In this document: one piece after another, positions 1-64,000 of the stretch
Layout: each line of letters opens with the position of its first letter
Numbering within the stretch: position 1 is the first letter of the stretch
Position numbers and translations under genes: made by a program
The notes under the pieces: generated by a model
Database searches by the model: none
The model's input: the letters and a program-made list of their open reading frames with translations, nothing else
What the model was told of the DNA's origin: nothing
From: Ralstonia sp. A12
GTDB taxonomy: Bacteria > Pseudomonadota > Gammaproteobacteria > Burkholderiales > Burkholderiaceae
Assembly: GCF_000801955.1 (NCBI RefSeq)
Contig: NZ_JSZO01000016.1
Span: 62,001 to 126,000, forward strand
DNA length: 64,000 bases
Direction: 5' to 3'

Positions 1-888
1 CGGGCACACGCAGGTCTGCCCGCCGTTGCGGAACTTGGCCGCCATGAAGCCTTCAACAGCGGCATCGATGTCGGCGTCTTCAAACACGATAAAGGGTGCG
101 TTGCCGCCGAGTTCGAGCGACAGCTTCTTGAGCGTATCGGCACTGCGGCGCGCCAGGTGCTTGCCCACCGGCGTGGAACCCGTGAACGTGATCTTGCGCA
201 CGCGCGCATCGTCCAGCCACACATCCACCACTTCAGGCGTGCGTTCGCGCGACGCGGTGACGATATTGAGCACGCCCGGCGGCACACCGGCTTCCTGCGC
301 AAGGCGCACCAGGGCGAGTGAAGTCAGCGGCGTATCCTCCGCCGGCTTGCAGACCACGGTGCAGCCCACCGCCAGCGCCGGCGCAATCTTGCGCGCGATC
401 ATTGCTGCGGGAAAATTCCAAGGCGTGATGGCTGCCACCACACCCACCGGCTCCTTCAGCGCGAACATGCGCCGACCTGGCACCGGCGCGGGAATCACCT
501 CGCCGTTCATGCGCGTGGCCTGTTCGCCAAACCATTCGATATAGCTTGCGGCGTAGGCCACCTCGCCCTTGCCCTCGCCGAGCGGCTTGCCCTGCTCCAG
601 CGAAATGAGCTTGCCCAGGTCGTCCTGATGCGCGAGCACAAGGGCATTCCACTTCTTGATGATCTGCGCGCGCTGTTTGGCGGGCACCTTGCGCCAAGTG
701 GGGAACGCGGCATGCGCAGCCTCCAGTGCAGCACGCGCCTCGGTCGCGCCCGAATCGGGCACACGAGCGATGACATTGCCGGTGGCGGGGTCGGTCACGT
801 CCAGCAGGGGGCCTGCTGCGGCCGTCCATTCCCCGGCAATGTAGTTGGCGTTGCGGATCAGGTCAGTGCGGGTCAAGGTGAGAGACAT
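1..888 (-). CDS. gabD: NAD(P)-dependent succinate-semialdehyde dehydrogenase (partial, C-terminus off the left edge)
   Basis: This gene was read directly on the minus strand: ATG at 888-886 and 296 open codons to the window edge, so about 60% of a usual 480-residue enzyme is present. The fold marks of an aldehyde dehydrogenase are visible: the PWNFP oxyanion/NAD segment, FTGSTPVGK, the LELGGNAP stretch with the general-base Glu, and GGQTCVCP with the catalytic Cys four codons before the edge. GGNAPFIVF and GEVIPAP are typical of the GabD branch, which oxidises succinate semialdehyde (or a related omega-semialdehyde) to the acid in the cytoplasm. It lies 27 bp behind the tartrate dehydrogenase gene and is probably the last or a late gene of the operon starting near 9253. 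Substrate is inferred from family likeness only. Confidence 0.88.
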   Translation of the reverse strand, partial: MSLTLTRTDLIRNANYIAGEWTAAAGPLLDVTDPATGNVIARVPDSGATEARAALEAAHAAFPTWRKVPAKQRAQIIKKWNALVLAHQDDLGKLISLEQGKPLGEGKGEVAYAASYIEWFGEQATRMNGEVIPAPVPGRRMFALKEPVGVVAAITPWNFPAAMIARKIAPALAVGCTVVCKPAEDTPLTSLALVRLAQEAGVPPGVLNIVTASRERTPEVVDVWLDDARVRKITFTGSTPVGKHLARRSADTLKKLSLELGGNAPFIVFEDADIDAAVEGFMAAKFRNGGQTCVCP

Positions 889-915
889 GGTTCGAGTCCG
901 GCAGGAATTCAGCAA

Positions 916-2001
916 TCAAGCAGCAACCAGCGCGGCAATCGCCTCGCCAATCTGCGTGGTGTTGGCGGTACCGCCCAGGTCTGGCGTGTGCGGGCCGTCC
1001 TTGAGCACGGTCTCGATGGCCGCGACGATGGCATCGTGTGCGGCCCGCCCTGCGCCCTGCCCTTGCGTGAGGAAGTCCAGCATCAGCGCTCCTGACCAGA
1101 TCATTGCGATCGGGTTGGCGATGTTCTTGCCGTAGATGTCCGGCGCGGAGCCATGCACCGGCTCAAACAACGACGGGAAGGAGCGCTCCGGATTCAGGTT
1201 GGCGGACGGTGCCAGGCCGATCGTGCCGGTGGTCGCGGGGCCCAGGTCAGAGAGGATGTCGCCAAACAGGTTGGTGGCGGCCACCACATCGAAGCGGCCC
1301 GGTTGCAGCACGAAGCGCGCGGTCAGGATATCGATGTGCTGCTTGTCGAGCGTGACGTCGGGGTACTGCTGGGCCACGTCATCCGCACGGGCGTCCCACC
1401 AGGGCATGCTGATGGCAATGCCGTTGCTCTTGGTGGCCAGCGTCACGTGCTTGCGTTCGCGGCTTTGTGCCAGGTCGAAGGCGAACTTCAGCAGGCGCTC
1501 GGCACCACGGCGCGAATAGACGGATTCCTGGATCACGACTTCGTTGTCGGTGCCTTCGTACATGATGCCGCCGAGCGACGTGTACTCGCCCTCGGTGTTC
1601 TCGCGGACCACGTAGTAGTCGATGTCACCGGGCTTGCGGTTGGCCAGTGGGCACGGCACGCCTTCAAACAGACGCACGGGGCGCAGGTTGATGTACTGGT
1701 CGAACTCGCGGCGGAACTTGAGCAGCGAGCCCCACAGCGAGACGTGATCCGGCACGGTGGCAGGCCAACCGACTGCGCCAAAGAAGATCGCATCCATGCC
1801 CTTGAGCTGGGCCTTCCAGTCGTCCGGCATCATCTTGCCGTGTTGCTGGTAGTAGTCGCAGCTGGCCCATTCGATGTGATGACACTCCAGCTCGAAGCCG
1901 AAGCGTTCGGCCGCTGCCTGGATGACGCGCAGGCCCTCGGGCATGACTTCGCGGCCGATGCCGTCTCCGGGGATGATCGCGATGCGGAATGCGGGAATCA
2001 T
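916..2001 (-). CDS. Tartrate dehydrogenase/decarboxylase (D-malate dehydrogenase family)
   Basis: A 361-residue member of the isocitrate/isopropylmalate dehydrogenase family, acting on tartrate, D-malate or a related 2-hydroxyacid with NAD+ and a divalent metal in the cytoplasm. Visible marks are the N-terminal IIPGDGIG, RENTEGEY in the middle, TKSNGI and NLFGDILSD (metal-binding Asp residues), then FEPVHGSAPDI near the C-terminus. The start at 2001 is chosen because an AAGGA ribosome site sits 6-7 bases before it and it gives exactly the usual family length. A start nine codons earlier (2028) would overlap the upstream stop as ATGA and remains possible. It is co-directional with the ABC importer and the semialdehyde dehydrogenase. 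D-malate and tartrate activities cannot be separated by eye. Confidence 0.88.
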   Translation of the reverse strand: MIPAFRIAIIPGDGIGREVMPEGLRVIQAAAERFGFELECHHIEWASCDYYQQHGKMMPDDWKAQLKGMDAIFFGAVGWPATVPDHVSLWGSLLKFRREFDQYINLRPVRLFEGVPCPLANRKPGDIDYYVVRENTEGEYTSLGGIMYEGTDNEVVIQESVYSRRGAERLLKFAFDLAQSRERKHVTLATKSNGIAISMPWWDARADDVAQQYPDVTLDKQHIDILTARFVLQPGRFDVVAATNLFGDILSDLGPATTGTIGLAPSANLNPERSFPSLFEPVHGSAPDIYGKNIANPIAMIWSGALMLDFLTQGQGAGRAAHDAIVAAIETVLKDGPHTPDLGGTANTTQIGEAIAALVAA

Positions 2002-2024
2002 GTCGTTCCTTGTCTCTGTTCTGT

Positions 2025-3650
2025 TCATGCGGAAAGCGCAGCAGCGCGGTCCCGCTCATCAAGCCAGCCCTGGCGCAGCTCAGGCACCGAGTTGGCGAGT
2101 TGTTCGTAGTACGGATGGTGCGGGCCGCGATCGAAATCGGCGCGTGCCACCTGCGTAAGCTTGCGGCCGTGCTGCATGACCACGATCTCATCGCACACGG
2201 CACGCACGGTGTGCAGGTCGTGGCTGATGAACAGGTACGACACGCCAAGATCGCGCCGCAGGTCGGCCATGAGGTTCAGCACCGCCGCCCCCACCACGGT
2301 ATCAAGCGCCGAAGTCACCTCATCGCACAGGATCAGGTCAGGTTCCGCAGCCAACGCGCGCGCCAGATTCACGCGCTGCTTCTGCCCGCCCGACAGCCCG
2401 CCCGGCAAGCGTTGCGCCACGCTGTGCGGCAGCCGCACGAGATCGAGCAGCTCGCGAATGCGCCGTTGCAACGCTTCGCCCTTCAATCCTTTGTAGAACT
2501 GCAGCGGCCGCGCCAGGATGCGCTCGATGGTGTGCGACGGGTTGAGCGCCGTGTCCGCCATCTGGAAGACGATCTGGATGCGGCGCAACTCTTCCGGCGC
2601 CCGGTTCGCGAGCATCGGCTTGAGCGCCCTCCCCCGGAACGTCATGCTGCCGTGGCACGGCGCAATCAGCCCGGCAATGGCGCGCGCCAGCGTGGTCTTG
2701 CCCGAACCCGATTCGCCGATTACGCCGATGGCCTGCCCGCGATAGAGCTTGAAATTGATGTCGTCGAGAATGCGCGTGGCGGGCTGGCCCTTCGCATCCA
2801 CCGGCCCATAGCCCGCGCCCAGTGATTGCACGTCGAGCAACAGTTCTCCCTCTCCCGTGCAGTGCTCGGCCGGGCGCGCCTTGGGCCGCGCCGCCGCCAG
2901 CAGACTCTTGGTGTAATCGTGATCGGGCGTGGCGAGGATGTGCGCCGTCGGATTCAGCTCCTGCATCTGGCCGCCGCGCAGCACGAGGATGTGATCGGCC
3001 ATCTGCGCGACCACGGCCAGGTCATGGCTCACGTAGACAGCCGTTGCACGGCGCTCGCGTACCACGCGGCGGAATGCGCGCAGCACTTCGATCTGCGTCG
3101 TCACATCCAGCGCAGTGGTCGGCTCATCCAGAATCACGAGATCCGGATCGATGATGAGCGCCATCGCCGCCATCAACCGCTGCAACTGGCCACCCGAGAC
3201 TTGATGCGGATACCGCTCGCCAATGGTTTCCGGATTGGGCAGCGCCAGCTCGCGGAACAGTTCCACGGCCTTCGCTTCGGCTTCTGCACGCGACATCGTG
3301 CCGTGAATGCGCGCTGGCTCCACCACCTGATCCATGATCGTGCGCGACGGATTGAAAGACGCCGCCGCACTCTGCGCGATATAGGCCACGGTGCGGCCGC
3401 GCAAGGCACGCTGCTCGGCAGGCGGCAGGTGCAGAACATCAATGTCGCCGATGCGAATGCTACCTCCAGCAATCTCACAGCCGTGGCGTGCGTAGCCCAT
3501 CAGCGCCAACGCCGTGGTGGTCTTGCCGGAGCCAGACTCGCCGATCAACGCCAGCACCTCGCCGGGCTGGATGGCAAAGTTGAGATGATCGACGAGGGTC
3601 TGTTCGCCCGCAGTGATGTGCAGGCCTTCTACGACAACGGACGCGCCCAT
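2025..3650 (-). CDS. ABC transporter ATP-binding protein, two fused ATPase domains (Dpp/Opp/GsiA type)
   Basis: A 541-residue cytoplasmic ATPase made of two nucleotide-binding domains in one chain. Each half has its own Walker A (GESGSGKTT twice), signature motif (VSGGQLQRL, then LSGGQKQR) and Walker B (LVILDEPT, then LILCDEVT), with a switch His after each. Fused pairs are usual for nickel/peptide/opine importers of family 5, where each half contacts one permease. The chosen ATG at 3650 lies two bases after the stop of the preceding permease gene; an open frame continues to 3809 but only as out-of-frame overlap with that permease. It energises the importer formed with the genes at 3653-7192. 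The imported compound is unknown. Confidence 0.93.
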   Translation of the reverse strand: MGASVVVEGLHITAGEQTLVDHLNFAIQPGEVLALIGESGSGKTTTALALMGYARHGCEIAGGSIRIGDIDVLHLPPAEQRALRGRTVAYIAQSAAASFNPSRTIMDQVVEPARIHGTMSRAEAEAKAVELFRELALPNPETIGERYPHQVSGGQLQRLMAAMALIIDPDLVILDEPTTALDVTTQIEVLRAFRRVVRERRATAVYVSHDLAVVAQMADHILVLRGGQMQELNPTAHILATPDHDYTKSLLAAARPKARPAEHCTGEGELLLDVQSLGAGYGPVDAKGQPATRILDDINFKLYRGQAIGVIGESGSGKTTLARAIAGLIAPCHGSMTFRGRALKPMLANRAPEELRRIQIVFQMADTALNPSHTIERILARPLQFYKGLKGEALQRRIRELLDLVRLPHSVAQRLPGGLSGGQKQRVNLARALAAEPDLILCDEVTSALDTVVGAAVLNLMADLRRDLGVSYLFISHDLHTVRAVCDEIVVMQHGRKLTQVARADFDRGPHHPYYEQLANSVPELRQGWLDERDRAAALSA

Positions 3651-3652
3651 GT

Positions 3653-4564
3653 TCAACGCCCTCCGCGTTCGCGGGCTGCGCGGCCCGGCAGGTTGTCGAT
3701 GACGAGATTGACCGCGATGGTCAGGCTCGCAATGGCCAGTGCCGGCACGATGACGGAGGCCCCCGCATCGGGCAGTGCACCGATGTTCTCGCGCACGAGC
3801 GAGCCCCAATCGGCAGACGGCGGTTGAATGCCGAGGCCCAGGAAGCTCAGGCTCGCCAACAGCAGCACGACGTACACAAAGCGCAGGCCCAGATCGGCCA
3901 GCATGGGCCCGAGGATGTTGGGCAGGATCTCGCGCAGCATGATGTACAGCGTGCCCTCGCCGCGCGTGCGCGCCACGACCACGTAGTCCAGCGCGTTGAT
4001 GTTGACCGCCAGCGAGCGCGCAATGCGATAGGCACCCGGCACGTAGATGATGGCTGCGGTGAACACCAGCATCGTCACCGAAGAACCGAAGCCGGCCACC
4101 ATGATGAGCGCGAACATCTTGCTCGGGATGGCGGTGAGGGTGTCGAGCACGCGGCTCAACGTGGCATCAACCAGCCCGCCCATGGCCGCCGCAAACAGCG
4201 CCAGCACGGTGCCCGTGCCGCTTGCCAGCACGGTGGCCACCAGTGCCACGCCCACCGTATAGCGCGCGCCGTCCACCACGCGGACGAACATGTCGCGGCC
4301 AAGGTAGTCGGTGCCGAACCAGTGGGCTGCGCTCATGGGCCCGAACACGTCGCCGTTGCCGTCGCCACTGGTGATCAGGTGCGCGGGCAGCAGCGCGGGG
4401 CCGACCACGGCTGCCAGCAACCAGAACACCAGCACTGCCAGGCCGATGAGGCCCGTTGCGCCAAAGCTGCTCAGCAAGCGCCGCAGCGGGCTGCGCGGCG
4501 CCGGCACGACGGCTTTGAGCGAAGAGGAAGAAGGTGTGGATTCCATCGTCAGGCTCTTATCCAT
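3653..4564 (-). CDS. ABC transporter permease (DppC-like)
   Basis: A 303-residue inner-membrane permease of the binding-protein-dependent type. After a short Ser-rich N-terminus come an anchor helix (about residues 34-56), then a five-helix core with the coupling-loop region around VARTRGEGTLYIMLREILPN, which contacts the ATPase. That loop and the family length of about 300 match DppC/OppC. The gene starts six bases after the DppB-like permease and ends two bases before the ATPase, so the three are surely one transcript. A second ATG at residue 7 could be the true start. It is the C-type half of the heterodimeric channel; substrate is set by the binding protein at 5573-7192. Confidence 0.92.
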   Translation of the reverse strand: MDKSLTMESTPSSSSLKAVVPAPRSPLRRLLSSFGATGLIGLAVLVFWLLAAVVGPALLPAHLITSGDGNGDVFGPMSAAHWFGTDYLGRDMFVRVVDGARYTVGVALVATVLASGTGTVLALFAAAMGGLVDATLSRVLDTLTAIPSKMFALIMVAGFGSSVTMLVFTAAIIYVPGAYRIARSLAVNINALDYVVVARTRGEGTLYIMLREILPNILGPMLADLGLRFVYVVLLLASLSFLGLGIQPPSADWGSLVRENIGALPDAGASVIVPALAIASLTIAVNLVIDNLPGRAARERGGR

Positions 4565-4570
4565 GGTGTC

Positions 4571-5527
4571 TCAACGGTGACGCAGACGGGGGTTGGCGAC
4601 AATGCCCAGCACATCAGCGGTAGTCACGAGCAGCAGGTAGCCCGCGCAGAAGATCATGGCGCAGGCCTGCACCAGCGGCATGTCGCGCTGGGACACACCG
4701 TCCACCATCAGCTTGGCGATGCCGGGGTAGTTGAAGATCGTCTCGATGATGATCACGCCGCCCAGCAGGTACGACAGCGACAGTGCCACCGCATTGGCGA
4801 TCGGCCCCACGGCATTGGGCAAAGCATGCGCCAGCACCACGCGCATCGGCGACGCACCCTTCAAGCGCACCATTTCGATGTAGGGCGCTTCAAGCTGGTC
4901 GATGACTGCGGCGCGGCTCATCCGCATCATCTGCGCGACGATCACGCAGCACAGGCTGAGCACCGGCATAGCAAAGGCCTGGAGCATCTGGCCGAGCGAT
5001 TCAATGTCGTTGACGTACGACAGCGCGGGCAGCCAGCGCAGCTTGACGGCAAAGACCAGCACCGCGAGCGTCGCCACCAGAAACTCCGGCACCGATACCA
5101 CCGCCACGGAGGCAGTGGACGCCACCCTGTCGAACCACGAGCCGCGCCATACGGCAGACGCAATGCCCAGGCTGAGCGCAATCGGCACCGAGAACAGCGC
5201 CGTCACCGCCGCCAGCAACAGCGAGTTGGGCAAGCGGCTCGCCACCAGCTCTGCCACTGGCATCTGCGTGGTGGTCGATTGCCCCAGATCACCGCGCGCA
5301 ATGCCGGCCAGCCAGTGCGCATAGCGCTGTGGCGCCGGTACGTTCAGCCCCATCTGTGCACGCAGCGCGGCCAGCGCTTCGGGCGTGGCGTCCTGCCCCA
5401 ACTGTTCCTGCGCGGCGTCGCCCGGCAGCACGGCGGTGATCGAGAACACGATGACCGACACCGCCAGCAGCGACAACAGCGCCAGCAACACGCGCCGCAC
5501 CAGCAGCTTCAGGATGACTCGATTCAT
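4571..5527 (-). CDS. ABC transporter permease (DppB-like)
   Basis: A 318-residue inner-membrane permease. It opens with a hydrophobic helix (about residues 9-32), followed by a periplasmic part with the DppB-type sequence around PGDAAQEQLGQDATPEAL, and then the transmembrane core. The coupling loop is visible as YIEMVRLKGASPMRVVLAHALPNA near residues 210-235, just as in DppB/NikB/OppB. The ATG at 5527 has an AAGGGG ribosome site six bases before it. It pairs with the DppC-like protein encoded just downstream to form the channel of a family-5 importer. Confidence 0.93.
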   Translation of the reverse strand: MNRVILKLLVRRVLLALLSLLAVSVIVFSITAVLPGDAAQEQLGQDATPEALAALRAQMGLNVPAPQRYAHWLAGIARGDLGQSTTTQMPVAELVASRLPNSLLLAAVTALFSVPIALSLGIASAVWRGSWFDRVASTASVAVVSVPEFLVATLAVLVFAVKLRWLPALSYVNDIESLGQMLQAFAMPVLSLCCVIVAQMMRMSRAAVIDQLEAPYIEMVRLKGASPMRVVLAHALPNAVGPIANAVALSLSYLLGGVIIIETIFNYPGIAKLMVDGVSQRDMPLVQACAMIFCAGYLLLVTTADVLGIVANPRLRHR

Positions 5528-5572
5528 GACAGCCCCTTCATCACCTTGCGCAAGAACGCCACGGCCGCTCCG

Positions 5573-7192
5573 TCAGGCTTCAAGCCAGACGTTCTCGGCA
5601 AACGAATACCCCATCAGACCGCCCAGCGGGATGGGCGCCAGACCCTTGAGCTTGGATGAATGCCCGTCAATGCTGGCCAGGAACAGCGGGATGCCAATGC
5701 CTGCTTCGTTGTGGATCATGGTCTGCATGTCGGCATACATCTGCTTGCGCTTGGCAACGTCTGTCTCAGCGCGGGCAGCCGTGAGCAACTGGTCGAACTT
5801 CGGGCTCTTCCAACGCGATTCGTTCCACGCCGCGTCAGACTTGAAGAACTGCGTGAGGATCGTATCGGCGCTCGGGCGTGGGTTGACGTTGCCGAAGCCC
5901 ACCGGACTGCTGAGCCAATGGTTGGACCAGTAGCCGTCGGCCGGCATGCGCTTGACGTCCAGGTCCAGACCGATGCGCTGTGCAGTCTGCTGCAGCACCA
6001 ATGCAATTTCGACCGAATACTGGGCGGCCGGCGAAGCCACAACCGGAATCTTGCCCGTCACGCCCGACTTCTGCAGATGGAACTTCGCCTTCTCGATATC
6101 GAACGGGCGTTGCGGCAAATCCTTGAAGTAGAACCGGTTGGTCGGGTCGATCGGCTGGTCGTTGCCCAACACCGCATAGTCCAACGCAATGGTCTTCTTC
6201 ATCTGCTCGCGGTCGAACAGGTACTTCATCGCCATCACGAAATCGGGGTTGGCACCGGGGCCGGTATCGCGGCGCAGGATAAGGTCAGAGTACTGGCCCG
6301 ACTGCGTGGTGAAGATGGCATAGCCCGGTGTGCTCTTGACGCGTGCCACGGCGCGCGGGTTGACCGAAGCCACCAGGTCCATCCCGCCGGACAGCAGCGC
6401 GTTGACGCGCGCGCTTTCGTCGCCGATGCCGACGAACTCGATCTCGTCGAGGTACGGCTTGCCCGGTTTCCAGTATCCCTCGTTGCGCACGACCACCGTG
6501 CGTACCCCGGGCTTGAACTCTTTGAGCTTGTAGGGTCCGGTACCGATGCCGGCGTTGAAGTCGGTCGTGCCGTCCTTGACGATGTGGAAGTGGAACGTGC
6601 CCAGGATCACCGGCAGGTCGGCGTTGGGTGCCGTCAGCACCACGGTGACTTCGTTCGGGCCGCTGGCCTTGACGCTCTCGATCTGGTCGGCCAGCACCTT
6701 GGCCTTGGAAACGGTGGCCGGATCCTTGTGGCGCATGACGGAATACACCACGTCGGCCGGGGCCAGCGCTTTGCCGTCGTGGAAGGTGACGCCCTTGCGT
6801 AGCGTGAACACCCACGTCTTGGCATCGGCCGTGTGATACGACTCCGCCAGCGCGGGACGCGGCGTCAGTGTGCCGTCCAGCACGAACAGGCTGTTGTAGA
6901 CCATGTTGCAGCGGACGTAGTCGCTCTGGTTCGACTGCTTGGCCGGGTCGAGCGTGTCGGTGGCCGCTGCCGTGGCTGCCGCCACGCGAATGCGCCCGCC
7001 ACGACGCGGCGTCTGTGCATACACAGACACCGCCGTGCCCGCCAGGCTGCCGGCCAGCGTGGCCTGCATGCCGCCCGCCATCAGCATCTTCAACACGTCG
7101 CGCCGCGAGGCACCGCGCTTGAGTTGCTCCATCACACGCAGACTTTCGGTGGGGCCGACAAGGGTCTCGAACTCGTTACGGCTGTCGCTCAT
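5573..7192 (-). CDS. ABC transporter substrate-binding protein, family 5 (peptide/opine/nickel type), Tat-exported
   Basis: A 539-residue periplasmic binding protein. The N-terminus is long: the twin-arginine motif SRRDVLKM is at residues 29-36, followed by a hydrophobic stretch and an Ala-rich cleavage region ending about residue 59, so export is probably by Tat rather than Sec. The mature part has the SBP_bac_5 pattern, including the LDPAKQ segment, WVFTLRKGVTFHDGKAL, and the GTGPYKL and NEGYWKPGKPYLD stretches. An AGGAG site precedes the ATG. It is the first transporter gene after the FAD oxidoreductase (72 bp gap) and determines what the importer takes up. Family-5 ligands range from peptides to opines and polyols, so the ligand stays open. 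Confidence 0.92.
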   Translation of the reverse strand: MSDSRNEFETLVGPTESLRVMEQLKRGASRRDVLKMLMAGGMQATLAGSLAGTAVSVYAQTPRRGGRIRVAAATAAATDTLDPAKQSNQSDYVRCNMVYNSLFVLDGTLTPRPALAESYHTADAKTWVFTLRKGVTFHDGKALAPADVVYSVMRHKDPATVSKAKVLADQIESVKASGPNEVTVVLTAPNADLPVILGTFHFHIVKDGTTDFNAGIGTGPYKLKEFKPGVRTVVVRNEGYWKPGKPYLDEIEFVGIGDESARVNALLSGGMDLVASVNPRAVARVKSTPGYAIFTTQSGQYSDLILRRDTGPGANPDFVMAMKYLFDREQMKKTIALDYAVLGNDQPIDPTNRFYFKDLPQRPFDIEKAKFHLQKSGVTGKIPVVASPAAQYSVEIALVLQQTAQRIGLDLDVKRMPADGYWSNHWLSSPVGFGNVNPRPSADTILTQFFKSDAAWNESRWKSPKFDQLLTAARAETDVAKRKQMYADMQTMIHNEAGIGIPLFLASIDGHSSKLKGLAPIPLGGLMGYSFAENVWLEA

Positions 7193-7264
7193 GGTGGGGC
7201 TCCTGATGATTCTGAAAAGGAAACAGCGAAGACTGCGTTGCGATGGAAAACGTGGGCTGACGGG

Positions 7265-8563
7265 TCAGGCGAACCTGTCCTTGAGCTGGTAATACATGCC
7301 CACCGCCGGTAGAAACCACGGCGGGCCAAAGTGACCGGGAATAGCGCTCCACGCGCGATCGCGCCACGGGTTGGCGGCAGCGTCGCCGGCCATCACCGCG
7401 GCCATGCGTTCGCCCATGTGCACAGACATCTGCGTACCGTGGCCGCTGTAGCCCATGGAATAGAAGAGACCATCGTGCTCGCCGGCATGCGGCAGGCGGT
7501 CTTGCGTCATGTCGACCAGGCCACCCCAGCAGTAATCGAGGCGCACGTCGCGCAACTGCGGGAAGGTTTCGATCAGACCGGCGCGCAGGATCTCGCCGCT
7601 CACGGCATCCTGCTGCGGGCTGGACACCGCAAAGCGCGCGCGCCCGCCAAAGACCAGCCGGTGGTCCGGCGTGAGGCGGAAGTAATGGTGAATATTGGCG
7701 ACCGTCACATACGTGCGGCGCGCGGCCAGCAGCGCGTGCGCGCGTTCTGCACCCAGTGGCTCCGTGGTCACGATAAAGCTGCCGATCGGCACGATGCGCC
7801 GGCGCAGCCAACCGAACGTGCCATACCCACCGTGGCGTGACGCACCGGTGGCAAGCAACACCTGCTTGGCCTGCACCGTGCCGCGCGTGGTATGGATGCG
7901 ATGCACCTGCCCTTGCACACGCTCGATGCGCTGCACACAGGTGCGTGTATGAATCTGGGCACCCTGGCGTTGCGCTGCCACGGCCAAGCCCTGTGCGAAA
8001 CGGCCCATGTGCATCTGGCCGCTGCGCTTGTAGAGCAGGCCACCGTGAAAGCGCTCGCTCTGCACCTCGGCGCGCACGCGGGCGGCGTCGAGGATCTCTA
8101 CATCGGCATCCACCGCATCACGAATCAGGCGGTCTGCGCTGCGTTGCAAAGCGGCCATCTGATACGGCTTGGTGGCGAGCTTGAGCTTGCCGTTGCGCTG
8201 GAAATCGCAGGCGATTCCTTCGTCGCGCACGATGCGCTCCACCGTATCCACGGCGGCGTCATAGGCGTGATACCAGGCGCGGGCGCGGTCCACGCCAACC
8301 TTGGCGGCGAGTTCCGCATAGTCCACGGCCAAGCCGTTGTTGACGTGTCCGCCATTGCGCCCGGACGCCTCGGGCGCCACCATGTCGCCCGCCTCCAACA
8401 CGACCACACTGGCGCCGCGCCGGGCCAGTGCCAGCGCCGCCGACAACCCCGTGAAGCCGCCGCCGACGATAGCCACGTCTGCCTGCGCCGGCAGCTCGTG
8501 CGCCTCCAGCGCCAGCGCGGGCACCGAGTCGTTCCAGTAGGAGTCGAGTTTCATGGAAGTCAT
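7265..8563 (-). CDS. FAD-dependent amine/amino-acid oxidoreductase (DAO family, PuuB-like)
   Basis: A 432-residue flavoprotein with the Rossmann FAD-binding motif ADVAIVGGGFTGLSAALALA at residues 28-47 and the acidic residue ending the second strand (VVLEAG). The segment SGRNGGHVNNG matches the gamma-glutamylputrescine oxidase and related DAO proteins, and GYSGHGTQMSVHMG near the C-terminus is the second FAD contact. Such enzymes oxidise a primary or secondary amine to an aldehyde, giving peroxide. A semialdehyde dehydrogenase and the importer are in the same operon, which fits oxidation of an imported amine. The start at 8563 (24 bp after the HAD gene) is used; an ATG three codons in is an alternative. 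The exact amine is not known. Confidence 0.87.
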   Translation of the reverse strand: MTSMKLDSYWNDSVPALALEAHELPAQADVAIVGGGFTGLSAALALARRGASVVVLEAGDMVAPEASGRNGGHVNNGLAVDYAELAAKVGVDRARAWYHAYDAAVDTVERIVRDEGIACDFQRNGKLKLATKPYQMAALQRSADRLIRDAVDADVEILDAARVRAEVQSERFHGGLLYKRSGQMHMGRFAQGLAVAAQRQGAQIHTRTCVQRIERVQGQVHRIHTTRGTVQAKQVLLATGASRHGGYGTFGWLRRRIVPIGSFIVTTEPLGAERAHALLAARRTYVTVANIHHYFRLTPDHRLVFGGRARFAVSSPQQDAVSGEILRAGLIETFPQLRDVRLDYCWGGLVDMTQDRLPHAGEHDGLFYSMGYSGHGTQMSVHMGERMAAVMAGDAAANPWRDRAWSAIPGHFGPPWFLPAVGMYYQLKDRFA

Positions 8564-8587
8564 GTGGGATGGCCTTGGAGACTCGGC

Positions 8588-9253
8588 TTAGAGACCAACA
8601 ACACCGGGTAGGCCACCGATATCCTGAATCTCGGTGTAGCGGTACGCCGGGTTGCCCGGGCCGTGGCCGCGGTTGACGAACACCTTGTTGACGATGCCGA
8701 TGTCGTCGGCCGACATCAGGTCATAGCGCAGGCTGGACGACACGTGGAGCACGTCTTCTGGGTTGCAGCCAAGCGAGTCCAACATGTATTCGAAAGCCTT
8801 CAGGCGCGGCTTGTAGGCCTGCGCCTGCTGCGCGGTGTACACGCGGTGGAACGGCGCGCCGAGCATCGCCACGTTCTTCTGGATCTGCGCATCGGCGGCG
8901 TTCGACAGGATCACCAGCGGAATCTCCTTGGCCACCTTCGCCAGCCCTGCCGGCACGTCGGCATGCGGGTCCCACGTGGGCACGGCGTCGTAGTAGGCCT
9001 GGCCGTCGGTGTCGAAGTACTGGATCTTCCATTTCTTGCACAGGCGGCGCACGGCGTTCTTCAGCACAACCTCATACGGCTGCCAGTCCCCCAGCACCTC
9101 GTCAAAACGGTAGGCGGTGAAGTCCGCAATGAACTGCTCCATCTGCTCGGCCGTAATGCGGTCGGCAAACAGCTCGCGCGTCATCTCGCCCATGCGAAAG
9201 CGCGTGAGCGTGCCATAGCAATCAAAGGTGATGTACTTGGGGCGGAAGGTCAT
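8588..9253 (-). CDS. HAD-superfamily hydrolase, type II 2-haloacid-dehalogenase-like
   Basis: A 221-residue cytoplasmic hydrolase. The nucleophile motif is FDCYGTL near residues 9-15, motif II is ILSNAAD, and the later VSSSLRYDL and DIGIVNKVFVNRG segments match the haloacid dehalogenase subgroup II. The start at 9253 is chosen over an upstream in-frame ATG at 9295 because it begins just before the conserved strand and has AAGGA ten bases upstream. It is the first gene of the long minus-strand operon. HAD proteins like this are often found in amine and amino-acid catabolic clusters without any link to halogenated compounds, so true dehalogenase activity is doubtful; phosphatase action is equally possible. 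A second relative is at 18556-19254. Confidence 0.85.
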   Translation of the reverse strand: MTFRPKYITFDCYGTLTRFRMGEMTRELFADRITAEQMEQFIADFTAYRFDEVLGDWQPYEVVLKNAVRRLCKKWKIQYFDTDGQAYYDAVPTWDPHADVPAGLAKVAKEIPLVILSNAADAQIQKNVAMLGAPFHRVYTAQQAQAYKPRLKAFEYMLDSLGCNPEDVLHVSSSLRYDLMSADDIGIVNKVFVNRGHGPGNPAYRYTEIQDIGGLPGVVGL

Positions 9254-9459
9254 GGTCTTTGGGTCCTTGAGGTCGCGCTTATGCGGTCTCTGCAATCGGG
9301 TTATGACGAAATCATTGAAGCACGCAGACTCACAGCGGTTGTAGGGAATTGCGGGGTCTCACGTGAGAAAGCTGCTGTTTCCGGTGGCACTCGCGGCATG
9401 CCATGCGGTCTGCACCGCTGGCGTGCTGCCTGCCCCACCAATGCGCCCCTAACGCACCG

Positions 9460-10953
9460 CTAATGCGCCGCAGCAAAATCGATCAGCACGCTTTTGAAGC
9501 GCAGGTTGGCCTCCACGGCTTGCCGGCCCAAGTCCTTGCCGATGCCCGACTGGTGATAGCCGCCGGTGGGGATGACGAAATCTGCGCTGCGCCCATAGCG
9601 GTTGATCCACACCGTGCCCGCCGCGATACCGCGCATGGCGCGCAACGCGCGGCCGATGTTGGCGGTGTGCACGCCGGCGGCCAGGCCGTAGTGCTCATGC
9701 GCGGCCAGTGCCAGGCCTTCCTCTTCATCGTCAAAGGTCTGCACGGTCAGCACGGGGCCGAAGATCTCTTCCTGCACGGCAGGGTTGTCCGCGCGCACGC
9801 CTTCCAGCAGCGTGGGCAGGAAGTACGCGCCGCCAGGGCCGTCGCCAAACAAGCCGCCACCGCAGCGCACCTGCGCGCCGGCATCGCGCGCGCGCTCGAC
9901 GATGTCGAGAATGCGCCCGGCCTGTGCCGCAGAAATGATGGGCGGCAGCGTGGCGGTGTCATCCCACGTAGCCCCGGGCCGCAGCGCGGCAAAGCGTGTT
10001 GCGATGCGCTCGATCAATGCCTGGGCAATGCCACGCTGCACGATCAGGCGCGAGCCCGCCACGCACACCTGCCCCGCATTGCCTGTGATGGCGCCCGCAA
10101 TGATTCCGGCCAGCCGGTCGATATCCGGCGCGTCGTCAAACACGAGCTGCGGGCTCTTGCCGCCCAGCTCCAGCGTGACCGGCTTGGGGCCATGCGATGC
10201 GCACGTCGCCATGATCGCGGCGCCCGTGCGCGTCGATCCGGTAAAGGTCATCTTGGAAATCAGCGGATGCCGCGTGAGCGCATCGCCCGTAGTGCGGCCA
10301 TCGCCCTGCACCACGTTGAACAAACCCGGTGGCACACCAGCCTCGATGGCCAGCTCGGCCAGGCGGATGGCGGAATACGGCGTCAACTCGGAAGGTTTGA
10401 GCACCACCGCATTGCCGGCAGCCAATGCGGCCCCCACCTTCCACGAGACCATCACCAGCGGGAAGTTCCACGGCGTGATTGCGCCGACCACGCCGTAGGG
10501 TTCAGCCACCACCATGCCGAGGTTGTCATGCCGCGTGGCCGCCACGTCACCGCCGAGCTTGTCGGCGTATTCGGCAAAAAAGCGCAGGCCTTCGGCGGTG
10601 AACGGCACATCCCACGCGGCGGCGTCACGCACCGGGCGGGTGGAGCACACGGCCTCCAGCGGCGCCATGTGTGCCACGTCGGCTTCGATCAGATCAGCCC
10701 AGCGGCGCAGCACGCGTGCCCGCTCACGTGGGGCGCGGCGGGCCCAGTCGCTTGTGCGCCAGGCTTGCCAGGCATCCTGCACGGCGGCATCGACCGTGGC
10801 GGCGTCAGCCAGCGGCAGCTCCGCATGCACAGCGTTGTCGGACGGGCGCCGCACGGTGATGCGTCCCTCAGTGGATAAACTCGCGGGCACATGCCTGCCG
10901 CCGATGAAATGGCTCGACGGCACACGGATGGTCTGAGGGTCAAAAATGGCCAC
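9460..10953 (-). CDS. NAD(P)-dependent aldehyde dehydrogenase
   Basis: A 497-residue aldehyde dehydrogenase. It shows PWNFPLVM, the NAD site FTGSTRTGAA, LELGGKSPQLVF with the general-base Glu, and the catalytic Cys in GNAGQVCVAGSR, followed by EEIFGPVLTV and the tail GGYHQSGIGKDLG. The open frame extends up to 11274, but the conserved part begins with VAIFDPQTIRVPSSHFIGG, so the GTG at 10953 is taken as start; no good ribosome site is visible, which leaves the start uncertain. It stands alone on the minus strand, separated by 206 bp from the operon below and divergent from the acetyltransferase above. It probably oxidises an aldehyde from the surrounding amine pathway. Confidence 0.88.
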   Translation of the reverse strand: MAIFDPQTIRVPSSHFIGGRHVPASLSTEGRITVRRPSDNAVHAELPLADAATVDAAVQDAWQAWRTSDWARRAPRERARVLRRWADLIEADVAHMAPLEAVCSTRPVRDAAAWDVPFTAEGLRFFAEYADKLGGDVAATRHDNLGMVVAEPYGVVGAITPWNFPLVMVSWKVGAALAAGNAVVLKPSELTPYSAIRLAELAIEAGVPPGLFNVVQGDGRTTGDALTRHPLISKMTFTGSTRTGAAIMATCASHGPKPVTLELGGKSPQLVFDDAPDIDRLAGIIAGAITGNAGQVCVAGSRLIVQRGIAQALIERIATRFAALRPGATWDDTATLPPIISAAQAGRILDIVERARDAGAQVRCGGGLFGDGPGGAYFLPTLLEGVRADNPAVQEEIFGPVLTVQTFDDEEEGLALAAHEHYGLAAGVHTANIGRALRAMRGIAAGTVWINRYGRSADFVIPTGGYHQSGIGKDLGRQAVEANLRFKSVLIDFAAAH

Positions 10954-11181
10954 GAAATAGGGGGCGCCGAAGCCCGACGCCCATATCGAAATGAGGTTAT
11001 TGATGCTAGGCAGGAAGGCTCGGCATTTGTGTTCGTAACCGCATGCGCCACCGCATCGAATTGCGAAACCGGCCCCCTCGACAGACGATGCTTGCAAATT
11101 GCGGGCAAACCCGAATTCGGTCTGGCCCCGCGCGGTGATGTCGTCCAAGATTAGGGACACTTCATCAGAAGGACTGCTTCC

Positions 11182-12069
11182 ATGCTCACCTCGACCGCAC
11201 CCGACCAGAACACCCCCGCTGACGATGGTGTGGTGCTGCGTCCGATGACCGCCGATGATCTGACGCGAGCGCACGCCTTATCGGAAGAACAACGCTGGCC
11301 GCACCGCCCCGCCGACTGGGCGCAGAGTTTTGCGCACGCCGAAGGCATCGTGGCCGAGCGCGACGGTGAGATCATCGCCACCGCCCAGCGTTGGCGCTGG
11401 GGCCCACGCCACGCCACCATCGGGCTGGTGATCGTCACGCCCGCATGCCAGGGCCGGCGCATCGGCCACCGCTTGATGAGCGCGCTGCTCGACGGCCTGG
11501 ATGACCACACCGTGCTGCTGCACGCTACTGCCGAAGGGCGCGGCCTGTATGAGCGATTGGGCTTCGTGCGCACCGGCGAGATCCGCCAGCACCAGGGCAT
11601 CGCCCAGCCCACCCCGTTGATCGCCCTGCCCCCCGGCTGGCGCCTGCGCCCCGCTGGGCTCAATGAAACGGAAGACTTGCGCCGGCTCGACGCGCAGGCA
11701 CGCGGCATGCCGCGCGATGCGTTGATCGAAGACCTGTTCGCCAGCGCAGACGCCTGCGTTGTGCTGGACGACGACGGCGAGCCGCGGGGCTTCGCCATGC
11801 TGCGCCGCTTCGGGCGCGGCCATGCCATCGGCCCCGTGGTTGCCCCCGATGCCGAGAGCGCCCGCGCATTGATCGCGCATCTGGCCGGCATCAACGCGGG
11901 CCACTTCACGCGCATCGATATCGATTTCAACAGCGGCCTGGCCGAATGGCTGGAAAGCTTTGGCCTGCTGCGTGTGGATGCCCCCACCACCATGGTGCGC
12001 GGCGCACCGCTGGCCACACCGCCCGGCGCACCCGCGCTGTTTGCCATCGTGACCCAGGCGATGGGTTGA
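11182..12069 (+). CDS. GNAT-family N-acetyltransferase with two GNAT domains
   Basis: A 295-residue protein made of two tandem acetyltransferase domains. The first (about residues 12-140) has the acetyl-CoA loop PACQGRRIGHRLM and the strand-loop GLYERLGFVRTGE. The second (about 155-290) contains ACVVLDDDGEPRGFAMLRR and then GPVVAPDAESARALIAHLAG, resembling the degenerate C-terminal domain of the Acetyltransf_18 type. An AGAAGGA ribosome site precedes the ATG. Such proteins acetylate amines; with two oxidase-based amine pathways around it, a small-molecule amine substrate is plausible but unproven. It is divergent from the aldehyde dehydrogenase and is followed 36 bp later by the reductase gene, probably on one transcript. 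Confidence 0.85.
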   Translation: MLTSTAPDQNTPADDGVVLRPMTADDLTRAHALSEEQRWPHRPADWAQSFAHAEGIVAERDGEIIATAQRWRWGPRHATIGLVIVTPACQGRRIGHRLMSALLDGLDDHTVLLHATAEGRGLYERLGFVRTGEIRQHQGIAQPTPLIALPPGWRLRPAGLNETEDLRRLDAQARGMPRDALIEDLFASADACVVLDDDGEPRGFAMLRRFGRGHAIGPVVAPDAESARALIAHLAGINAGHFTRIDIDFNSGLAEWLESFGLLRVDAPTTMVRGAPLATPPGAPALFAIVTQAMG

Positions 12070-12105
12070 GCCTCCAACATTCCGCCAGACGCCCTACGCC
12101 CCACC

Positions 12106-13038
12106 GTGACAACCACCTTCCTCTATAAGTCCGACCCCGTCCGTGGCCAGCAGTGGGCCGAGGTCTTCCGCCAGCACGCGCCCGAGATCGACTTCCGCAT
12201 CTGGCCCGACATCGGCGATCCGCTGCGCGTGCGCTTCCTCGCGGCATGGGAACCGCCAGCCGATATCGCTACGCAGTTCCCGCACCTGGAAGTGCTGTTC
12301 TCATCGGGCGCGGGGGTCGATCAGTTCAACTTTGCCGTACTGCCATCCACGCTGCCCGTCGTGCGCATGGTCGAACCGGGCATCGTGCGCGGCATGGTGG
12401 AATACGTCACGCATGCCGTGCTGAGCCTGCACCGCGATATTCCCGCCTACCGGCGCCAGCAGCAGGCAGAGCAATGGCGTCCACTACCGGTGCGCCCCGC
12501 CAGTGAACGCCATATTGGCGTACTGGGGCTGGGTTCGCTCGGGCAGGCGGTGCTCGCGCAGTTGCGGGATTTCGGCTTTGATTGCGCGGGCTGGAGCCGA
12601 TCGCGCCATGCTGTTGATGGTGTGCAGTGCTTTGCGGGCCACGAAGAGCTGGGGGCATTCCTCGCGCGCACCGACATCCTCGTCTGCCTGCTGCCGCTCA
12701 CGGATGCCACGCGCGGCATGCTGAACGCTGCACTGTTCGCACAATTGCCGCAGGGCGCCATGCTGGTGCATGTGGGCCGTGGCCCGCAGCTTGTCAGCGA
12801 CGACCTGATCGCCGCACTCGACAGCGGCCAGCTCAACGAAGCCATGCTGGACGTGACCGACCCCGAGCCGCTGCCCGCCAGACACGCGTTGTGGAAGCAC
12901 CCTCGCATCCACATCACACCGCACATTGCCAGCATGACGCAGCCGCTCTCGGCCGCTGCCGTGGTGATCGACAACCTGCGCCGCTTTACGGCCGGTGAAC
13001 CCATGGTCGGGCTGGTGGATCGCACGCGCGGCTACTGA
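12106..13038 (+). CDS. D-2-hydroxyacid dehydrogenase, glyoxylate/hydroxypyruvate reductase A type
   Basis: A 310-residue cytoplasmic NAD(P)H-dependent reductase. The nucleotide site is GVLGLGSLGQAVLAQL, and the catalytic triad is in the GRGPQLVSDD segment (Arg), TDPEPLPARH (Glu) and ITPHIASMT (His). WKHPRIHITPHIAS and the weak N-terminal domain (FLYKSDP) resemble GhrA, which reduces glyoxylate and hydroxypyruvate. The start is GTG at 12106, as no ATG lies before the conserved strand. It follows the acetyltransferase closely and precedes the aminotransferase by 156 bp. It would remove an oxoacid made by the catabolic enzymes nearby. A second, more distant 2-hydroxyacid dehydrogenase is at 40606. 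Confidence 0.87.
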   Translation: MTTTFLYKSDPVRGQQWAEVFRQHAPEIDFRIWPDIGDPLRVRFLAAWEPPADIATQFPHLEVLFSSGAGVDQFNFAVLPSTLPVVRMVEPGIVRGMVEYVTHAVLSLHRDIPAYRRQQQAEQWRPLPVRPASERHIGVLGLGSLGQAVLAQLRDFGFDCAGWSRSRHAVDGVQCFAGHEELGAFLARTDILVCLLPLTDATRGMLNAALFAQLPQGAMLVHVGRGPQLVSDDLIAALDSGQLNEAMLDVTDPEPLPARHALWKHPRIHITPHIASMTQPLSAAAVVIDNLRRFTAGEPMVGLVDRTRGY

Positions 13039-13194
13039 AGCCACACGCAAAATCGCACGCCGCACGATCTGCTGCGGCGGCCCGAACAACAGCAGCGCAC
13101 TGCGTTCTACCCGCGCAAAGCAGCACCAAGCCCGCACTCGCTCAGCCTACTCTTGAGTCCACTGATTGCCTTCCCCGCACGAACGGACTCTGCC

Positions 13195-14595
13195 ATGACC
13201 CAGCTCACTGACCTGCCCCAGCTTGCGTCGCTCAACGCCATCGACCGTGCGCACCTGATCCACCCCGTCTCGGCCTGGCGCACGCATGAACAGCGCGGGC
13301 CGACAGTGCTGTCCTCCGGCAAGGGCGCATGGCTGACGGATGCCTCCGGCCACGAACTGCTCGACGCGTTTGCGGGCCTGTGGTGCGTGAACGTCGGCTA
13401 CGGGCAAGAGAGCGTCGTACAGGCCGCCGCCGAGCAGATGCGCCGCCTGCCCTATGCCACGGGCTACTTCCACTTCAGCAGCGAGCCCGCCATCCGCCTG
13501 GCCGAGAAGCTGGTGCAGATCACGCCGCGCTCGCTCAATCACGTGTATCTGACGCTGGGCGGGTCGGAGTCGGTGGATGCGGCGGTGCGCTTTATCGTGC
13601 AGTACTTCAATGCAATCGGGAAACCGACCAAGAAGCATTTCATTGCGCTGGAGCGCGGGTATCACGGCTCGTCGTCCACCGGCGCGGGGTTGACGGCGCT
13701 GCCGGCCTTCCATCGCGGCTTTGACTTGCCGCTGCCAACGCAGCACTACATCCCCTCGCCCAACCCCTACCGCGCGGCCGACCCTGCTGATGCGCAGGGC
13801 ATCATCGCCGCATCGGTCGCCGCACTGCGCGCCAAGGTGGCGGAGCTGGGCGCCGACAACGTCGCCGCGTTCTTCTGCGAGCCGATCCAGGGCTCGGGCG
13901 GCGTGATCGTGCCACCCAAGGGCTGGCTCAAGGCCATGCGCGATGCCACGCGCGAGCTGGGCATCCTGTTTGTGGTGGATGAGGTCATCACCGGCTTTGG
14001 CCGCACCGGCCCGATGTTCGCGTGCGATGCCGAAGGCGTGGAGCCCGACGTCATGACGATGGCCAAGGGCCTGACCGCCGGCTACGTGCCAATGGGCGCG
14101 ACGATGATCTCCGACGCCATCTACGCCGGCATTGCTGACGGGGCCCCCGCTGGCGCGCCCATCGGCCACGGCGCAACGTATTCCGCGCACCCGGTGAGTG
14201 CCGCCGTGGCACTGGAAGTGCTGCGCCTGTACGAAGAAGGCGGCATCCTCGCCAACGGGCAGCGCGGTGCAGCCAGCTTTGGCGCCGGGCTGGATGCGCT
14301 GCTCGCGCACCCGCTGGTGGGCGACTCGCGCCACCGCGGCCTGCTGGGCGCGCTGGAACTGGTGAGCGACAAGGCCACCAAGCGCGGCTTCGATACGGCA
14401 CTCGGCCTGCCCGATCTGATTGCCTCGGCTGCCTACCGCAATGGCGTGGTGTTCCGCGCGTTTGGCGACAACATCCTGGGCTTTGCCCCGGCGCTGACGT
14501 TTACCGAAGACGAATTCGCCCAGCTCTTCGCGCGGCTGAAGAAGACGCTCGACGATGTGCTGGCCGTGCCGGCCGTGCGCGCCGCGCTCGCCTGA
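13195..14595 (+). CDS. Class III pyridoxal-phosphate aminotransferase (omega-amino acid:pyruvate type)
   Basis: A 466-residue enzyme that moves an amino group from an omega-amino acid or amine to pyruvate. The GSESVDAAVRF segment binds the cofactor phosphate, FVVDEVITGFGRTG contains the Asp that pairs with the pyridine nitrogen, and TMAKGLTAGYVPMG has the Schiff-base Lys. The HPVSAW start and ATYSAHPVSAAVALE are as in beta-alanine/taurine:pyruvate aminotransferases. The ATG at 13195 is chosen over an upstream TTG at 13153 because homology begins there. With the Lrp regulator just downstream and semialdehyde dehydrogenases nearby, a role in omega-amino-acid breakdown is likely. Donor specificity cannot be read from sequence. 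Confidence 0.9.
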   Translation: MTQLTDLPQLASLNAIDRAHLIHPVSAWRTHEQRGPTVLSSGKGAWLTDASGHELLDAFAGLWCVNVGYGQESVVQAAAEQMRRLPYATGYFHFSSEPAIRLAEKLVQITPRSLNHVYLTLGGSESVDAAVRFIVQYFNAIGKPTKKHFIALERGYHGSSSTGAGLTALPAFHRGFDLPLPTQHYIPSPNPYRAADPADAQGIIAASVAALRAKVAELGADNVAAFFCEPIQGSGGVIVPPKGWLKAMRDATRELGILFVVDEVITGFGRTGPMFACDAEGVEPDVMTMAKGLTAGYVPMGATMISDAIYAGIADGAPAGAPIGHGATYSAHPVSAAVALEVLRLYEEGGILANGQRGAASFGAGLDALLAHPLVGDSRHRGLLGALELVSDKATKRGFDTALGLPDLIASAAYRNGVVFRAFGDNILGFAPALTFTEDEFAQLFARLKKTLDDVLAVPAVRAALA

Positions 14596-14668
14596 CGTTA
14601 CAGGAATTCACACAACAGACCCCGGCTGCCGCAGAATCAGAGACATCTTCCACGCCTTCGCCCTCGCC

Positions 14669-15163
14669 ATGACCGAAGCCCTCAAGATCGATCGACTGGA
14701 CCTGCGCATCCTTGCCCAACTGCAGAAGAACGGGCGCATGACCAACGTGGACCTGGCCGATGCCGTGGGCCTGTCGCCCAGCCCGTGCCTGATCCGTGTC
14801 AAGCGCCTGGAGCAGGCCGGCTACATCTCCGGATACGGCGCGCACATCCGGCTGGAAAAGCTGGGCGACACGCTCACGGTGTTCACCGAGGTCACGCTGT
14901 CGGACCACCACCGCGAGACCTTCGTGCGCTTTGAAGCTGCCATCCGCGAGGTGGACGAGGTGCTCGAATGCCACCTCCTGAGCGGCGGTTACGACTACCT
15001 GCTGCGCTTCATCACACGGGGCGTCAATCACTACCAGGAAGTGATTGAAGACCTGCTGGAGCGCAACATCGGCATCGCCAAGTACTTCAGCTACATCGTC
15101 ATCAAATCGCCGTTCATCAAGACGCACTGCCCCATCGAACGCCTCTTTCCCAACCAACGCTGA
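14669..15163 (+). CDS. Lrp/AsnC-family transcriptional regulator
   Basis: A 164-residue regulator. Residues 1-60 form the helix-turn-helix domain (KIDRLDLRILAQLQKNGRM, then LADAVGLSPSPCLIRVKRLE), followed by a RAM ligand-binding domain with the segment LLSGGYDYLLRFITRG. Lrp proteins bind an amino acid and form octamers on DNA. The ATG at 14669 is the start; the open frame continues upstream only as overlap with the aminotransferase gene. It follows that gene by 73 bp on the same strand and probably controls it and the neighbouring catabolic genes in response to the substrate or product. Confidence 0.92.
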   Translation: MTEALKIDRLDLRILAQLQKNGRMTNVDLADAVGLSPSPCLIRVKRLEQAGYISGYGAHIRLEKLGDTLTVFTEVTLSDHHRETFVRFEAAIREVDEVLECHLLSGGYDYLLRFITRGVNHYQEVIEDLLERNIGIAKYFSYIVIKSPFIKTHCPIERLFPNQR

Positions 15164-15232
15164 CGCCCCGTACCTGACGCTGTTGCCCCTCGAAACCAGG
15201 GCCACGTTGGGATACGGTGAGGAACCACCCGC

Positions 15233-15961
15233 ATGACAACTGCCCTGATGCTGCACCGCGCCGATGGCGCCCCCCTGTCAACTGCGTTCCGGCAAGCCGC
15301 CCTGAGCCCGAACGACCCCTTCGCGCAAGAACGCGAGATTGCCTGGGAAGGGCCGAACGCGATGAGCGCCGGCCGCGTCAGCTTTGTTGGCGAACGGGAT
15401 GTCGCAAGCTTTCCGCATACCGAGACGCTCGCCGTCGTGGATGGCGAACTCACGCTCACCGCACCCGGCTCCGCGCCGCACGTGATCGGCCCGGGCTCCG
15501 GCGCGGTGATCGCATCTGGCACGGCCGTGCGTATCGAGGCCGCCGCCGGCGTTCGATTCGTGTTCTGCGCCGAAGCGTGCGATACGCCCACAACGCCGGC
15601 GCTCATCCCGCTGCACGCGGATGCGGACTTCAAGCCGTCTGGCGGCCCGGCTCCAGAGGTGCTGATCGGGCCGGCCCCACAGTGCCGTAGCGACAACGTC
15701 TTCACCAACGCGCCAACGCAATACCGTGCGGGCACCTGGGACTCGACGCCCTACCAGCGTGTCGTTCGCCCGCATCCGGTGAACGAGTTCATGGTCGTGC
15801 TGGATGGCGGTGTGCGATTCGCAAGCCCGGATGACCCAGACGGCAGCGCGCACTCCGTGCGCACGGGTGATGCCATCTTCGTGCCGCAAGGCGCCTCCAT
15901 CGGATGGGAGAGCACGGAGCGCGTCGCCAAGTTCTACGTGGTGCAAAACGCGCAGGCCTGA
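15233..15961 (+). CDS. Cupin-domain protein
   Basis: A 242-residue soluble protein with two cupin-like halves. The second half is clearer: RPHPVNEFMVVLDGGV, then SVRTGDAIFVPQGASIGWES, giving a beta-barrel pattern with a His and a Glu in the metal-ligand region. The first half has TETLAVVDGELTLTAPG and GPGSGAVIASGTAV. No signal peptide. It sits between the Lrp regulator and a FAD oxidoreductase (31 bp gap to the latter), a common arrangement for cupins that act as small-molecule binding or isomerising enzymes in amino-acid breakdown. No specific reaction can be assigned. Confidence 0.75.
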   Translation: MTTALMLHRADGAPLSTAFRQAALSPNDPFAQEREIAWEGPNAMSAGRVSFVGERDVASFPHTETLAVVDGELTLTAPGSAPHVIGPGSGAVIASGTAVRIEAAAGVRFVFCAEACDTPTTPALIPLHADADFKPSGGPAPEVLIGPAPQCRSDNVFTNAPTQYRAGTWDSTPYQRVVRPHPVNEFMVVLDGGVRFASPDDPDGSAHSVRTGDAIFVPQGASIGWESTERVAKFYVVQNAQA

Positions 15962-15992
15962 GCCCCAAAAAAGAGAGCGAGGAAAGCGATTC

Positions 15993-17318
15993 ATGTCCCA
16001 GCCGTTGCGTCTCATCGAGAGCGCCTCTTCCCTGCCCGCGCAAGCCGACGTCGTCGTGATCGGCGGCGGGATCATCGGCGTCTTTGCTGCCTACTACCTG
16101 GCCCGGCGCGGCATGTCGGTTGCCGTGGTCGAGAAGGGCCGCATCGGGGCCGAACAGTCGAGCCGCAATTGGGGCTGGTGCCGCCAGCAAAACCGCGATG
16201 CGCGTGAGCTGCCGATGGCGACCAAGAGCCTCGAACTGTGGGAGCAGTTTGCCGCGGACACCGGTGAAGACACGGGTTTCCGCCGGTGCGGCTTGCTCTA
16301 TCTCAGCAACGACGAAGATGAGATCGCGCGCTGGGCAAAGTGGCGCGATTTCGCCAGAACGGCCGGCGTGACCACGCACATGCTGAGCAGCGGTGAAGCC
16401 TCCGAACGGGGCCGGCTCACCGGTCGCGCGTGGAAGGGCGGCGTGTTTTCACCCAGCGACGGCACCGCGGACCCGGCCAAGGCGGCACCCGCTGTGGCCG
16501 CTGCGCTCATGAAACTCGGCGGCACTGTGCGGCAAAACTGCGCCGCACGCGGCATTGAAATCGAGGGTGGGCGCGTCAGCGGTGTCGTCACGGAAGCCGG
16601 AACCATTAAGACCCGCACCGTGGTGTTTGCCGGCGGAGCCTGGGCATCATCGTTCTGCCGCCAGTTGGGCATCCGCTTTCCCCAAGCGACCGTTCGCCAG
16701 TCCATCGTGCGCGTGACCGGCGTGGCCGAACCGCTCCCTGACGCCCTGCATACGGCGCGCGTGTCCATCACCCGCCGCAGTGATGGCAGCTACAACCTGG
16801 CCATCAGCGGGCGCGGACGCGTGGACCCGACGGCGCAGCTCCTGCGCTTCTCACCGCAGTTTCTGCCGATGTTCGCTAAGCGCTGGCGCAATGTGTTCCC
16901 CGGCGGATTGGAAGGCATTCGCGCTGGCCACGAAACACTCGCGCGGTGGCGGCTCGATGCACCCACGCCCATGGAGCGCATGCGCATACTCGACCCACGG
17001 CCGGATGCGGCGGCGGTCAAGCAAACCTACGACCGCGCCGTCGAACTGCTGCCGGTGCTCGGCCAAGCCGGCATCGCCGATGCCTGGGCTGGCTTTGTGG
17101 ACAACACGCCGGACGGGGTGCCCGGTATCGGCGAAGTGCCGGAGATCCCCGGATTCATCCTGGCCGCAGGCTTCTCAGGCCACGGGTTCGGTATCGGCCC
17201 CGGCGCGGGCCATCTGATTGCCGATCTGGTCACGGGGGACAAGCCGATCTTCGACCCTGCGCCCTATCACCCCGCGCGCTTCAAGCAGTCGGCCTGGGGC
17301 AAGGTGGCCGACTTCTAG
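15993..17318 (+). CDS. FAD-dependent oxidoreductase (DAO family)
   Basis: A 441-residue flavoprotein. The FAD-binding motif ADVVVIGGGIIGVFAAYYLA is at residues 17-36, then SSRNWGWCRQQNRDARELP, and the C-terminal FAD contact GFSGHGFGIGPGAGHLIADL. The SRNWG signature places it near sarcosine/D-amino-acid-type oxidases rather than near the PuuB-like protein at 7265 (SGRNGG). The start at 15993 has GAGGAAAG ten bases before it; the longer open frame from 15804 overlaps the cupin gene and is not used. It forms an operon with the cupin. It probably oxidises a secondary amine or a D-amino acid; the substrate is unknown. Confidence 0.87.
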   Translation: MSQPLRLIESASSLPAQADVVVIGGGIIGVFAAYYLARRGMSVAVVEKGRIGAEQSSRNWGWCRQQNRDARELPMATKSLELWEQFAADTGEDTGFRRCGLLYLSNDEDEIARWAKWRDFARTAGVTTHMLSSGEASERGRLTGRAWKGGVFSPSDGTADPAKAAPAVAAALMKLGGTVRQNCAARGIEIEGGRVSGVVTEAGTIKTRTVVFAGGAWASSFCRQLGIRFPQATVRQSIVRVTGVAEPLPDALHTARVSITRRSDGSYNLAISGRGRVDPTAQLLRFSPQFLPMFAKRWRNVFPGGLEGIRAGHETLARWRLDAPTPMERMRILDPRPDAAAVKQTYDRAVELLPVLGQAGIADAWAGFVDNTPDGVPGIGEVPEIPGFILAAGFSGHGFGIGPGAGHLIADLVTGDKPIFDPAPYHPARFKQSAWGKVADF

Positions 17319-17356
17319 GGCTGCAATACCAGGGTGGTGTTGAGCGTGGCCGCAAT

Positions 17357-18559
17357 TCAAGAGTGGGATGGAACGGCGGCCAGCGCGCGGCGGGCGACCT
17401 GGCAGAACCAGCGCACACCCAGCGGCAGCGCATCGTCGTTGAAGTCGTAACAGGGGTGATGCAGCGGGTATTCGCCCTCGGGGCCGGCATCGGCACGACC
17501 TTGGCCGAGCCAGAGATAGGCGCCCGGCTTCTGCTGCAACATGAAGGCGAAGTCTTCGGAGGTGAATGCGGCACGTGGCGCCATCTGTGCCTGCAGGCCG
17601 ATGGCCTGTGCCGCATCCAATGCGAGCACCGCTTCGGCCGGGGTGTTGATGGTGGCCGGGTAGTAGCGGCGGTAATCCACCGTGATCTGCGTGCCGCTGG
17701 CCAGCGCAACGCCATCGACCGTGTCACGCAATGCCGCCTCGATGCGGTCTTGCGACGCGGCATCAAAGCTGCGTACCGTGCCGGTGATGCACACCTCGGC
17801 CGGCAGCACGTTGTGGCTGTGCCCACCTTCGATGCGCGTGACGGACAACACCGCCGATTCACTCGGATCGATGCGGCGCGACACGATGGTGTGCAACTGC
17901 GCCACGAGCTGGCTCGCCGCCAGGATGGCGTCGGGCGTGTGGTGGGGTTGTGCAGCGTGTCCGCCACGCCCACGCACGGTGATGTCGAACCGATCCGCCG
18001 CCGCCATGATCGGGCCCGGGCGCGTTTGTGCGTGCCCCAGCGGCAAGTCTGGCCAGTTGTGCAGCGCATAGACGCTGTCGCACGGGAAGCGCTCGAACAG
18101 GCCATCTTCGATCATGCGGCGCGCGCCGGCCTGGCCCTCTTCCGCAGGCTGGAAGATGAAGTGGACCGTGCCGTCGACACCCGTGCGCGCAAGTTGACGC
18201 GCGGCGCCAATCAGCATGCTGGTGTGGCCGTCATGCCCGCAGCCGTGGTGCTTGCCCTGCACGCGGCTGGCATGCGATGGCCGGCCCAGCTCCACCATCG
18301 GCAGTGCATCCATGTCGGCACGCAGCGCAACGCTACGGGTGCCGCCGCCACCATTCCCGCCGCGCAGCGTACCCACCACACCGGTGCCGCCAATGCCCTC
18401 CTCCACCGTCAACCCCAGCACACGCAGCGACTGCGCCACGATGCCTGCCGTGCGGTGTTCTTCGTAGGCCAGTTCGGGGTTGGCATGCAAGTCACGGCGC
18501 AGGACAACGAGATCCGGCAGCAGGTCCGCTACCGGCTCCGCAATGGCCGCCCGGGTCAC
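17357..18559 (-). CDS. M20-family amidohydrolase (hippurate hydrolase / N-acyl-amino-acid hydrolase type)
   Basis: A 400-residue cytoplasmic metal-dependent amidohydrolase of peptidase family M20D. Metal and catalytic motifs are RADMDALPM, the GKHHGCGHDGHTSM segment with Cys and His ligands, QPAEEGQAGA with the catalytic Glu, and HNWPDLPLG. These remove an acyl group from an N-acylated amino acid. The start is GTG at 18559, overlapping the stop of the HAD gene as GTGA, so the two are translationally coupled. A possible logic is deacylation of an imported N-acyl compound before oxidation by the neighbouring enzymes; this is inference from context. Confidence 0.88.
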   Translation of the reverse strand: MTRAAIAEPVADLLPDLVVLRRDLHANPELAYEEHRTAGIVAQSLRVLGLTVEEGIGGTGVVGTLRGGNGGGGTRSVALRADMDALPMVELGRPSHASRVQGKHHGCGHDGHTSMLIGAARQLARTGVDGTVHFIFQPAEEGQAGARRMIEDGLFERFPCDSVYALHNWPDLPLGHAQTRPGPIMAAADRFDITVRGRGGHAAQPHHTPDAILAASQLVAQLHTIVSRRIDPSESAVLSVTRIEGGHSHNVLPAEVCITGTVRSFDAASQDRIEAALRDTVDGVALASGTQITVDYRRYYPATINTPAEAVLALDAAQAIGLQAQMAPRAAFTSEDFAFMLQQKPGAYLWLGQGRADAGPEGEYPLHHPCYDFNDDALPLGVRWFCQVARRALAAVPSHS

Positions 18560-19254
18560 TCGCCGGCCTCGACCGCGTCGGCCAGTTGGGCCAGCGTGTG
18601 GAAGTGATAGTCGGGTACGGTGTGCTCGGATTCGATAGTGCCGCCCGAGTCCTTCATGCCGTAGCGGCGCTCGATCCAGCAGGTGGCAATGCCCAGGCGC
18701 TTGGAGATGCCGATGTCGTGGTATTGGCTCTGCGCCACGTGCAGGTTGTCGGCTTGCTTGAAGCCCCAGGCGCCCTCATAGCGCCCGCGTGCGTAAGCAA
18801 AGTACTGCGCGTCGGGCTTCTCGCACAGGGCGTCGTCGCAGCTCAGCAGCATGTCGAACGGCGAGCCCAGCGTCCGCTGGAAATGTTCGAGCGCCCACGA
18901 CTGCGCATTGGTCATGGTGACGAGCTTGAAGTGCTTGCTCAAACGCTGCAGCGCCTCCACCGAATCCGGAAATGCCGGCCATTCGGCCACCGAGTCACGA
19001 AAGCCGCGCGCCAGCGCATCGGTATCGGGCAACCCAAGCTGTTGCGCCACGATATGCCAGCACGGCACGAGATCGTCGGGGTACCACTCGGTCTGGCCGC
19101 GTTTGCGCGCTGCCCGGTAGGCCCCGAGAAAGTCCTCGTCCGTGACGGTGCTGTTGGGCACCGCGCGGCGGAGGTAGGCGAGCATGCCGCCCTCGAAGTC
19201 GATCAACGTTCCGACAACGTCGAAAGTCAGCACTTTGAAGTCCCGAAGGGCCAT
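18556..19254 (-). CDS. HAD-superfamily hydrolase, haloacid-dehalogenase-like (second copy type)
   Basis: A 232-residue HAD protein. The nucleophile strand is LTFDVVGTLIDFEGG (Asp about residue 11), motif II is VTMTNAQ, motif III is around CEKPDAQYF, and HDIGISKRLG carries the metal-site acid. It differs from the protein at 8588 in most of the cap domain, so the two are paralogues rather than a recent duplication. The start at 19254 is supported by AGGAG eight bases upstream; an in-frame ATG at 19326 has no such site. It is the first gene of a two-gene transcript with the M20 amidohydrolase and is divergent from the SMR gene. Confidence 0.84.
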   Translation of the reverse strand: MALRDFKVLTFDVVGTLIDFEGGMLAYLRRAVPNSTVTDEDFLGAYRAARKRGQTEWYPDDLVPCWHIVAQQLGLPDTDALARGFRDSVAEWPAFPDSVEALQRLSKHFKLVTMTNAQSWALEHFQRTLGSPFDMLLSCDDALCEKPDAQYFAYARGRYEGAWGFKQADNLHVAQSQYHDIGISKRLGIATCWIERRYGMKDSGGTIESEHTVPDYHFHTLAQLADAVEAGE

Positions 19255-19567
19255 GAGAACGCTCCTGAGTGATTGGATGCCAAGAAGAATCCGAGGGTGG
19301 CGGCAAGCCACCTTGCATGGCGTCAAGCTTAGAAGCTGCGGCGCCGACGATGGTACCGTTCGACGCCCGTCTCACGGCAGCGAATTGCGTTTTTACCGAC
19401 CGCGCGCGTGGATCATTCGGCAAGCGCCGGCCAGCGCCGGAATACCCCTGCCGCCCCTCACGGTTACCTCCAGGTGCGTACTTGTTGCCACATCGCACCG
19501 TCCCTACTCTGGGTGCATCGCAACGCATCCGCCTGCCGCCCAGGCGGCGGACATTCCCGGAGGTTCC
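19255..19567. other. 313-bp divergent intergenic region
   Basis: The region separates the HAD gene (minus) from the SMR exporter gene (plus) and must hold both promoters. It contains small inverted repeats, for example GGTGG/CCACC near 19304-19320 and a near-palindrome CTGCCGCC/GGCGGCGG near 19533-19550 just before the SMR ribosome site (GGAGG). I looked for the two tandem ACGR-loop hairpins of a guanidine-II riboswitch and for a long guanidine-I leader and did not find a convincing match. No further gene is visible. Confidence 0.5.
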
Positions 19568-19897
19568 ATGATTCCAACCGCCTGGCTCTGGCTGCTGGCC
19601 GCCGGCGCCGTAGAGATCGCCATGGCGATCTCGCTCAAGTTCGCACAGGGGTGGACGCGCCCCATCCCCAGTGTGCTCGGCATCGTCACTGCGCTTGCCA
19701 GCGTCTTCCTGCTCACACATGCCATGCGCGGCCTGCCCGCCGGCACCGCCTACGCCATCTGGACAGGCATCGGCTCGGTAGGCGTGACGGTGCTCGGCAT
19801 CGCCCTCTTTGGCGAGAGCGTGCAGCCCGCGCGCCTGGCCTGCATCGGGCTGGTGATTACCGGCACCGTAGGCCTCAACTTCTTCAACGCAGCATAA
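19568..19897 (+). CDS. Small multidrug resistance (SMR) family transporter, SugE/Gdx-like
   Basis: A 109-residue inner-membrane protein with four predicted helices. The essential membrane Glu is in GAVEIAMAISLKF (helix 1), and PAGTAYAIWTGIGSVG and IALFGES are strongly SugE-like. SMR proteins work as antiparallel dimers exchanging protons for guanidinium or quaternary ammonium compounds. SugE/Gdx proteins normally have Trp three residues after the Glu; here that position is Met, so the substrate range may differ. The ATG has GGAGG five bases upstream. The azoreductase gene follows after 19 bp and is probably co-transcribed. Confidence 0.88.
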   Translation: MIPTAWLWLLAAGAVEIAMAISLKFAQGWTRPIPSVLGIVTALASVFLLTHAMRGLPAGTAYAIWTGIGSVGVTVLGIALFGESVQPARLACIGLVITGTVGLNFFNAA

Positions 19898-19916
19898 GGC
19901 TGCATCAGGAGCCCCC

Positions 19917-20561
19917 ATGACCCGCCTGCTCTATATCGAGGCATCGCCAATGAAGGCGCTGTCCCACTCCATCGACGTGGCCCGGCAGTTTCTCGATGCC
20001 TACCGCACCGCGCACCCCGACCACGAGATCGACACGATCGACTTGTGGGGCAAGGACATCGACCTGCCCGAGTTCGACGCCGACATGATCGGCGCCAAGT
20101 TTGCCGTGCTGCGCACGCAGAACGCCACGCCGGAACAGCGCGCGCAATGGCAGCGCGCGGTGGCGCTGTCGCAGCGCTTCAACGCGGCAGACCACTATCT
20201 CTTCTCCGTACCGATGTGGAATTTTGGCGTGCCCTACCGGCTCAAGCATTTCATTGATGTGGTGACGCTGCCGGGGCAGAACTGGAACTGGTCGCCCGCC
20301 ACGGGCTATCAGGCGCTGCTCTCGGGCAAGAAGGCCGCGCTCGTCTATGCCAGCGCTGGTGCCTATGCCGCGCACACCGAAGGTGCGAGCGAATCACCGG
20401 ACGATTTCCAGAAACCCTATCTGCGCCGCTGGTTGCGCTTTCTGGGCATTGAAGACGTGACGGAGATCAGCGCCGCACCCACGCTCACCACACCGGATGT
20501 GCTGGTGGCCGCCAAAGCAAGTGCAAAGGCACGGGCTTCGGCATTGGCGGCTGTCTTCTGA
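19917..20561 (+). CDS. azoR: FMN-dependent NADH:quinone reductase / azoreductase (flavodoxin-like fold)
   Basis: A 214-residue flavoprotein of the AzoR/NAD(P)H dehydrogenase (quinone) family, reducing quinones or azo dyes by two electrons in the cytoplasm. The N-terminal strand-loop YIEASPMKALSHSIDVARQF is where the FMN phosphate binds (the usual SPR is SPM here), and SVPMWNFGVPYRLKHFIDVV is the conserved FMN/substrate loop. ASAGAYAA is the third loop. An AGGAG site precedes the ATG. It follows the SMR gene by 19 bp and lies upstream of the Rrf2 regulator, which is on the same strand but has its own operator. Confidence 0.87.
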   Translation: MTRLLYIEASPMKALSHSIDVARQFLDAYRTAHPDHEIDTIDLWGKDIDLPEFDADMIGAKFAVLRTQNATPEQRAQWQRAVALSQRFNAADHYLFSVPMWNFGVPYRLKHFIDVVTLPGQNWNWSPATGYQALLSGKKAALVYASAGAYAAHTEGASESPDDFQKPYLRRWLRFLGIEDVTEISAAPTLTTPDVLVAAKASAKARASALAAVF

Positions 20562-20593
20562 AGTGCACATCCGCGGACGGGGTTGACTGCACC

Positions 20594-20624
20594 GCAAAGT
20601 GTATCTACCATGGTTACACTTTGC
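20594..20624. promoter_or_regulatory. Perfect 10-bp inverted repeat, candidate Rrf2 operator upstream of the regulator gene
   Basis: The arms GCAAAGTGTA (20594-20603) and TACACTTTGC (20615-20624) are exact reverse complements around an 11-bp spacer. The site is 11 bp before the Rrf2 start codon, so binding would block transcription or translation start, consistent with autorepression. A 19-bp core starting at 20600 (TGTA-n-CTAC-nn-T-nn-TTACA) occurs again before the downstream SDR gene at 21102. Confidence 0.75.
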
Positions 20625-20635
20625 ATTGACACACC

Positions 20636-21073
20636 ATGTCTACCAGCAGCCGCTTCGCCGTCGCCGTGCACATCCTGACCCTGCTTGCCAGCGCAGAAGG
20701 GCCCGTGCCGTCGTCGCTCATTGCAGGTAGCGTGGGCACCAATCCTGCATTGATCCGCCGCCTGGTGGCGCAGTTGGCCGAAGCCGGCTTCGTCACCTCG
20801 CAGATGGGCGCAACGGGTGGCGCAACACTGGCGCAGCCGGCGGATCGCATCACGCTGCTCGATGTGTTTCGTGTGGTGGAGTCGTCGGTGCTGATTGCGC
20901 TGCCACCCAATGCGCCCAACCCGGCGTGCGATGTGGGCCGCGAGATCACCGGCGTGCTGGAGCGCGTGACGGAACGCGCGCAAGCCGCCATGGAAGCCGA
21001 GCTGGCTGCACAAACCATCGCGGGCATGCTGGAGGAAGTTGGATACGCACAAAAGCGTCGCCGCCGAGCCTAG
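20636..21073 (+). CDS. Rrf2-family transcriptional regulator (YwnA-like, no Fe-S cysteines)
   Basis: A 145-residue DNA-binding protein: winged helix-turn-helix in residues 1-60 (RFAVAVHILTLLAS, then NPALIRRLVAQLAEAGFV), a wing (MGATGGATLAQPADRITLLDVFRVVE) and a dimerisation helix. The three Cys that bind an iron-sulfur cluster in IscR/NsrR are absent; only one Cys (about residue 101, NPACDVGRE) remains, as in YwnA/Rv-type Rrf2 proteins that may sense thiol oxidation or electrophiles. A single-Cys redox switch is inference. The gene has its own operator (20594-20624) and an intrinsic terminator overlapping its stop codon. It is paired with an SDR gene, as in the ywnA-ywnB arrangement of Bacillus. 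Confidence 0.87.
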   Translation: MSTSSRFAVAVHILTLLASAEGPVPSSLIAGSVGTNPALIRRLVAQLAEAGFVTSQMGATGGATLAQPADRITLLDVFRVVESSVLIALPPNAPNPACDVGREITGVLERVTERAQAAMEAELAAQTIAGMLEEVGYAQKRRRRA

Positions 21074-21092
21074 TGCTCTGGCGCTTTTTTTT
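21062..21092 (+). terminator. Intrinsic terminator overlapping the Rrf2 stop codon
   Basis: An eight-pair stem with one bulged T (arms 21062-21069 and 21075-21083) is followed directly by eight T residues (21085-21092). The TAG stop of the Rrf2 gene (21071-21073) lies in the loop. It should separate the Rrf2 transcript from the SDR gene, which then needs its own promoter. Confidence 0.7.
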
Positions 21093-21098
21093 ATCGCT

Positions 21099-21123
21099 AT
21101 ATGTAACTACGTTAATTACATAT
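21099..21123. promoter_or_regulatory. Inverted repeat, second candidate Rrf2 operator upstream of the SDR gene
   Basis: The arms ATATGTAA (21099-21106) and TTACATAT (21116-21123) are exact reverse complements with a 9-bp spacer. Within it, 21102-21120 matches the core at 20600-20618 at 14 of 19 positions, including all of TGTA, CTAC and TTACA. It lies 33 bp before the SDR start, in the likely promoter. Confidence 0.7.
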
Positions 21124-21155
21124 CACCTTACAACCGCTCAACAAGGAGTTGAACC

Positions 21156-21767
21156 ATGAAGATTGCAATCATTGGCGCCACCGGGCGCGTGGGCACCCGC
21201 CTGATCGACGAAGCACTGCGCCGCGGCCACCAGGTGACGGCCATTGCGCGCACCGCTTCCAAACTGCCGGCACGCGCGGGCCTGACTACCAAGGATGTGG
21301 ATGTGGCCGACCAGGCTGCGCTGGTTGCCGCGCTGGCGGGCAACGATGTGGCCTTCAGCACCGTGCGCTTCCTGCAGGCCAATGCAGACCAGATCGTTGG
21401 TGCAGTGAAGCAGGCCGGTGTACCGCGTCTGCTGGTGGTGGGTGGTGCCGGCAGCCTGGAAGTGGCACCGGGCGTGGCGCTGATCGATACGCCGCAGTTC
21501 CCCAAGGAGTACTTTGCCGAAGCCTCGGCGGGCCGTGATTTCCTCAACACGCTGCGCACGGAAACCGAGCTGAACTGGACGTTCGTGTCGCCGTCGGCCA
21601 TCTTCGAGCCGGGCGAGCGCTCGGGCCACTTCCGCGTGGGCAAGGACACGCTGCTGGTGGATGCCAACGGCAAGCCCTGGATCTCGATGGAAGACTACGC
21701 CATCGGTTTCCTGGATGAAGCCGAGAAGCCGGCGCACCCGCGCCAGCGTTTCACGATCGGCTACTGA
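21156..21767 (+). CDS. NAD(P)-binding oxidoreductase, atypical SDR (YwnB/COG2910-like)
   Basis: A 203-residue protein with a Rossmann fold: KIAIIGATGRVGTRLIDEAL at residues 2-21 binds NAD(P), followed by VTAIARTASKLP and DVADQAALVAAL. It lacks the Tyr-x-x-x-Lys of classical SDRs, as usual for NAD(P)H-binding family proteins such as YwnB. AAGGAG precedes the ATG. The gene sits 82 bp after the Rrf2 gene, with a shared operator, so it is probably the main target of that regulator and may be induced by reactive chemicals. The reaction is unknown. Confidence 0.85.
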   Translation: MKIAIIGATGRVGTRLIDEALRRGHQVTAIARTASKLPARAGLTTKDVDVADQAALVAALAGNDVAFSTVRFLQANADQIVGAVKQAGVPRLLVVGGAGSLEVAPGVALIDTPQFPKEYFAEASAGRDFLNTLRTETELNWTFVSPSAIFEPGERSGHFRVGKDTLLVDANGKPWISMEDYAIGFLDEAEKPAHPRQRFTIGY

Positions 21768-22400
21768 TCAGCGGCAGGTGGACGGCACCGCCAGCGCCTT
21801 CTCGAAGGGGTCGCGGCGCAGGCTGGGGTCCTGCGCGTTCAGGCAATAGGCGCTGCCGCCCACCTCCACGCGCGCCTGCCAGCGGCCTCCTGCATCGCGC
21901 GATTCCTGAATCGATCCTGCGGCGCGTGGCGTGGGTGCAGCATCCGGCCCGAATGCGTGACCGGCACCACGGGTGGCGCTCCCTGCAATGTTGTTTTCTG
22001 CCTGAGACCGCGTGCGCGACGGCAACGCCGCCGGTGCACTGAGGTCGAGCGTACGGGCCTCAACGGCCTCTGCCTTGGCCGGCGCAACCGGCACCGATTG
22101 CGGTGCATTGTCCAAACGGATGTTGGAAGGCTGCGTTGAAACCGGAGTCGTCGCCCGCAAGCTGCGGGCGGGTTTCTGCACAAGCGGCAAAGGCGCCGGT
22201 GCCGGCTGGATGTCGATACTGAGCAACCGCGCTTGCAGCAGCGGCCGCTCTTCACGTGTGACGGGTATCGGATGTTCTCGCCACCATGTCAGCAGTGCCA
22301 GCAGTGCCAGATGCCCCAGCACCACCAGCGCCAGGACGGTCAGCCTTGAACCGCGCCAGTCAATGGCGAGGCGTATCGGCCATGCCGGGCGGAGCATCAT
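21768..22400 (-). CDS. Uncharacterised single-pass membrane protein, Pro/Ala-rich
   Basis: A 210-residue protein (ATG at 22400; an upstream TTG at 22409 is possible). One hydrophobic segment, LTVLALVVLGHLALLALLTWW, is at about residues 20-40, followed by a long low-complexity Pro/Ala/Ser-rich periplasmic stretch and a short C-terminal domain with two Cys (AYCLNAQ and the final STCR). The layout recalls TonB-like energy transducers, but I see no TonB C-terminal signature. It overlaps the end of the sensor kinase gene by 41 bp, so it is transcribed with the two-component pair and may be an accessory of that sensor. Convergent with the SDR gene, with no spacer. Function unknown. Confidence 0.68.
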   Translation of the reverse strand: MMLRPAWPIRLAIDWRGSRLTVLALVVLGHLALLALLTWWREHPIPVTREERPLLQARLLSIDIQPAPAPLPLVQKPARSLRATTPVSTQPSNIRLDNAPQSVPVAPAKAEAVEARTLDLSAPAALPSRTRSQAENNIAGSATRGAGHAFGPDAAPTPRAAGSIQESRDAGGRWQARVEVGGSAYCLNAQDPSLRRDPFEKALAVPSTCR

Positions 22401-23850
22401 CCGGTTCAATCGGTTCAGGCGCGCTATCCAGCGCTGGCAGACGAATCACCACCGCGCAGCCCTTGCCGCCCAGACCATCCTCGATGACCACCGAGCCGTT
22501 GCCCAGCTCCACAATGCGGCGCACGATCGCCAGGCCCAAACCACTGCCTTGCGACTGGCTCTCGCGCGGGCGGTAGAAGCGTTCGAACACACGCTCGCGC
22601 TCGTCGGGCGGGATGCCAGGGCCGGTGTCTTCAATGCGCAGTTCGACCATCGGCACCGTTGCACCCTGGACCCCCTGCTCAACACGCTTGACCACCACAC
22701 GCACCTCGCCATCCTTGGGCGTTTCGCGTACGGCGTTATCGAGCACGTTTTCGACCAGCGTGGCGGCATCTTCGTGCGACACCGAGACCCACGCCTGATT
22801 GGCGCCCTCGTACGACAGCGTAACGTTGCGACGCTCCGCACGTGATGCCTGCTGAATCACACCACTGCGTGCGCAGCCGGCCAGATCAGACAGTGCGCCC
22901 TGCGCCAACTGGGCTTCCACGCGGCGTGCATCGAGCCGCGCAATCGCCAGCAACTTGGCCAGCGATTGCGTCGCCCGCGAAATACCACGGTCAAACTCTC
23001 GCAATGCGGTGGAGCGATCGTCTTCACTGTCGGAATGCGAAACCACATAGGCCTGCGCCTGGATGGCCGCCAGCGGCGTACGCAGTTCGTGTGCGGCATC
23101 GGCAAAGAAGCGGCGGTCCGCCTCGATGCCGCGTCGCACGCGCGCGAACAGATCGTTCAGTGCTTCGACCAGCGGTTTCAGCTCGGCGTGCTCGACGCTC
23201 TGCACGGGGTCCAGATCGCCCGAGTCGCGCGACTCCACCTGACGCGTGAGCGTACGCAGCGGCTTGAGGCCGACGTGTGCCGCCCAGCCCACCATCACCA
23301 TCAGCGCGGTCGCAAGAATGGCCAGCGCCATCGCCACTTCCTCGAAGAGATCGCGAATGGCGCGCTCGTAAGCGGAGAGCGGCTGCGCCACGGTGGCGGT
23401 GAGCTTACCGTCGACACTGTCCACCGTATAGCTGCGCCACGGTTTGCCCTCGAGCATGATCTCGACCACCGTCTCGCGCGCCTTGCCGCAAGGCATGGTG
23501 GGCGCGCCGGGGAAGGCGGTGATGACGTGGCCGGTGCGATCGCACAGCACGTAGCGGAATTCGCCGGGGAGGATGTTGGGCAGCGAGAGGCCCAGCTTGA
23601 TATCGGTGAGGCGGCGCAGGAATTCTTCCCGGCGCGGCACGTCATCCATGTTGAGCGTGGTGAGGTCGGCATAGGCCTGCGCCGACATGCGCAGATCGCT
23701 CACCACCTGGCGGCTGTTGGTGCGGGAGATTTCCAGATGCGCGATCACCAGTTGCACCAGCAGCATCAGCACCAGTGCCAGCAGGATCAGCACATACAGG
23801 CGAAACGACAGCGACCGGACCCGCAGGATCGCTGGAACCGCCAGCTTCAC
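22360..23850 (-). CDS. Sensor histidine kinase (QseC/TctE-like)
   Basis: A 496-residue inner-membrane kinase. TM1 is about residues 15-35, a periplasmic sensor domain runs to about 165 (it contains two Cys, in YVLCDRTGHV and TMPCGKA), TM2 about 167-188, then a HAMP segment, the H-box HELRTPLAAIQAQ with the phosphorylated His near residue 247, the N-box VLDNAVRETP and the G-boxes DTGPGIPP and GSGLGLAIV. It starts with GTG overlapping the response-regulator stop as GTGA. With the regulator and the downstream membrane protein it forms a three-gene unit. The signal is unknown; the periplasmic domain size fits the TctE/QseC group. Confidence 0.9.
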   Translation of the reverse strand: MKLAVPAILRVRSLSFRLYVLILLALVLMLLVQLVIAHLEISRTNSRQVVSDLRMSAQAYADLTTLNMDDVPRREEFLRRLTDIKLGLSLPNILPGEFRYVLCDRTGHVITAFPGAPTMPCGKARETVVEIMLEGKPWRSYTVDSVDGKLTATVAQPLSAYERAIRDLFEEVAMALAILATALMVMVGWAAHVGLKPLRTLTRQVESRDSGDLDPVQSVEHAELKPLVEALNDLFARVRRGIEADRRFFADAAHELRTPLAAIQAQAYVVSHSDSEDDRSTALREFDRGISRATQSLAKLLAIARLDARRVEAQLAQGALSDLAGCARSGVIQQASRAERRNVTLSYEGANQAWVSVSHEDAATLVENVLDNAVRETPKDGEVRVVVKRVEQGVQGATVPMVELRIEDTGPGIPPDERERVFERFYRPRESQSQGSGLGLAIVRRIVELGNGSVVIEDGLGGKGCAVVIRLPALDSAPEPIEPDDAPPGMADTPRH

Positions 23851-24512
23851 CGGTTGCCCCCAATCATGTAGCCCACGCCGCGGATGGTCTGGATGGTCTC
23901 GTTGCCGAGCTTGCGGCGCAGGTGGTGGATGACGACTTCGAGCGCGTTGGCGCTGACGCTGTCGCCTTCGCGATAGAGGGCGTCCATGAGCGTTTCACGC
24001 GGGACCCAGCGGTGGGCACGGCGCACGAGTTCGAGCAGCAACTGGTATTCGCGCGGGGTCAGTTCAATGATCTGCCCATCCTGCGTCACGCGCTTCTGCG
24101 AGGGCTCGACCACCAGGGCACCGACGCTCCACTGGTTGGTGCTCTGCCCGGCATGGCGGCGCAGCACGGCGCGCAGGCGGGCGACCAGCTCATCCACCGG
24201 GAACGGCTTGACGAGGAAATCGTCCGCGCCGGAGTCCAGGCCCTTGAGGCGCTCGGACAGCGCATCGCGCGCGCTGGCAATGATGACCGGCACATCGCTG
24301 TGCGCGGCACGCAGCTCTTCGAGGAAGGTGTGGCCCTCACCATCAGGCAGGCCGAGGTCGAGCACGATGGCCTCGAACGTGTTGGTGGTGATCCATTTCT
24401 GTGCGTCAACCAGGCGGCGCACCCAGGTCGCGTTATAGCCGGCCTGACGCAGCGCGCGGGCCAGTGCGGTGCCCAACGGCAGGTCGTCTTCGATGAGGAG
24501 GATGGCGTTCAT
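23847..24512 (-). CDS. OmpR-family response regulator (QseB/TctD-like)
   Basis: A 221-residue regulator. The receiver domain (1-115) has the acidic pocket EDD near residue 8, the phosphorylated Asp in VLDLGLPDGEG near residue 51 and Lys in LVKPFP near residue 102. The winged-helix DNA-binding domain (about 125-220) ends with EVVIHHLRRKLG and TIRGVGYMIG. It is the first gene of the minus-strand unit and is divergent from the Nramp gene. A short AGATTT/AAATCT inverted repeat at 24604-24620 with 11-bp-spaced direct repeats is a possible binding site for it, which would allow autoregulation. Confidence 0.92.
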   Translation of the reverse strand: MNAILLIEDDLPLGTALARALRQAGYNATWVRRLVDAQKWITTNTFEAIVLDLGLPDGEGHTFLEELRAAHSDVPVIIASARDALSERLKGLDSGADDFLVKPFPVDELVARLRAVLRRHAGQSTNQWSVGALVVEPSQKRVTQDGQIIELTPREYQLLLELVRRAHRWVPRETLMDALYREGDSVSANALEVVIHHLRRKLGNETIQTIRGVGYMIGGNR

Positions 24513-24549
24513 GCGAGTGAGTCTTGGCGGATCGACGGTAAACGGACAA

Positions 24550-24574
24550 CCGGCACCTGGGAGCCAGGTGCCGG
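24550..24574. repeat. Perfect 11-bp inverted repeat with 3-bp loop
   Basis: CCGGCACCTGG (24550-24560) and CCAGGTGCCGG (24564-24574) pair perfectly around GAG. In the leader of the response-regulator gene this would be a very stable hairpin. There is no T-run after it on either strand, so it is not a standard terminator. Possible roles are an operator, an mRNA-stabilising structure or a small mobile repeat. Confidence 0.6.
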
Positions 24575-24603
24575 CAAAGCAGGAAATCTACCCCAACGGA
24601 CTG

Positions 24604-24623
24604 AGATTTGCCTTAAATCTGCC
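24604..24623. promoter_or_regulatory. Candidate response-regulator binding site
   Basis: AGATTT (24604-24609) and AAATCT (24615-24620) form an inverted repeat. The same stretch can be read as two related direct copies, ATTTGCC and ATCTGCC, with starts 11 bp apart, which is the spacing favoured by OmpR-family dimers. It also contains CTTAA, part of the PmrA/QseB box. It lies 92 bp upstream of the response-regulator start. Confidence 0.35.
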
Positions 24624-24751
24624 GCGGCAATATGACTCACCCTGCACCTCAAAGCAGCGCCAGCAGCCAAACTCCGCACGCGCCACAGCACTTGGCTATC
24701 ATGGGACCGTATCGATTGATTTCTTCTTCGCCCTCAAGCCCCGGCCGCACC

Positions 24752-26080
24752 ATGTTTCGCCTGCCTGCCCTGCCCACCACGGCCACCGCGCCGTTCTGCC
24801 CGTCCGAGGTGCGCGGCACCGTGGCCGTCCCGCCTGACCTGCCGCTGTGGAAAAAGCTGCTGCGCTTTGCGGGGCCTGGGCTGCTCGTCTCCGTCGGCTA
24901 TATGGACCCGGGCAACTGGGCGACCGATATCGAGGCCGGCTCGCGCTACGGCTATTCACTGCTGTTCGTGGTGCTGCTCTCCAGCCTCGCGGCGATGGTG
25001 CTGCAGTGCCTGTCGGCGCGGCTGGGCATTGTCACGGGCAAGGACCTGGCGCGTGCCTCGCGCGATCGTTACCAGCCCGGGGCCGTGCGTGTGCAGTGGC
25101 TGCTGGCTGAACTGTCGATCATCGCGTGCGATCTGGCGGAGGTGCTAGGCTGCGCGCTGGCCTTCCACCTGCTGCTGGGCGTGCCGATTCTGGGCGGCGT
25201 GGCACTCACCGCGCTGGACACGCTGATCGTGCTGGGCCTCAAGGGCAAGAACTTCCGCCAGCTTGAAGCCATCGTGCTGGGGCTCATCCTCACCATTGGG
25301 CTGTGCTACTTCGTTGAGCTGGTGCTCATCAAACCGCACTGGCCATCGGTGGCGGCCGGGCTGATGCCGTCTTGGCAAGCCGTGAGCGCGCGTGAGCCGC
25401 TGTACCTGGCCATCGGCATCCTCGGCGCGACGATCATGCCGCACAACCTGTACCTGCATTCGTCCATCGTGCAGACGCGCATGACCGCCAGCACGGAAGC
25501 CGCCAAGCGCGAGGCGGTCGGATTGTCGCGGCTCGATACCATCATTTCGCTCTCGCTGGCGCTGCTGGTGAACGGCGCCATCCTGGTGCTGGCCGCCGCG
25601 GCGTTTCATGCCAACGGCCATCAGGACGTGGCCGACATCCAGGATGCGCATCGTCTGCTCGAACCCATCGTCGGCACGGCGGTGGCTGGGGTGCTGTTCG
25701 GCATTGCGCTGCTGGCGGCCGGGCAAAGCTCTACCTTCACGGGCACCATCGCCGGGCAGATCCTGATGGAGGGCTTCCTGGACCTGCGCATCCCCTGCTG
25801 GCAGCGGCGCCTGATTACGCGCGCGCTGGCGTTGATCCCGGCCTTCATCGGCGTGGCTATGCTGGGCGACCACGCCATCGGCAAGCTGCTCGTGATCAGC
25901 CAGGTGGTGCTGGGCTTTCAACTGCCGTTTGCGATGTTTCCGCTGATTCGCATGACCGATGACCGCAAACTGATGGGCGTGTTTGTTAACAGCCGATTAA
26001 CGTCCGTACTGGCTTGGGGTTTATTCGTCGTGATCAGCGTCGCCAACCTGTGGCTGGTCTGGCAGGTATTGGCGGGGTGA
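24752..26080 (+). CDS. mntH: Nramp-family divalent metal (Mn2+/Fe2+) transporter
   Basis: A 442-residue inner-membrane, proton-coupled metal importer with about 11 helices. The metal-site motifs are DPGNWATDIEAGS in TM1 and MPHNLYLHSS in TM6, the two hallmarks of functional MntH. The later loop GQSSTFTGTIAGQILMEGFL is the conserved transport signature. I place the start at ATG 24752; an in-frame ATG at 24701 overlaps a TATCAT hexamer that looks like the -10 element, so it is probably untranslated. It is divergent from the two-component operon, with 239 bp between. Control by manganese or iron is usual but I see no clear MntR or Fur box. Confidence 0.93.
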   Translation: MFRLPALPTTATAPFCPSEVRGTVAVPPDLPLWKKLLRFAGPGLLVSVGYMDPGNWATDIEAGSRYGYSLLFVVLLSSLAAMVLQCLSARLGIVTGKDLARASRDRYQPGAVRVQWLLAELSIIACDLAEVLGCALAFHLLLGVPILGGVALTALDTLIVLGLKGKNFRQLEAIVLGLILTIGLCYFVELVLIKPHWPSVAAGLMPSWQAVSAREPLYLAIGILGATIMPHNLYLHSSIVQTRMTASTEAAKREAVGLSRLDTIISLSLALLVNGAILVLAAAAFHANGHQDVADIQDAHRLLEPIVGTAVAGVLFGIALLAAGQSSTFTGTIAGQILMEGFLDLRIPCWQRRLITRALALIPAFIGVAMLGDHAIGKLLVISQVVLGFQLPFAMFPLIRMTDDRKLMGVFVNSRLTSVLAWGLFVVISVANLWLVWQVLAG

Positions 26081-26210
26081 GGGATTCCCCCCACTAAAAA
26101 TCCGCGCACGGCGTGCCGCACCGCAATTAGAATGCGCGCTTTGTTGCGCAATCCGGCCCCGCCCGCGCTCGCATCATCAAGCCGCGCCAGAAGGCCACAC
26201 CCGCCCTGCC

Positions 26211-27305
26211 TTGAGCGCGAATCCGCCTACCGCCTCCGCCCTGCCCGACGCACGCGCGCCCTCTCGCGACTATCAAGCACGCCATTTCGTGCCGATGATT
26301 CTCGCGCTGAGCAAATGCGGTGTGCTGGGTTATGCCTTTGCCATCGTGCTGGGCTGGGGGGCAGGCGTCATCCACACGCTTGCACCACTGCTGGCATTGC
26401 TCGCAGTGCTGACGGCCATCGTGGTGATTGCGCAGCGCCATCGCCATACCGGTTTGTGGGGGCCGCTGGCGCTTGCCCACCTGCTTGCAGAAGAGATCGC
26501 CATCATCGTCTTCGGCCATCAGGCAGGGCTCGAATGGGTGCTGCCCGCGTTCTACCTGATGCCGCTGGCAACCAGCCCTGCATGGCTCACCCGGCGAGAC
26601 TTCAGCATTGCCATGACGCTGTGCGCAGCCGGGCCGATCATCGCCGTGCTCATTGCCGATGCACCCACGGCCACCCTTCACCGTGCTTGGCTGGGGATCG
26701 CGCTGTACCTGCCGATCTGCATTGCCGCAGCTGCGGTCATCCACCGTTACCTGCTGCGTGCGATGGCGCGCCACTTTGCGGCTGAAATCAATCTGGCCGA
26801 TCGCGCCAACACCGACCACCTGACCGGCATGCTCGCGCGCCAGCGCTTCTTCGAGCTGGGCAGCTTTGCCGTGGAACGCGCGCAACACCATGCCGAACCA
26901 CTGTGCGCGCTGTACCTGGATGTCGACCACTTCAAGTCCATCAACGATGCATGGGGCCATGCCGCTGGCGATGAGGCGCTGGTCTCGTTGTCCGATGCGC
27001 TGGCCGATGTGCTGCGCCCGAACGATCTGTTCGGCCGGCTGGGTGGCGACGAGTTTGCCGTGCTGCTGCCCGGCTGTGGTTTGACCGACGCGTTGGCCGT
27101 GGTGGAACGCCTGAAAGCCGCCGTGGGCGCCAGCGCAACACCGGTCGGCCCGTTGACGATCAGCGTGGGCGCCGCGCCGCTGCGCCCGAAGCAGGACCTT
27201 GCCAAGCTGCTGGCCGATGCCGACATTGGGTTGATGGAAGCCAAGCGTCAAGGACGCAACCGCGTGTGCGTACCAGCCGACCTGCAAGCTGACCTGCCGC
27301 AGTGA
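26211..27305 (+). CDS. Membrane-bound diguanylate cyclase (GGDEF)
   Basis: A 364-residue protein with several N-terminal helices (about residues 30-185, probably six) and a C-terminal GGDEF domain (about 200-360). The catalytic motif is RLGGDEFAVL and the metal-site strand is LYLDVDHFKSINDAWGHAAGDEAL. There is no RxxD inhibitory site five residues before GGDEF (the sequence there is NDLFG). It should make cyclic-di-GMP from GTP at the inner membrane. The start is TTG 26211; an ATG 28 codons later is an alternative. It lies 1.2 kb from the Nfr polysaccharide locus, whose synthase carries MshEN c-di-GMP motifs, though on the opposite strand. Confidence 0.88.
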   Translation: MSANPPTASALPDARAPSRDYQARHFVPMILALSKCGVLGYAFAIVLGWGAGVIHTLAPLLALLAVLTAIVVIAQRHRHTGLWGPLALAHLLAEEIAIIVFGHQAGLEWVLPAFYLMPLATSPAWLTRRDFSIAMTLCAAGPIIAVLIADAPTATLHRAWLGIALYLPICIAAAAVIHRYLLRAMARHFAAEINLADRANTDHLTGMLARQRFFELGSFAVERAQHHAEPLCALYLDVDHFKSINDAWGHAAGDEALVSLSDALADVLRPNDLFGRLGGDEFAVLLPGCGLTDALAVVERLKAAVGASATPVGPLTISVGAAPLRPKQDLAKLLADADIGLMEAKRQGRNRVCVPADLQADLPQ

Positions 27306-27352
27306 TGCGGGCACATTTTGTGCGACGCCACATCCCGTGACTTTGCACGGAG

Positions 27353-28486
27353 ATGTCTATGGCCATGGAGTGGCTCAACGTCCATACCTTCCTGCGCATA
27401 CCGGCACGTGACTGGGCCGCCGCTGCGCTCACGGTAGTTGCCACGTATGTGGTGCTGGTGAGTGTGCTGCGCCTGATCGGCAACCGGTTGGAGGCCCGTG
27501 CGCGCCGCACCGGCTACCGGTTCGACACGCTGGCTGCGGCCGTGCTGCGCGATACGCACCCGCTGTTCATTGGGCTGGCGGCATTGCTGGCGGGCTCGTA
27601 CTTTATTGAGTTGCCCGCACGCGTGGCCAATAAGCTGGACCACATCTGGTTCGTCATCATCGGGTTCCAGATTGCGCTGTGGCTCAACCGGGGCGTGAAG
27701 CTGTGGGCACGTGACAAGCTGTCTGCGCAAACCCAGACGACACGCAACCCCGTCATCACATCGATGATGGCGTGGGTGCTGCGCTTTGCACTGTGGTCGA
27801 TGCTGCTGCTGGCCATCCTGGCCAATGTGGGCGTGAACGTCACCGCCTTCGTCGCCAGCCTGGGTGTGGGTGGTGTGGCCGTCGCGCTGGCGGTGCAGAA
27901 CATCCTGAGCGATCTGTTTGCCTCGCTTGCCATCGGGCTGGACAAGCCGTTCGAGATTGGCGACTTCATCGTCTTCGAATCGATTGCCGGCACGGTACAG
28001 CACGTGGGGCTCAAGACCACACGTATCCGCAGCCTCTCAGGTGAAGAGATCGTGACGTCCAACACTTCGCTGCTCAAGAGCACCATCCACAATTACAAAC
28101 GGATGCAGGAACGACGCATCGTGTTTGCCTTCGGGGTGACGTACGACGCGCGCGCCGCGCAGCTGCAAAAGATTCCGGACATCGTGCGCCACGCGGTGGA
28201 GACCGCTGGCGACACACGTTTTGATCGTGCGCACTTCAAGGAATTTGGCGAAAACGCGCTGAACTTCGAGGTGGTGTACTTCGTGACCAGCCCAGACTTC
28301 AACCTCTACATGGACATCCAGCAGCGCATCAACCTGGCGATCCTGGAAGAGTTGCAGAACCTCGGTGCGGCGTTCGCACTGCCCACGCGCACCATCCAAC
28401 TGGTACGGCGCCACGGTGAGCCTGTCGAGCCCGATGGAAAGCCTTCAAGCGGCCTGCAGTACCCGAACACGCGAGCTAGGGCCTAG
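27353..28486 (+). CDS. Mechanosensitive ion channel (MscS family)
   Basis: A 377-residue inner-membrane channel. Helices at about residues 18-40, 66-85, 97-115 and 140-160 precede the pore helix with the Gly/Ala-packed motif LGVGGVAVALAVQNILSDLFA, followed by the beta domain KPFEIGDFIVF and GTVQHVGLKTTRIRSL. These are MscS hallmarks; it releases solutes on hypo-osmotic shock. Three ATGs stand at the start (27353, 27359, 27365); GGAG lies eight bases before the second. It follows the GGDEF gene by 47 bp and overlaps the convergent glycosidase-like gene by 11 bp at its 3' end. Confidence 0.9.
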   Translation: MSMAMEWLNVHTFLRIPARDWAAAALTVVATYVVLVSVLRLIGNRLEARARRTGYRFDTLAAAVLRDTHPLFIGLAALLAGSYFIELPARVANKLDHIWFVIIGFQIALWLNRGVKLWARDKLSAQTQTTRNPVITSMMAWVLRFALWSMLLLAILANVGVNVTAFVASLGVGGVAVALAVQNILSDLFASLAIGLDKPFEIGDFIVFESIAGTVQHVGLKTTRIRSLSGEEIVTSNTSLLKSTIHNYKRMQERRIVFAFGVTYDARAAQLQKIPDIVRHAVETAGDTRFDRAHFKEFGENALNFEVVYFVTSPDFNLYMDIQQRINLAILEELQNLGAAFALPTRTIQLVRRHGEPVEPDGKPSSGLQYPNTRARA

Positions 28487-29372
28487 GCGCATCGGGCGGC
28501 CTGACAGGCATGGACTGGAAGGCGGCATCCATGCTGCGCCATAGCGGCCGCGTGCGCGGCACCATGTCCTGTCGGAAGTACCACCAGAAATAGCCGCCTA
28601 CAAATCGCGGATGCGCAATCGACAGGCCGTAGTACTGCGCGATCAACGCGCCCTTGCGTGCGGCAAGGCGTGTACCGACCTCACCAAAGCCGAGCACGGC
28701 ATGCGGAAACAGTTGCCCCAGGCGGTCGAACACTGCACTCCAGTCGGGTCGCGCGATCTTGCAGTCATCTTCGTAAAAGCTGATGAAGACGTAGTCCAGG
28801 CCGTTGCGCAGGTCCGGCGGCAAGTTGCGCTCGGCCCAGCCGAACATGGCGTGTGAGGGTTCTTCCGCGCAGCCCTCGTTGTAGTAGAGCGTGAGCGCCG
28901 TTCTGCCGCCGCGTTGCTTGATGACGGCATAGGCGGCCAGCGTCTTGTCGACCACGTCGCGCGTGCGGCCGGCCCATTCACCGTTGATCTCGTTGCCGAT
29001 TTCCCAGAGGTCGACGTTGCGGCCCAGCGTGTCGATATAGGTGGTGGCGCGCTCGCGCATCTGCAGCACGCTGTATTGCTTGAGCGTGGATGAATCGACC
29101 AGTTCACCCATCACGTAGGCCACGCGCCGGATGGCGGCCACGGGCGCGGCGTAGTCCGGCGCGTCCATCCCCTCATCAAAGACGATGCGCACGGTGGGCG
29201 TGCGCGACAGGTGCGTCAAGGCATCAACCACGGCAGGCACGTTGTCCACCGCATCGATCGTCACCCCATATAGCGGCACGGGGCCGGCAGGCATGGCGCC
29301 CACCTGCCCCGCGGCCTGGGTGGATGCGCCCGATACCAGCATGGCCGCCAGTATCAAGCCCATCCTCTGCAT
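28476..29372 (-). CDS. Secreted glycoside-hydrolase-like protein (clan GH-A fold)
   Basis: A 298-residue protein with a signal peptide (residues 1-20, cleavage after about ASTQA). The rest looks like a TIM barrel of clan A: VDLWEIGNEINGEW places Asn127-Glu128 at the expected acid/base position on strand 4, and AVLGFGEVG places Glu231 as the likely nucleophile on strand 7. I cannot name the GH family. It starts three bases after the stop of the DUF2334 gene, so it is the last gene of the Nfr-type polysaccharide operon. By analogy with PgaB- and PslG-type proteins it may cut the glycan in the periplasm, either for trimming or for release. Substrate not shown. Confidence 0.78.
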   Translation of the reverse strand: MQRMGLILAAMLVSGASTQAAGQVGAMPAGPVPLYGVTIDAVDNVPAVVDALTHLSRTPTVRIVFDEGMDAPDYAAPVAAIRRVAYVMGELVDSSTLKQYSVLQMRERATTYIDTLGRNVDLWEIGNEINGEWAGRTRDVVDKTLAAYAVIKQRGGRTALTLYYNEGCAEEPSHAMFGWAERNLPPDLRNGLDYVFISFYEDDCKIARPDWSAVFDRLGQLFPHAVLGFGEVGTRLAARKGALIAQYYGLSIAHPRFVGGYFWWYFRQDMVPRTRPLWRSMDAAFQSMPVRPPDAPRP

Positions 29373-29375
29373 GGC

Positions 29376-31103
29376 CTACTGCACCGTGCTGGCATCGGCC
29401 CAGGTAAACCCAAGCGCCGAAATGCCGGTGATGATCTGCTGAAAGTCCGTAAAGCCCGCGGTGCCAAGGTCGGGCTCAAGCCAGAATGGGTGGAAGAAGA
29501 ACGAGGCAAAGCCATCGCGCACGACCAGCGCGTAGTTGGCGTTGGTCAGGATGTCCGTCACGTTATAAGTCAGGCAGGACGACGGATCGATCGAGCAGAT
29601 GTTGTACTCCACGTTACCAAGGTTTTCCGGAATGACGCGCTGGTTGTAGTAGTCCTTCTGAATGATGTAGGGGAAGAACTGCCCTACCGAGAAATCATGG
29701 CCCGGCGTGGTGGCCGCCAGCGTCTGCGGGTTGTCGGACGTGTAGTACACCACGCGCTGATACGTGTTCTTGAAGTACTTCGGTACCGCCTTGATGGCCA
29801 ATGGCGACGACTGGTAATGCGGCGCCTCCCACGCAAACGGGGAGTAGCCATTGAGCTGCAGTTCCAGCAACCCCGCCGAAAGACGACCGGCCGCCCATTG
29901 CGTCGAGTCTTCATTCACCGGACGGTTCTGCGTGGCAAGCCAGAACTCATAGTCGTTGGCGCTGACCGCGTTGATCAGGTTCGGGATGTTGCTGTACTGG
30001 TGCGTGTAGCCGTGCATCAGGACATGTCCGCCGCGCGCCCTGGCGTAGTTCAACGCCTGCTTCAGGCCTGTTGCGTTGACCATGTGGATGGTCTGCGCCA
30101 CGCCGCCGTTGTAGACCCCGTTCGGATCGGTGTACACCGGAATGGTCGCGATCGAGAACGGAATCTTCTGCCCGTACATGTAGTCCGTCAGCGTCTTCAT
30201 GGACGCAACCGTGGTCGTCGCGTTCACGTCTTCCAAGCGAACCATTGCACGGTGCAGCGTGGGTGCATTGGTGCCGAGGATGTCATGCAGCATGTCGCAG
30301 ACCACCAGATAGCGGTCGCGCGGCCCGATGAACGAGAACGGCATGTCGGCGAAGTACCAGAAGTTGCCCGAGCGGATAACGTAAGGCACGGGTGGCTTCG
30401 TGGTCGGGCTGGCCGAATTGGAAATGGTCACCAGTGTGGTCGCCTTGGTGGCATCGGCCACCGCCGTCACACCGACATCCGGATCCGCCGCAATGGCACC
30501 AGTGGTGGCATTGAAAGCGTAGTACTTGGTCATCGTCTGACCCTTGTACGTGATCGTGTCGTAGAAGCCGGGGTTCGGTGCGCTGGCCGAGGGCGCCGCA
30601 TTCATGCCAGCGAGGGCGGAGAAGGTGATGCCGTAGCGTGAGGTGAACGGATACGCCGTGTTCCACGCGAGTTCCCACAGGTTGTACTTGAACCAGACCA
30701 CGGTCTTTTGCGTGGTGCTTACGTCCGACAGGAATGCCGCCGGAATGGGATTGGCGTAGTAGCTCCCCATGTAGAACGTGGCGGTGTACTGCTCGGTCAT
30801 GCCAGCCGTGTAGTTCTGCACGGGCAACATTGTGATGGTGGTATTGAAGTGCGCGAGCAGGTTGTACAGCATGATCGCGTACGCCTTGCCCAGATTGGTG
30901 TACTGGTCATTAGGGGGCGCGTCGTACAACACCAGGATGGGGGCTGGGGGGGTCTGCGCCGATGCCGAGCCGCCGACCGTCACGCAGATGGGCCCGAGCC
31001 CGATCGTGCAGGTGGCTGCATGCGCAGGCCCGGTCAGCGAGACGCCAAGCAGGCTTCCCGCAAACACCAGTGCGCAGAGAAACTTACGAAACATTGATTT
31101 CAT
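29376..31103 (-). CDS. DUF2334 protein, NodB-like polysaccharide deacetylase family, secreted
   Basis: A 575-residue protein with a signal peptide (residues 1-30, AHAA). The first half (about 50-265) has a Rossmann-like layout opening with ILVLYDAPP. The second half is the DUF2334 domain: RLEDVN at 289-294 (catalytic and metal Asp), HGYTH at 364-368 (two metal His) and WEAPHY at 425-430. These are the NodB-type deacetylase motifs in order. It could remove acetyl groups from a nascent polysaccharide, as IcaB/PgaB do for PNAG. The start at 31103 has GGAG seven bases upstream; an ATG at 31121 overlaps the previous stop as ATGA and may also be used. Part of the Nfr operon. Confidence 0.82.
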   Translation of the reverse strand: MKSMFRKFLCALVFAGSLLGVSLTGPAHAATCTIGLGPICVTVGGSASAQTPPAPILVLYDAPPNDQYTNLGKAYAIMLYNLLAHFNTTITMLPVQNYTAGMTEQYTATFYMGSYYANPIPAAFLSDVSTTQKTVVWFKYNLWELAWNTAYPFTSRYGITFSALAGMNAAPSASAPNPGFYDTITYKGQTMTKYYAFNATTGAIAADPDVGVTAVADATKATTLVTISNSASPTTKPPVPYVIRSGNFWYFADMPFSFIGPRDRYLVVCDMLHDILGTNAPTLHRAMVRLEDVNATTTVASMKTLTDYMYGQKIPFSIATIPVYTDPNGVYNGGVAQTIHMVNATGLKQALNYARARGGHVLMHGYTHQYSNIPNLINAVSANDYEFWLATQNRPVNEDSTQWAAGRLSAGLLELQLNGYSPFAWEAPHYQSSPLAIKAVPKYFKNTYQRVVYYTSDNPQTLAATTPGHDFSVGQFFPYIIQKDYYNQRVIPENLGNVEYNICSIDPSSCLTYNVTDILTNANYALVVRDGFASFFFHPFWLEPDLGTAGFTDFQQIITGISALGFTWADASTVQ

Positions 31104-31117
31104 GATGGCTCTCCGAC

Positions 31118-31570
31118 TCATGGGCGATACACCGAGCCGTCCGCTTGGCGGTAGAGCCCGAGGTTGAAGGTGGGACCACGGTCGTGGCCACGTTCCGTAC
31201 CGGTTGGCTCGTTCTCTGGCATACCGGGACGGATTTCGGTAATGCCTGGCGGGCGCGGCGGGGGGACGACCTGCCCGTTTTCATCCATCACGCCGTAACC
31301 GTAGGCGCGCCCGCCGCCGGTCACTGGCTTGTGTGTCGCCACGGCCACGACAGCCTGCTGCGCGGGCTGCCCCACCATGACGGTCCCTTCCGAAGAGGCT
31401 GGCGCAGGCTTCTTCTTGTCTGCGTCCGCGCCGGGATTGCGCTGGTCTGTGCCGCCGACAACCACAGCGGGAACCCCCGCATTGCCGGCCCATGGTGGTG
31501 CGAGCACCAGCCATCCCGCGATCAGGGCGGAGGCCAGTAAGATGCTTCCCCCGATTCGTTTCGCTTTCAT
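31118..31570 (-). CDS. Small exported or membrane-anchored protein of unknown function in the Nfr operon
   Basis: A 150-residue protein with one N-terminal hydrophobic segment (about residues 7-28), then a low-complexity Pro/Gly/Ala-rich periplasmic part. There is no lipobox Cys. The C-terminal PTFNLGLYRQADGSVYRP looks like a short ordered piece. It is tightly packed: 9 bp after the epimerase stop and a 4-bp overlap with the DUF2334 gene. It may be an adaptor between the inner-membrane synthase and the outer-membrane exporter, a guess from its position and topology. Not recognised as a known family. Confidence 0.72.
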   Translation of the reverse strand: MKAKRIGGSILLASALIAGWLVLAPPWAGNAGVPAVVVGGTDQRNPGADADKKKPAPASSEGTVMVGQPAQQAVVAVATHKPVTGGGRAYGYGVMDENGQVVPPPRPPGITEIRPGMPENEPTGTERGHDRGPTFNLGLYRQADGSVYRP

Positions 31571-31579
31571 CCAAGCCTC

Positions 31580-32839
31580 CTAGCCGTTCAGGCGTTGCAC
31601 GGACGCGGCCCCAAGCGCCGTGGCGCGTGCCGCTTCCAGATTGATGATCTCGGCCTCGGGGGCCGGCTTGCGAATGAGTTGCGGGCCACGTGCCGCCACT
31701 TGTGCAGGCGCGTTGAAGGCCGCCTTCAATGCATCGACGATGCGGCGGCATGCCTGGCCGTCGCCATACGGGTTGTGGGCCTGCGCCATGCGCTGGTATT
31801 CGTTGGCGTCCTGCAGAAGCATTTCGGCTTCATCCACGATGCGCTGCGTATCGGTGCCGACCAGGCGTGCCGTGCCTGAAGCGACGGCCTCGGGGCGCTC
31901 GGTGGTGTCACGCGTGACCAGCACCGGTTTGCCGAGCGCAGGCGCCTCTTCCTGAATGCCACCGGAATCGGTGATGATCAGGTAGGCGCGGTCCATCAGG
32001 TAGACGAAGGGCAGGTAGTCTTGCGGCGCGATCAGGTGAACGTTGTCGTGGCCCGCCAGGATGGCGTTGACCGGCTGCTGCACGTTGGGGTTCAAGTGCA
32101 CCGGATAGACGATCTGCACATCCGGATGGCGCGCCGCCAGCAGACGCAGCGCCACGCAGAAGTTCTCGAACGGCTCACCAAAGTTCTCACGCCGGTGGCC
32201 CGTCACCAGAATCATCCGCCGCCCGGTTTCCAGAAACGGATAGCGCGCGGCAATGTCCGCCGACAGCGCGGCATCGGCATCCAGCCGCCATTTCACAGAC
32301 AGCAGCGCATCGATGACGGTGTTACCAGTGAGCGTGACCTGGCTCGGGTCGATGCCTTCATCCAGCAGGTTCTGCCGCGATTCTGCCGTCGGTGCGAAGT
32401 GCCACGTGGTGACGGAATCGGTCACGCGGCGGTTGAGTTCTTCCGGCCAGGGGGACCAGATGTTGCCCGTGCGCAGCCCCGCCTCGACGTGCCCCACGGG
32501 AATACGCCGGTAGAACGCGGCCAAGCTGGCAGCCAGTGTGGTGGTGGTGTCGCCGTGCACCAGCACAGCGTCGGGTTGGAAGGCGTCCAGCACGCCATCG
32601 ATGCCGCCCAGCACGCTGGAGGTGATGCCTGACAACGTCTGCCCAGGCTGCATCAGGTTCAGGTCAAATTCCGGCACGATGCCGAATAGTTGAAGGACCT
32701 GGTCGAGCATCTGCCGGTGCTGCGCGCTCACACATACCGCTGAGGTGAAGCCTGCCTCGGCTTGCAATGCCTTTACCAGCGGCGCCATCTTGATGGCCTC
32801 CGGGCGCGTGCCGAACACTGTCAAAATCTTCCCGGTCAT
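31580..32839 (-). CDS. wecB: UDP-N-acetylglucosamine 2-epimerase (non-hydrolysing)
   Basis: A 419-residue cytoplasmic enzyme interconverting UDP-GlcNAc and UDP-ManNAc. Motifs are [12 protein letters not shown] at the N-terminus, [19 protein letters not shown] with the catalytic acid, [12 protein letters not shown] and [16 protein letters not shown]. It is about 40 residues longer than E. coli WecB because of an unmatched C-terminal tail. The start at 32839 has GGGGAG seven bases upstream; the open frame continues upstream without likeness. It lies 227 bp after nfrA on the same strand. A dedicated copy beside nfrAB fits the known need of the E. coli NfrAB pathway for ManNAc precursors. Confidence 0.92.
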
Positions 32840-33066
32840 CTTGCTCTCCCCATGTCGTCTGCATCGGCTGGCTGCTCCAAAGCGCGACGACGAACGCGTC
32901 GCTTCTGATGCCGGCGCAGACTTCACTACAGAGCGAAGGCCGTGCCATGCGTCATGCCTGGTCCTGCCGTGGCGCTGCGACGCCATCGCGCGCGCACCGA
33001 TGCGAATCCTCCTCGTTACCCGTATCCCTCGTTGATCAAAAACGTTTCATCCGTGACACGTTGGTC

Positions 33067-34803
33067 CTAGAACCACAGGATGGCGCGTGCCACTACGCCC
33101 TTCGCTCGATCGGCGTGGGTCAGCGGCAAGCGGTACTGCACAGTCAGGTCAAGCCAACTGGCCGGGGCGCTGTACTGCGTCTCCCGAAACCAGTAACGAA
33201 AGTTGATGCCTGGGCCGACACCCAGCGCGAGTTGCTGGCCAATCGCCTTGTTGTCGTGATCGCCAGCCAGCACCACGTGCGGATACACCGTCAGGTGATC
33301 GCTGATGGAGTTGAGCATCCAGGTGTGTCCGTAGCGCATTTCTGTGCTGAGGATCATGCGGCCTTGGTTGAGGAAGTACGCACCCTCGCCATACACCTGC
33401 CAGGTTTGCCAGCGCGGCTTGGTGACCTGAAGGTCAAGGCCCTGGTCGGTGGAAAAACCGATGCGCAGCAGCGTGTCGTTGGTGGTCTGCTGGCCGATGC
33501 GGAACAGACGCTCGGCGGTGAACACCAGATTGAGGTCCTTGATCGGCTTGTAGCGCGCGCCCACCGAACCCTGCGCAGTTGGCAGGCCGGTGGCACCGTT
33601 GCGGTCGTACACGCTGTCGTAGCCGCGCACGAAGAGCTGGAAGATGCTGCCGTCGCGATAGCCAATGCCCGGCGGCTGCCAGTACACCTCCGCACCACCC
33701 TGCGCCGCGCTGACGGTGTTGGGCAAACCGAATGCTGATGTCTGATACGCGCCCGAGAGCACCATGCCGAACGTGCGCTGCATCTGCTCGACTTCACGCC
33801 GGTAGCCAAAGCGGCGGTCTGCGGGAAGGCTGTCATTTCCGTTGCTACCGCCATCGCTCTTGGCGTCGGCATCTGCGTGGTCCAGGCTCTGGCGGAACAG
33901 CGAGATGGCGGTCGGGTTGTCACCCAGGCGCTTGGCGGCGTAGGCCGCATCGGCGTAGTGCATCCACGTACCCTGCCCGTTGGCAAACCCGCGCTGGAAG
34001 GCTGCCAGCGCCGCGCGGTCGTCGCGTGCGCGCAGGTGGCTATAGGCTTCGTTCAGTTCGCGCTGGCCGATCACACGCGGGTCATCAGGTGAGGTGGCCT
34101 CACCCTGTGCCTGGGGTGTCATCGCCTCGGCAAGTAGCGCCTTGGCGTACCGCTTTTGCGCCGGATCGGTGGCGTGTTCTTCTGCCAGCGTGGCAGCCTG
34201 CGTGGCGCCATCGCGGTCCCCCAGCTGCAGGCGTGATTGCGCGAGGCGCAGTTGCACATCGGCATCCGGCTGCCCCTGCAGGGTACTGAGCGCATCCAGC
34301 GCCGCCTGCGGATGCTTGGCGGAATACGCGCTGTCCGACCATGCCAGATGCAGGTTGCGCTGTTCCTGCACGGTCCAATCGGTGCCTTGCACCGCGTGCG
34401 CAAAGTCCTGCTCGGCCGTGGCCGGGTCGCTCGCCCTCTGCGCCAGGAACCCGTGCTGCGCATACACGCGCGGTTCATTGGGGTACTTCTGCACCAGCGC
34501 ATCCGCCTGCGCGCGTGCTGCATCCAGCTGGCCCTTGCGCGTCAGCACGTCGAGCAGCAGCAGGTTCAGTTGCAGGCTGTCGGGCTGCACAGCCAATGCG
34601 GCGCGCGTGGCGGCCTCGGCATCATCGAGCTTGTTGGCATCGATGGCCCGGTAGGCCCGGTCTGCCCGGAAGTACGCGTCGGGCTGCAACGGCTGCGCAG
34701 CCTGTTCTGCAATCGACACGCCATGACATAGCGCCCACACCGCGGCGGCAATCGGCCACCGCAAATGGCGCAAGGTAAAACGACTAGCTCTCTCGGTTTT
34801 CAT
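33067..34803 (-). CDS. nfrA: NfrA-like outer-membrane polysaccharide export protein (TPR + barrel)
   Basis: A 578-residue protein. A signal peptide (about 1-32, ending GVSIA) leads into tetratricopeptide-like helices to about residue 330 (for example NKLDDAEAATRAALAVQPDS and YPNEPRVYAQHGFLA), then a C-terminal beta-barrel with alternating aromatic strands ending in the classic terminal Phe (VARAILWF). This layout matches phage-N4 receptor NfrA and the PgaA/BcsC export porins. It is shorter than E. coli NfrA (about 990 residues), mostly in the TPR part. Its ATG overlaps the nfrB stop as ATGA. The TPR domain would guide the glycan from the synthase to the outer membrane. Confidence 0.85.
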   Translation of the reverse strand: MKTERASRFTLRHLRWPIAAAVWALCHGVSIAEQAAQPLQPDAYFRADRAYRAIDANKLDDAEAATRAALAVQPDSLQLNLLLLDVLTRKGQLDAARAQADALVQKYPNEPRVYAQHGFLAQRASDPATAEQDFAHAVQGTDWTVQEQRNLHLAWSDSAYSAKHPQAALDALSTLQGQPDADVQLRLAQSRLQLGDRDGATQAATLAEEHATDPAQKRYAKALLAEAMTPQAQGEATSPDDPRVIGQRELNEAYSHLRARDDRAALAAFQRGFANGQGTWMHYADAAYAAKRLGDNPTAISLFRQSLDHADADAKSDGGSNGNDSLPADRRFGYRREVEQMQRTFGMVLSGAYQTSAFGLPNTVSAAQGGAEVYWQPPGIGYRDGSIFQLFVRGYDSVYDRNGATGLPTAQGSVGARYKPIKDLNLVFTAERLFRIGQQTTNDTLLRIGFSTDQGLDLQVTKPRWQTWQVYGEGAYFLNQGRMILSTEMRYGHTWMLNSISDHLTVYPHVVLAGDHDNKAIGQQLALGVGPGINFRYWFRETQYSAPASWLDLTVQYRLPLTHADRAKGVVARAILWF

Positions 34804-36920
34804 GCCACACCTCCCGCAACAGATGGATTGGGGCGTACCTCTGGGCCGGGCGCCAGATCTGGCAGCACCGGTGTCGGAGGTATCGGGGGGATGGGGGTAG
34901 CCTCGGGTGCGGATGCCGTGCCTGCTGCAACTGCCGGGCCGGCGCCCGTCATGGATTCGACGGCCAGGGTGGCCGAATATGCCGCCGGGCCAAACACGAC
35001 CGTGGCGCGGCGGTTGGGGTCGGCCATCAGTGCCAGCTCGGCCAACATCTCGTGGTCGCATGCCATGAAGCATGCAACCTTGCGGCCGGCCGCACGGGCC
35101 AGCTCTTCCAGCACTTCGCCGTTGGGCAGCTCCGACACGGCAATATTGAGCGAGCCGTCCTCGCCAATGGAGAACGGCACCACGTGATGCCGCACAGCCA
35201 GGTCACGCGGCAGGCAATCGGCCAGCGCGCCCAGCACAACATTGGTCAGGCTCACGCGCGGCAGATCAACCTGTTCAGCCAGCGCATCGGCCAGCGTGTC
35301 GGCCGTCACCAGCCCTTGCTGGACGAGGATGGTCCCCAGCCGGCGGCCGGTCTCCCGCTGCATCGCCAGCGCCGCATCAAGCTGCGCTTGCGTCAGCACT
35401 TCCCACTTGAGCAAGGTCTCGCCCAGCATGGAGCGCGTGCGGCCGAGCGCGTCGTTCGACAGGTAGGTGTGCTGGGTCTTGTCCCACGCGATCGGCTTGC
35501 CGGTCAGGCAGTAGACCAGGAAGATCTTCCACGCCCGGCACACCGAGAAGAAGTTGATGAAGTTGTTCACCACCAGCCTGGGCAAGCACAGCACGCCCTG
35601 CAGCGGGCCATTGAGCCGCCCGACAAAGTACATGCGCTGCGCCAGGCGGTTCACCAACAGCGTCGCGTTGATGGCCAGCAGGTCCTGCATCCACGGGGTG
35701 CCGACCACGAACGTACCGTCAGGAATCGACACCCATCCCCTGGCCAGCAATGCGCCGATCACCAGATAGTTGAGCGACAGCACATAGGCCAGGATCGAAA
35801 ACAGCGCGGTCAACACGCCCTTGCGGTCACGGAAGAACATGTATCGGGTGATGAGGTTGCCCTTCCACCCCATCTGCAGCCAGCCCTGGAACGCGATGCC
35901 CAGTACCCAGCGCGCACGCTGCCGGTAGGCAGTACGGAAGGTGCTTGGAAAGTACTCGCGCGTTGCCAACAACTGTGGGCGCACACCACGGCGGCGCCCA
36001 AGGCGCCAGCGGGTGCGTGTCTTGCCTTCAGCATCCTCCGCAGGCGCCGCGTTCTCGCAGATCGGGAAGTGCACGAAGGCTTCACGCATGCCCAGGTCGT
36101 GCAAGCGGAAGCTGAAGTCGTAGTCTTCCGTGAGCGTGCTGGTGTTGAAGGGCGAGTCCCCGCGCACCTTCATCACGGCTTCGATTGCGCGGCGGCTGTA
36201 GCACAGCGCCACGCCCGCGCCGGGCACCGTGCCGGTCAGCGCCTGGCGTGCCACCAAGTCTTTCTGGTGTGTCTCGGAGAAATCATCCATGTAGGTGCCG
36301 GCCACCCACTCGTACCACTTGCGCTCAAGCGAGAGCACCGGCAACTGCACCAGATCCTGGTCGCCGATGAAGTAGTTGAAGTACTTCAGCTCCAGCGGGT
36401 GAATCACGTCTTCGCAGTCGTGCATGATCACGCCCGCAAAGCGGATGCCGTGGCCCGCTTCGTAGCGGATGATGGTCTGGATGATGGTGTTCAGGCAGTC
36501 GGCCTTGCAGGTGGGGCCGTCGTGCGTAACGGCTGCCCGCACCACGCGGCCCGGGTAACGGCGCACCATGCGCTCGACCTCGGTGGTGGTCTCGGCATCA
36601 TTGCGGTAGGCCCCGGCAAAGATGATGAAGTGCGCGTACTCCATCGTCGCCAAGGTGTTCTCCACCATCTTGGCGATGACGTCGTACTCCTTCCAGGCCG
36701 GCACCATGACGGCGAGCCACTGCTCTTCGCGGTCACGCAGTGCCTGTGCGGAGATGGTGACGGGCGTACGGCCGCGCTGCGGCCAGAGCCAAAGCTCCCG
36801 CACCCAGTAGAAGGCGTCCAGGAAGAAATCGTCGGCGGTGCTGATGAGGATGACGAGCGTGGTCGCCACCGTCAGCGTGTTGAGCAACGCCAGGTAGATT
36901 TCCCATGGCACATCGCTCAT
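34800..36920 (-). CDS. nfrB: NfrB-like polysaccharide synthase, glycosyltransferase 2 with MshEN c-di-GMP-binding domain
   Basis: A 706-residue inner-membrane enzyme. The GT2 domain (about 65-345) has all processive-synthase hallmarks: Asp141 (KADCLN), HDCED at 167-171, TED at 264-266 and QRARW at 334-338. Transmembrane helices are at about 8-30, 370-395 and 440-470. Two tandem MshEN motifs follow at 499-518 and 528-547 (LG-x2-LL/LV-x2-G/E-x-LT/VT...L-x2-AL), then a GSPII-E N-like domain to about 635 and a Pro-rich tail. In E. coli, NfrB is switched on by c-di-GMP through this domain. The start at 36920 has GGAGG six bases upstream. First gene of the polysaccharide operon. Confidence 0.9.
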   Translation of the reverse strand: MSDVPWEIYLALLNTLTVATTLVILISTADDFFLDAFYWVRELWLWPQRGRTPVTISAQALRDREEQWLAVMVPAWKEYDVIAKMVENTLATMEYAHFIIFAGAYRNDAETTTEVERMVRRYPGRVVRAAVTHDGPTCKADCLNTIIQTIIRYEAGHGIRFAGVIMHDCEDVIHPLELKYFNYFIGDQDLVQLPVLSLERKWYEWVAGTYMDDFSETHQKDLVARQALTGTVPGAGVALCYSRRAIEAVMKVRGDSPFNTSTLTEDYDFSFRLHDLGMREAFVHFPICENAAPAEDAEGKTRTRWRLGRRRGVRPQLLATREYFPSTFRTAYRQRARWVLGIAFQGWLQMGWKGNLITRYMFFRDRKGVLTALFSILAYVLSLNYLVIGALLARGWVSIPDGTFVVGTPWMQDLLAINATLLVNRLAQRMYFVGRLNGPLQGVLCLPRLVVNNFINFFSVCRAWKIFLVYCLTGKPIAWDKTQHTYLSNDALGRTRSMLGETLLKWEVLTQAQLDAALAMQRETGRRLGTILVQQGLVTADTLADALAEQVDLPRVSLTNVVLGALADCLPRDLAVRHHVVPFSIGEDGSLNIAVSELPNGEVLEELARAAGRKVACFMACDHEMLAELALMADPNRRATVVFGPAAYSATLAVESMTGAGPAVAAGTASAPEATPIPPIPPTPVLPDLAPGPEVRPNPSVAGGVA

Positions 36921-37617
36921 GGCCCCTCCCCAAAGCCGGCATACGGCCGATGCCTGGCAATCCCCCCGCTTTGCGCTGTGGCGCTCATCGCTTTCCCCAA
37001 GTTCTTGTCGACCTGCGGCGCAACCGCTTGCGCCGTACATCCGGCGTCACCGCCATACAAGTGACAGCTGCTGATGCGAGGCTCTTTGGCCCGCTCCGCA
37101 AGCGTGAACGCGAGGACCGTACCAACGCCCGCCAGGGCGCGCCGTTATGCGGTGCGGCTGCAGCACGAGTGCGCGCGCGCATGCGGCTCACGCCGGGTTG
37201 TTGCACGGCTGAACGCGATGTGGGGTCCCGGGCCGCGCTGCAATTGCAGCCCCGGCACGCAATACACGTTGATGTTGAACCGCACTCGTCCGGGCAGCCG
37301 ACAAGCCCGCCCTACAAAAGGCGGAGGCGTTTGGCACCCAGGCGCAGGGTGTTCGGCTGAGGCGCGCGCATGCGCAGCCCGGCGGGCATGACACAGGCCC
37401 TTGCGCGCGGGGCTTGGTGGCCGGGGCTAGAGAACAGCAAAGCCTTGTGGGAACAGGCTCTAGAGGAAGCTGTGCGCCACCGTTGTGATGCGCAGTGAAG
37501 ACGCACGGCTATCGTGCAGCAGGAAGGGGATCGCGTAATCTGAGTTGCGCCGCCGAGACGGCGGTACCGGCAGCATGGTCCGCGCCTATCACTCAAATCG
37601 GTTACAGCGCTGAAACA
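36921..37617. other. Intergenic region of about 700 bp, no supported gene
   Basis: This stretch lies between the start of nfrB and the terminator after the chemoreceptor gene. Open frames of up to about 150 codons exist on both strands, but they are biased in the way non-coding high-GC DNA is, start without ribosome sites and resemble nothing I know. I found no tRNA or clear riboswitch. It should contain the nfrB promoter; the size leaves room for a regulated leader or a small RNA. Confidence 0.5.
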
Positions 37618-37644
37618 CAAAGCCGCGCACGAGGCGCGGCTTTG
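37618..37644. terminator. Hairpin terminator after the chemoreceptor gene
   Basis: CAAAGCCGCGC (37618-37628) and GCGCGGCTTTG (37634-37644) form a perfect 11-bp stem with a 5-base loop. It lies 32 bp beyond the stop of the minus-strand chemoreceptor. The T content comes from the stem end plus TGTTTC on the minus strand, so it is a moderate intrinsic terminator. Confidence 0.65.
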
Positions 37645-37675
37645 CAAGGGTCATGCGGATCTACATGTCAGCGCG

Positions 37676-39502
37676 TCAGAACTGTTCCCAGTCATCTGCA
37701 TCGCTGGCGGCAGCGGCAATTGCCAGCTTGCCAGGCTTGGGCTCGATTGCCGCGGCAGGGGCTGCCGTCGGGGTGGATGCCGCCGGCGTCAATGCCGCTT
37801 TGGCAGGCGCGGCGGCAGACAACACCGCAGGCTTGCGTGCAGCACGCTTGATTGTCGAGGCAGGCTTGCGCACGACAGGTTTGGCAGCAGCAACCGGCGC
37901 AGCCGACGGTGCCTTCGAAACGCTCACCACAGCCGTCGGCAGAGCATGCGTGCCAGCCGGCGGCAGACGGAACGAGGCAACGGTTTCGCGCAGCACGCCC
38001 GCCTGCTCTTCCAGCGATTGCGCAGCGGCAGCGGCCTCCTCCACCAGTGCCGCGTTCTGCTGCGTCACCTCGTCCATCTGCGTGACGGCCTGGTTGACTT
38101 GCTCGATGCCGGCGCTCTGTTCGTCCGACGCGGCGCTGATCTCGCCCATGATGTCGGTCACGCGCTTGACGGCCACCACCACTTCGTCGATCACCGAGCC
38201 CGCTTCGGTCACAAGCGTCGAGCCGTTTTCAACACGGCCAACCGAATCGCTGATGAGCTCCTTGATTTCCTTGGCCGCCGTGGCCGAGCGCTGCGCCAGG
38301 CTGCGCACTTCACCCGCCACCACAGCAAAGCCGCGGCCTTGCTCGCCCGCACGTGCAGCTTCCACTGCGGCGTTCAGGGCAAGGATGTTGGTCTGGAAGG
38401 CAATCCCTTCAATCACGCCAATGATGTCGGCGATCTTCTTGCTGCTGTTGTTGATGCCGGACATCGTTTCAATGACGCGGCCCACCACCTCACCGCCCTT
38501 GACGGCGATGTCCGAAGCGTTGCCCGCGAGTTGGCTCGCCTGACGCGCGTTGTCGGCGTTCTGCTTCACGATGCTGGTCAGCTCTTCCATGCTGGAAGCC
38601 GTCTCTTCCAGCGAAGACGCCTGCTCTTCCGTACGCTGCGAGAGGTCCAGGTTGCCGGCGGCAATCTGCTTGGTGGCGCTAGCGATGGAATCGCTGCCGC
38701 CGCGCATCGTCTCGATCGTGCGGATCAGACCGCGCTGCATGTCGATCAGGCCGCGGGTGAGCGCGCCCATTTCGTCATGGCTGCTCACGGTGATGTGCTC
38801 GGTCAGGTTGCCGCGCGAGATCTCGCCAAAGTGGCCAAGCATGCGCGCCAGCGGTACGGAGATCGCGCGATGCAGGCCAAACGCGCAGCCCAGCGCTGCA
38901 GCAATGCCCACCACGATGGCGCCGATGATCAGCATCAGAAACGCGTGCGAACGGGCCACGGCGTCGTCGTACCCGGCCTTGGCCTGCTCGGACTGGCTGC
39001 GATCCAGCGCATCTGCGGCGGCGGTCAATGCCACCGACAGCGGCGGAATGACGTCCATGACCACTTTGTCGGCTGCGGCTGTGTCACGGGCACGCAACGC
39101 GTTCATCAGCGGCTCAATGCCATCGCGGAACAACGCTGCGCGCTTGGCTTCCACATCGGTGGCCAGACGCGCCTCGTCGGCACTCATGGGCAGCGCCTTG
39201 TACTGCTTCCAGGCGTCGTCCGACTTTGCGCGGTAGCTATTGGCCTTGTCGAGGATCGCCGGTACCTCAGCGGCATCGGGGTGGAAGACTGCGCGATCCA
39301 GCGTGGTGCGCACGATGGCGGCATGCAGTTGCGCCTTGGCAACCAGCGAGGTCGAAGCGAGCTGGTTGCTGTAAATCTCTTTGATAGTCGCGTCAGAAGC
39401 GCGCATGCCGACGACGCCGATGGTGCCAATGGTGGCCAGCAGCACGGCGAGCAGCGCGAGGGCTGCATTGAGTCGGAAACGGATGGAAAGTCGATTGAAC
39501 AT
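37676..39502 (-). CDS. Methyl-accepting chemotaxis protein with C-terminal CheR-tether-like pentapeptide
   Basis: A 608-residue chemoreceptor. TM1 is about residues 10-33, a four-helix-bundle periplasmic domain runs to about 187, TM2 about 188-212, then HAMP and the long signalling coiled coil. The hairpin tip, [20 protein letters not shown] followed by [16 protein letters not shown], is nearly invariant. An Ala/Pro/Lys-rich linker of about 75 residues leads to the final DDWEQF, which matches the W-x-x-F tether where CheR/CheB dock. The ATG at 39502 is preferred over an upstream TTG. The sensor domain resembles Tar-type 4HB; the ligand is unknown. A weak GCCGTTAT element upstream (39544-39551) lacks a matching -35. 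Confidence 0.92.
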
Positions 39503-39617
39503 GGGATGTAAAGCGGGCGGCAAAACTAGTTGAGGCCCCCGCTATAACGGCCAGTCCGCGCCATTTCTGAAGTCTGGCGCGGACAGAATCCCACGTATGG
39601 ACGACTGCAGTAAGTGG

Positions 39618-40355
39618 CTAGTAAGGCACAGCCATGTTGTTTTCGATACGGGCGCGGTCGCCCGGGCGCAGGCCGTTCGGGTTGTTTTGCGTGAGCGTGA
39701 CCATGGAGTTGTCGTTCAGGCGCATGGTCACGCGGTAGGTCTGGCCGACCACCGTATTGCCTTCCACGGCGTTGCCGGCCATGGCACCGGCCACTGCACC
39801 GCCGATGGTGGCCACGGTATTGCCGCGTCCGCCACCCACCTGGTGACCGAGCAGGCCGCCCACCACGCCGCCCAGCACCGCACCCACACCAGTGGGCTGC
39901 CCACGCACCGGCACCGCGTCGATACGCTCGATCACGCCGTAGCGGTTGTCGGCCGGTGCTTCATAGGCCGGCGTGCCGTTGTTGGGATACGGAGAGTAGT
40001 TCGGCTGCGAATAAGCAGGCGCCGGCACCGGTGCGGGCTGCTGTGACGGATACGGTTGCGGATACGGTTGCGGCGCATTCGGGTCGTAGCTGCCGTTGTA
40101 GCCGTTGTTGTAGGTGTTGTCGTACCCGTTGCTGGCATAGCCGTTGGAATACGGCGTGGTGCTGTAGGTCGTGCTGCCGTAGCTGTTGCTGTATGCGTTG
40201 CTGCCGGCCGCATAGCCAGCGCCGTAGCCCGCGCCATAACCGGGGTAAGGCGCCGTGACGCAGCCGGCCAACCCAGCCGCTGCTACGGCCATTGCCGCCA
40301 CTGCCACCCACCGCCCTGCGCGATTGGCGCGCGCCAGCTTGTTTGTTGCTTGCAT
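39618..40355 (-). CDS. Outer-membrane lipoprotein with Tyr/Asn/Ser-rich region and glycine-zipper domain
   Basis: A 245-residue lipoprotein. The signal peptide ends in the lipobox LAGC (Cys about residue 30). Residues 35-125 are strongly biased towards Tyr, Asn, Gly, Ser and Pro. Residues 145-190 form a glycine-zipper pair (GVGAVLGGVVGGLLGHQVGGG and TIGGAVAGAMAGNAV), as in SlyB/YMGG proteins, followed by a C-terminal strand domain (VTMRLNDNSMVTLTQ). Known relatives sit in the outer membrane and support envelope integrity. The Tyr/Asn-rich part is far longer than in SlyB and looks prion-like. It is a single gene; the neighbours give no functional hint. Confidence 0.82.
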   Translation of the reverse strand: MQATNKLARANRAGRWVAVAAMAVAAAGLAGCVTAPYPGYGAGYGAGYAAGSNAYSNSYGSTTYSTTPYSNGYASNGYDNTYNNGYNGSYDPNAPQPYPQPYPSQQPAPVPAPAYSQPNYSPYPNNGTPAYEAPADNRYGVIERIDAVPVRGQPTGVGAVLGGVVGGLLGHQVGGGRGNTVATIGGAVAGAMAGNAVEGNTVVGQTYRVTMRLNDNSMVTLTQNNPNGLRPGDRARIENNMAVPY

Positions 40356-40605
40356 GATTGATCCCGTTTGTGGACGAGGCGTCTGGTCCAGGCCGGCGGC
40401 CTTCCTACGGTATGCGCCCCTTGCCGCAAAGTCTATGCCGCTGGCCGTACGCCCCGTGAAACCAAACTTCTTCATTGGTAACGGCGTGTAACCTCGTCGC
40501 GTCAGGGGCTTCCGGCGCACGAGTGTACGGGCGCGCTATGATCGTCCGAGCGCCGTGCACGGCACCTTTCGCTGACAAGACACGGCCCGCCCTCCTCTCC
40601 TCACC

Positions 40606-41538
40606 ATGCAGCCGACGCTTCTGATCCTCATTGCGATGACGCCCAACAACGTGGCGCAGATCGCTCAGCACTTCCACGTCATCCACGCCCCGACCCGGGC
40701 TGAACGCGACGCCGCCATCGCCCGTGAGGGGCGCGCCGTGCGCATCGTGCTGACCAACGGCTCGACCGGCCTGACCGGCGCGGAGATCGCCGCCCTACCC
40801 AAGCTGGAACTGGCCTGCGCGCTGGGCGCCGGCTACGAGAACATCGACGTGGAAGCCGCCCGCGCGCGTGGCGTGGTGGTGGCCAACGGCGCCGGCACCA
40901 ACGATGCCTGCGTGGCCGACCACGCCTTTGGCCTGCTGCTGGCTGCGGTGCGCGGCATCCCCAAGCTGGACCGCGCCACGCGCAATGGCGTCTGGCGCGA
41001 CGACATTCCGCTGCAGCCGGGTGTGTGCAACAAGCGCCTGGGCATCGTCGGTCTGGGCACCATCGGCCTGCAGATCGCGCGCCGCGCAGCCGGCTTCGAC
41101 ATGCAGATCGGCTATCACAACCGCAAGCCGCGCGACGGAGTGCCGTACCAGTACTTCGATGCGCTCAAGGACATGGCCGAGTGGGCGGACTTCCTGATCG
41201 TTGCCACACCTGGCGGCGCGCAGACCAAACACCTGGTCAACCAGACGGTACTGGAAGCGCTGGGGCCCAACGGCTGCGTGGTGAACATCGCGCGCGGCAG
41301 CGTAGTGGATACAGCGGCGCTGGAAGCCGCCATCCGCACGGGCAAGCTGGGCAGCGCAGGGCTGGATGTGTATGAGAGCGAACCGAAGCCGCCGGTGGGC
41401 TTGCTGGACCTGGAGCAGGTCGTGCTGACGCCGCACGTTGCCGGCTGGTCGCCGGAATCGGTGCAGGCCACGGTGGATCGCTTTCTAGAGAACGCCCGCC
41501 GGCACCTGGCGGGCGAAGCGGCGGTGTCCCCGGTCTAA
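40606..41538 (+). CDS. D-2-hydroxyacid dehydrogenase
   Basis: A 310-residue NAD(P)-dependent dehydrogenase. The nucleotide motif GIVGLGTIGLQIARRA is near residues 145-160; the catalytic residues are in NIARGSVVDT (Arg), YESEPKPP (Glu) and TPHVAGWS (His). GAGYENIDVEAARARGVVVANG is the usual substrate-domain segment. It belongs with hydroxypyruvate/glyoxylate reductases (GhrB-like) and related 2-oxoacid reductases and is clearly different from the GhrA-type protein at 12106. It stands alone; the gene behind it is convergent. Substrate unknown. Confidence 0.87.
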   Translation: MQPTLLILIAMTPNNVAQIAQHFHVIHAPTRAERDAAIAREGRAVRIVLTNGSTGLTGAEIAALPKLELACALGAGYENIDVEAARARGVVVANGAGTNDACVADHAFGLLLAAVRGIPKLDRATRNGVWRDDIPLQPGVCNKRLGIVGLGTIGLQIARRAAGFDMQIGYHNRKPRDGVPYQYFDALKDMAEWADFLIVATPGGAQTKHLVNQTVLEALGPNGCVVNIARGSVVDTAALEAAIRTGKLGSAGLDVYESEPKPPVGLLDLEQVVLTPHVAGWSPESVQATVDRFLENARRHLAGEAAVSPV

Positions 41539-41574
41539 GCGGTTGTGTCGACCAGGGACAACTTCACCGCGCGA

Positions 41575-42831
41575 TTACGACGTCGGCCGCTTCATCTGGC
41601 ACGACGTCGGCTGCGCCCCGAGGTGCGGCTCGAGCGTGACATCGGTGCGCCAGCCGTAGCCGGTGCTCTCCTGGTCGTACTTCACCTTCTTGCCGTCGGC
41701 CTTGACCCAGGTGGTGACGTACAGCGTCTGCTGCGCCTGGTGATCGGTCTTGCGCATCTCGATCGGGCCATTGAGGCCGTCAACCGTCATGCCTTCCATG
41801 ACCTTGGCCACCTTGGCGGGCTCGGCTGAACCACTGGTCTTGATGGCCTTGGCGAGGAACGCGATGCCGGTGTAGACATCCGCGTTGAAGAAGTCGTCGT
41901 TGTACTTCTTCTTGAAGCCATCGAGCACGGCGTTGGTTTTCGGATTGCCATCGTTCGGCGCGAAGTAGCTGATGACCTTCACTCGATCTGCACCCGACGC
42001 GCCCATCGCAGTCGGCACGCCGGTGGTGCCGGCGTAGTACGTGTAGAAGTTGGTGCTCAGGCCCGCATCCTTGGCCGCGCGAATCAGCAGTGCCAGATCG
42101 CTACCCCAGTTGCCGGTGATGACCGTATCGGCGCCGGATGCGCGAATCTTCGCCACGTACGGCGAGAAGTCCTTCACCTGCGCCAGCGGATGCAGGTCTT
42201 CACCCACCACCTGGATGTCCGGGCGCTTGCGCTTGAGATAGTCCTTGGCCGCACGCGCCACCTGATGCCCGAACGAGTAGTTCTGATTCAGCAGGTAGAC
42301 CTTCTTGATGTTCGGGTCCTTGGCCAGATAGGTGGTCAGAGCCTCCATCTTCATGTCGGAGTTGGCGTCCAGACGGAAGTGCCAGTAGTTGCACTTGCTG
42401 TTGGTCATGTCCGGATCGACCGCGGCGTAATTGAGATAGATGATCTCCTTGCCCGGATTGCGGTCGTTGTACTTGGCGATGGCGTCCTGCAGCGCCATGC
42501 CCACGCTGGAGCCATCGCCCTGTGCAACGTAGCGGATGCCCTGGTCGGTGATCTGCTTGAGGATCGTCAGGCTCTCTTGCGGCGAGACCTTGTTGTCAAA
42601 ACCGACCACTTCAAACTTGGTGCCGTTGCCGCTCCAGTTCTGTTGGTTGGCAATGTCTGCCGCGTATTGCCAACTGCGCAGCTGGTTCTGGCCCAGCGCG
42701 CCCATCAGCCCGGACAGCGGATCGATCCAGGCGATCTTGACGGTCTCGGCGTAAGCGGTGCTTGGGCAGAATGCGCCGGCGAATGTGCCAACTGCCGCAG
42801 CCGCGCACAGCGCGAGTCGGAATGCCTTCAT
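41575..42831 (-). CDS. Periplasmic binding protein, branched-chain amino acid ABC transporter type (orphan)
   Basis: A 418-residue exported protein. The signal peptide ends near residue 28 (STAYA). The mature part follows the Leu/Ile/Val-binding pattern: KIAWIDPLSGLMGALGQNQL at the start, VVGFDNKVSPQESL, YNLNQNYSFG-type loops (VYLLNQNYSFGHQVA), and ADTVITGNWGSD. An AGGAG site is eight bases before the ATG. No permease or ATPase gene is nearby, so it must use a transporter encoded elsewhere or act as a sensor. It is divergent from a TetR regulator, with two palindromes between them, suggesting local control. Aromatic or amide-type ligands are common in this family but cannot be assigned. Confidence 0.88.
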   Translation of the reverse strand: MKAFRLALCAAAAVGTFAGAFCPSTAYAETVKIAWIDPLSGLMGALGQNQLRSWQYAADIANQQNWSGNGTKFEVVGFDNKVSPQESLTILKQITDQGIRYVAQGDGSSVGMALQDAIAKYNDRNPGKEIIYLNYAAVDPDMTNSKCNYWHFRLDANSDMKMEALTTYLAKDPNIKKVYLLNQNYSFGHQVARAAKDYLKRKRPDIQVVGEDLHPLAQVKDFSPYVAKIRASGADTVITGNWGSDLALLIRAAKDAGLSTNFYTYYAGTTGVPTAMGASGADRVKVISYFAPNDGNPKTNAVLDGFKKKYNDDFFNADVYTGIAFLAKAIKTSGSAEPAKVAKVMEGMTVDGLNGPIEMRKTDHQAQQTLYVTTWVKADGKKVKYDQESTGYGWRTDVTLEPHLGAQPTSCQMKRPTS

Positions 42832-42936
42832 GCAAATGTCTCCTGATGTCTTATCGTTAGACGCCGTGCAGAAGGCATCGTCGAGCATGGTTCTTGCACA
42901 AAACCGCAAACCGAGGCTTACGGTAGCTCGATCCTT

Positions 42937-42960
42937 CCATACACAAACGTATGTGCATGG
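42937..42960. promoter_or_regulatory. 24-bp pseudo-palindrome, candidate TetR operator
   Basis: CCATACACA (42937-42945) and TGTGCATGG (42952-42960) pair at 8 of 9 positions around AACGTA. It lies between the divergent binding-protein and TetR genes, about 105 bp from each start, in the size range of TetR-family operators. Confidence 0.5.
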
Positions 42961-42974
42961 TAGGAGCGCGTTTA

Positions 42975-42986
42975 TTGACATGTCAA
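42975..42986. promoter_or_regulatory. 12-bp perfect palindrome TTGACATGTCAA
   Basis: A perfect palindrome in the same divergent region. It includes a consensus TTGACA hexamer, so it may be a -35 element on either strand covered by an operator. Confidence 0.4.
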
Positions 42987-43060
42987 CCCGCGCAAACCTG
43001 GGGGCGTCAGCTTGATTTAAGCGCTGGACAGCGGTGTCAGCGCCGCTAGAATCCGCCTTC

Positions 43061-43738
43061 ATGTCCAAGCCGCACGAGGTGCGCATGCCCTCCCCGCTGA
43101 TCGACGAACACGACGCACCCGTCGACGCCGAATCCACCGCCACCACCGCGCCTCGCGCGCAGCTCACACCCAATGACTGGGTGCGCGCGGCCACTGATCT
43201 GCTCGTCACCAAGAGCATCGACGCCGTGCGCGTCGACGTGCTTGCCAAACAACTGGAAGTCACCCGCGGCAGCTTCTACTGGCACTTCAAGAACCGCGAC
43301 GACCTGCTGCACCAGGTGCTGCAGGATTGGAGCGAGCGCACCCGCGTCGGCCCAAAACTCGAACGGCAAAACCCGTCGGTGCAGGGCCTCGTGCGTGATC
43401 TGCTGGCGCTGCCGTTTCGCGGCCGCAGTGCACGACGCACGGCGATGATCGAGTTCGCCATTCGCGCGTGGGCGCGGCGTGATCCGATGGCGCAAGAGGC
43501 CGTCGAAACCGTCGACGAGCACCGCATGGACTACTACGTCCAGCACTTCCAGGCGATTGGCTTTGCGCGCAAGGACGCCAAGACACGCGCCTTCATGCTG
43601 TACGCCTACCAGCTCTCCGAAGCCACGCTGTGGCACCAGGGCAGCAAGCCCGACAAGGACGCCCGCCGCCGCTTTTTTGAAGACACGCTGCTGGCCGGCG
43701 CACCGCTCACTGGTTCAAGCGGGGCCACGCAGGAATAA
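43061..43738 (+). CDS. TetR/AcrR-family transcriptional regulator
   Basis: A 225-residue regulator. After a 35-residue N-terminal tail, the helix-turn-helix lies at about residues 38-85 (WVRAATDLLVTKSIDAVRVD, then LEVTRGSFYWHFKNRDDLL); the GSFYWHFKN segment is the TetR hallmark. The rest is a ligand-binding helical domain. ATG at 43061 is chosen; an upstream start at 43034 and a later ATG at 43085 are possible. It is divergent from the orphan binding protein and 41 bp before an MFS transporter, so it may control both. Confidence 0.9.
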   Translation: MSKPHEVRMPSPLIDEHDAPVDAESTATTAPRAQLTPNDWVRAATDLLVTKSIDAVRVDVLAKQLEVTRGSFYWHFKNRDDLLHQVLQDWSERTRVGPKLERQNPSVQGLVRDLLALPFRGRSARRTAMIEFAIRAWARRDPMAQEAVETVDEHRMDYYVQHFQAIGFARKDAKTRAFMLYAYQLSEATLWHQGSKPDKDARRRFFEDTLLAGAPLTGSSGATQE

Positions 43739-43779
43739 ATCGTGCTGCATCGCGCGCATTCCAGATCGAATGTGCCGCG

Positions 43780-45225
43780 ATGCCCGATTCGCCCGCGTTT
43801 CAATCCTCTGATCTACCCAGCCGGCTCGATCGCCTACCGTGGAGCCGGTTCCATACGCGCGTGGTCGTGGCGTTGGGTATCACGTGGCTGCTCGACGGGC
43901 TGGAGGTGACGCTGGCCGGCGCCGTGGCCGGTGCACTCAAGCAAAGCCCGGTGCTGGAACTCACCAACGCACAGGTCGGCATGGCCAGCAGCGCCTACCT
44001 TGTCGGCGCGGTGCTGGGCGCGCTGCTGTTTGGCTGGCTGACCGATCTGCTTGGGCGCCGCAAGCTGTTCTTCATCACACTCGGCGTCTACATCTCGGCC
44101 ACCGCCGCGACGGCGTTCTCGTGGAGCTTCGCCAGCCTTGTCGTCTTTCGGATGCTCACGGGCGCGGGCATCGGCGGGGAATACGCGGCCATCAACTCGA
44201 CCATTCAGGAGCTGACACCGGCGCGCGTGCGCGGCTGGACGGATCTCGCCATCAACGGCACGTTCTGGGTAGGTGCAGCGTTGGGGGCCGGGGCGTCGCT
44301 GTGGCTCCTGGACCCGGCGCATGTGTCGATCGATATGGGCTGGCGGCTGTGCTTCTTCATCGGTGCGGCGCTTGGGTTGGTCATCCTGGTCATGCGCTTC
44401 TGGATTCCCGAAAGCCCGCGCTGGTTGCTCACACGTGGCCGCCATGACGAGGCGCAGGCCATCGTCAGCGAGATCGAAAACGCGATCACGGCGCAGGGCC
44501 ATCGCTTCGACACTACGCCGCTCCCTGCGCTGCGCTTGCGCACACGCGCGCATCCCCACTTGCGGGAAGTTGCGCGCGTACTGCTCGTGCAGCATCGCCA
44601 ACGCGCGCTGGTGGGCCTTGCATTGATGGCCGCGCAGGCGTTCTTCTACAACGCGATCTTCTTCACCTACGCGCTTGTGCTGACCGATTTCTACGATGTG
44701 CCCGCCACGAGGGTCGGCACCTACCTGCTGCCATTTGCGTTGGGCAACTTTCTGGGGCCGCTGCTGCTCGGGCGGCTGTTCGACGCGCTGGGCCGGCGCA
44801 CGATGATTGCCGCCACCTATGCGGTCAGCGGTGTGCTGTTACTCGCCAGCGGCGCGTTGTTCAACGCAGGCGTGCTCGACAGCGCCACGCAGACGCTGGC
44901 GTGGACGGTGGTGTTCTTCTTTGCCTCCGCCGCTGCCAGCTCGGCGTACCTGACGGTGAGCGAGACCTTTCCGCTGGAAGTGCGCGCACTGGCCATTGCG
45001 CTGTTCTATGCGGTGGGCACAGGACTGGGCGGTGTGGCCGGCCCCGCGCTGTTCGGCTGGCTGATCGACACACACGCACGCAGCGCCGTCTTTGCCGGCT
45101 ACACATTCGGCGCGGTGCTCATGCTGCTGGCTGCCGCCATACAGGCGCGCTGGGGTACCGCTGCCGAGCGCAAACCACTGGAGCAGGTTGCCGCGCCGCT
45201 GTCCGCGGACGAGGGCGCCACTTGA
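43780..45225 (+). CDS. MFS transporter (sugar/metabolite:H+ symporter branch)
   Basis: A 481-residue inner-membrane transporter with 12 helices. Family motifs are visible: the TM1 motif LDGLEVTLAG with an acidic residue, GWLTDLLGRRKLFF between helices 2 and 3, RMLTGAGIGGEYAAINSTIQEL in helix 4, PESPRWLLTRGRHDEA at the end of helix 6, and GRLFDALGRRTMI in the second half. These are typical of the sugar/acid symporter group. It follows the TetR gene closely on the same strand. The substrate is unknown; the related proteins carry aromatic acids, sugars or polyols. Confidence 0.9.
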   Translation: MPDSPAFQSSDLPSRLDRLPWSRFHTRVVVALGITWLLDGLEVTLAGAVAGALKQSPVLELTNAQVGMASSAYLVGAVLGALLFGWLTDLLGRRKLFFITLGVYISATAATAFSWSFASLVVFRMLTGAGIGGEYAAINSTIQELTPARVRGWTDLAINGTFWVGAALGAGASLWLLDPAHVSIDMGWRLCFFIGAALGLVILVMRFWIPESPRWLLTRGRHDEAQAIVSEIENAITAQGHRFDTTPLPALRLRTRAHPHLREVARVLLVQHRQRALVGLALMAAQAFFYNAIFFTYALVLTDFYDVPATRVGTYLLPFALGNFLGPLLLGRLFDALGRRTMIAATYAVSGVLLLASGALFNAGVLDSATQTLAWTVVFFFASAAASSAYLTVSETFPLEVRALAIALFYAVGTGLGGVAGPALFGWLIDTHARSAVFAGYTFGAVLMLLAAAIQARWGTAAERKPLEQVAAPLSADEGAT

Positions 45226-45309
45226 TCTACGCCAAGTTCGCGCCACACGTGTCGTCGCCAGCGACAGATATACTGCGCGCTGCCCTTTTCTGTTTTGCCG
45301 GAGACTTCC

Positions 45310-45744
45310 ATGCCTGACGCGACGTACGACAACCAGAACATCTTTGCCAAGATCCTGCGCGGCGAACTGCCCTGCATCAAGGTGTACGAAGACGACCACA
45401 CCGTCGCCTTCATGGACATCATGCCGCAGGCCGACGGCCACGTTCTGGTGCTGCCCAAGGAAGGCGCGGCGGAGTTGTTCGACCTGTCGGATGAGGCCGC
45501 CTCGGCCGCCATCCGCACCACGCGCAAGCTGGCCCGTGCCGTGCGCGCGGCCTTCACGCCGCCGGGCATTGCCATCTTCCAGCTCAACGGCAGCGCTGCC
45601 GGCCAGACCGTGCCGCACGTGCACTTCCACGTGCTGCCGCGCTACAGCGATACCCCGCTGCAACCGCATGCCCGCGTACAAGCCGATAGCGACAAGCTCA
45701 AGGTACACGCCGAGAAGATCATCGCGGCACTGCAGGCCGAGTAA
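45310..45744 (+). CDS. HIT-family nucleotide hydrolase/transferase (Hint-like)
   Basis: A 144-residue cytoplasmic protein. The histidine-triad motif is HVHFHVLPRY near residues 96-105, preceded by NGSAAGQTV, and the N-terminus FAKILRGELPCIKVYEDDHTVAFMDI is the usual HIT start. HIT proteins hydrolyse nucleoside phosphoramidates such as AMP-lysine. The ATG at 45310 has GGAGA six bases before it. A TATACT hexamer at 45269-45274 is a plausible -10 box. It is convergent with the czcA-like gene, nine bases away. Confidence 0.92.
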   Translation: MPDATYDNQNIFAKILRGELPCIKVYEDDHTVAFMDIMPQADGHVLVLPKEGAAELFDLSDEAASAAIRTTRKLARAVRAAFTPPGIAIFQLNGSAAGQTVPHVHFHVLPRYSDTPLQPHARVQADSDKLKVHAEKIIAALQAE

Positions 45745-45753
45745 GCCCGCCCG

Positions 45754-48700
45754 CTACGGCGCACCGGATGGCACCACCGCATCCGCCTGCGCCGTTGCCC
45801 CCTCCCGCCCGTCATCACGTCGATAGGCCAACCGGTACAGCACCGGCAACACCAGCAGCGTCAGTGCGGTCGACGACAGAATCCCGCCGATCACCACAGT
45901 CGCCAACGGGCGTTGCACTTCAGCGCCGGTGCCGGTTGCCAGTGCCATCGGCACGAAGCCAAGCGAAGCCACCAACGCCGTCATCAGCACCGGGCGCAGA
46001 CGCGTCAGCGCCCCTTCCCGCACAGCCTCGTCGACTGACTTGCCGTCTTCACGCAGGCTGCGGATGAAGCTCAGCATCACCAGCCCGTTGAGCACCGCCA
46101 CGCCAGACAGCGCGATAAAGCCCACCGCTGCAGAGATCGATAGCGGAATGCCACGCAACGCCAGCGCCAGGATGCCGCCCGACAGCGCAAACGGAATGCC
46201 GGAGAACACCAGCAGGCCATCCTTCAGGTTGCCGAACATCATGAACAGCAGCAGAAGCACCATGGCCAGCGCCAGCGGCACCACGATCTGCAGGCGCTCG
46301 GTGGCGGACTGCAACTGCTCGAACTGGCCGCCCCACGCCATCCAATAGCCGGTCGGCAGACGCATCTGTGCATCGAGCACGGCCTGGGCCTCTTCCACGA
46401 ATGAAGCGATGTCGCGCCCGCGCACATTGGCGCTGACAACGATGCGGCGCTTGCCGTCTTCGCGGCTGACCTGGTTGGGGCCCGTGACCTCGTTGAGTGT
46501 CGCCACGTCTGACAGCGGCACGTAGCCCTGGCCGTTAGGCAACGCGAGCGGCAGACGGCCGAGCGCGGTTGGGTCGCTGCGCAGGGTTTCCGGCAGGCGC
46601 ACGACGATGCCGAAGCGCCGGTCTCCCTGGAACACCGTACCCGCATCCTTGCCGCCAATGGCCGCCGACACGGTGTCCTGAATGGCGCCGATGGACAGCC
46701 CATAGCGTGCTGCCTTGTCGCGATCGATATCGACGTTCAGGAATGGCAGACCGCCCGTCTGTTCGATCTTCACTTCAGCAGCGCCAGACAGTTTTCCGAG
46801 TTGCGCGGCCACGATCCTGGCCTGCGCTTCGAGCACGTTCATGTCGTCACCGAACAGCTTGACGGCCACGTCGCTGCGCACGCCAGAGATCAGCTCGTTG
46901 AAGCGCAGTTGAATCGGCTGCGAGAACTCATACGCGTTGCCGGGCAATGCCTCCACCGTCGTGCGAATGTCGGCGAGCAGTTGGTCTCGGCTGCGGCGCT
47001 TGCCGTCGGGGCCGGCGGGCCAGTCTTTCTCTGGCTTGAGCATGATGTAGCCGTCGGAGATGCTGGGCGGCATCACGTCGGTGGCGACTTCCGCCGTGCC
47101 AGTGCGCGCGAATACGCGCTCGATCTCGGGGAATTTCGCCTTGAGCGTGCGTTCAATCTGCATCTGCATGTCGAGCGATTGCGCCAGCCCCGTGCCTGGC
47201 ACGCGCATCGCCTGGATGGAGAAATCGCCCTCGTTCAGGTTGGGCACGAACTCCGCGCCCAGGCGCGTGGCAGCCACCAGCGAAACGGTCACCGCCACGG
47301 CTGCAAAGGTCAGCACTACAACGGGCGCGGCCAGTACACGTTCGAGCAGCGGCGCATACATCCGGCGCGCCCAGCCCATCAGGCGGTTCTCCTTCTCCGC
47401 CACGCGCTCGCCGATGAACAGCGCCACCGCCGCCGGCACAAACGTGATGGAGAGGATCATGGCTGCGGCCAACGCCAGCACCACCGTGATCGCCATCGGG
47501 TGGAACATCTTCCCTTCCACGCCGGAGAGCGCAAAGATCGGCAAGTACACGACCATGATGATGAGCTGGCCGTACAGCAGCGGGCGACGCGCTTCGCGGG
47601 CGGCTTCAAACACTTCTTCAAAGCGCTCGGCACGCGTGAGCGGCCGGCCACGGGCCTCCTGCGCATGGGCGAGGCGCCGCACGCAGTTCTCGACGATCAC
47701 CACCGCGCCATCGACGATGATGCCGAAGTCCAGCGCCCCCAGGCTCATCAGGTTGGCACTCACCTTGGCCGACACCATGCCGCTGAATGTCATCAGCATT
47801 GACAGCGGAATCACCAGCGCGGTCAGCACCGCTGCACGCAGGTTGCCGAGGAAGAGGAACAGCACCGCCATCACCAGGATGGCGCCTTCCAGCAGGTTCT
47901 TCTTGACCGTGGCGATGGCCTTGTCGACCAGCACAGTGCGGTCGTACACGGATTCCACGCGAATGCCCGCCGGCAATGTCTTGCGGATCTCTTGCATGCG
48001 CTTATCCACCGCCTGCGACACCGTGCGGCTGTTCTCACCCATCAGCAGGAAGGCCGTGCCGAGCACGACTTCGCGCCCGTTGCTGGTGGCCGCGCCGGTG
48101 CGCAGTTCACTGCCGCTCTCGATGGTGGCCACGTCACGCAGGCGCACCGGCGTGCCATTGGGGCTGGCGAGCACCACGTTGCCGATGTCGGCTGCATCAC
48201 GCAACTGGCCGGGCGCGCGCACGAGGTATTGCTCGCCCTTGCGCTCGATGTAGCCGGCGCCGACGTTGGCGTTGTTGCGGTCCAGCGCGGCCACCACATC
48301 GGCCAGCGTGAGCTTGTACGAGGCCAGGCGTTCGGGGCTGGTCGCCACCAGGAATTCACGGGCATTCCCGCCGATGGTGTTCACCTCGGTCACGCCCGGC
48401 ACGTTGCGGATCTGTGGGCGAATCACCCAGTCCTGCAGCTCGCGCAGGTCAGCCGGCGTGTACGCGGTGCCGTCTGGCTTGCGCGCGTTGGCGTCGGCTT
48501 CAACCGTCCAGAGATAGATCTCGCCCAGGCCGGTGGAGACCGGGCCCATGGTCGGCGCCATACCTGCGGGCAGTTGCTCCTTGGCGGCCTGCAGGCGTTC
48601 ACTCACCAACTGGCGTGCGAAGTAGATGTCGGTGCCTTCCTTGAAGATCACCGTCACCTGCGACAGGCCATAGCGTGACAGCGAGCGCGTCTGCTCCAGC

Positions 48701-48933
48701 TTCGGCAGCCCGGCCATGGCGGTTTCCAGCGGATAGGTGACGCGCTGCTCCGTCTCCAGCGGTGAGTAGCCAGGTGCCGGCGTGTTGATCTGCACCTGCA
48801 CATTGGTGATGTCGGGCACCGCATCGATGGACAGGCGCGTGTAGCTGTACGCGCCGAATGCGGCGGCGGCCAGCACGGCCAGCAGCACCAGCCAGCGTTG
48901 CGCGATGACGGTGCGCAGAAGGCGTTCAAACAT
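45754..48933 (-). CDS. czcA: CzcA-type heavy-metal efflux RND transporter
   Basis: A 1059-residue inner-membrane proton/metal antiporter. TM4 has DFGIIVDGAVVIVEN with Asp402, Asp408 and Glu415, the exact set that defines the Zn/Co/Cd (HME1, CzcA) class; Cu/Ag pumps such as CusA lack the first Asp. The N-terminus (LSIDAVPDITNVQVQINT) and the periplasmic loops are as in CzcA. AGGAGG precedes the ATG. It is the last gene of the operon, 11 bp after the adaptor gene. The trimer works with CzcB and CzcC to export divalent cations from the periplasm or cytoplasm across the outer membrane. Confidence 0.95.
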   Translation of the reverse strand: MFERLLRTVIAQRWLVLLAVLAAAAFGAYSYTRLSIDAVPDITNVQVQINTPAPGYSPLETEQRVTYPLETAMAGLPKLEQTRSLSRYGLSQVTVIFKEGTDIYFARQLVSERLQAAKEQLPAGMAPTMGPVSTGLGEIYLWTVEADANARKPDGTAYTPADLRELQDWVIRPQIRNVPGVTEVNTIGGNAREFLVATSPERLASYKLTLADVVAALDRNNANVGAGYIERKGEQYLVRAPGQLRDAADIGNVVLASPNGTPVRLRDVATIESGSELRTGAATSNGREVVLGTAFLLMGENSRTVSQAVDKRMQEIRKTLPAGIRVESVYDRTVLVDKAIATVKKNLLEGAILVMAVLFLFLGNLRAAVLTALVIPLSMLMTFSGMVSAKVSANLMSLGALDFGIIVDGAVVIVENCVRRLAHAQEARGRPLTRAERFEEVFEAAREARRPLLYGQLIIMVVYLPIFALSGVEGKMFHPMAITVVLALAAAMILSITFVPAAVALFIGERVAEKENRLMGWARRMYAPLLERVLAAPVVVLTFAAVAVTVSLVAATRLGAEFVPNLNEGDFSIQAMRVPGTGLAQSLDMQMQIERTLKAKFPEIERVFARTGTAEVATDVMPPSISDGYIMLKPEKDWPAGPDGKRRSRDQLLADIRTTVEALPGNAYEFSQPIQLRFNELISGVRSDVAVKLFGDDMNVLEAQARIVAAQLGKLSGAAEVKIEQTGGLPFLNVDIDRDKAARYGLSIGAIQDTVSAAIGGKDAGTVFQGDRRFGIVVRLPETLRSDPTALGRLPLALPNGQGYVPLSDVATLNEVTGPNQVSREDGKRRIVVSANVRGRDIASFVEEAQAVLDAQMRLPTGYWMAWGGQFEQLQSATERLQIVVPLALAMVLLLLFMMFGNLKDGLLVFSGIPFALSGGILALALRGIPLSISAAVGFIALSGVAVLNGLVMLSFIRSLREDGKSVDEAVREGALTRLRPVLMTALVASLGFVPMALATGTGAEVQRPLATVVIGGILSSTALTLLVLPVLYRLAYRRDDGREGATAQADAVVPSGAP

Positions 48934-48944
48934 GGCGCCTCCTC

Positions 48945-50135
48945 TTAGTGGCCGTGGTCGGCGGACTTGCCGGCTTCGGCCTTCAGCACGTAGCTGTTGG
49001 CGGCGGCGTAACGCGTGCCGGCTGGCAGGCCTTCGAGAATTTCCGTCCACGTGCCATCGGTACGGCCGGTCTTGACGGGGCGTACCTCAAAACCCGTCTG
49101 CACGGGTACGAACACCGAGGGCTTGTCGTCGACGGTCTGCACGGCATCGGCACGCACGGCCACGGGCACCGGCACACGACCGGACTCGACCGATACGTTG
49201 ACGAACATGCCCGGACGCCACGCCAGCTTGGGGTTGTCGAGCGTCACGCGCGCGGGCGCCGTACGCGTCTGCTCGCCCAGCAAGGCGCCCACGTACGACA
49301 CCTTGCCCTGCACGGATGTGCCGGTGGCAGTGGCATGCACGGTGGCGGCGGCGTTGGTGGTCACCGCTTCCAGGTCCTTGGCAGTGATGGAGAAATCTGC
49401 CCACACGGTACGCAGGTCAGCCACGGTAAAAACCGCGGTCTCAGCCTGCACGGCCTCACCTTGCGACAAGTGCTTGGCAACGACCACACCGTCAAACGGC
49501 GCGCGCAGTTCAAAGCGGTTGAGTGCCGCCCCTGATGGCGCCGCACCGATGGCCGCCAGCTTCTGACGCGCGTTGTCGGCCGCGATGCGCGCCTCCTGCA
49601 ACGATGTGCGCGCCTGCTGGTAATCCTGTTCGGCGGCAATGCCCTGCTCCCACAGGCGCTTCTCGCGTGCGTGGGTTTCCTGTGCCAGCGCCAGGCGCTG
49701 TTGCGCAGCCTGCAGTTCACTGCGTTGGTCCGACAACGCTGGGCTCGACAGCACCGCGAGCAGTTGGCCCTGCTTCACGGGTTGCCCCAGTTCCACCACC
49801 ACCTTCTCGGCCACACCGGCCACGCGCGGCACCACGTGCGCGGTGCGGTCTTCGTTCAGCTTGATCTCACCGGGCAGGACGACTTCCGTGCGCAGCTCCG
49901 TCGCACCCGCCGTCTCCATGCCGATCTTGGCATTGGCGACGGCCTCGGCCGTCATGGCAAGCGTCTCGGCGTGCGGCGCTTCGGCCTGCTCTGCAGCGGC
50001 AGGCGCAGGTGCCGCTTCAGCTTCAGCAGTGGCGGCCTGGCGGGCGCCCATACCGAACCACAGCCCGGCGGCGGCCAACGCGCCCAGCACGACGATGAGC
50101 GCGATGGCGCGCCGTTGTTGCGGTGGAAGTGTCAT
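48945..50135 (-). CDS. czcB: RND efflux periplasmic adaptor subunit (CzcB-like)
   Basis: A 396-residue membrane-fusion protein. An N-terminal anchor helix (about residues 10-28) is followed by an Ala/Glu-rich linker, a lipoyl half-motif (VPRVAGVAEKVVVELGQPVKQGQ), an alpha-hairpin (about 115-185), the second lipoyl half (FELRAPFDGVVVAKHLSQGE), and beta-barrel and membrane-proximal domains. The C-terminus ends DHGH, a small metal-binding-like tail. It bridges CzcA and CzcC. It lies 24 bp after the outer-membrane gene and 11 bp before czcA. Confidence 0.93.
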   Translation of the reverse strand: MTLPPQQRRAIALIVVLGALAAAGLWFGMGARQAATAEAEAAPAPAAAEQAEAPHAETLAMTAEAVANAKIGMETAGATELRTEVVLPGEIKLNEDRTAHVVPRVAGVAEKVVVELGQPVKQGQLLAVLSSPALSDQRSELQAAQQRLALAQETHAREKRLWEQGIAAEQDYQQARTSLQEARIAADNARQKLAAIGAAPSGAALNRFELRAPFDGVVVAKHLSQGEAVQAETAVFTVADLRTVWADFSITAKDLEAVTTNAAATVHATATGTSVQGKVSYVGALLGEQTRTAPARVTLDNPKLAWRPGMFVNVSVESGRVPVPVAVRADAVQTVDDKPSVFVPVQTGFEVRPVKTGRTDGTWTEILEGLPAGTRYAAANSYVLKAEAGKSADHGH

Positions 50136-50159
50136 GTCAGAAGAGAGTGGAATGCCGGA

Positions 50160-51443
50160 TCACCGGCCGAGAATGCGATCGATGCCGGCCGCCGCCTGAT
50201 GCGCGCGCGACAACGCGGCGAGGTACTGCGCACGCGCCTGGAACAGCGTGCGCTGAGCATCCAGCACATCGAGAAAGTTGAACTTGCCGGCATCAAAGCC
50301 GATGCGTGCGGCGTCATAGGCGCGCTGCGCACCGGGCAGCACATCCTGGCGCAATGACTGCACCGCCGTGCGCGCTGCATCGAGCCGCGCGACGTCTTGC
50401 GCCAGCGTGGCGTTCTGCTCAAGTTGCAGCGCGCGATAGTCTTCGAAGGCCTTGTCGGCCAGGCGCTGTGCTTCGAGCAGGTTGCCTTGGTTTCGATCGA
50501 ACAACGGCAGCGGCACGGCAATGCCGAGCACCGCCATGTTGTTGTTCGCGCTGCTGTCGCGTTTGGCCCCAACGCTGACGGTCACGTCGGGCACGCGTTT
50601 GCTGCGCTCCACGTTGGCCAGCGCCTGGCGGCGGTCGATCTCCAGACGGGCGCGCACGGCGCGAGGGGTGTTGTCCAAAGCGTTCGTTGCCTGGCGCGCT
50701 TCGGCCGGCACGATGGGTAGTGTCTCTGCGCTGCCGTCAGCTTCCGGTGCCGCAGCAGCGCCGCCCCAGAACGCAGACAAGGCACGTTGTGCGACCAGCA
50801 GTTCGGCACCGGCATCACGCAGTTCGATGGCCGCGCTGGCACGCGCCACACCGGCCTTGGTCTGTTCAACCGGCGACACCTTGCCCGCCTGTACGCGACG
50901 CGCCGCTGCCGACTCGGCCTGCGCGGCCAATGCATCAGAGGCCCGCGCCAGCGTCAGGCGCTCTTGCGCGATCACCAGATCGAAAAACGTACGTGTCACG
51001 TCGGCGCGCAATTCGGCGCGCAGCACGGCAGCATCCTGCGAAACAGCATCACGCCCCAATTCGGCCGCACGCGTGCGGGCCGAACGCTTGCCGCCCAACT
51101 CCAGCGGGATATTGAGTTGCGCCGTCATGGTGGCGCGGTTGCGGCGCACGTCTTCGGTGGTGAAGGCGGCTTCGGGATTGCGCAGGCGGCGCGCCTGGTC
51201 CAGAGCGCCTTCACTCGCGGCAACCTCGTAGCCGGCGGCCGCCAACGCGGGATGCGTCTGCATGGCGCGTTCAACCGCCTGCTGCAGCGTCACGCGTTCG
51301 GTCTGGCCGACCACCACATCGGCACGCCCAGATTGGGCCACCGGGGTGATAGGGTCAGTTACCGCCACGGCGGCCAAGGGAGCGGCCAGAAGACACGCAA
51401 GGGCCGCTCCAACGGGCCGGTAGAGCCAGGGCTTGCGATGCAT
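50160..51443 (-). CDS. czcC: TolC-family outer-membrane efflux protein (CzcC-like)
   Basis: A 427-residue outer-membrane channel. The signal peptide ends near residue 30, then two OEP repeats (about 50-230 and 250-425), with the internal duplication visible as LQQAVERAMQTHPALAAA and ALANVERSKRVPDVTVSVGAK, and repeated coiled helices with ARAS/AARR patterns. CzcC-type proteins are about 420 residues, as here. ATG 51443 is used; a GTG one codon earlier is also possible. Its start overlaps the stop of the upstream DPYTDG-repeat gene by one base, so they are coupled. Confidence 0.92.
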   Translation of the reverse strand: MHRKPWLYRPVGAALACLLAAPLAAVAVTDPITPVAQSGRADVVVGQTERVTLQQAVERAMQTHPALAAAGYEVAASEGALDQARRLRNPEAAFTTEDVRRNRATMTAQLNIPLELGGKRSARTRAAELGRDAVSQDAAVLRAELRADVTRTFFDLVIAQERLTLARASDALAAQAESAAARRVQAGKVSPVEQTKAGVARASAAIELRDAGAELLVAQRALSAFWGGAAAAPEADGSAETLPIVPAEARQATNALDNTPRAVRARLEIDRRQALANVERSKRVPDVTVSVGAKRDSSANNNMAVLGIAVPLPLFDRNQGNLLEAQRLADKAFEDYRALQLEQNATLAQDVARLDAARTAVQSLRQDVLPGAQRAYDAARIGFDAGKFNFLDVLDAQRTLFQARAQYLAALSRAHQAAAGIDRILGR

Positions 51444-51784
51444 CACACGAGGGCGCCGTCGGTGTACGGGTTGCGCTCGCGCGGGCCGCGCGTGTCGGTC
51501 AGGCCACCATCGGTGTACGGGTCACGCGGGCCGATGCGGGCTTCGAGCATGGCTTGTGCGGCAGCACCATCGGTGTACGGATCGCGTGCGCCGGTCTTGG
51601 CACCGTCGGTGTAGGGGTCACGCGGGCCAGCCTTGGCGAGCGGCGCGGCCATCGACTTCACCTGTGGGTGACCGCAGGCGTCGTGATGGTCTTGCGCAGC
51701 CACGGCAGCGCCGGAAGTCAACAACGCAGCCAGTGCGGCAGAGGTGGCCAGAGGCAGCAGTGCACGTTGGAATCGAATCGCCAT
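51443..51784 (-). CDS. Small secreted protein with four DPYTDG repeats at the head of the metal-efflux operon
   Basis: A 113-residue protein. Residues 1-30 are a signal peptide (cleaved after AVAA). The mature part begins QDHHDACGHP, a His/Asp/Cys cluster able to bind a metal, and then carries four copies of a short motif, DPYTDGA at 56-62, 68-74 and (as DPYTDGG) 88-94, and NPYTDGA at 105-111, each preceded by a Gly-Pro-Arg or Ala-Arg. No helix or domain is evident. It occupies the place of czcI in the Cupriavidus czcICBA operon, but CzcI has no such repeats. A periplasmic metal-binding or sensing role is inference. The family is not known to me. Confidence 0.78.
   Translation of the reverse strand: MAIRFQRALLPLATSAALAALLTSGAAVAAQDHHDACGHPQVKSMAAPLAKAGPRDPYTDGAKTGARDPYTDGAAAQAMLEARIGPRDPYTDGGLTDTRGPRERNPYTDGALV
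51452..51625. repeat. Four imperfect coding direct repeats
   Basis: These are the DNA copies of the DPYTDG motif, read on the plus strand as variants of ATCGGTGTACGGGTCACG. Spacings differ (the protein copies start at 56, 68, 88 and 105), so this is repeat expansion inside a gene, not a CRISPR or a tandem array. Confidence 0.75.
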
Positions 51785-51872
51785 GATGATCTCCTAAAGA
51801 AACCTGACACCAGCAAGACAGGAAGGGGGCGGTGTCAGTGCGGCCAGTCTAGGGAGGGGGTCGCCACGCCGG

Positions 51873-51900
51873 CATGACCTGAACATGACAAACTTGTCAT
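51873..51900. promoter_or_regulatory. Candidate CzcR-type response-regulator box
   Basis: CATGAC occurs at 51873-51878 and again at 51884-51889, with starts 11 bp apart, as expected for OmpR-family dimers. The second copy is part of a perfect inverted repeat ATGACAA-AC-TTGTCAT (51885-51900). It lies between the divergent efflux operon and the czcRS-like pair, so one site could serve both. Confidence 0.6.
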
Positions 51901-51982
51901 CTTCGGCCCCTGGGCCGGGGTTTTGGCATATCGTGGCGGCATCGGCAGCCAAGGCGGGCAAGACACGTCCGCAACTTTCATC

Positions 51983-52657
51983 ATGCGACTGCTTATCGTT
52001 GAAGACGAGCCCAAGGCGGGCGACTACCTCCTGAAAGGCCTGACGGAATCCGGCTTCGTGGCCGACCTCGCCCGTACTGGCCCCGATGGCCTCTTCCAGG
52101 CCATGGAACACGACTACGACCTGATCGTGCTCGATGTCATGCTGCCGGGCATGGACGGTTGGCAGGTCATCCAGCAGTTGCGCCGCCACAAGAGCACGCC
52201 AGTGCTGTTCCTGACCGCGCGCGATGATCTGAACGACCGCCTCAAAGGCCTGGAACTGGGCGCCGACGATTACCTCGTCAAACCCTTTGCCTTTGCCGAA
52301 TTGGTCATGCGCGTGCGCACCATCTTGCGGCGCGGTCCGATGCGCGAGAGCGACGTCCTCGAGATTGCCGACCTGACCATCGACACCATCAAGCGCCGCG
52401 TCACGCGCGCCGGCCGCAAGATCGACCTGACCGCCAAGGAATACGCACTGCTGCACCTGCTGGCGCGCCGCGCGGGCGAAGTGCTGTCACGCTCGCTGAT
52501 TGCCTCGCAGGTGTGGGATGTGAACTTCGACAGCAACACCAACGTGGTCGACGTGTCGATCCGCCGCCTGCGCGCCAAGATGGACGACCCCTTCGAGCAC
52601 AAGCTGATCCACACGCTGCGTGGCATGGGCTACGTGCTGGACGAGACGATCCGCTGA
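51983..52657 (+). CDS. czcR: Heavy-metal response regulator (CzcR/CopR/IrlR-like, OmpR family)
   Basis: A 224-residue regulator. The receiver domain begins [20 protein letters not shown], with the phosphorylated Asp in [14 protein letters not shown] near residue 51 and Lys in [11 protein letters not shown]. The DNA-binding domain ends with [20 protein letters not shown] and [15 protein letters not shown] and [30 protein letters not shown] are typical of metal-responsive regulators. The start at 51983 is at the conserved N-terminus; the open frame extends further up without likeness. It overlaps the kinase gene by one base. Confidence 0.93.
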
Positions 52658-54072
52658 TGGGCTGGCCTGCGTCGCTCGCCAGCCGGCTGGTGCTGGCCTT
52701 CGTTGTGGTGGCTGCAGTCACGCTCACGGCAGCCGGCGCGTATCTGGACTACGCACTCAACGCCCAGTTGCGCGCCACCGACGATGCCATGCTGCTCGGC
52801 AAGATCACGCAACTGCGCCACCTGGCCAGCGAGGCAACCAGCGCAGACGATCTGACACGCAATGCGCACCGCTATACCGACGTGGTGTCGGGCCACGACG
52901 GGCTGATCCTGCGCATTGCCATGCCGGAAGGACGCACGCTGGTGGAAGTGAACCCCGAAGGCGAACAGGTGACGATGCCACGCGTGGTTCAGGCGACTGC
53001 GCCGCCAACGGAATCGTCCGTGCATACATGGACGTCCATGACGGGCATCACGTCTCGGGCGGTGGCGGCGGAGGCATGGCTTGGGCAAACGGGCACGAAG
53101 GTCATCGTGCTGGTGGCGCAGGATGGCGACAGCCGTGCCGCACTACTGGCCAACTACCAGCGGCACATCGTCTTTGCGGTGATTGGCGGTGTCGCTGCCG
53201 TGGCGCTGCTGAGCCTGTTGCTGGTGCGTAGCACATTGCGGGGCCTGGAACGCATCGGCCGGCAGGCGGCGGCAGTGGTGCCCAGCCAACTCGACACACG
53301 CCTCGCACTTGAGGGGGCGCCGCGCGAACTGGCGGACCTGATGGCCTCGCTCAACGCCATGCTCACGCGCTTGCAAGACGGCTTTGCGCGGCTCTCGCAG
53401 TTTTCGGCAGACCTGGCGCACGACTTCCGTACACCGCTGGCCAACCTGGTCGGTCAGACCGAGGTCACGCTCGCCCACCCGCGTACGGTGGAGGAGTACC
53501 GCAGCGTGCTCGAATCCAACCTGGAGGAATACGCGCGCCTGTCGCACATGATCGAAGACATGCTGTTTCTGGCACGCGCTGACCACGCGCGCGTGGCGCT
53601 GTCTGTGGCGCCGTTGGATGCGCGGCACGAGATTCAAGTGCTGGTGGACTACTTCGAGGCCGTGGCCGCCGATCGCGACATCGCCATCCACGTCACCGGC
53701 GATGCGCAGGTGCACGCAGACGCGACTCTGCTGCGCCGGGCGATCAACAACCTGCTGGACAACGCACTGCGCTACACGCCAACTGGCGAGCGCATCGACG
53801 TCGTGGTGGAGCACTTACCGCAGGAGATCGGCATTGCCGTGTGCAACCCGGGGCCGACCATTCCGGCCGCCAATCTGCCGCTGCTGTTCGAGCGGTTTTA
53901 CCGGGGCGACCCCTCACGGGCACAATCCGTGGCGCAATCGAGCCAGTCCACAGGGTTGGGACTGGCCATCGTGAAGACCATCATGGACCTGCACGGGGGT
54001 ACGGTGCAGGCCAGCAGCACGCCCGATGGATCAACCGGGCGGACTGAGTTCCGGCTGGTGTTTCCGGCTTAG
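52657..54072 (+). CDS. czcS: Heavy-metal sensor histidine kinase (CzcS/IrlS-like)
   Basis: A 471-residue inner-membrane kinase. TM1 is about residues 10-32, a periplasmic domain runs to about 165, TM2 about 168-188, then HAMP, the H-box DLAHDFRTPLANL (with Phe where many kinases have Leu), the N-box NNLLDNALRYTP and the G2 box STGLGLAIVKTIMDLHGG. The periplasmic domain is of the size seen in CzcS/CopS, which sense periplasmic metal. Its ATG overlaps the regulator stop (TGATG). With CzcR it should switch on the divergent efflux operon. Confidence 0.92.
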   Translation: MGWPASLASRLVLAFVVVAAVTLTAAGAYLDYALNAQLRATDDAMLLGKITQLRHLASEATSADDLTRNAHRYTDVVSGHDGLILRIAMPEGRTLVEVNPEGEQVTMPRVVQATAPPTESSVHTWTSMTGITSRAVAAEAWLGQTGTKVIVLVAQDGDSRAALLANYQRHIVFAVIGGVAAVALLSLLLVRSTLRGLERIGRQAAAVVPSQLDTRLALEGAPRELADLMASLNAMLTRLQDGFARLSQFSADLAHDFRTPLANLVGQTEVTLAHPRTVEEYRSVLESNLEEYARLSHMIEDMLFLARADHARVALSVAPLDARHEIQVLVDYFEAVAADRDIAIHVTGDAQVHADATLLRRAINNLLDNALRYTPTGERIDVVVEHLPQEIGIAVCNPGPTIPAANLPLLFERFYRGDPSRAQSVAQSSQSTGLGLAIVKTIMDLHGGTVQASSTPDGSTGRTEFRLVFPA

Positions 54073-54077
54073 TACCC

Positions 54078-54440
54078 TCAGGTACCAATCCGCAGAGCCG
54101 ACGGTGTACGCGTGGCATCACGCCCGTCGTCGCGCAGAACCTGCCGATAGGCGGCGGCCACCAGCTGGCCAATGAAGCGCAGCAGACGGCGCGGCGCGTT
54201 GATGTCTTCTGTTACGGCAAAGCGCGCCGCCACACCGTCTACGGGGTCGCCGGAGAGCCAGAAGCGCACCCCCGCCGGTACGTCAATCGATTGGCCGGGC
54301 TTGAGCCAGATGTCCTGCAACTGGTGCTCTTGCGTGACCCACAGCAACCCGGCTTGTGCGGCGATGGTTTGGGTCCGTGCCGACCGCCAGCTCACCGGCA
54401 CGCCCGGCCGGTCCAGTTCGAAGATCCTGATTTCGCGCAT
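54078..54440 (-). CDS. DUF2917-domain protein
   Basis: A 120-residue protein. The DUF2917 part is residues 1-75: REIRIFELDRPGVPVSWRS, then GLLWVTQEHQLQDIWLKPGQSIDVPAG and VRFWLSG, a small cupin-like beta domain common in Burkholderiales. The rest is a basic tail. AAGGAG is eight bases before the ATG. Function of the family is unknown. The gene is divergent from yddG, with a repeated GAACAGTT element between them, and convergent with the kinase gene, five bases away. Confidence 0.83.
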   Translation of the reverse strand: MREIRIFELDRPGVPVSWRSARTQTIAAQAGLLWVTQEHQLQDIWLKPGQSIDVPAGVRFWLSGDPVDGVAARFAVTEDINAPRRLLRFIGQLVAAAYRQVLRDDGRDATRTPSALRIGT

Positions 54441-54783
54441 GATGGAGACTCCTTGTGCCGGGGTTCGTGGTGGATTTATTAGATAGTGGGCACTGCTGGT
54501 CGGCACAACCCCATCTTGCGCGGCGCATCAAGGCATTGACATGAACAGTTGTGAACAGTTTTGCTGAACTGTTCAGCATCTTTCACGAACACTTCAGATC
54601 ACGGCCGGGGCCTGCGGGTCCGATTGTTAAACTGGCCGCCCATCGCCCCTTTGCCCATCAAGCTTCCCCGTGGATACCCTACCGTTTCGGCCAGGGCCGC
54701 GTCCGGCTGGTCAGGGTGGAACGGGGTGTGGTAGGTATAGACAGTATTGACTTCAGATCGAGCAATCCGTGCAGGCAAGCGTT
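54441..54783. other. 343-bp divergent intergenic region
   Basis: It separates DUF2917 (minus) from yddG (plus) and carries the GAACAGTT element at 54543-54574. A TTGACTT hexamer near 54747 and AT-rich TATAGACAG near 54737 are the only promoter-like words I noticed near yddG. No small gene is supported. Confidence 0.45.
54543..54574. promoter_or_regulatory. Three-copy GAACAGTT operator-like element
   Basis: GAACAGTT stands at 54543-54550 and 54553-54560 (10 bp apart) and as the inverted copy AACTGTTC at 54567-54574. The middle and last copies form a perfect inverted repeat around TTGCTG. It lies in the divergent DUF2917/yddG region about 100 bp upstream of DUF2917, a likely binding site for an unidentified regulator. 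Confidence 0.55.
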
Positions 54784-55728
54784 ATGCAAAGCAAAAGTAA
54801 GGCAACACTCATCGGGCTCATCGCGGTGTTGCTATGGAGTTCGATCGTTGGCTTGATCCGCGGTGTCAGCCAGAACCTGGGGGCGGTGGGCGGCGCCGCC
54901 ATGATCTATACGGTGGCGTCGGTGCTGCTGGTGTTCTCGGTGGGCCTTGGCAACCTGAAGACCTTTCCCCGGCGCTATCTGTTGTGGGGCAGCCTGCTGT
55001 TCGTGTCCTACGAGCTGTGCCTGTCGCTGTCGATCGGCTATGCCAACAGCGGCCGGCAGGCGATCGAGGTGGGGATGGTCAACTACCTCTGGCCGACGTT
55101 CACGATGCTGTCGGCCATTGCATTCAACAAGCAGCGGGCGAATGCCCTGATCGTGCCGGGCGCGTTGGTCTCCATCCTGGGGATCTGCCTGGTGCTCGGC
55201 GGCGACCAGGGGCTGGATATTGCCGGCATGGCCGCGAACGTGAAGGACAACCCGCTCAGCTACGGATTAGCCTTTGCGGGGGCGGTGATCTGGGCGGCGT
55301 ACTGCACAGTCACCGCCCGCATTGCCGAGGGCAAGAACGGCGTCACGCTGTTCTTCATGCTGACGGCGCTCACCCTGTGGATCAAATTCTTCGCCACGGG
55401 CGGCGGCGCGATGCACTTCAGCGTCTCGGCGGTCATCTACCTTGCGCTGGCGGCGTCCGCCATGGGGTTCGGTTATGCGGCCTGGAACGTCGGCATCCTG
55501 CACGGCAACGTCACGGTGCTGGCGGGTGCGTCGTACTTCATCCCCGTGTTTTCTGCGGCGCTGGCGGCCACGCTGCTGCATGCCCCGCTGTCGTTCGCGT
55601 TCTGGAAAGGCGCGTCGATAGTGGTGGCAGGGTCGATCCTGTGCTGGCTCGCTACGCGTGGGCGGCGCGCAAAGGCACCGTCCACGCCAAAGCCATCACA
55701 CGAGCAACAGAGCGCCCACGGACAGTGA
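54784..55728 (+). CDS. yddG: Aromatic amino acid exporter YddG (EamA/DMT family)
   Basis: A 314-residue inner-membrane exporter with ten helices. The N-terminus, KATLIGLIAVLLWSSIVGLIRGVS, and the following LGAVGGAAMIYTVASVLLVFSVG closely follow E. coli YddG, and YELCLSLSIGYANSGRQAIEVGMVNYLWPT continues the match. YddG exports Phe, Tyr, Trp and some other compounds and is the structural model of the DMT superfamily. ATG at 54784 is taken; a GTG five codons earlier is possible. It has a longer polar C-terminal tail than E. coli. It is single, divergent from DUF2917 and convergent with the M20 peptidase gene. Confidence 0.88.
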   Translation: MQSKSKATLIGLIAVLLWSSIVGLIRGVSQNLGAVGGAAMIYTVASVLLVFSVGLGNLKTFPRRYLLWGSLLFVSYELCLSLSIGYANSGRQAIEVGMVNYLWPTFTMLSAIAFNKQRANALIVPGALVSILGICLVLGGDQGLDIAGMAANVKDNPLSYGLAFAGAVIWAAYCTVTARIAEGKNGVTLFFMLTALTLWIKFFATGGGAMHFSVSAVIYLALAASAMGFGYAAWNVGILHGNVTVLAGASYFIPVFSAALAATLLHAPLSFAFWKGASIVVAGSILCWLATRGRRAKAPSTPKPSHEQQSAHGQ

Positions 55729-55765
55729 GCGCTGAGCCGGTGCTCGTGCCTGAACGGCCTGCGCT

Positions 55766-57277
55766 TCAGCCCGCCGCCTGCTGCACCAGCCGGTGGTAGA
55801 AGCGGATCAGCTCGACCAGGTTGGCCTCGGTAATCCGCTCATTCGTGCCATGAAAGCGCGGCAGGTCTTCCGGCTTGGCGCGCACCGGTGAGAAGCGATA
55901 CACGTGGTCGGCAATGCCGATCATGTGACGCGAATCCGTTGCACCGATCATCAGCCCCGGCGCCACCACCGTGCCCGGAAACAGCTCACGCACCGTCTTG
56001 TTGATCAACTGATACGACGTCGATTGCGTGGGCGACACGGGCGACGCTTCGCTCACGCCGGGCAAGGGGCTCAGCTCGAACTTGCCAGCGGGCGCAGCGG
56101 CCTTGGCGGCACTCTCCACGTGCTCGGTCACCGATGCCACGGTATCGCCCGGCAGCAGGCGGAAATTGACGATGGCTTCAGCGCGGCCGGGCAGCACGTT
56201 GTCTTTGTTGCCGGCCTGGATAACGGTCAACGCCGTGGTGGTGCGCAGCATGGCGTTGGAACTGGCAGATGCCTCCAACTGTTTCTGCACCATCGGGCCG
56301 AACAGCCACAGGTTAGACAGCGCGACACGGCTGAAGCCTTGCATCTCAGGCGCCAGTGTCTGGAACATCTCTTGCGCCACGCCACGAATGCCGGCGGGCA
56401 GTTGATCGTCGTCCAGACGCTTGAGCGCGGCACTCATCATGGCAATGGCGCTCTGGCCATGCGGCGGCGGCATCGACGAATGCCCCGGCGTGGCCGACAC
56501 CTTGAGCTGCATCGACAGGAAGCCCTTCTCCGCCACGCCGATCAGCGCCGCCGGCTTGGTCAGCCCCGGCAGCACACCTTCGGTAATCAGCAGCCCTTCA
56601 TCAATCACGAAATCGAGGCGCTCGCCGCGCGACTTGAGCAGCGCGGCAATCTGCTTCGCACCACGGTCGCCACCCACTTCCTCATCCGCACCAAAGGCCA
56701 GATGGATGGTGCGGCGCGGCTTGAAGCCGCTGGCGGCCAGCAATTCGATGGCCTCCATCTGCGAGATCAGGTTGCCCTTGTCGTCCCACGCGCCACGGCC
56801 CCAGACCATACCGTCCTTCACCACGCCGTCGAAGGGCGGTTGAGTCCAGTCGCCTTCCGTGCCAGGGGCGATGGGGACGACGTCCTGGTGCGCCATCAGC
56901 ATGATCGGCGACAATGACGGATCAGAGCCCTTCCAGGTGTAGAGCAGCGCGAAGTCCCCAACCTGCTCGCGCTGCAGCGCCGCATGCGCCTTGGGGTAGC
57001 GCGCTTCGAGCATCGCGTGCAGTTGGCGGAACTGGTCGGCATTCAACTGCGCGTCGGTGGCGCTGGATACGGTGCGCGCACGCACGGCCTCGGCCAGGTG
57101 CGCCGCAGCCGCCGGGCCATCCACAGCCACCGGCGTGACAGCAGGTACATCGAGCTGGCGCGAACTGTGCCGCCACGTATTAAAGGCCACGTAGGCCGCC
57201 AACACCACCACCACTGCGATGACGAGCCGCAACAGCCGCCCGATCACCGCACCACGACGCTTGAACGACGCTTTCAT
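55766..57277 (-). CDS. M20-family peptidase, membrane-anchored (CPS1/PM20D1-like)
   Basis: A 503-residue metallopeptidase. An N-terminal helix (about residues 12-32) anchors or exports it. Metal and catalytic motifs are LMAHQDVVPI, AWDDKGNLISQ, AFGADEEVGGDRGA and the later ATDSRHM. These place it with carboxypeptidase S / PM20D1-type M20 enzymes, which split or join N-acyl amino acids or small peptides. The ATG at 57277 has AAGGAG upstream. It differs from the cytoplasmic M20D amidohydrolase at 17357. It is monocistronic. Physiological substrate unknown. Confidence 0.88.
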   Translation of the reverse strand: MKASFKRRGAVIGRLLRLVIAVVVVLAAYVAFNTWRHSSRQLDVPAVTPVAVDGPAAAAHLAEAVRARTVSSATDAQLNADQFRQLHAMLEARYPKAHAALQREQVGDFALLYTWKGSDPSLSPIMLMAHQDVVPIAPGTEGDWTQPPFDGVVKDGMVWGRGAWDDKGNLISQMEAIELLAASGFKPRRTIHLAFGADEEVGGDRGAKQIAALLKSRGERLDFVIDEGLLITEGVLPGLTKPAALIGVAEKGFLSMQLKVSATPGHSSMPPPHGQSAIAMMSAALKRLDDDQLPAGIRGVAQEMFQTLAPEMQGFSRVALSNLWLFGPMVQKQLEASASSNAMLRTTTALTVIQAGNKDNVLPGRAEAIVNFRLLPGDTVASVTEHVESAAKAAAPAGKFELSPLPGVSEASPVSPTQSTSYQLINKTVRELFPGTVVAPGLMIGATDSRHMIGIADHVYRFSPVRAKPEDLPRFHGTNERITEANLVELIRFYHRLVQQAAG

Positions 57278-57400
57278 TGGGTCTCCGCTCCTTGAAGGTG
57301 AACAGCCTTCGCCCGGCATGCGTGCACCGGACGTAAGGCGCCAGTATCGCCGGAGTCGCGTGCGTTCGGGGCGGTTCCGAATACGCCTTCAAAACGGAAA

Positions 57401-57433
57401 GGGCCGGTTCCCCTTTTTCAGGGAACCAGCCCC
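57401..57433. terminator. Bidirectional hairpin terminator between the M20 peptidase promoter region and the chemoreceptor
   Basis: GGGCCGGTTCCC (57401-57412) and GGGAACCAGCCC (57421-57432) pair with one mismatch around an 8-base loop. On the minus strand TTTCCGTTTTG follows. It lies 31 bp beyond the stop of the chemoreceptor gene and should end its transcript. Confidence 0.65.
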
Positions 57434-57463
57434 GTTTTCGGGCCGTTGCAACCGCTGGAGCTG

Positions 57464-59158
57464 TCAGCCCAGCACAGCCGCCCGGTCAATGCGGAACACC
57501 GACACCACCTGCTTGAGCCCCTGGCTCTGCTCTTCCAGCGAATGCGCGGCCGCCGCGGCCTGCTCGACCAGTGCGGCGTTCTGCTGCGTCATTTCGTCCA
57601 TCTGGCTCACGGCCAGGTTGACTTGGTCGATGCCGGAACTCTGCTCGTGCGATGCCGCTGCAATCTCGCCCATCAGGTCGGTCACACGCTTGATGGCCTG
57701 GCCGACCTCGGCCATGGTGTTGCCGGCCTCGCCCACCAGCTTTGCGCCCGACTGCACACCGTGTGCAGATTCCTCGATCAGTGCCTTGATCTCCTTGGCG
57801 GCGGACGACGAACGCTGTGCCAAGCTGCGCACCTCGCTGGCAACCACCGCAAAGCCGCGCCCCTGCTCGCCAGCGCGTGCGGCTTCCACCGCTGCGTTGA
57901 GTGCGAGGATGTTGGTCTGGAAAGCAATGCCTTCAATGAGCGCGGTGATCTCGGCAATCTTGCGCGAGCCATTCTCGATCTCGCCCATGGTCTGCACGAC
58001 CTTGCCGACCACCTCGTTGCCCTGCGCTGCCACCTCCGATGCCGTGTTGGCCAGCGCGCTCGCCTGCTTGGCGTTCTCAGCGTTCTGGCGCACAGCGGTG
58101 GTGAGTTCTTCCATGCTGGCGGCGGTTTCTTCCAGCGACGAAGCCTGCTCTTCCGTGCGTGAAGACAGATCCAGATTGCCCGCCGCGATCTGGCTGGTGG
58201 CCGAGCTGATCGACTCTGCCTTCACCAGCACGCCGCCCACCGTGCGTACCAGGGCTTGCTGCATGGTGCGCAGGCTGTTAATCATGACGCCCATCTCGCC
58301 GCTGACCTGCAACTCGATGTGCCGTTGCAGATCACCGCCGGCAATGTGTGAAAACTCGTCGATGGCCGCATCGAGCGGGCCCATGATGGCGCGATAGGTC
58401 TGCCACAGCATGGCGGCCAGCACCAGCATCGACACCGCCAGCAGCACGTAGATCACCTGCCCCAGGCGCTCGGAGCGTTGCCACGCGGCAGCGACCTGCT
58501 TGGCGGTGCGCTCGTCGAGCATGGCGAAGAACTCGTCCACCGGCCGCATGATCTTCGCCTTGTTGACGTGGTACGTGCGGTCATGCATCAGCTTGCGTGC
58601 CATCTCCAGATCCGGCGTGCCGGTCTTGGTGAAGCCACCCTTGCCGTCATCAAACTTGCCTTTGACGGCGTTCATGGCGATGACTTCGGTGTTGACCAGC
58701 GCATCGGAGTTGCGCTTGGCCTCTTCCAGCTTTTCCATTTCGGCGTCGGTAAAACCGGCCTGCTTCATCAGCGTGATAAGCGGCGCGGTTTCGCCGTCGG
58801 GGCGTGGCGCTTTGTCGTCGGCAGCCACGAAGTCCCAGTAGATGCGCTCGTAGTGCTGCGGGCGGGCGCGCTTGCCGTCACGAATGTCGAGAATGGCCAG
58901 GTACTGCTGTTCGTAGCGTTCGTCACCGGTGACGACGTAGGTACGGGCCAGCCGTGTGAGGTCGTCGGAGCTCTGGCGCAATTCGGTGGCCAGCTGGTTG
59001 GCTCGGTAGCGGTTTTCGTGTGCCTTGTTGAGGGCGTCTCGGCTGTTGTTCAACGCCATGACCGTCGCCACGATCATGGCCATCAAAATGGCGAAAATTC
59101 CCGACAACAGCATGAACCGTTGCCGGATGGAAAATCCGCGTGCGCGTGCCTTGCTCAT
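57464..59158 (-). CDS. Methyl-accepting chemotaxis protein
   Basis: A 564-residue chemoreceptor. TM1 is about residues 12-32, a periplasmic helical domain of about 200 residues (30-235) follows, TM2 is about 238-258, then HAMP and the signalling domain with the conserved tip ([32 protein letters not shown]). Unlike the receptor at 37676 it ends soon after the coiled coil (RIDRAAVLG) and has no tether pentapeptide. The periplasmic domain is larger than the Tar type and contains DGKRARPQHYERIYWDF, so the ligand class differs. A sigma-28 promoter is likely at 59255-59281. Probably monocistronic. Confidence 0.91.
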   Translation of the reverse strand: MSKARARGFSIRQRFMLLSGIFAILMAMIVATVMALNNSRDALNKAHENRYRANQLATELRQSSDDLTRLARTYVVTGDERYEQQYLAILDIRDGKRARPQHYERIYWDFVAADDKAPRPDGETAPLITLMKQAGFTDAEMEKLEEAKRNSDALVNTEVIAMNAVKGKFDDGKGGFTKTGTPDLEMARKLMHDRTYHVNKAKIMRPVDEFFAMLDERTAKQVAAAWQRSERLGQVIYVLLAVSMLVLAAMLWQTYRAIMGPLDAAIDEFSHIAGGDLQRHIELQVSGEMGVMINSLRTMQQALVRTVGGVLVKAESISSATSQIAAGNLDLSSRTEEQASSLEETAASMEELTTAVRQNAENAKQASALANTASEVAAQGNEVVGKVVQTMGEIENGSRKIAEITALIEGIAFQTNILALNAAVEAARAGEQGRGFAVVASEVRSLAQRSSSAAKEIKALIEESAHGVQSGAKLVGEAGNTMAEVGQAIKRVTDLMGEIAAASHEQSSGIDQVNLAVSQMDEMTQQNAALVEQAAAAAHSLEEQSQGLKQVVSVFRIDRAAVLG

Positions 59159-59462
59159 TTGCAGTCCTTGTCTTCCCCAAAATCAAAACGCTGTCGCGCG
59201 ATCTTTCCGTCATGCACATCGGACGAAAGCTTGGGCGCGGCAGTCCGGACGAGCCAAACGGCAAGCCCGGTGCGGGCTTTAGGTCGATCAGGGTATGTAC
59301 GGCCACCAAGTTGCGAAGTCGCGCCTCGGCCGGCAGGAAGCAAGCGATTGCGTTGCGGATGCGTCACCAACGCGGGCTGGCACGCATGTGAAATGGAAAT
59401 CTCCGAGGTTCAATATCGCTTTTGGTGAGCCCGATAATCTGGGCGGGCGCGTGAACATAATC
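59159..59462. other. Intergenic region upstream of the chemoreceptor
   Basis: Apart from the sigma-28-like promoter (59255-59281) nothing is supported here. The GATAAT-like word near 59431 faces right, where there is no gene. Short open frames on both strands lack ribosome sites. Confidence 0.45.
59255..59281 (-). promoter_or_regulatory. Candidate sigma-28 (FliA) promoter for the chemoreceptor
   Basis: On the minus strand TAAA (59281-59278) is followed after exactly 15 bases by GCCGTTTG (59262-59255). The flagellar consensus is TAAA-N15-GCCGATAA; the -35 and spacing are exact and the GCCG core matches, with three differences in the second half. It is 97 bp upstream of the start codon. Confidence 0.5.
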
Positions 59463-59504
59463 ACCAGAAAAAAAGCCGGCCCAATGCATATGCATTAGGC
59501 CGGC
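59463..59504 (-). terminator. Strong intrinsic terminator of the encapsulin operon
   Basis: The arms 59475-59489 and 59490-59504 pair over 15 bases with one mismatch (GCCGGCC...AATGCAT / ATGCATT...GGCCGGC). Read on the minus strand, the stem is followed by eight T residues (59474-59467). It is 32 bp beyond the cysteine desulfurase stop. Confidence 0.88.
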
Positions 59505-59535
59505 CGTACCTCTCTTCCGCAGATGGGTTTATCGC

Positions 59536-61371
59536 TCAACGCCGCGCCAGCGCGCTCACCACGCGCACCAACTCGTCCACCTCCTCGCACGTGTTGTAGA
59601 ACGCCAGCGATGGCCGCACAGTGGCTTCCACACCAAAGCGCCGCAGGATCGGCTGCGCGCAATGGTGACCGGAGCGCACCGCAATGCCCTCTCGGTTGAG
59701 CGCGGCCCCCACCTCTTCCGTGCGATACCCGGCCAACGTGAACGACAGCACGCTCGCCTTGTTGGCCGCCGTACCGATCAGCCGCAAGCCCGGGATACGC
59801 GACAACCCGTGCGTGGCGTACACCAGCAGGTCGTGCTCATAGCGCGCGATGCTCTCCAGGCCGATGCGCTCGACGTAGTCGAGTGCAGCACCCAGCCCCA
59901 CCGCGTCGGCGATGTTGCCGGTACCGGCCTCGAAGCGCGCGGGCGCGGGCTGGTACAGCGTCTTCTCGAACGTCACATCGGCAATCATGTTGCCGCCGCC
60001 CTGCCACGGCGGCAGCGTGTCGAGCAGATCCTGCTTGCCGTACACCACGCCAATGCCCGTCGGCCCGAAGACCTTGTGACCGGAGAACACGTAGAAGTCC
60101 GCATCCAGCGCCTGCACATTCACCCGCAGGTGCGACACCGCCTGCGCGCCATCCACCAGCACGCGCGCACCTGCCGCATGCGCCAGCGCGATGATCTCCT
60201 GCACCGGCGTGACCGTGCCCAGCGCGTTCGACACCTGCGTGACAGACACCAGCTTCGTCCGGCTGCTGAGCAACTTGCGGTACTCGTCCAGCAGGATCTG
60301 GCCGCTGTCGTCCACCGGAATCACGCGGATGCGCGCGCCCACCTGCGCGGCAAGCTGCTGCCACGGCACGATGTTGGCGTGGTGCTCCAGGTGCGAAACG
60401 ATGATCTCGTCACCCGCGCCGATGTGCTGGCGGCCGAACGTCTGCGCAATGAGGTTGATCGCCTCCGTCGCACCGCGCACGAAGATGATCTCGCTGGCCG
60501 ACCGCGCACCAAGGAAGCGTGCAACCTTGTCGCGTGCGCCCTCGTAGGCATCGGTGGCACGCGCGGCCAGCGCATGCGCTGCACGGTGGATGTTGGAGTT
60601 CTCGTGCGCGTAGAAATACGCCAACCGGTCGATCACGGCCTGCGGCTTGTGCGTGGTGGCCGCGTTGTCCAGCCAGATCAGCGGCCGGCCGTTCACGCGC
60701 TCGGCCAGGATCGGGAAGTCCCGTCGCACGGCCTGTACGTCGAACGTGCTGGCGCGATGTGGCTGGTGACTGGTGTCACGCGGCGCTTCCAGCGTGGGCG
60801 GTGTGAGGAAGTAGAACTGCCCCGCCTGCACCGCACCGCCCGGTTGCTGCAAGGCACTCGGCCCGGCAGGCGGCGTGCCGGCGGCACCGTCAACCAGCCG
60901 CGCCAAGGCGTCAGTGCCCGGTAGGTGGAACGGTTGCGCGGTAACACGATCGTCCGGCGCGCCGGCTTCCGTTGCCGCCACCCCCGCATGCGGCACGGCC
61001 GACTGGTAACCACTCGCCTCACCCAGGAAGTAGTACGGCGAACCGGGTGCCGAAACCGGGTGCGCAGGCGTGGGTTGACCATGACCGGATACCGCCTGCG
61101 GCAGCGCTGCCGCGTACTGCGTCGGCACACCCAGCACGGGCACAGGCGACACAGCGGGCGTGGCTTGCGCGGTGGGCAACGGGCTCAACTGCGGCGCGGC
61201 ACCCACGGGCGCCGGGTCGATCTCAGGCTCAGCCCCCGGCAACGTGGCGAAGAACGCGTTGGCCAATTGCGTCAGCGCAGCCACATCCGGCAAACCCGCG
61301 GGCACCTCTGCCACCGGCAACACCAGGCCGCTCACACCGGCCGGGTTACTTGTAGGTGTCGGGGTAGTCAT
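59536..61371 (-). CDS. Encapsulin cargo cysteine desulfurase (SufS-like) with long disordered N-terminal extension
   Basis: A 611-residue protein. Residues about 222-611 are a type II cysteine desulfurase: LDNAATTHKPQ at 235-245, SHLEHHANIVPW, the pyridoxal-phosphate Lys433 in SGHKVFGPTG, and the active Cys571 in RSGHHCAQP. It takes sulfur from L-cysteine as a persulfide, leaving alanine. Residues 1-210 are Pro/Ala/Gly-rich and probably disordered, with short hydrophobic islands: LTQLANAFFATLPG (33-46), YYFLGEASGY (113-122), and FYFLTPPTLE (186-195). In family 2A encapsulins such an extension directs the enzyme into the shell. The start (61371) overlaps the shell gene by 26 bp, though a start at 61413 cannot be excluded. 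Last gene of the operon. Confidence 0.92.
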   Translation of the reverse strand: MTTPTPTSNPAGVSGLVLPVAEVPAGLPDVAALTQLANAFFATLPGAEPEIDPAPVGAAPQLSPLPTAQATPAVSPVPVLGVPTQYAAALPQAVSGHGQPTPAHPVSAPGSPYYFLGEASGYQSAVPHAGVAATEAGAPDDRVTAQPFHLPGTDALARLVDGAAGTPPAGPSALQQPGGAVQAGQFYFLTPPTLEAPRDTSHQPHRASTFDVQAVRRDFPILAERVNGRPLIWLDNAATTHKPQAVIDRLAYFYAHENSNIHRAAHALAARATDAYEGARDKVARFLGARSASEIIFVRGATEAINLIAQTFGRQHIGAGDEIIVSHLEHHANIVPWQQLAAQVGARIRVIPVDDSGQILLDEYRKLLSSRTKLVSVTQVSNALGTVTPVQEIIALAHAAGARVLVDGAQAVSHLRVNVQALDADFYVFSGHKVFGPTGIGVVYGKQDLLDTLPPWQGGGNMIADVTFEKTLYQPAPARFEAGTGNIADAVGLGAALDYVERIGLESIARYEHDLLVYATHGLSRIPGLRLIGTAANKASVLSFTLAGYRTEEVGAALNREGIAVRSGHHCAQPILRRFGVEATVRPSLAFYNTCEEVDELVRVVSALARR

Positions 61372-62287
61372 GGTACTTGCCGATCTCCACGTCATCGAGC
61401 ACTGCCAGCGCATCTTCAGTGAGCACCGCCAGCGAGCAATACAGCGAAATCAGGTAGGACGCGGTGGCGTTCCGGTTGATGCCCATGAAGCGCACCGACA
61501 GCCCTGGGCTCTGCTCGCCCGCCACACCCGGCTGATACAGGCCGACCACGCCCTGGCGCTTATCGCCCACGCGCAGCAGCAGGATCTTGGTGCGACCGTG
61601 CTCATCAATGGGCACCTTGTCCGACGGGATCAGCGGCAGGCCACGCCAGGTCAAGAACTGCGAGCCGAACAGGCTGACGGTGGGCGGCGGCACCCCGCGC
61701 CGCGTGCACTCTCGCCCAAACGCGGCAATCGCCAGCGGGTGGGCCAGGAAGAAGGCGGGCTCCTTCCACACCTTGGTGATCAGCTCGTCCAGGTCATCCG
61801 GCGTGGGCGCACCGGTGAGCGTGGAGATACGCTGCGTCTCGTCCACGTTGGCCAGCAGGCCGTAGTCCGGGTTGTTGATCAGCTCGCTTTCCTGACGCTC
61901 CTTGATGGTCTCGATGGTCAGGCGCAGCTGCTGCTGGATCTGGTCGTGCGGGCTGCTGTACAGGTCGGACACGCGGGTGTGCACATCCAGCACCGTCGTC
62001 ACGGCGTTGAGGAAATACTCGCGCGGCTGGTCTTCGTAGTCGACGAAGGTTTGCGGCAGCTCCGCACCCTCGTCACGCTGCGAGCACGCGACACGCACGT
62101 CGCGCGGGTTCTTCACGCGGTTCAGGCGAAAGATGCCGGCCTCCACCGGCTGCCATTGCAGCAGGTGCACCAGCCAGCGCGGGCTGATGGTGGACAACTG
62201 CGGAACGGTCTTGGTCGCGTTCGCCAACTGGCGCGCGGCGGTATCGCCCAGCGCCGTGCGCACGTCAAAGGTATCTGCTTCTGCCAT
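61346..62287 (-). CDS. srpI: Family 2A encapsulin nanocompartment shell protein (SrpI-like)
   Basis: A 313-residue HK97-fold shell protein. It opens with the extended N-arm (FDVRTALGDTAARQLANATKTVPQLSTISPRWLVHLLQW), a family 2 feature, and later has YEDQPREYFLNAVTTVLDVHTRVSDLYSSPHDQ and LITKVWKEPAFFLAHPLAIAAFGREC, which match SrpI-type shells. There is no cyclic-nucleotide-binding domain, so it is 2A rather than 2B. The protein should self-assemble into an icosahedral cage that holds the desulfurase encoded next. GGGAG is nine bases upstream of the ATG. Known relatives store elemental sulfur or act in sulfur metabolism; the role here is inferred from the whole operon. Confidence 0.93.
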   Translation of the reverse strand: MAEADTFDVRTALGDTAARQLANATKTVPQLSTISPRWLVHLLQWQPVEAGIFRLNRVKNPRDVRVACSQRDEGAELPQTFVDYEDQPREYFLNAVTTVLDVHTRVSDLYSSPHDQIQQQLRLTIETIKERQESELINNPDYGLLANVDETQRISTLTGAPTPDDLDELITKVWKEPAFFLAHPLAIAAFGRECTRRGVPPPTVSLFGSQFLTWRGLPLIPSDKVPIDEHGRTKILLLRVGDKRQGVVGLYQPGVAGEQSPGLSVRFMGINRNATASYLISLYCSLAVLTEDALAVLDDVEIGKYHDYPDTYK

Positions 62288-62383
62288 GCAATGACTCCCA
62301 ACTTCACTTGGTGGAATGCGCCCCGCCTTGTTGGTAGGGCGCGGTGGAAAAAACGAGGGATGTGGATCGGGACGTTGGGCGGG

Positions 62384-63364
62384 TCAGCGCGCAGCCACTG
62401 CGTTGCGCACCTGGGGCGCTTCGTTCTTCGCGGTGGCCTGCACGTTGGCTTGCGTGACGCTGCTGCCCGGCGGCACGCTACGCGTGAGCCACACGTTGCC
62501 GCCAATGGACGAGCCGCGCCCAATGGTGATGCGTCCGAGGATGGTCGCCCCAGCGTAGATGACGACGTCGTCTTCCACCACCGGATGGCGCAGCGCGCCC
62601 TTCTCCAGATGGCCTTCGGCATCGGCGGAGAAACGCTTGGCGCCCAGCGTCACGGCCTGGTAGATGCGCACGCGCTCGCCAATGACGGCCGTCTCGCCGA
62701 TCACCACACCAGTACCGTGGTCGATGAAGAAGCCGCTGCCGATCTGCGCGCCGGGGTGGATGTCGATGCCGGTGTCGGCATGCGCGGTCTCGGCCACCAT
62801 GCGCGCGAGCAACGGCAGCCCAGCGCTGTACAGGTGATGCGCGATGCGGTGGTGAATGACGGCGAGGATGCCGGGGTAGCACAGCAGCACCTCGTCGACG
62901 CTGCGTGCGGCCGGGTCACCGTGGTAGGCGGCCAGTACATCGGTGTCGAGCAGCCGGCGCAACGCCGGCAGCGCCACTGCGAAGTCGCGCACCAGCTGTA
63001 TGGCGTCGGTATCGGAATCGGCATCGTGTGCACCGGCCTGGCGTGCGGCGTGACGCAATTCAAGCCGCACCTGTGCGACCAACCCATTGAGCGCCGCATC
63101 GAGCGTGTGACCGACGTAGAAGTCCTCGCTCTCTTCACGCAGGTCCGTCGGCCCGAGCCGCATCGGGAACAGTGCCCCGCGCAGTGCCTCCAGAATCTGC
63201 CGCACGGCCTCGCGCGAGGGCAACTCACGGCCTGTGGCTTCCGTACGGCCGTGGCGTGCGCGCCAGTCTGCCCGCGCGGTGCGCAGCTCGCTGACGATGC
63301 GGTCCAACTGCCAGCCTGCGCTTTGCACGGGCGCAGGCCGCCCCGCGATGACGCTCTCGCTCAT
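62384..63364 (-). CDS. cysE: Serine O-acetyltransferase (CysE/EpsC-like) of the encapsulin operon
   Basis: A 326-residue enzyme that makes O-acetylserine, the carbon acceptor for cysteine synthesis. The C-terminal left-handed beta-helix has the hexapeptide repeats and the catalytic motif: GIDIHPGAQIGSGFFIDHGTGVVIGETAVIG, then HPVVEDDVVIYAGATILG. The N-terminal helical domain is longer than in CysE (about 180 residues), as in the EpsC/SrpG type. Start at 63364 with GGGGAG seven bases upstream. It lies 67 bp after the rhodanese gene and 96 bp before the shell gene. It is a standard companion of family 2A encapsulins and would supply cysteine to the encapsulated desulfurase. Confidence 0.92.
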   Translation of the reverse strand: MSESVIAGRPAPVQSAGWQLDRIVSELRTARADWRARHGRTEATGRELPSREAVRQILEALRGALFPMRLGPTDLREESEDFYVGHTLDAALNGLVAQVRLELRHAARQAGAHDADSDTDAIQLVRDFAVALPALRRLLDTDVLAAYHGDPAARSVDEVLLCYPGILAVIHHRIAHHLYSAGLPLLARMVAETAHADTGIDIHPGAQIGSGFFIDHGTGVVIGETAVIGERVRIYQAVTLGAKRFSADAEGHLEKGALRHPVVEDDVVIYAGATILGRITIGRGSSIGGNVWLTRSVPPGSSVTQANVQATAKNEAPQVRNAVAAR

Positions 63365-63431
63365 CGTCGCTCCCCTGTTCAGTATTCGGTGATGGGTCTT
63401 GTGGTTGGGTGAGGTGGCTAAGCCACGGCGC

Positions 63432-63956
63432 TCAGTCCTGCTGCCAGGGCAGTCCCCAGCGCCGCCAGCCGCCGGCCTCGCCGCGCTGCTGCTGTTCGTC
63501 GAGATCGCCCTCGAAGCCTTCGAGCACGTTGAACGCGTTGGCAAAGCCCGCCGCCGCAGCCGCTTCGGCCGCCGCTGCGGAGCGCTTGCCGCTGCGGCAC
63601 AGCAACAGCAGCACGGCATCCTTGGGCGCCGCTTTCTCCAGCTCGCGCAGGAAGCGCGGGTTCTTGAGCATGGCGGGGCCGGTCTGCCAGGCAACGTGCA
63701 CGCTGTTGGGCACGCGGCCTACGAACTTGCGCTCCTCTGCGGTGCGCACATCCACGAGGATGGCCTCGCCACGGCTGGCCAGTGCCCACGCCTCCGCCGG
63801 CGTCAGCCCGCCGGCATAGCGCAACTCTTGCGCGGCGGCGTGGGCACGTGCGCGTTCCAGCAACGTGGCCGAAGGCGTCGACAGCACGCTGTCGAGCACG
63901 GCCTGAACAGCCGGATCGCGCACGGCGGCAGTGGCTTGAGCAGTGGTGACAGGCAT
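63432..63956 (-). CDS. Rhodanese-domain sulfurtransferase of the encapsulin operon
   Basis: A 174-residue protein. The rhodanese domain spans about residues 48-150: GGLTPAEAWALASRGEAILVDVRT, RVPNSVHVAW, and the active loop CRSGKRS with Cys120. An N-terminal helical piece (1-45) and a C-terminal Gly/Trp-rich tail (GGWRRWGLPWQQD) flank it. It would accept or deliver persulfide sulfur, linking the desulfurase to thiol acceptors. The start at 63956 has GGAGG six bases upstream; an ATG at 63998 is in frame but lacks a site and touches the window edge. It is the first visible gene of the operon; others may lie beyond the window. Confidence 0.9.
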   Translation of the reverse strand: MPVTTAQATAAVRDPAVQAVLDSVLSTPSATLLERARAHAAAQELRYAGGLTPAEAWALASRGEAILVDVRTAEERKFVGRVPNSVHVAWQTGPAMLKNPRFLRELEKAAPKDAVLLLLCRSGKRSAAAAEAAAAAGFANAFNVLEGFEGDLDEQQQRGEAGGWRRWGLPWQQD

Positions 63957-64000
63957 CGGACCTCCGGCTAGGCAACAGTGAGTGATGGACAAGCCCACTC

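Follow-up and report, generated by a model that had tools for sequence, protein, structure and literature searches.

The window analysed here is a 64,000-nucleotide stretch of contig NZ_JSZO01000016.1 from Ralstonia sp. A12, whose genome is 6.1 Mb. At 28476-36920 (window coordinates) it carries six minus-strand ORFs, which were found as the preliminary description had listed them, i.e., as a packed run of nfrB, nfrA, wecB, a small exported protein gene, a DUF2334 gene and a GH-like gene. The features of the locus and its flanks are as follows.

34800..36920, minus strand: nfrB, 706 aa, predicted inner-membrane GT2 synthase with a C-terminal MshEN c-di-GMP domain
35037..35426, minus strand: predicted MshEN c-di-GMP-binding region of NfrB, residues about 499-628
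33067..34803, minus strand: nfrA, 578 aa, predicted TPR plus outer-membrane barrel exporter (PF13283)
31580..32839, minus strand: wecB, non-hydrolysing UDP-GlcNAc 2-epimerase (TIGR00236)
31118..31570, minus strand: predicted small exported protein, 150 aa, proline-rich C-terminal motif
29376..31121, minus strand: DUF2334 protein (PF10096), 581 aa, N-terminal alpha/beta domain plus NodB/CE4-like deacetylase domain (predicted fold)
28476..29372, minus strand: GH-like protein, 298 aa, (beta/alpha)8 barrel, clan GH-A-like (predicted fold)
27353-28486, convergent with the cluster: MscS channel gene (flank)
37676-39523, upstream of the cluster: MCP receptor gene (flank)

The nfrB and nfrA genes overlap by 4 bp, as do the genes of the small protein and the DUF2334 protein. 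Only 9 bp separate wecB from the small-protein gene, and 3 bp separate the DUF2334 and GH genes. The spacing between nfrA and wecB is 227 bp if the ATG at 32839 is taken as the WecB start; a longer wecB ORF begins at 32986. On the opposite strand, 1.2 kb past the cluster, a GGDEF protein gene was found at 26211-27305 (PF00990, 130 bits), which is possibly a local diguanylate cyclase.

NfrB matched NF012033 with 1138 bits (cut-off 537) as well as PF13641/PF13632, and scored 554 bits against NF008411, the equivalog model of the E. coli-type NfrB, under its cut-off of 1170. It shares 38% identity with E. coli NfrB across 616 aa, and its nearest named relatives are those of Ralstonia, including R. 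pickettii (89-95% identical). The catalytic D, ED and RW (D168, E265-D266 and R337-W338) were invariant in all 70 aligned NfrBs. The MshEN region matched the c-di-GMP motif NF053729 (63 bits) and PF05157 (41 bits), both over cut-off. Its residues L499, G500 and L547 align with L490, G491 and L537 of E. coli NfrB, the mutation of which is reported to have lowered N4 plating (PMC8669469); the glycine was kept in 68 of the 70 NfrBs and both leucine positions vary among L, I and V. NfrA matched PF13283 (NfrA_C) with 166 bits, and its TPR matches were weak, below or near cut-off. WecB scored 514 bits against TIGR00236 (cut-off 210); the cluster gene is one of three wecB genes in the genome, one other of which sits in a second Nfr locus. 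E. coli NfrB is reported to bind c-di-GMP and to require WecB for its function (PMC8669469, PMC8669472). Judged by its motifs, the window locus is an Nfr (NGR) locus, with a GT2 NfrB carrying D, TED, QxxRW and MshEN, an NfrA_C exporter and WecB. The earlier assignments of these three proteins were borne out by the profile matches, which placed neither NfrB nor NfrA in an unrelated family.

The DUF2334, GH-like and small exported proteins

The DUF2334 protein matched PF10096 with 151-153 bits. Its predicted fold is NodB/CE4-like, in agreement with the NodB-like motifs claimed earlier, and the nearest whole-length structure matches were NDST1 and Agd3, with low TM-scores. The DUF2334 profile (alignment A1, which leaves out locus L026, where the DUF2334 gene is split in two) found no sequence relative among the PDB chains (best E 0.48, meaningless). 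Residues E297, D298, H370, H374, R456, D536 and H544 were invariant in 25/25 rows and in two further proteins. The catalytic motifs CM1-CM4 of CE18 (Agd3) are reported to be Asp-Asp, HxxxH, Arg and His (PMC7229062). The DUF2334 protein has ED, HxxxH, R456 and H544, with Glu as the base, and its predicted fold resembles that of Agd3 at a low TM-score. We conclude that the DUF2334 protein looks like a CE4-type N-deacetylase, as far as the predicted model goes.

No Pfam or NCBIfam match was obtained for the GH-like protein at E 0.001, and the best match of its profile (A2) to the PDB was meaningless (E 0.29). Clan GH-A enzymes have a (beta/alpha)8 fold in which one catalytic Glu follows strand 4, with Asn before it, and the other lies on strand 7. 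The predicted model of the GH-like protein agrees with this description: it is a TIM barrel that carries the clan GH-A-like Glu pair noticed in the preliminary description, with E128 as the putative acid/base and E231 as the putative nucleophile. Comparison by hhalign with the GH113 protein of a Streptomyces plasmid and with a plasmid DUF4434 protein detected no homology, both sides of the comparison holding few sequences. The same genome has another GH gene of this family at C58:175962-176921, near a GH114 gene and a nucleotidyl transferase gene, which scores higher on a Burkholderia-rich profile; such a second copy is present in all 15 sampled genomes of the genus that have the locus.

The small exported protein likewise had no Pfam or NCBIfam match at E 0.001. 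In many relatives, the gene immediately 5' of DUF2334 encodes a protein with a similar C-terminus (30/40 DUF2334 rows, by eye), and BLAST found such a C-terminus also in L009 and L044; the kinship of the Ralstonia and Burkholderia small proteins was judged by eye, without a statistic. The DUF2334 protein of G332, a genome of another family, starts with a proline-rich extension reminiscent of the small exported protein (by eye only), and may be a fusion.

With these proteins in the run, the locus is probably an Nfr (NGR) operon for a synthase-dependent exopolysaccharide, to which a module for N-deacetylation and cutting has been added. We consider it very improbable that the DUF2334 or the GH-like protein is instead a non-catalytic scaffold or binding protein. 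Such a role would agree with YbcH (DUF4434), which is encoded third in the E. coli operon and has been called a putative scaffold (PMC8669469), and with E297 standing in place of the usual Asp base. However, the metal-site and acid residues of DUF2334 are kept across the Ralstonia, Burkholderia, Myxococcales, G332 and Streptomyces proteins, and both GH glutamates are present in 25/25 rows.

Recurrence of the gene set and related loci

Among 299 sampled genomes of the family, 95 contained an NfrB match. A close NfrB (at least 700 bits, together with the Ralstonia NfrBs split into pieces in G530 and G544; the cut was chosen after viewing the list) was found in 42 of the 299, and a long DUF2334 gene was present in 42/42 of these and the GH gene in 41/42. 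The 53 genomes with a distant NfrB only had no DUF2334 and no GH, and either gene was found in 0/257 genomes without a close NfrB. The corresponding Fisher p values, both of which ignore kinship, were 3e-52 for DUF2334 and 8e-50 for GH; the short DUF2334 fragments G631:C206:9776 and G465:C28:5015 are not included in the count. Within the window's genus, 15 sampled genomes, including that of the window, have NfrB, DUF2334 and GH, and one genome (G473) has none of them. Physically, 40 of 59 DUF2334 copies and 41 of 56 GH copies lay within 12 kb of a close nfrB. The exceptions to linkage were second nfrB copies without DUF2334 or GH in G512 and G658, a DUF2334 gene about 200 kb off in G483 and the missing GH in G427.

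The preliminary description had proposed a search for the order nfrB-nfrA-wecB-DUF2334-GH in other genomes. The set recurs, but its order is reshuffled between genera: the parts of 38 loci fell into 11 order strings, one of which (L037) was ended by a contig end and one of which (L118) omits its NfrA (<100 bits). On the fetched stretches of 29 non-Ralstonia DUF2334 loci we found nfrA in 28, DUF4434 in 26, GH in 23 and wecB in 19. As a control, the flanking families gave MscS 0, NRAMP 0, dehydrogenase 0, GGDEF 2 and MCP 5 at the same loci, the last two both being large families.

A search of 399 genomes of the order with PF10096 only gave matches in 67 genomes, and only the window's own protein and that of G332 (172 bits) exceeded 150 bits, the next scoring 100. 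The G332 locus, which has a low third-position GC, contains DUF2334, wecB, nfrB with the c-di-GMP motif, nfrA, DUF4434 and GH. Found through DUF2334 only, it is an independent confirmation of the gene set. Chance neighbourhood is ruled out by the family linkage counts, the flank control and the G332 locus. Related soil-dwelling and opportunistic bacteria carry the six-gene set with its genes rearranged. This suggests that the product is a relative, so far little studied, of the sugar that serves as the phage N4 receptor.

These arrangements also bear on the possibility that the glycan is an ordinary N-acetylated NGR-like polymer, exported without deacetylation, with the DUF2334 protein and the GH as turnover or dispersal enzymes. 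Copies of both genes do exist away from nfr, and the GH gene lies on the strand opposite nfrB in the Burkholderia- and Trinickia-type strings. In Ralstonia, however, all six genes form one packed run, and by its model the deacetylase is similar to Agd3 and PelA, both of which are reported to act during polymer making (PMC7229062). We regard turnover or dispersal as unlikely and favour an operon with its own deacetylation and cutting steps. The long DUF2334 genes away from nfr are at L113, L114, L115, L116 and L120; one of them is carried by a plasmid of Burkholderia vietnamiensis and has genes with a diguanylate cyclase annotation nearby.

Further related loci were found in more distant settings. 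In Ramlibacter (L042), DUF2334 is paired with nfrB alongside bcsB. A Myxococcales contig (L048) has GH113 beside DUF2334, nfrB, nfrA and wecB, and a Comamonadaceae plasmid carries wecB, an nfrB without detected MshEN, a gene for a 100-aa protein, DUF2334, nfrA and DUF4434. The Streptomyces plasmid NZ_CP108510.1 (L119) has wecB, a GT2 that is not recognisably NfrB, DUF2334 and GH113, with no NfrA-like gene among the features listed. The module of wecB, GT2, predicted DUF2334 N-deacetylase and TIM-barrel hydrolase recurs with unrelated parts on the Streptomyces plasmid and the Myxococcales contig. The DUF2334 profile found only the window's own protein in 349 genomes of the phylum at E 1e-8, and tblastn gave no match to DUF2334 or GH at E 0.01 in 50,697 phage records. 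Of the 73 loci scanned, five contained glmS; all five are of the DUF2334 type and four come from Paraburkholderia. The G332 locus also has glmS; the glmS-bearing DUF2334-type Nfr loci are L012, L020, L026, L041, L047 and L146.

A chain that is not based on ManNAc, in which case WecB would serve another pathway and NfrB would take another UDP-HexNAc for the DUF2334 protein to deacetylate, is a rather remote prospect. It is in keeping with the 10/29 non-Ralstonia loci that have no wecB on the fetched stretch, and glmS beside six loci fits any HexNAc. On the other hand, the window cluster includes wecB, as do 8/8 Ralstonia loci, the strings of Trinickia and Paraburkholderia, and G332, L042, L048 and L118; in Streptomyces, wecB stands beside an unrelated GT2. 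E. coli genetics also link NfrB to WecB (PMC8669469, PMC8669472). Our proposal keeps a ManNAc-containing chain.

The second Nfr locus of the same genome (L112, C24:26000-44000) consists of wecB, a BcsB-like gene, nfrB, nfrA, two AlgX-like genes (PF16822) and MBOAT, and its NfrB is 47% identical to that of the window. On a quick tree of 70 NfrBs, which has long branches for L118, L040 and L048 and excludes L008, L037, L044 and NfrBs below 350 bits (hence L119), 36 loci had DUF2334 without bcsB, 28 had bcsB without DUF2334, 5 had neither and 1 (L042) had both. The DUF2334 label needs three changes on this tree, so the partition between DUF2334 and bcsB is mostly one of clades; a test of their mutual exclusion had 3 independent pairs only and gave no significance. 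DUF4434-like genes were found in 40/73 scanned Nfr-type loci, of the DUF2334 and bcsB kinds alike. E. coli K-12 YbcH (2092-2982 of locus L141) itself matched DUF4434 with 235 bits. PF14488 misses the Burkholderia form of DUF4434, and a purpose-built profile found the own-genome copy at C24:44855-45613. Since this gene lies past the end of L112, a DUF4434 gene may likewise lie beyond the sequence fetched at loci for which none is listed.

Proposed product and comparison with known systems

From the families, conserved catalytic residues, predicted folds and recurrent linkage computed here, we infer the sugar identity, beta linkage, periplasmic N-deacetylation, cutting, export by NfrA, order of steps and role of the small protein in the following scheme. 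WecB would supply UDP-ManNAc, and c-di-GMP on MshEN would switch on NfrB, which would polymerise a chain containing ManNAc across the inner membrane. The DUF2334 protein would strip N-acetyl groups from part of this chain in the periplasm, perhaps assisted by the small exported protein. The GH-A-like enzyme would cut the chain, probably at beta links, and NfrA would export the product, a surface glycan that contains mannosamine and is partly cationic. GH113 enzymes are beta-mannanases, so the choice of hydrolase on the Streptomyces plasmid and the Myxococcales contig points to a manno-configured beta chain. The product may tentatively be described as an exopolysaccharide of polymannosamine type with beta links and partial de-N-acetylation. 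It would then belong to a class of cationic polymers separate from PNAG, Pel and GAG, but this identification is doubtful.

NGR was still termed an enigmatic polysaccharide in 2025 (PMC11990801). In an Nfr subtype with a predicted dedicated deacetylase and hydrolase, the activities of the purified enzymes could reveal which sugar and linkage Nfr glycans have. If our proposal is true, Burkholderiaceae would have a further way, next to Pga and Pel, of making cationic biofilm polymers, and the long-form DUF2334 proteins gain a testable function. Since N4-like phages of E. coli are reported to carry glycan-deacetylase tailspikes (PMC8669472), host-side deacetylation may alter which phages bind.

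For the comparison with known systems, PMC8669469, PMC8669472, PMC7229062, PMC13254593 and PMC11990801 were consulted. In the literature searched, including the consulted portions of PMC8669469 and PMC8669472, no description of the DUF2334/GH combination with Nfr was found. The E. coli nfrBA-ybcH operon with wecB (NGR, the phage N4 glycan receptor) shares the NfrB GT2 with MshEN, the NfrA_C exporter and the WecB supply. However, its third gene is DUF4434 and it has neither DUF2334 nor such a GH, whereas the window run includes wecB, DUF2334, the small protein and GH but not DUF4434. The BcsB/O-acetylation kind of Nfr cluster, noted in 2021 for Achromobacter and Simplicispira (PMC8669469, PMC8669472) and represented here by L112, shares wecB, NfrB and an NfrA-type exporter with the window locus, but has a BcsB-like protein, in part AlgX-like (PF16822) and MBOAT proteins, and no DUF2334 save in L042. 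Agd3 homologues are reported in Burkholderia, some Gram-negative ones near Pel-like genes, and bacterial homologues are reported with GH114, unlike the GH of the window locus (PMC7229062). Like the predicted fold of the DUF2334 protein, Pel/PelA, Agd3 (CE18), BcPelADA (CE26) and NDST1 have a CE4-like deacetylase domain after further domains.

PgaABCD, which makes PNAG, combines a GT2 synthase, a TPR-barrel exporter, and deacetylase and glycosidase functions, the last two fused in PgaB. The same functions are predicted at the window locus, but in other protein families, with the deacetylase and GH as separate genes and c-di-GMP sensing by a predicted MshEN domain. No PgaC or PgaB model was among the NCBIfam and Pfam matches of the window genes at E 0.001. 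Of the PgaABCD-like arrangement proposed in the preliminary description, the analogy of synthase, TPR-barrel exporter, deacetylase and hydrolase stands, while membership does not. In its way of working the locus would also resemble Pel, again with other protein families. The best reading left is that the locus is PgaABCD-like by analogy, built on Nfr parts.
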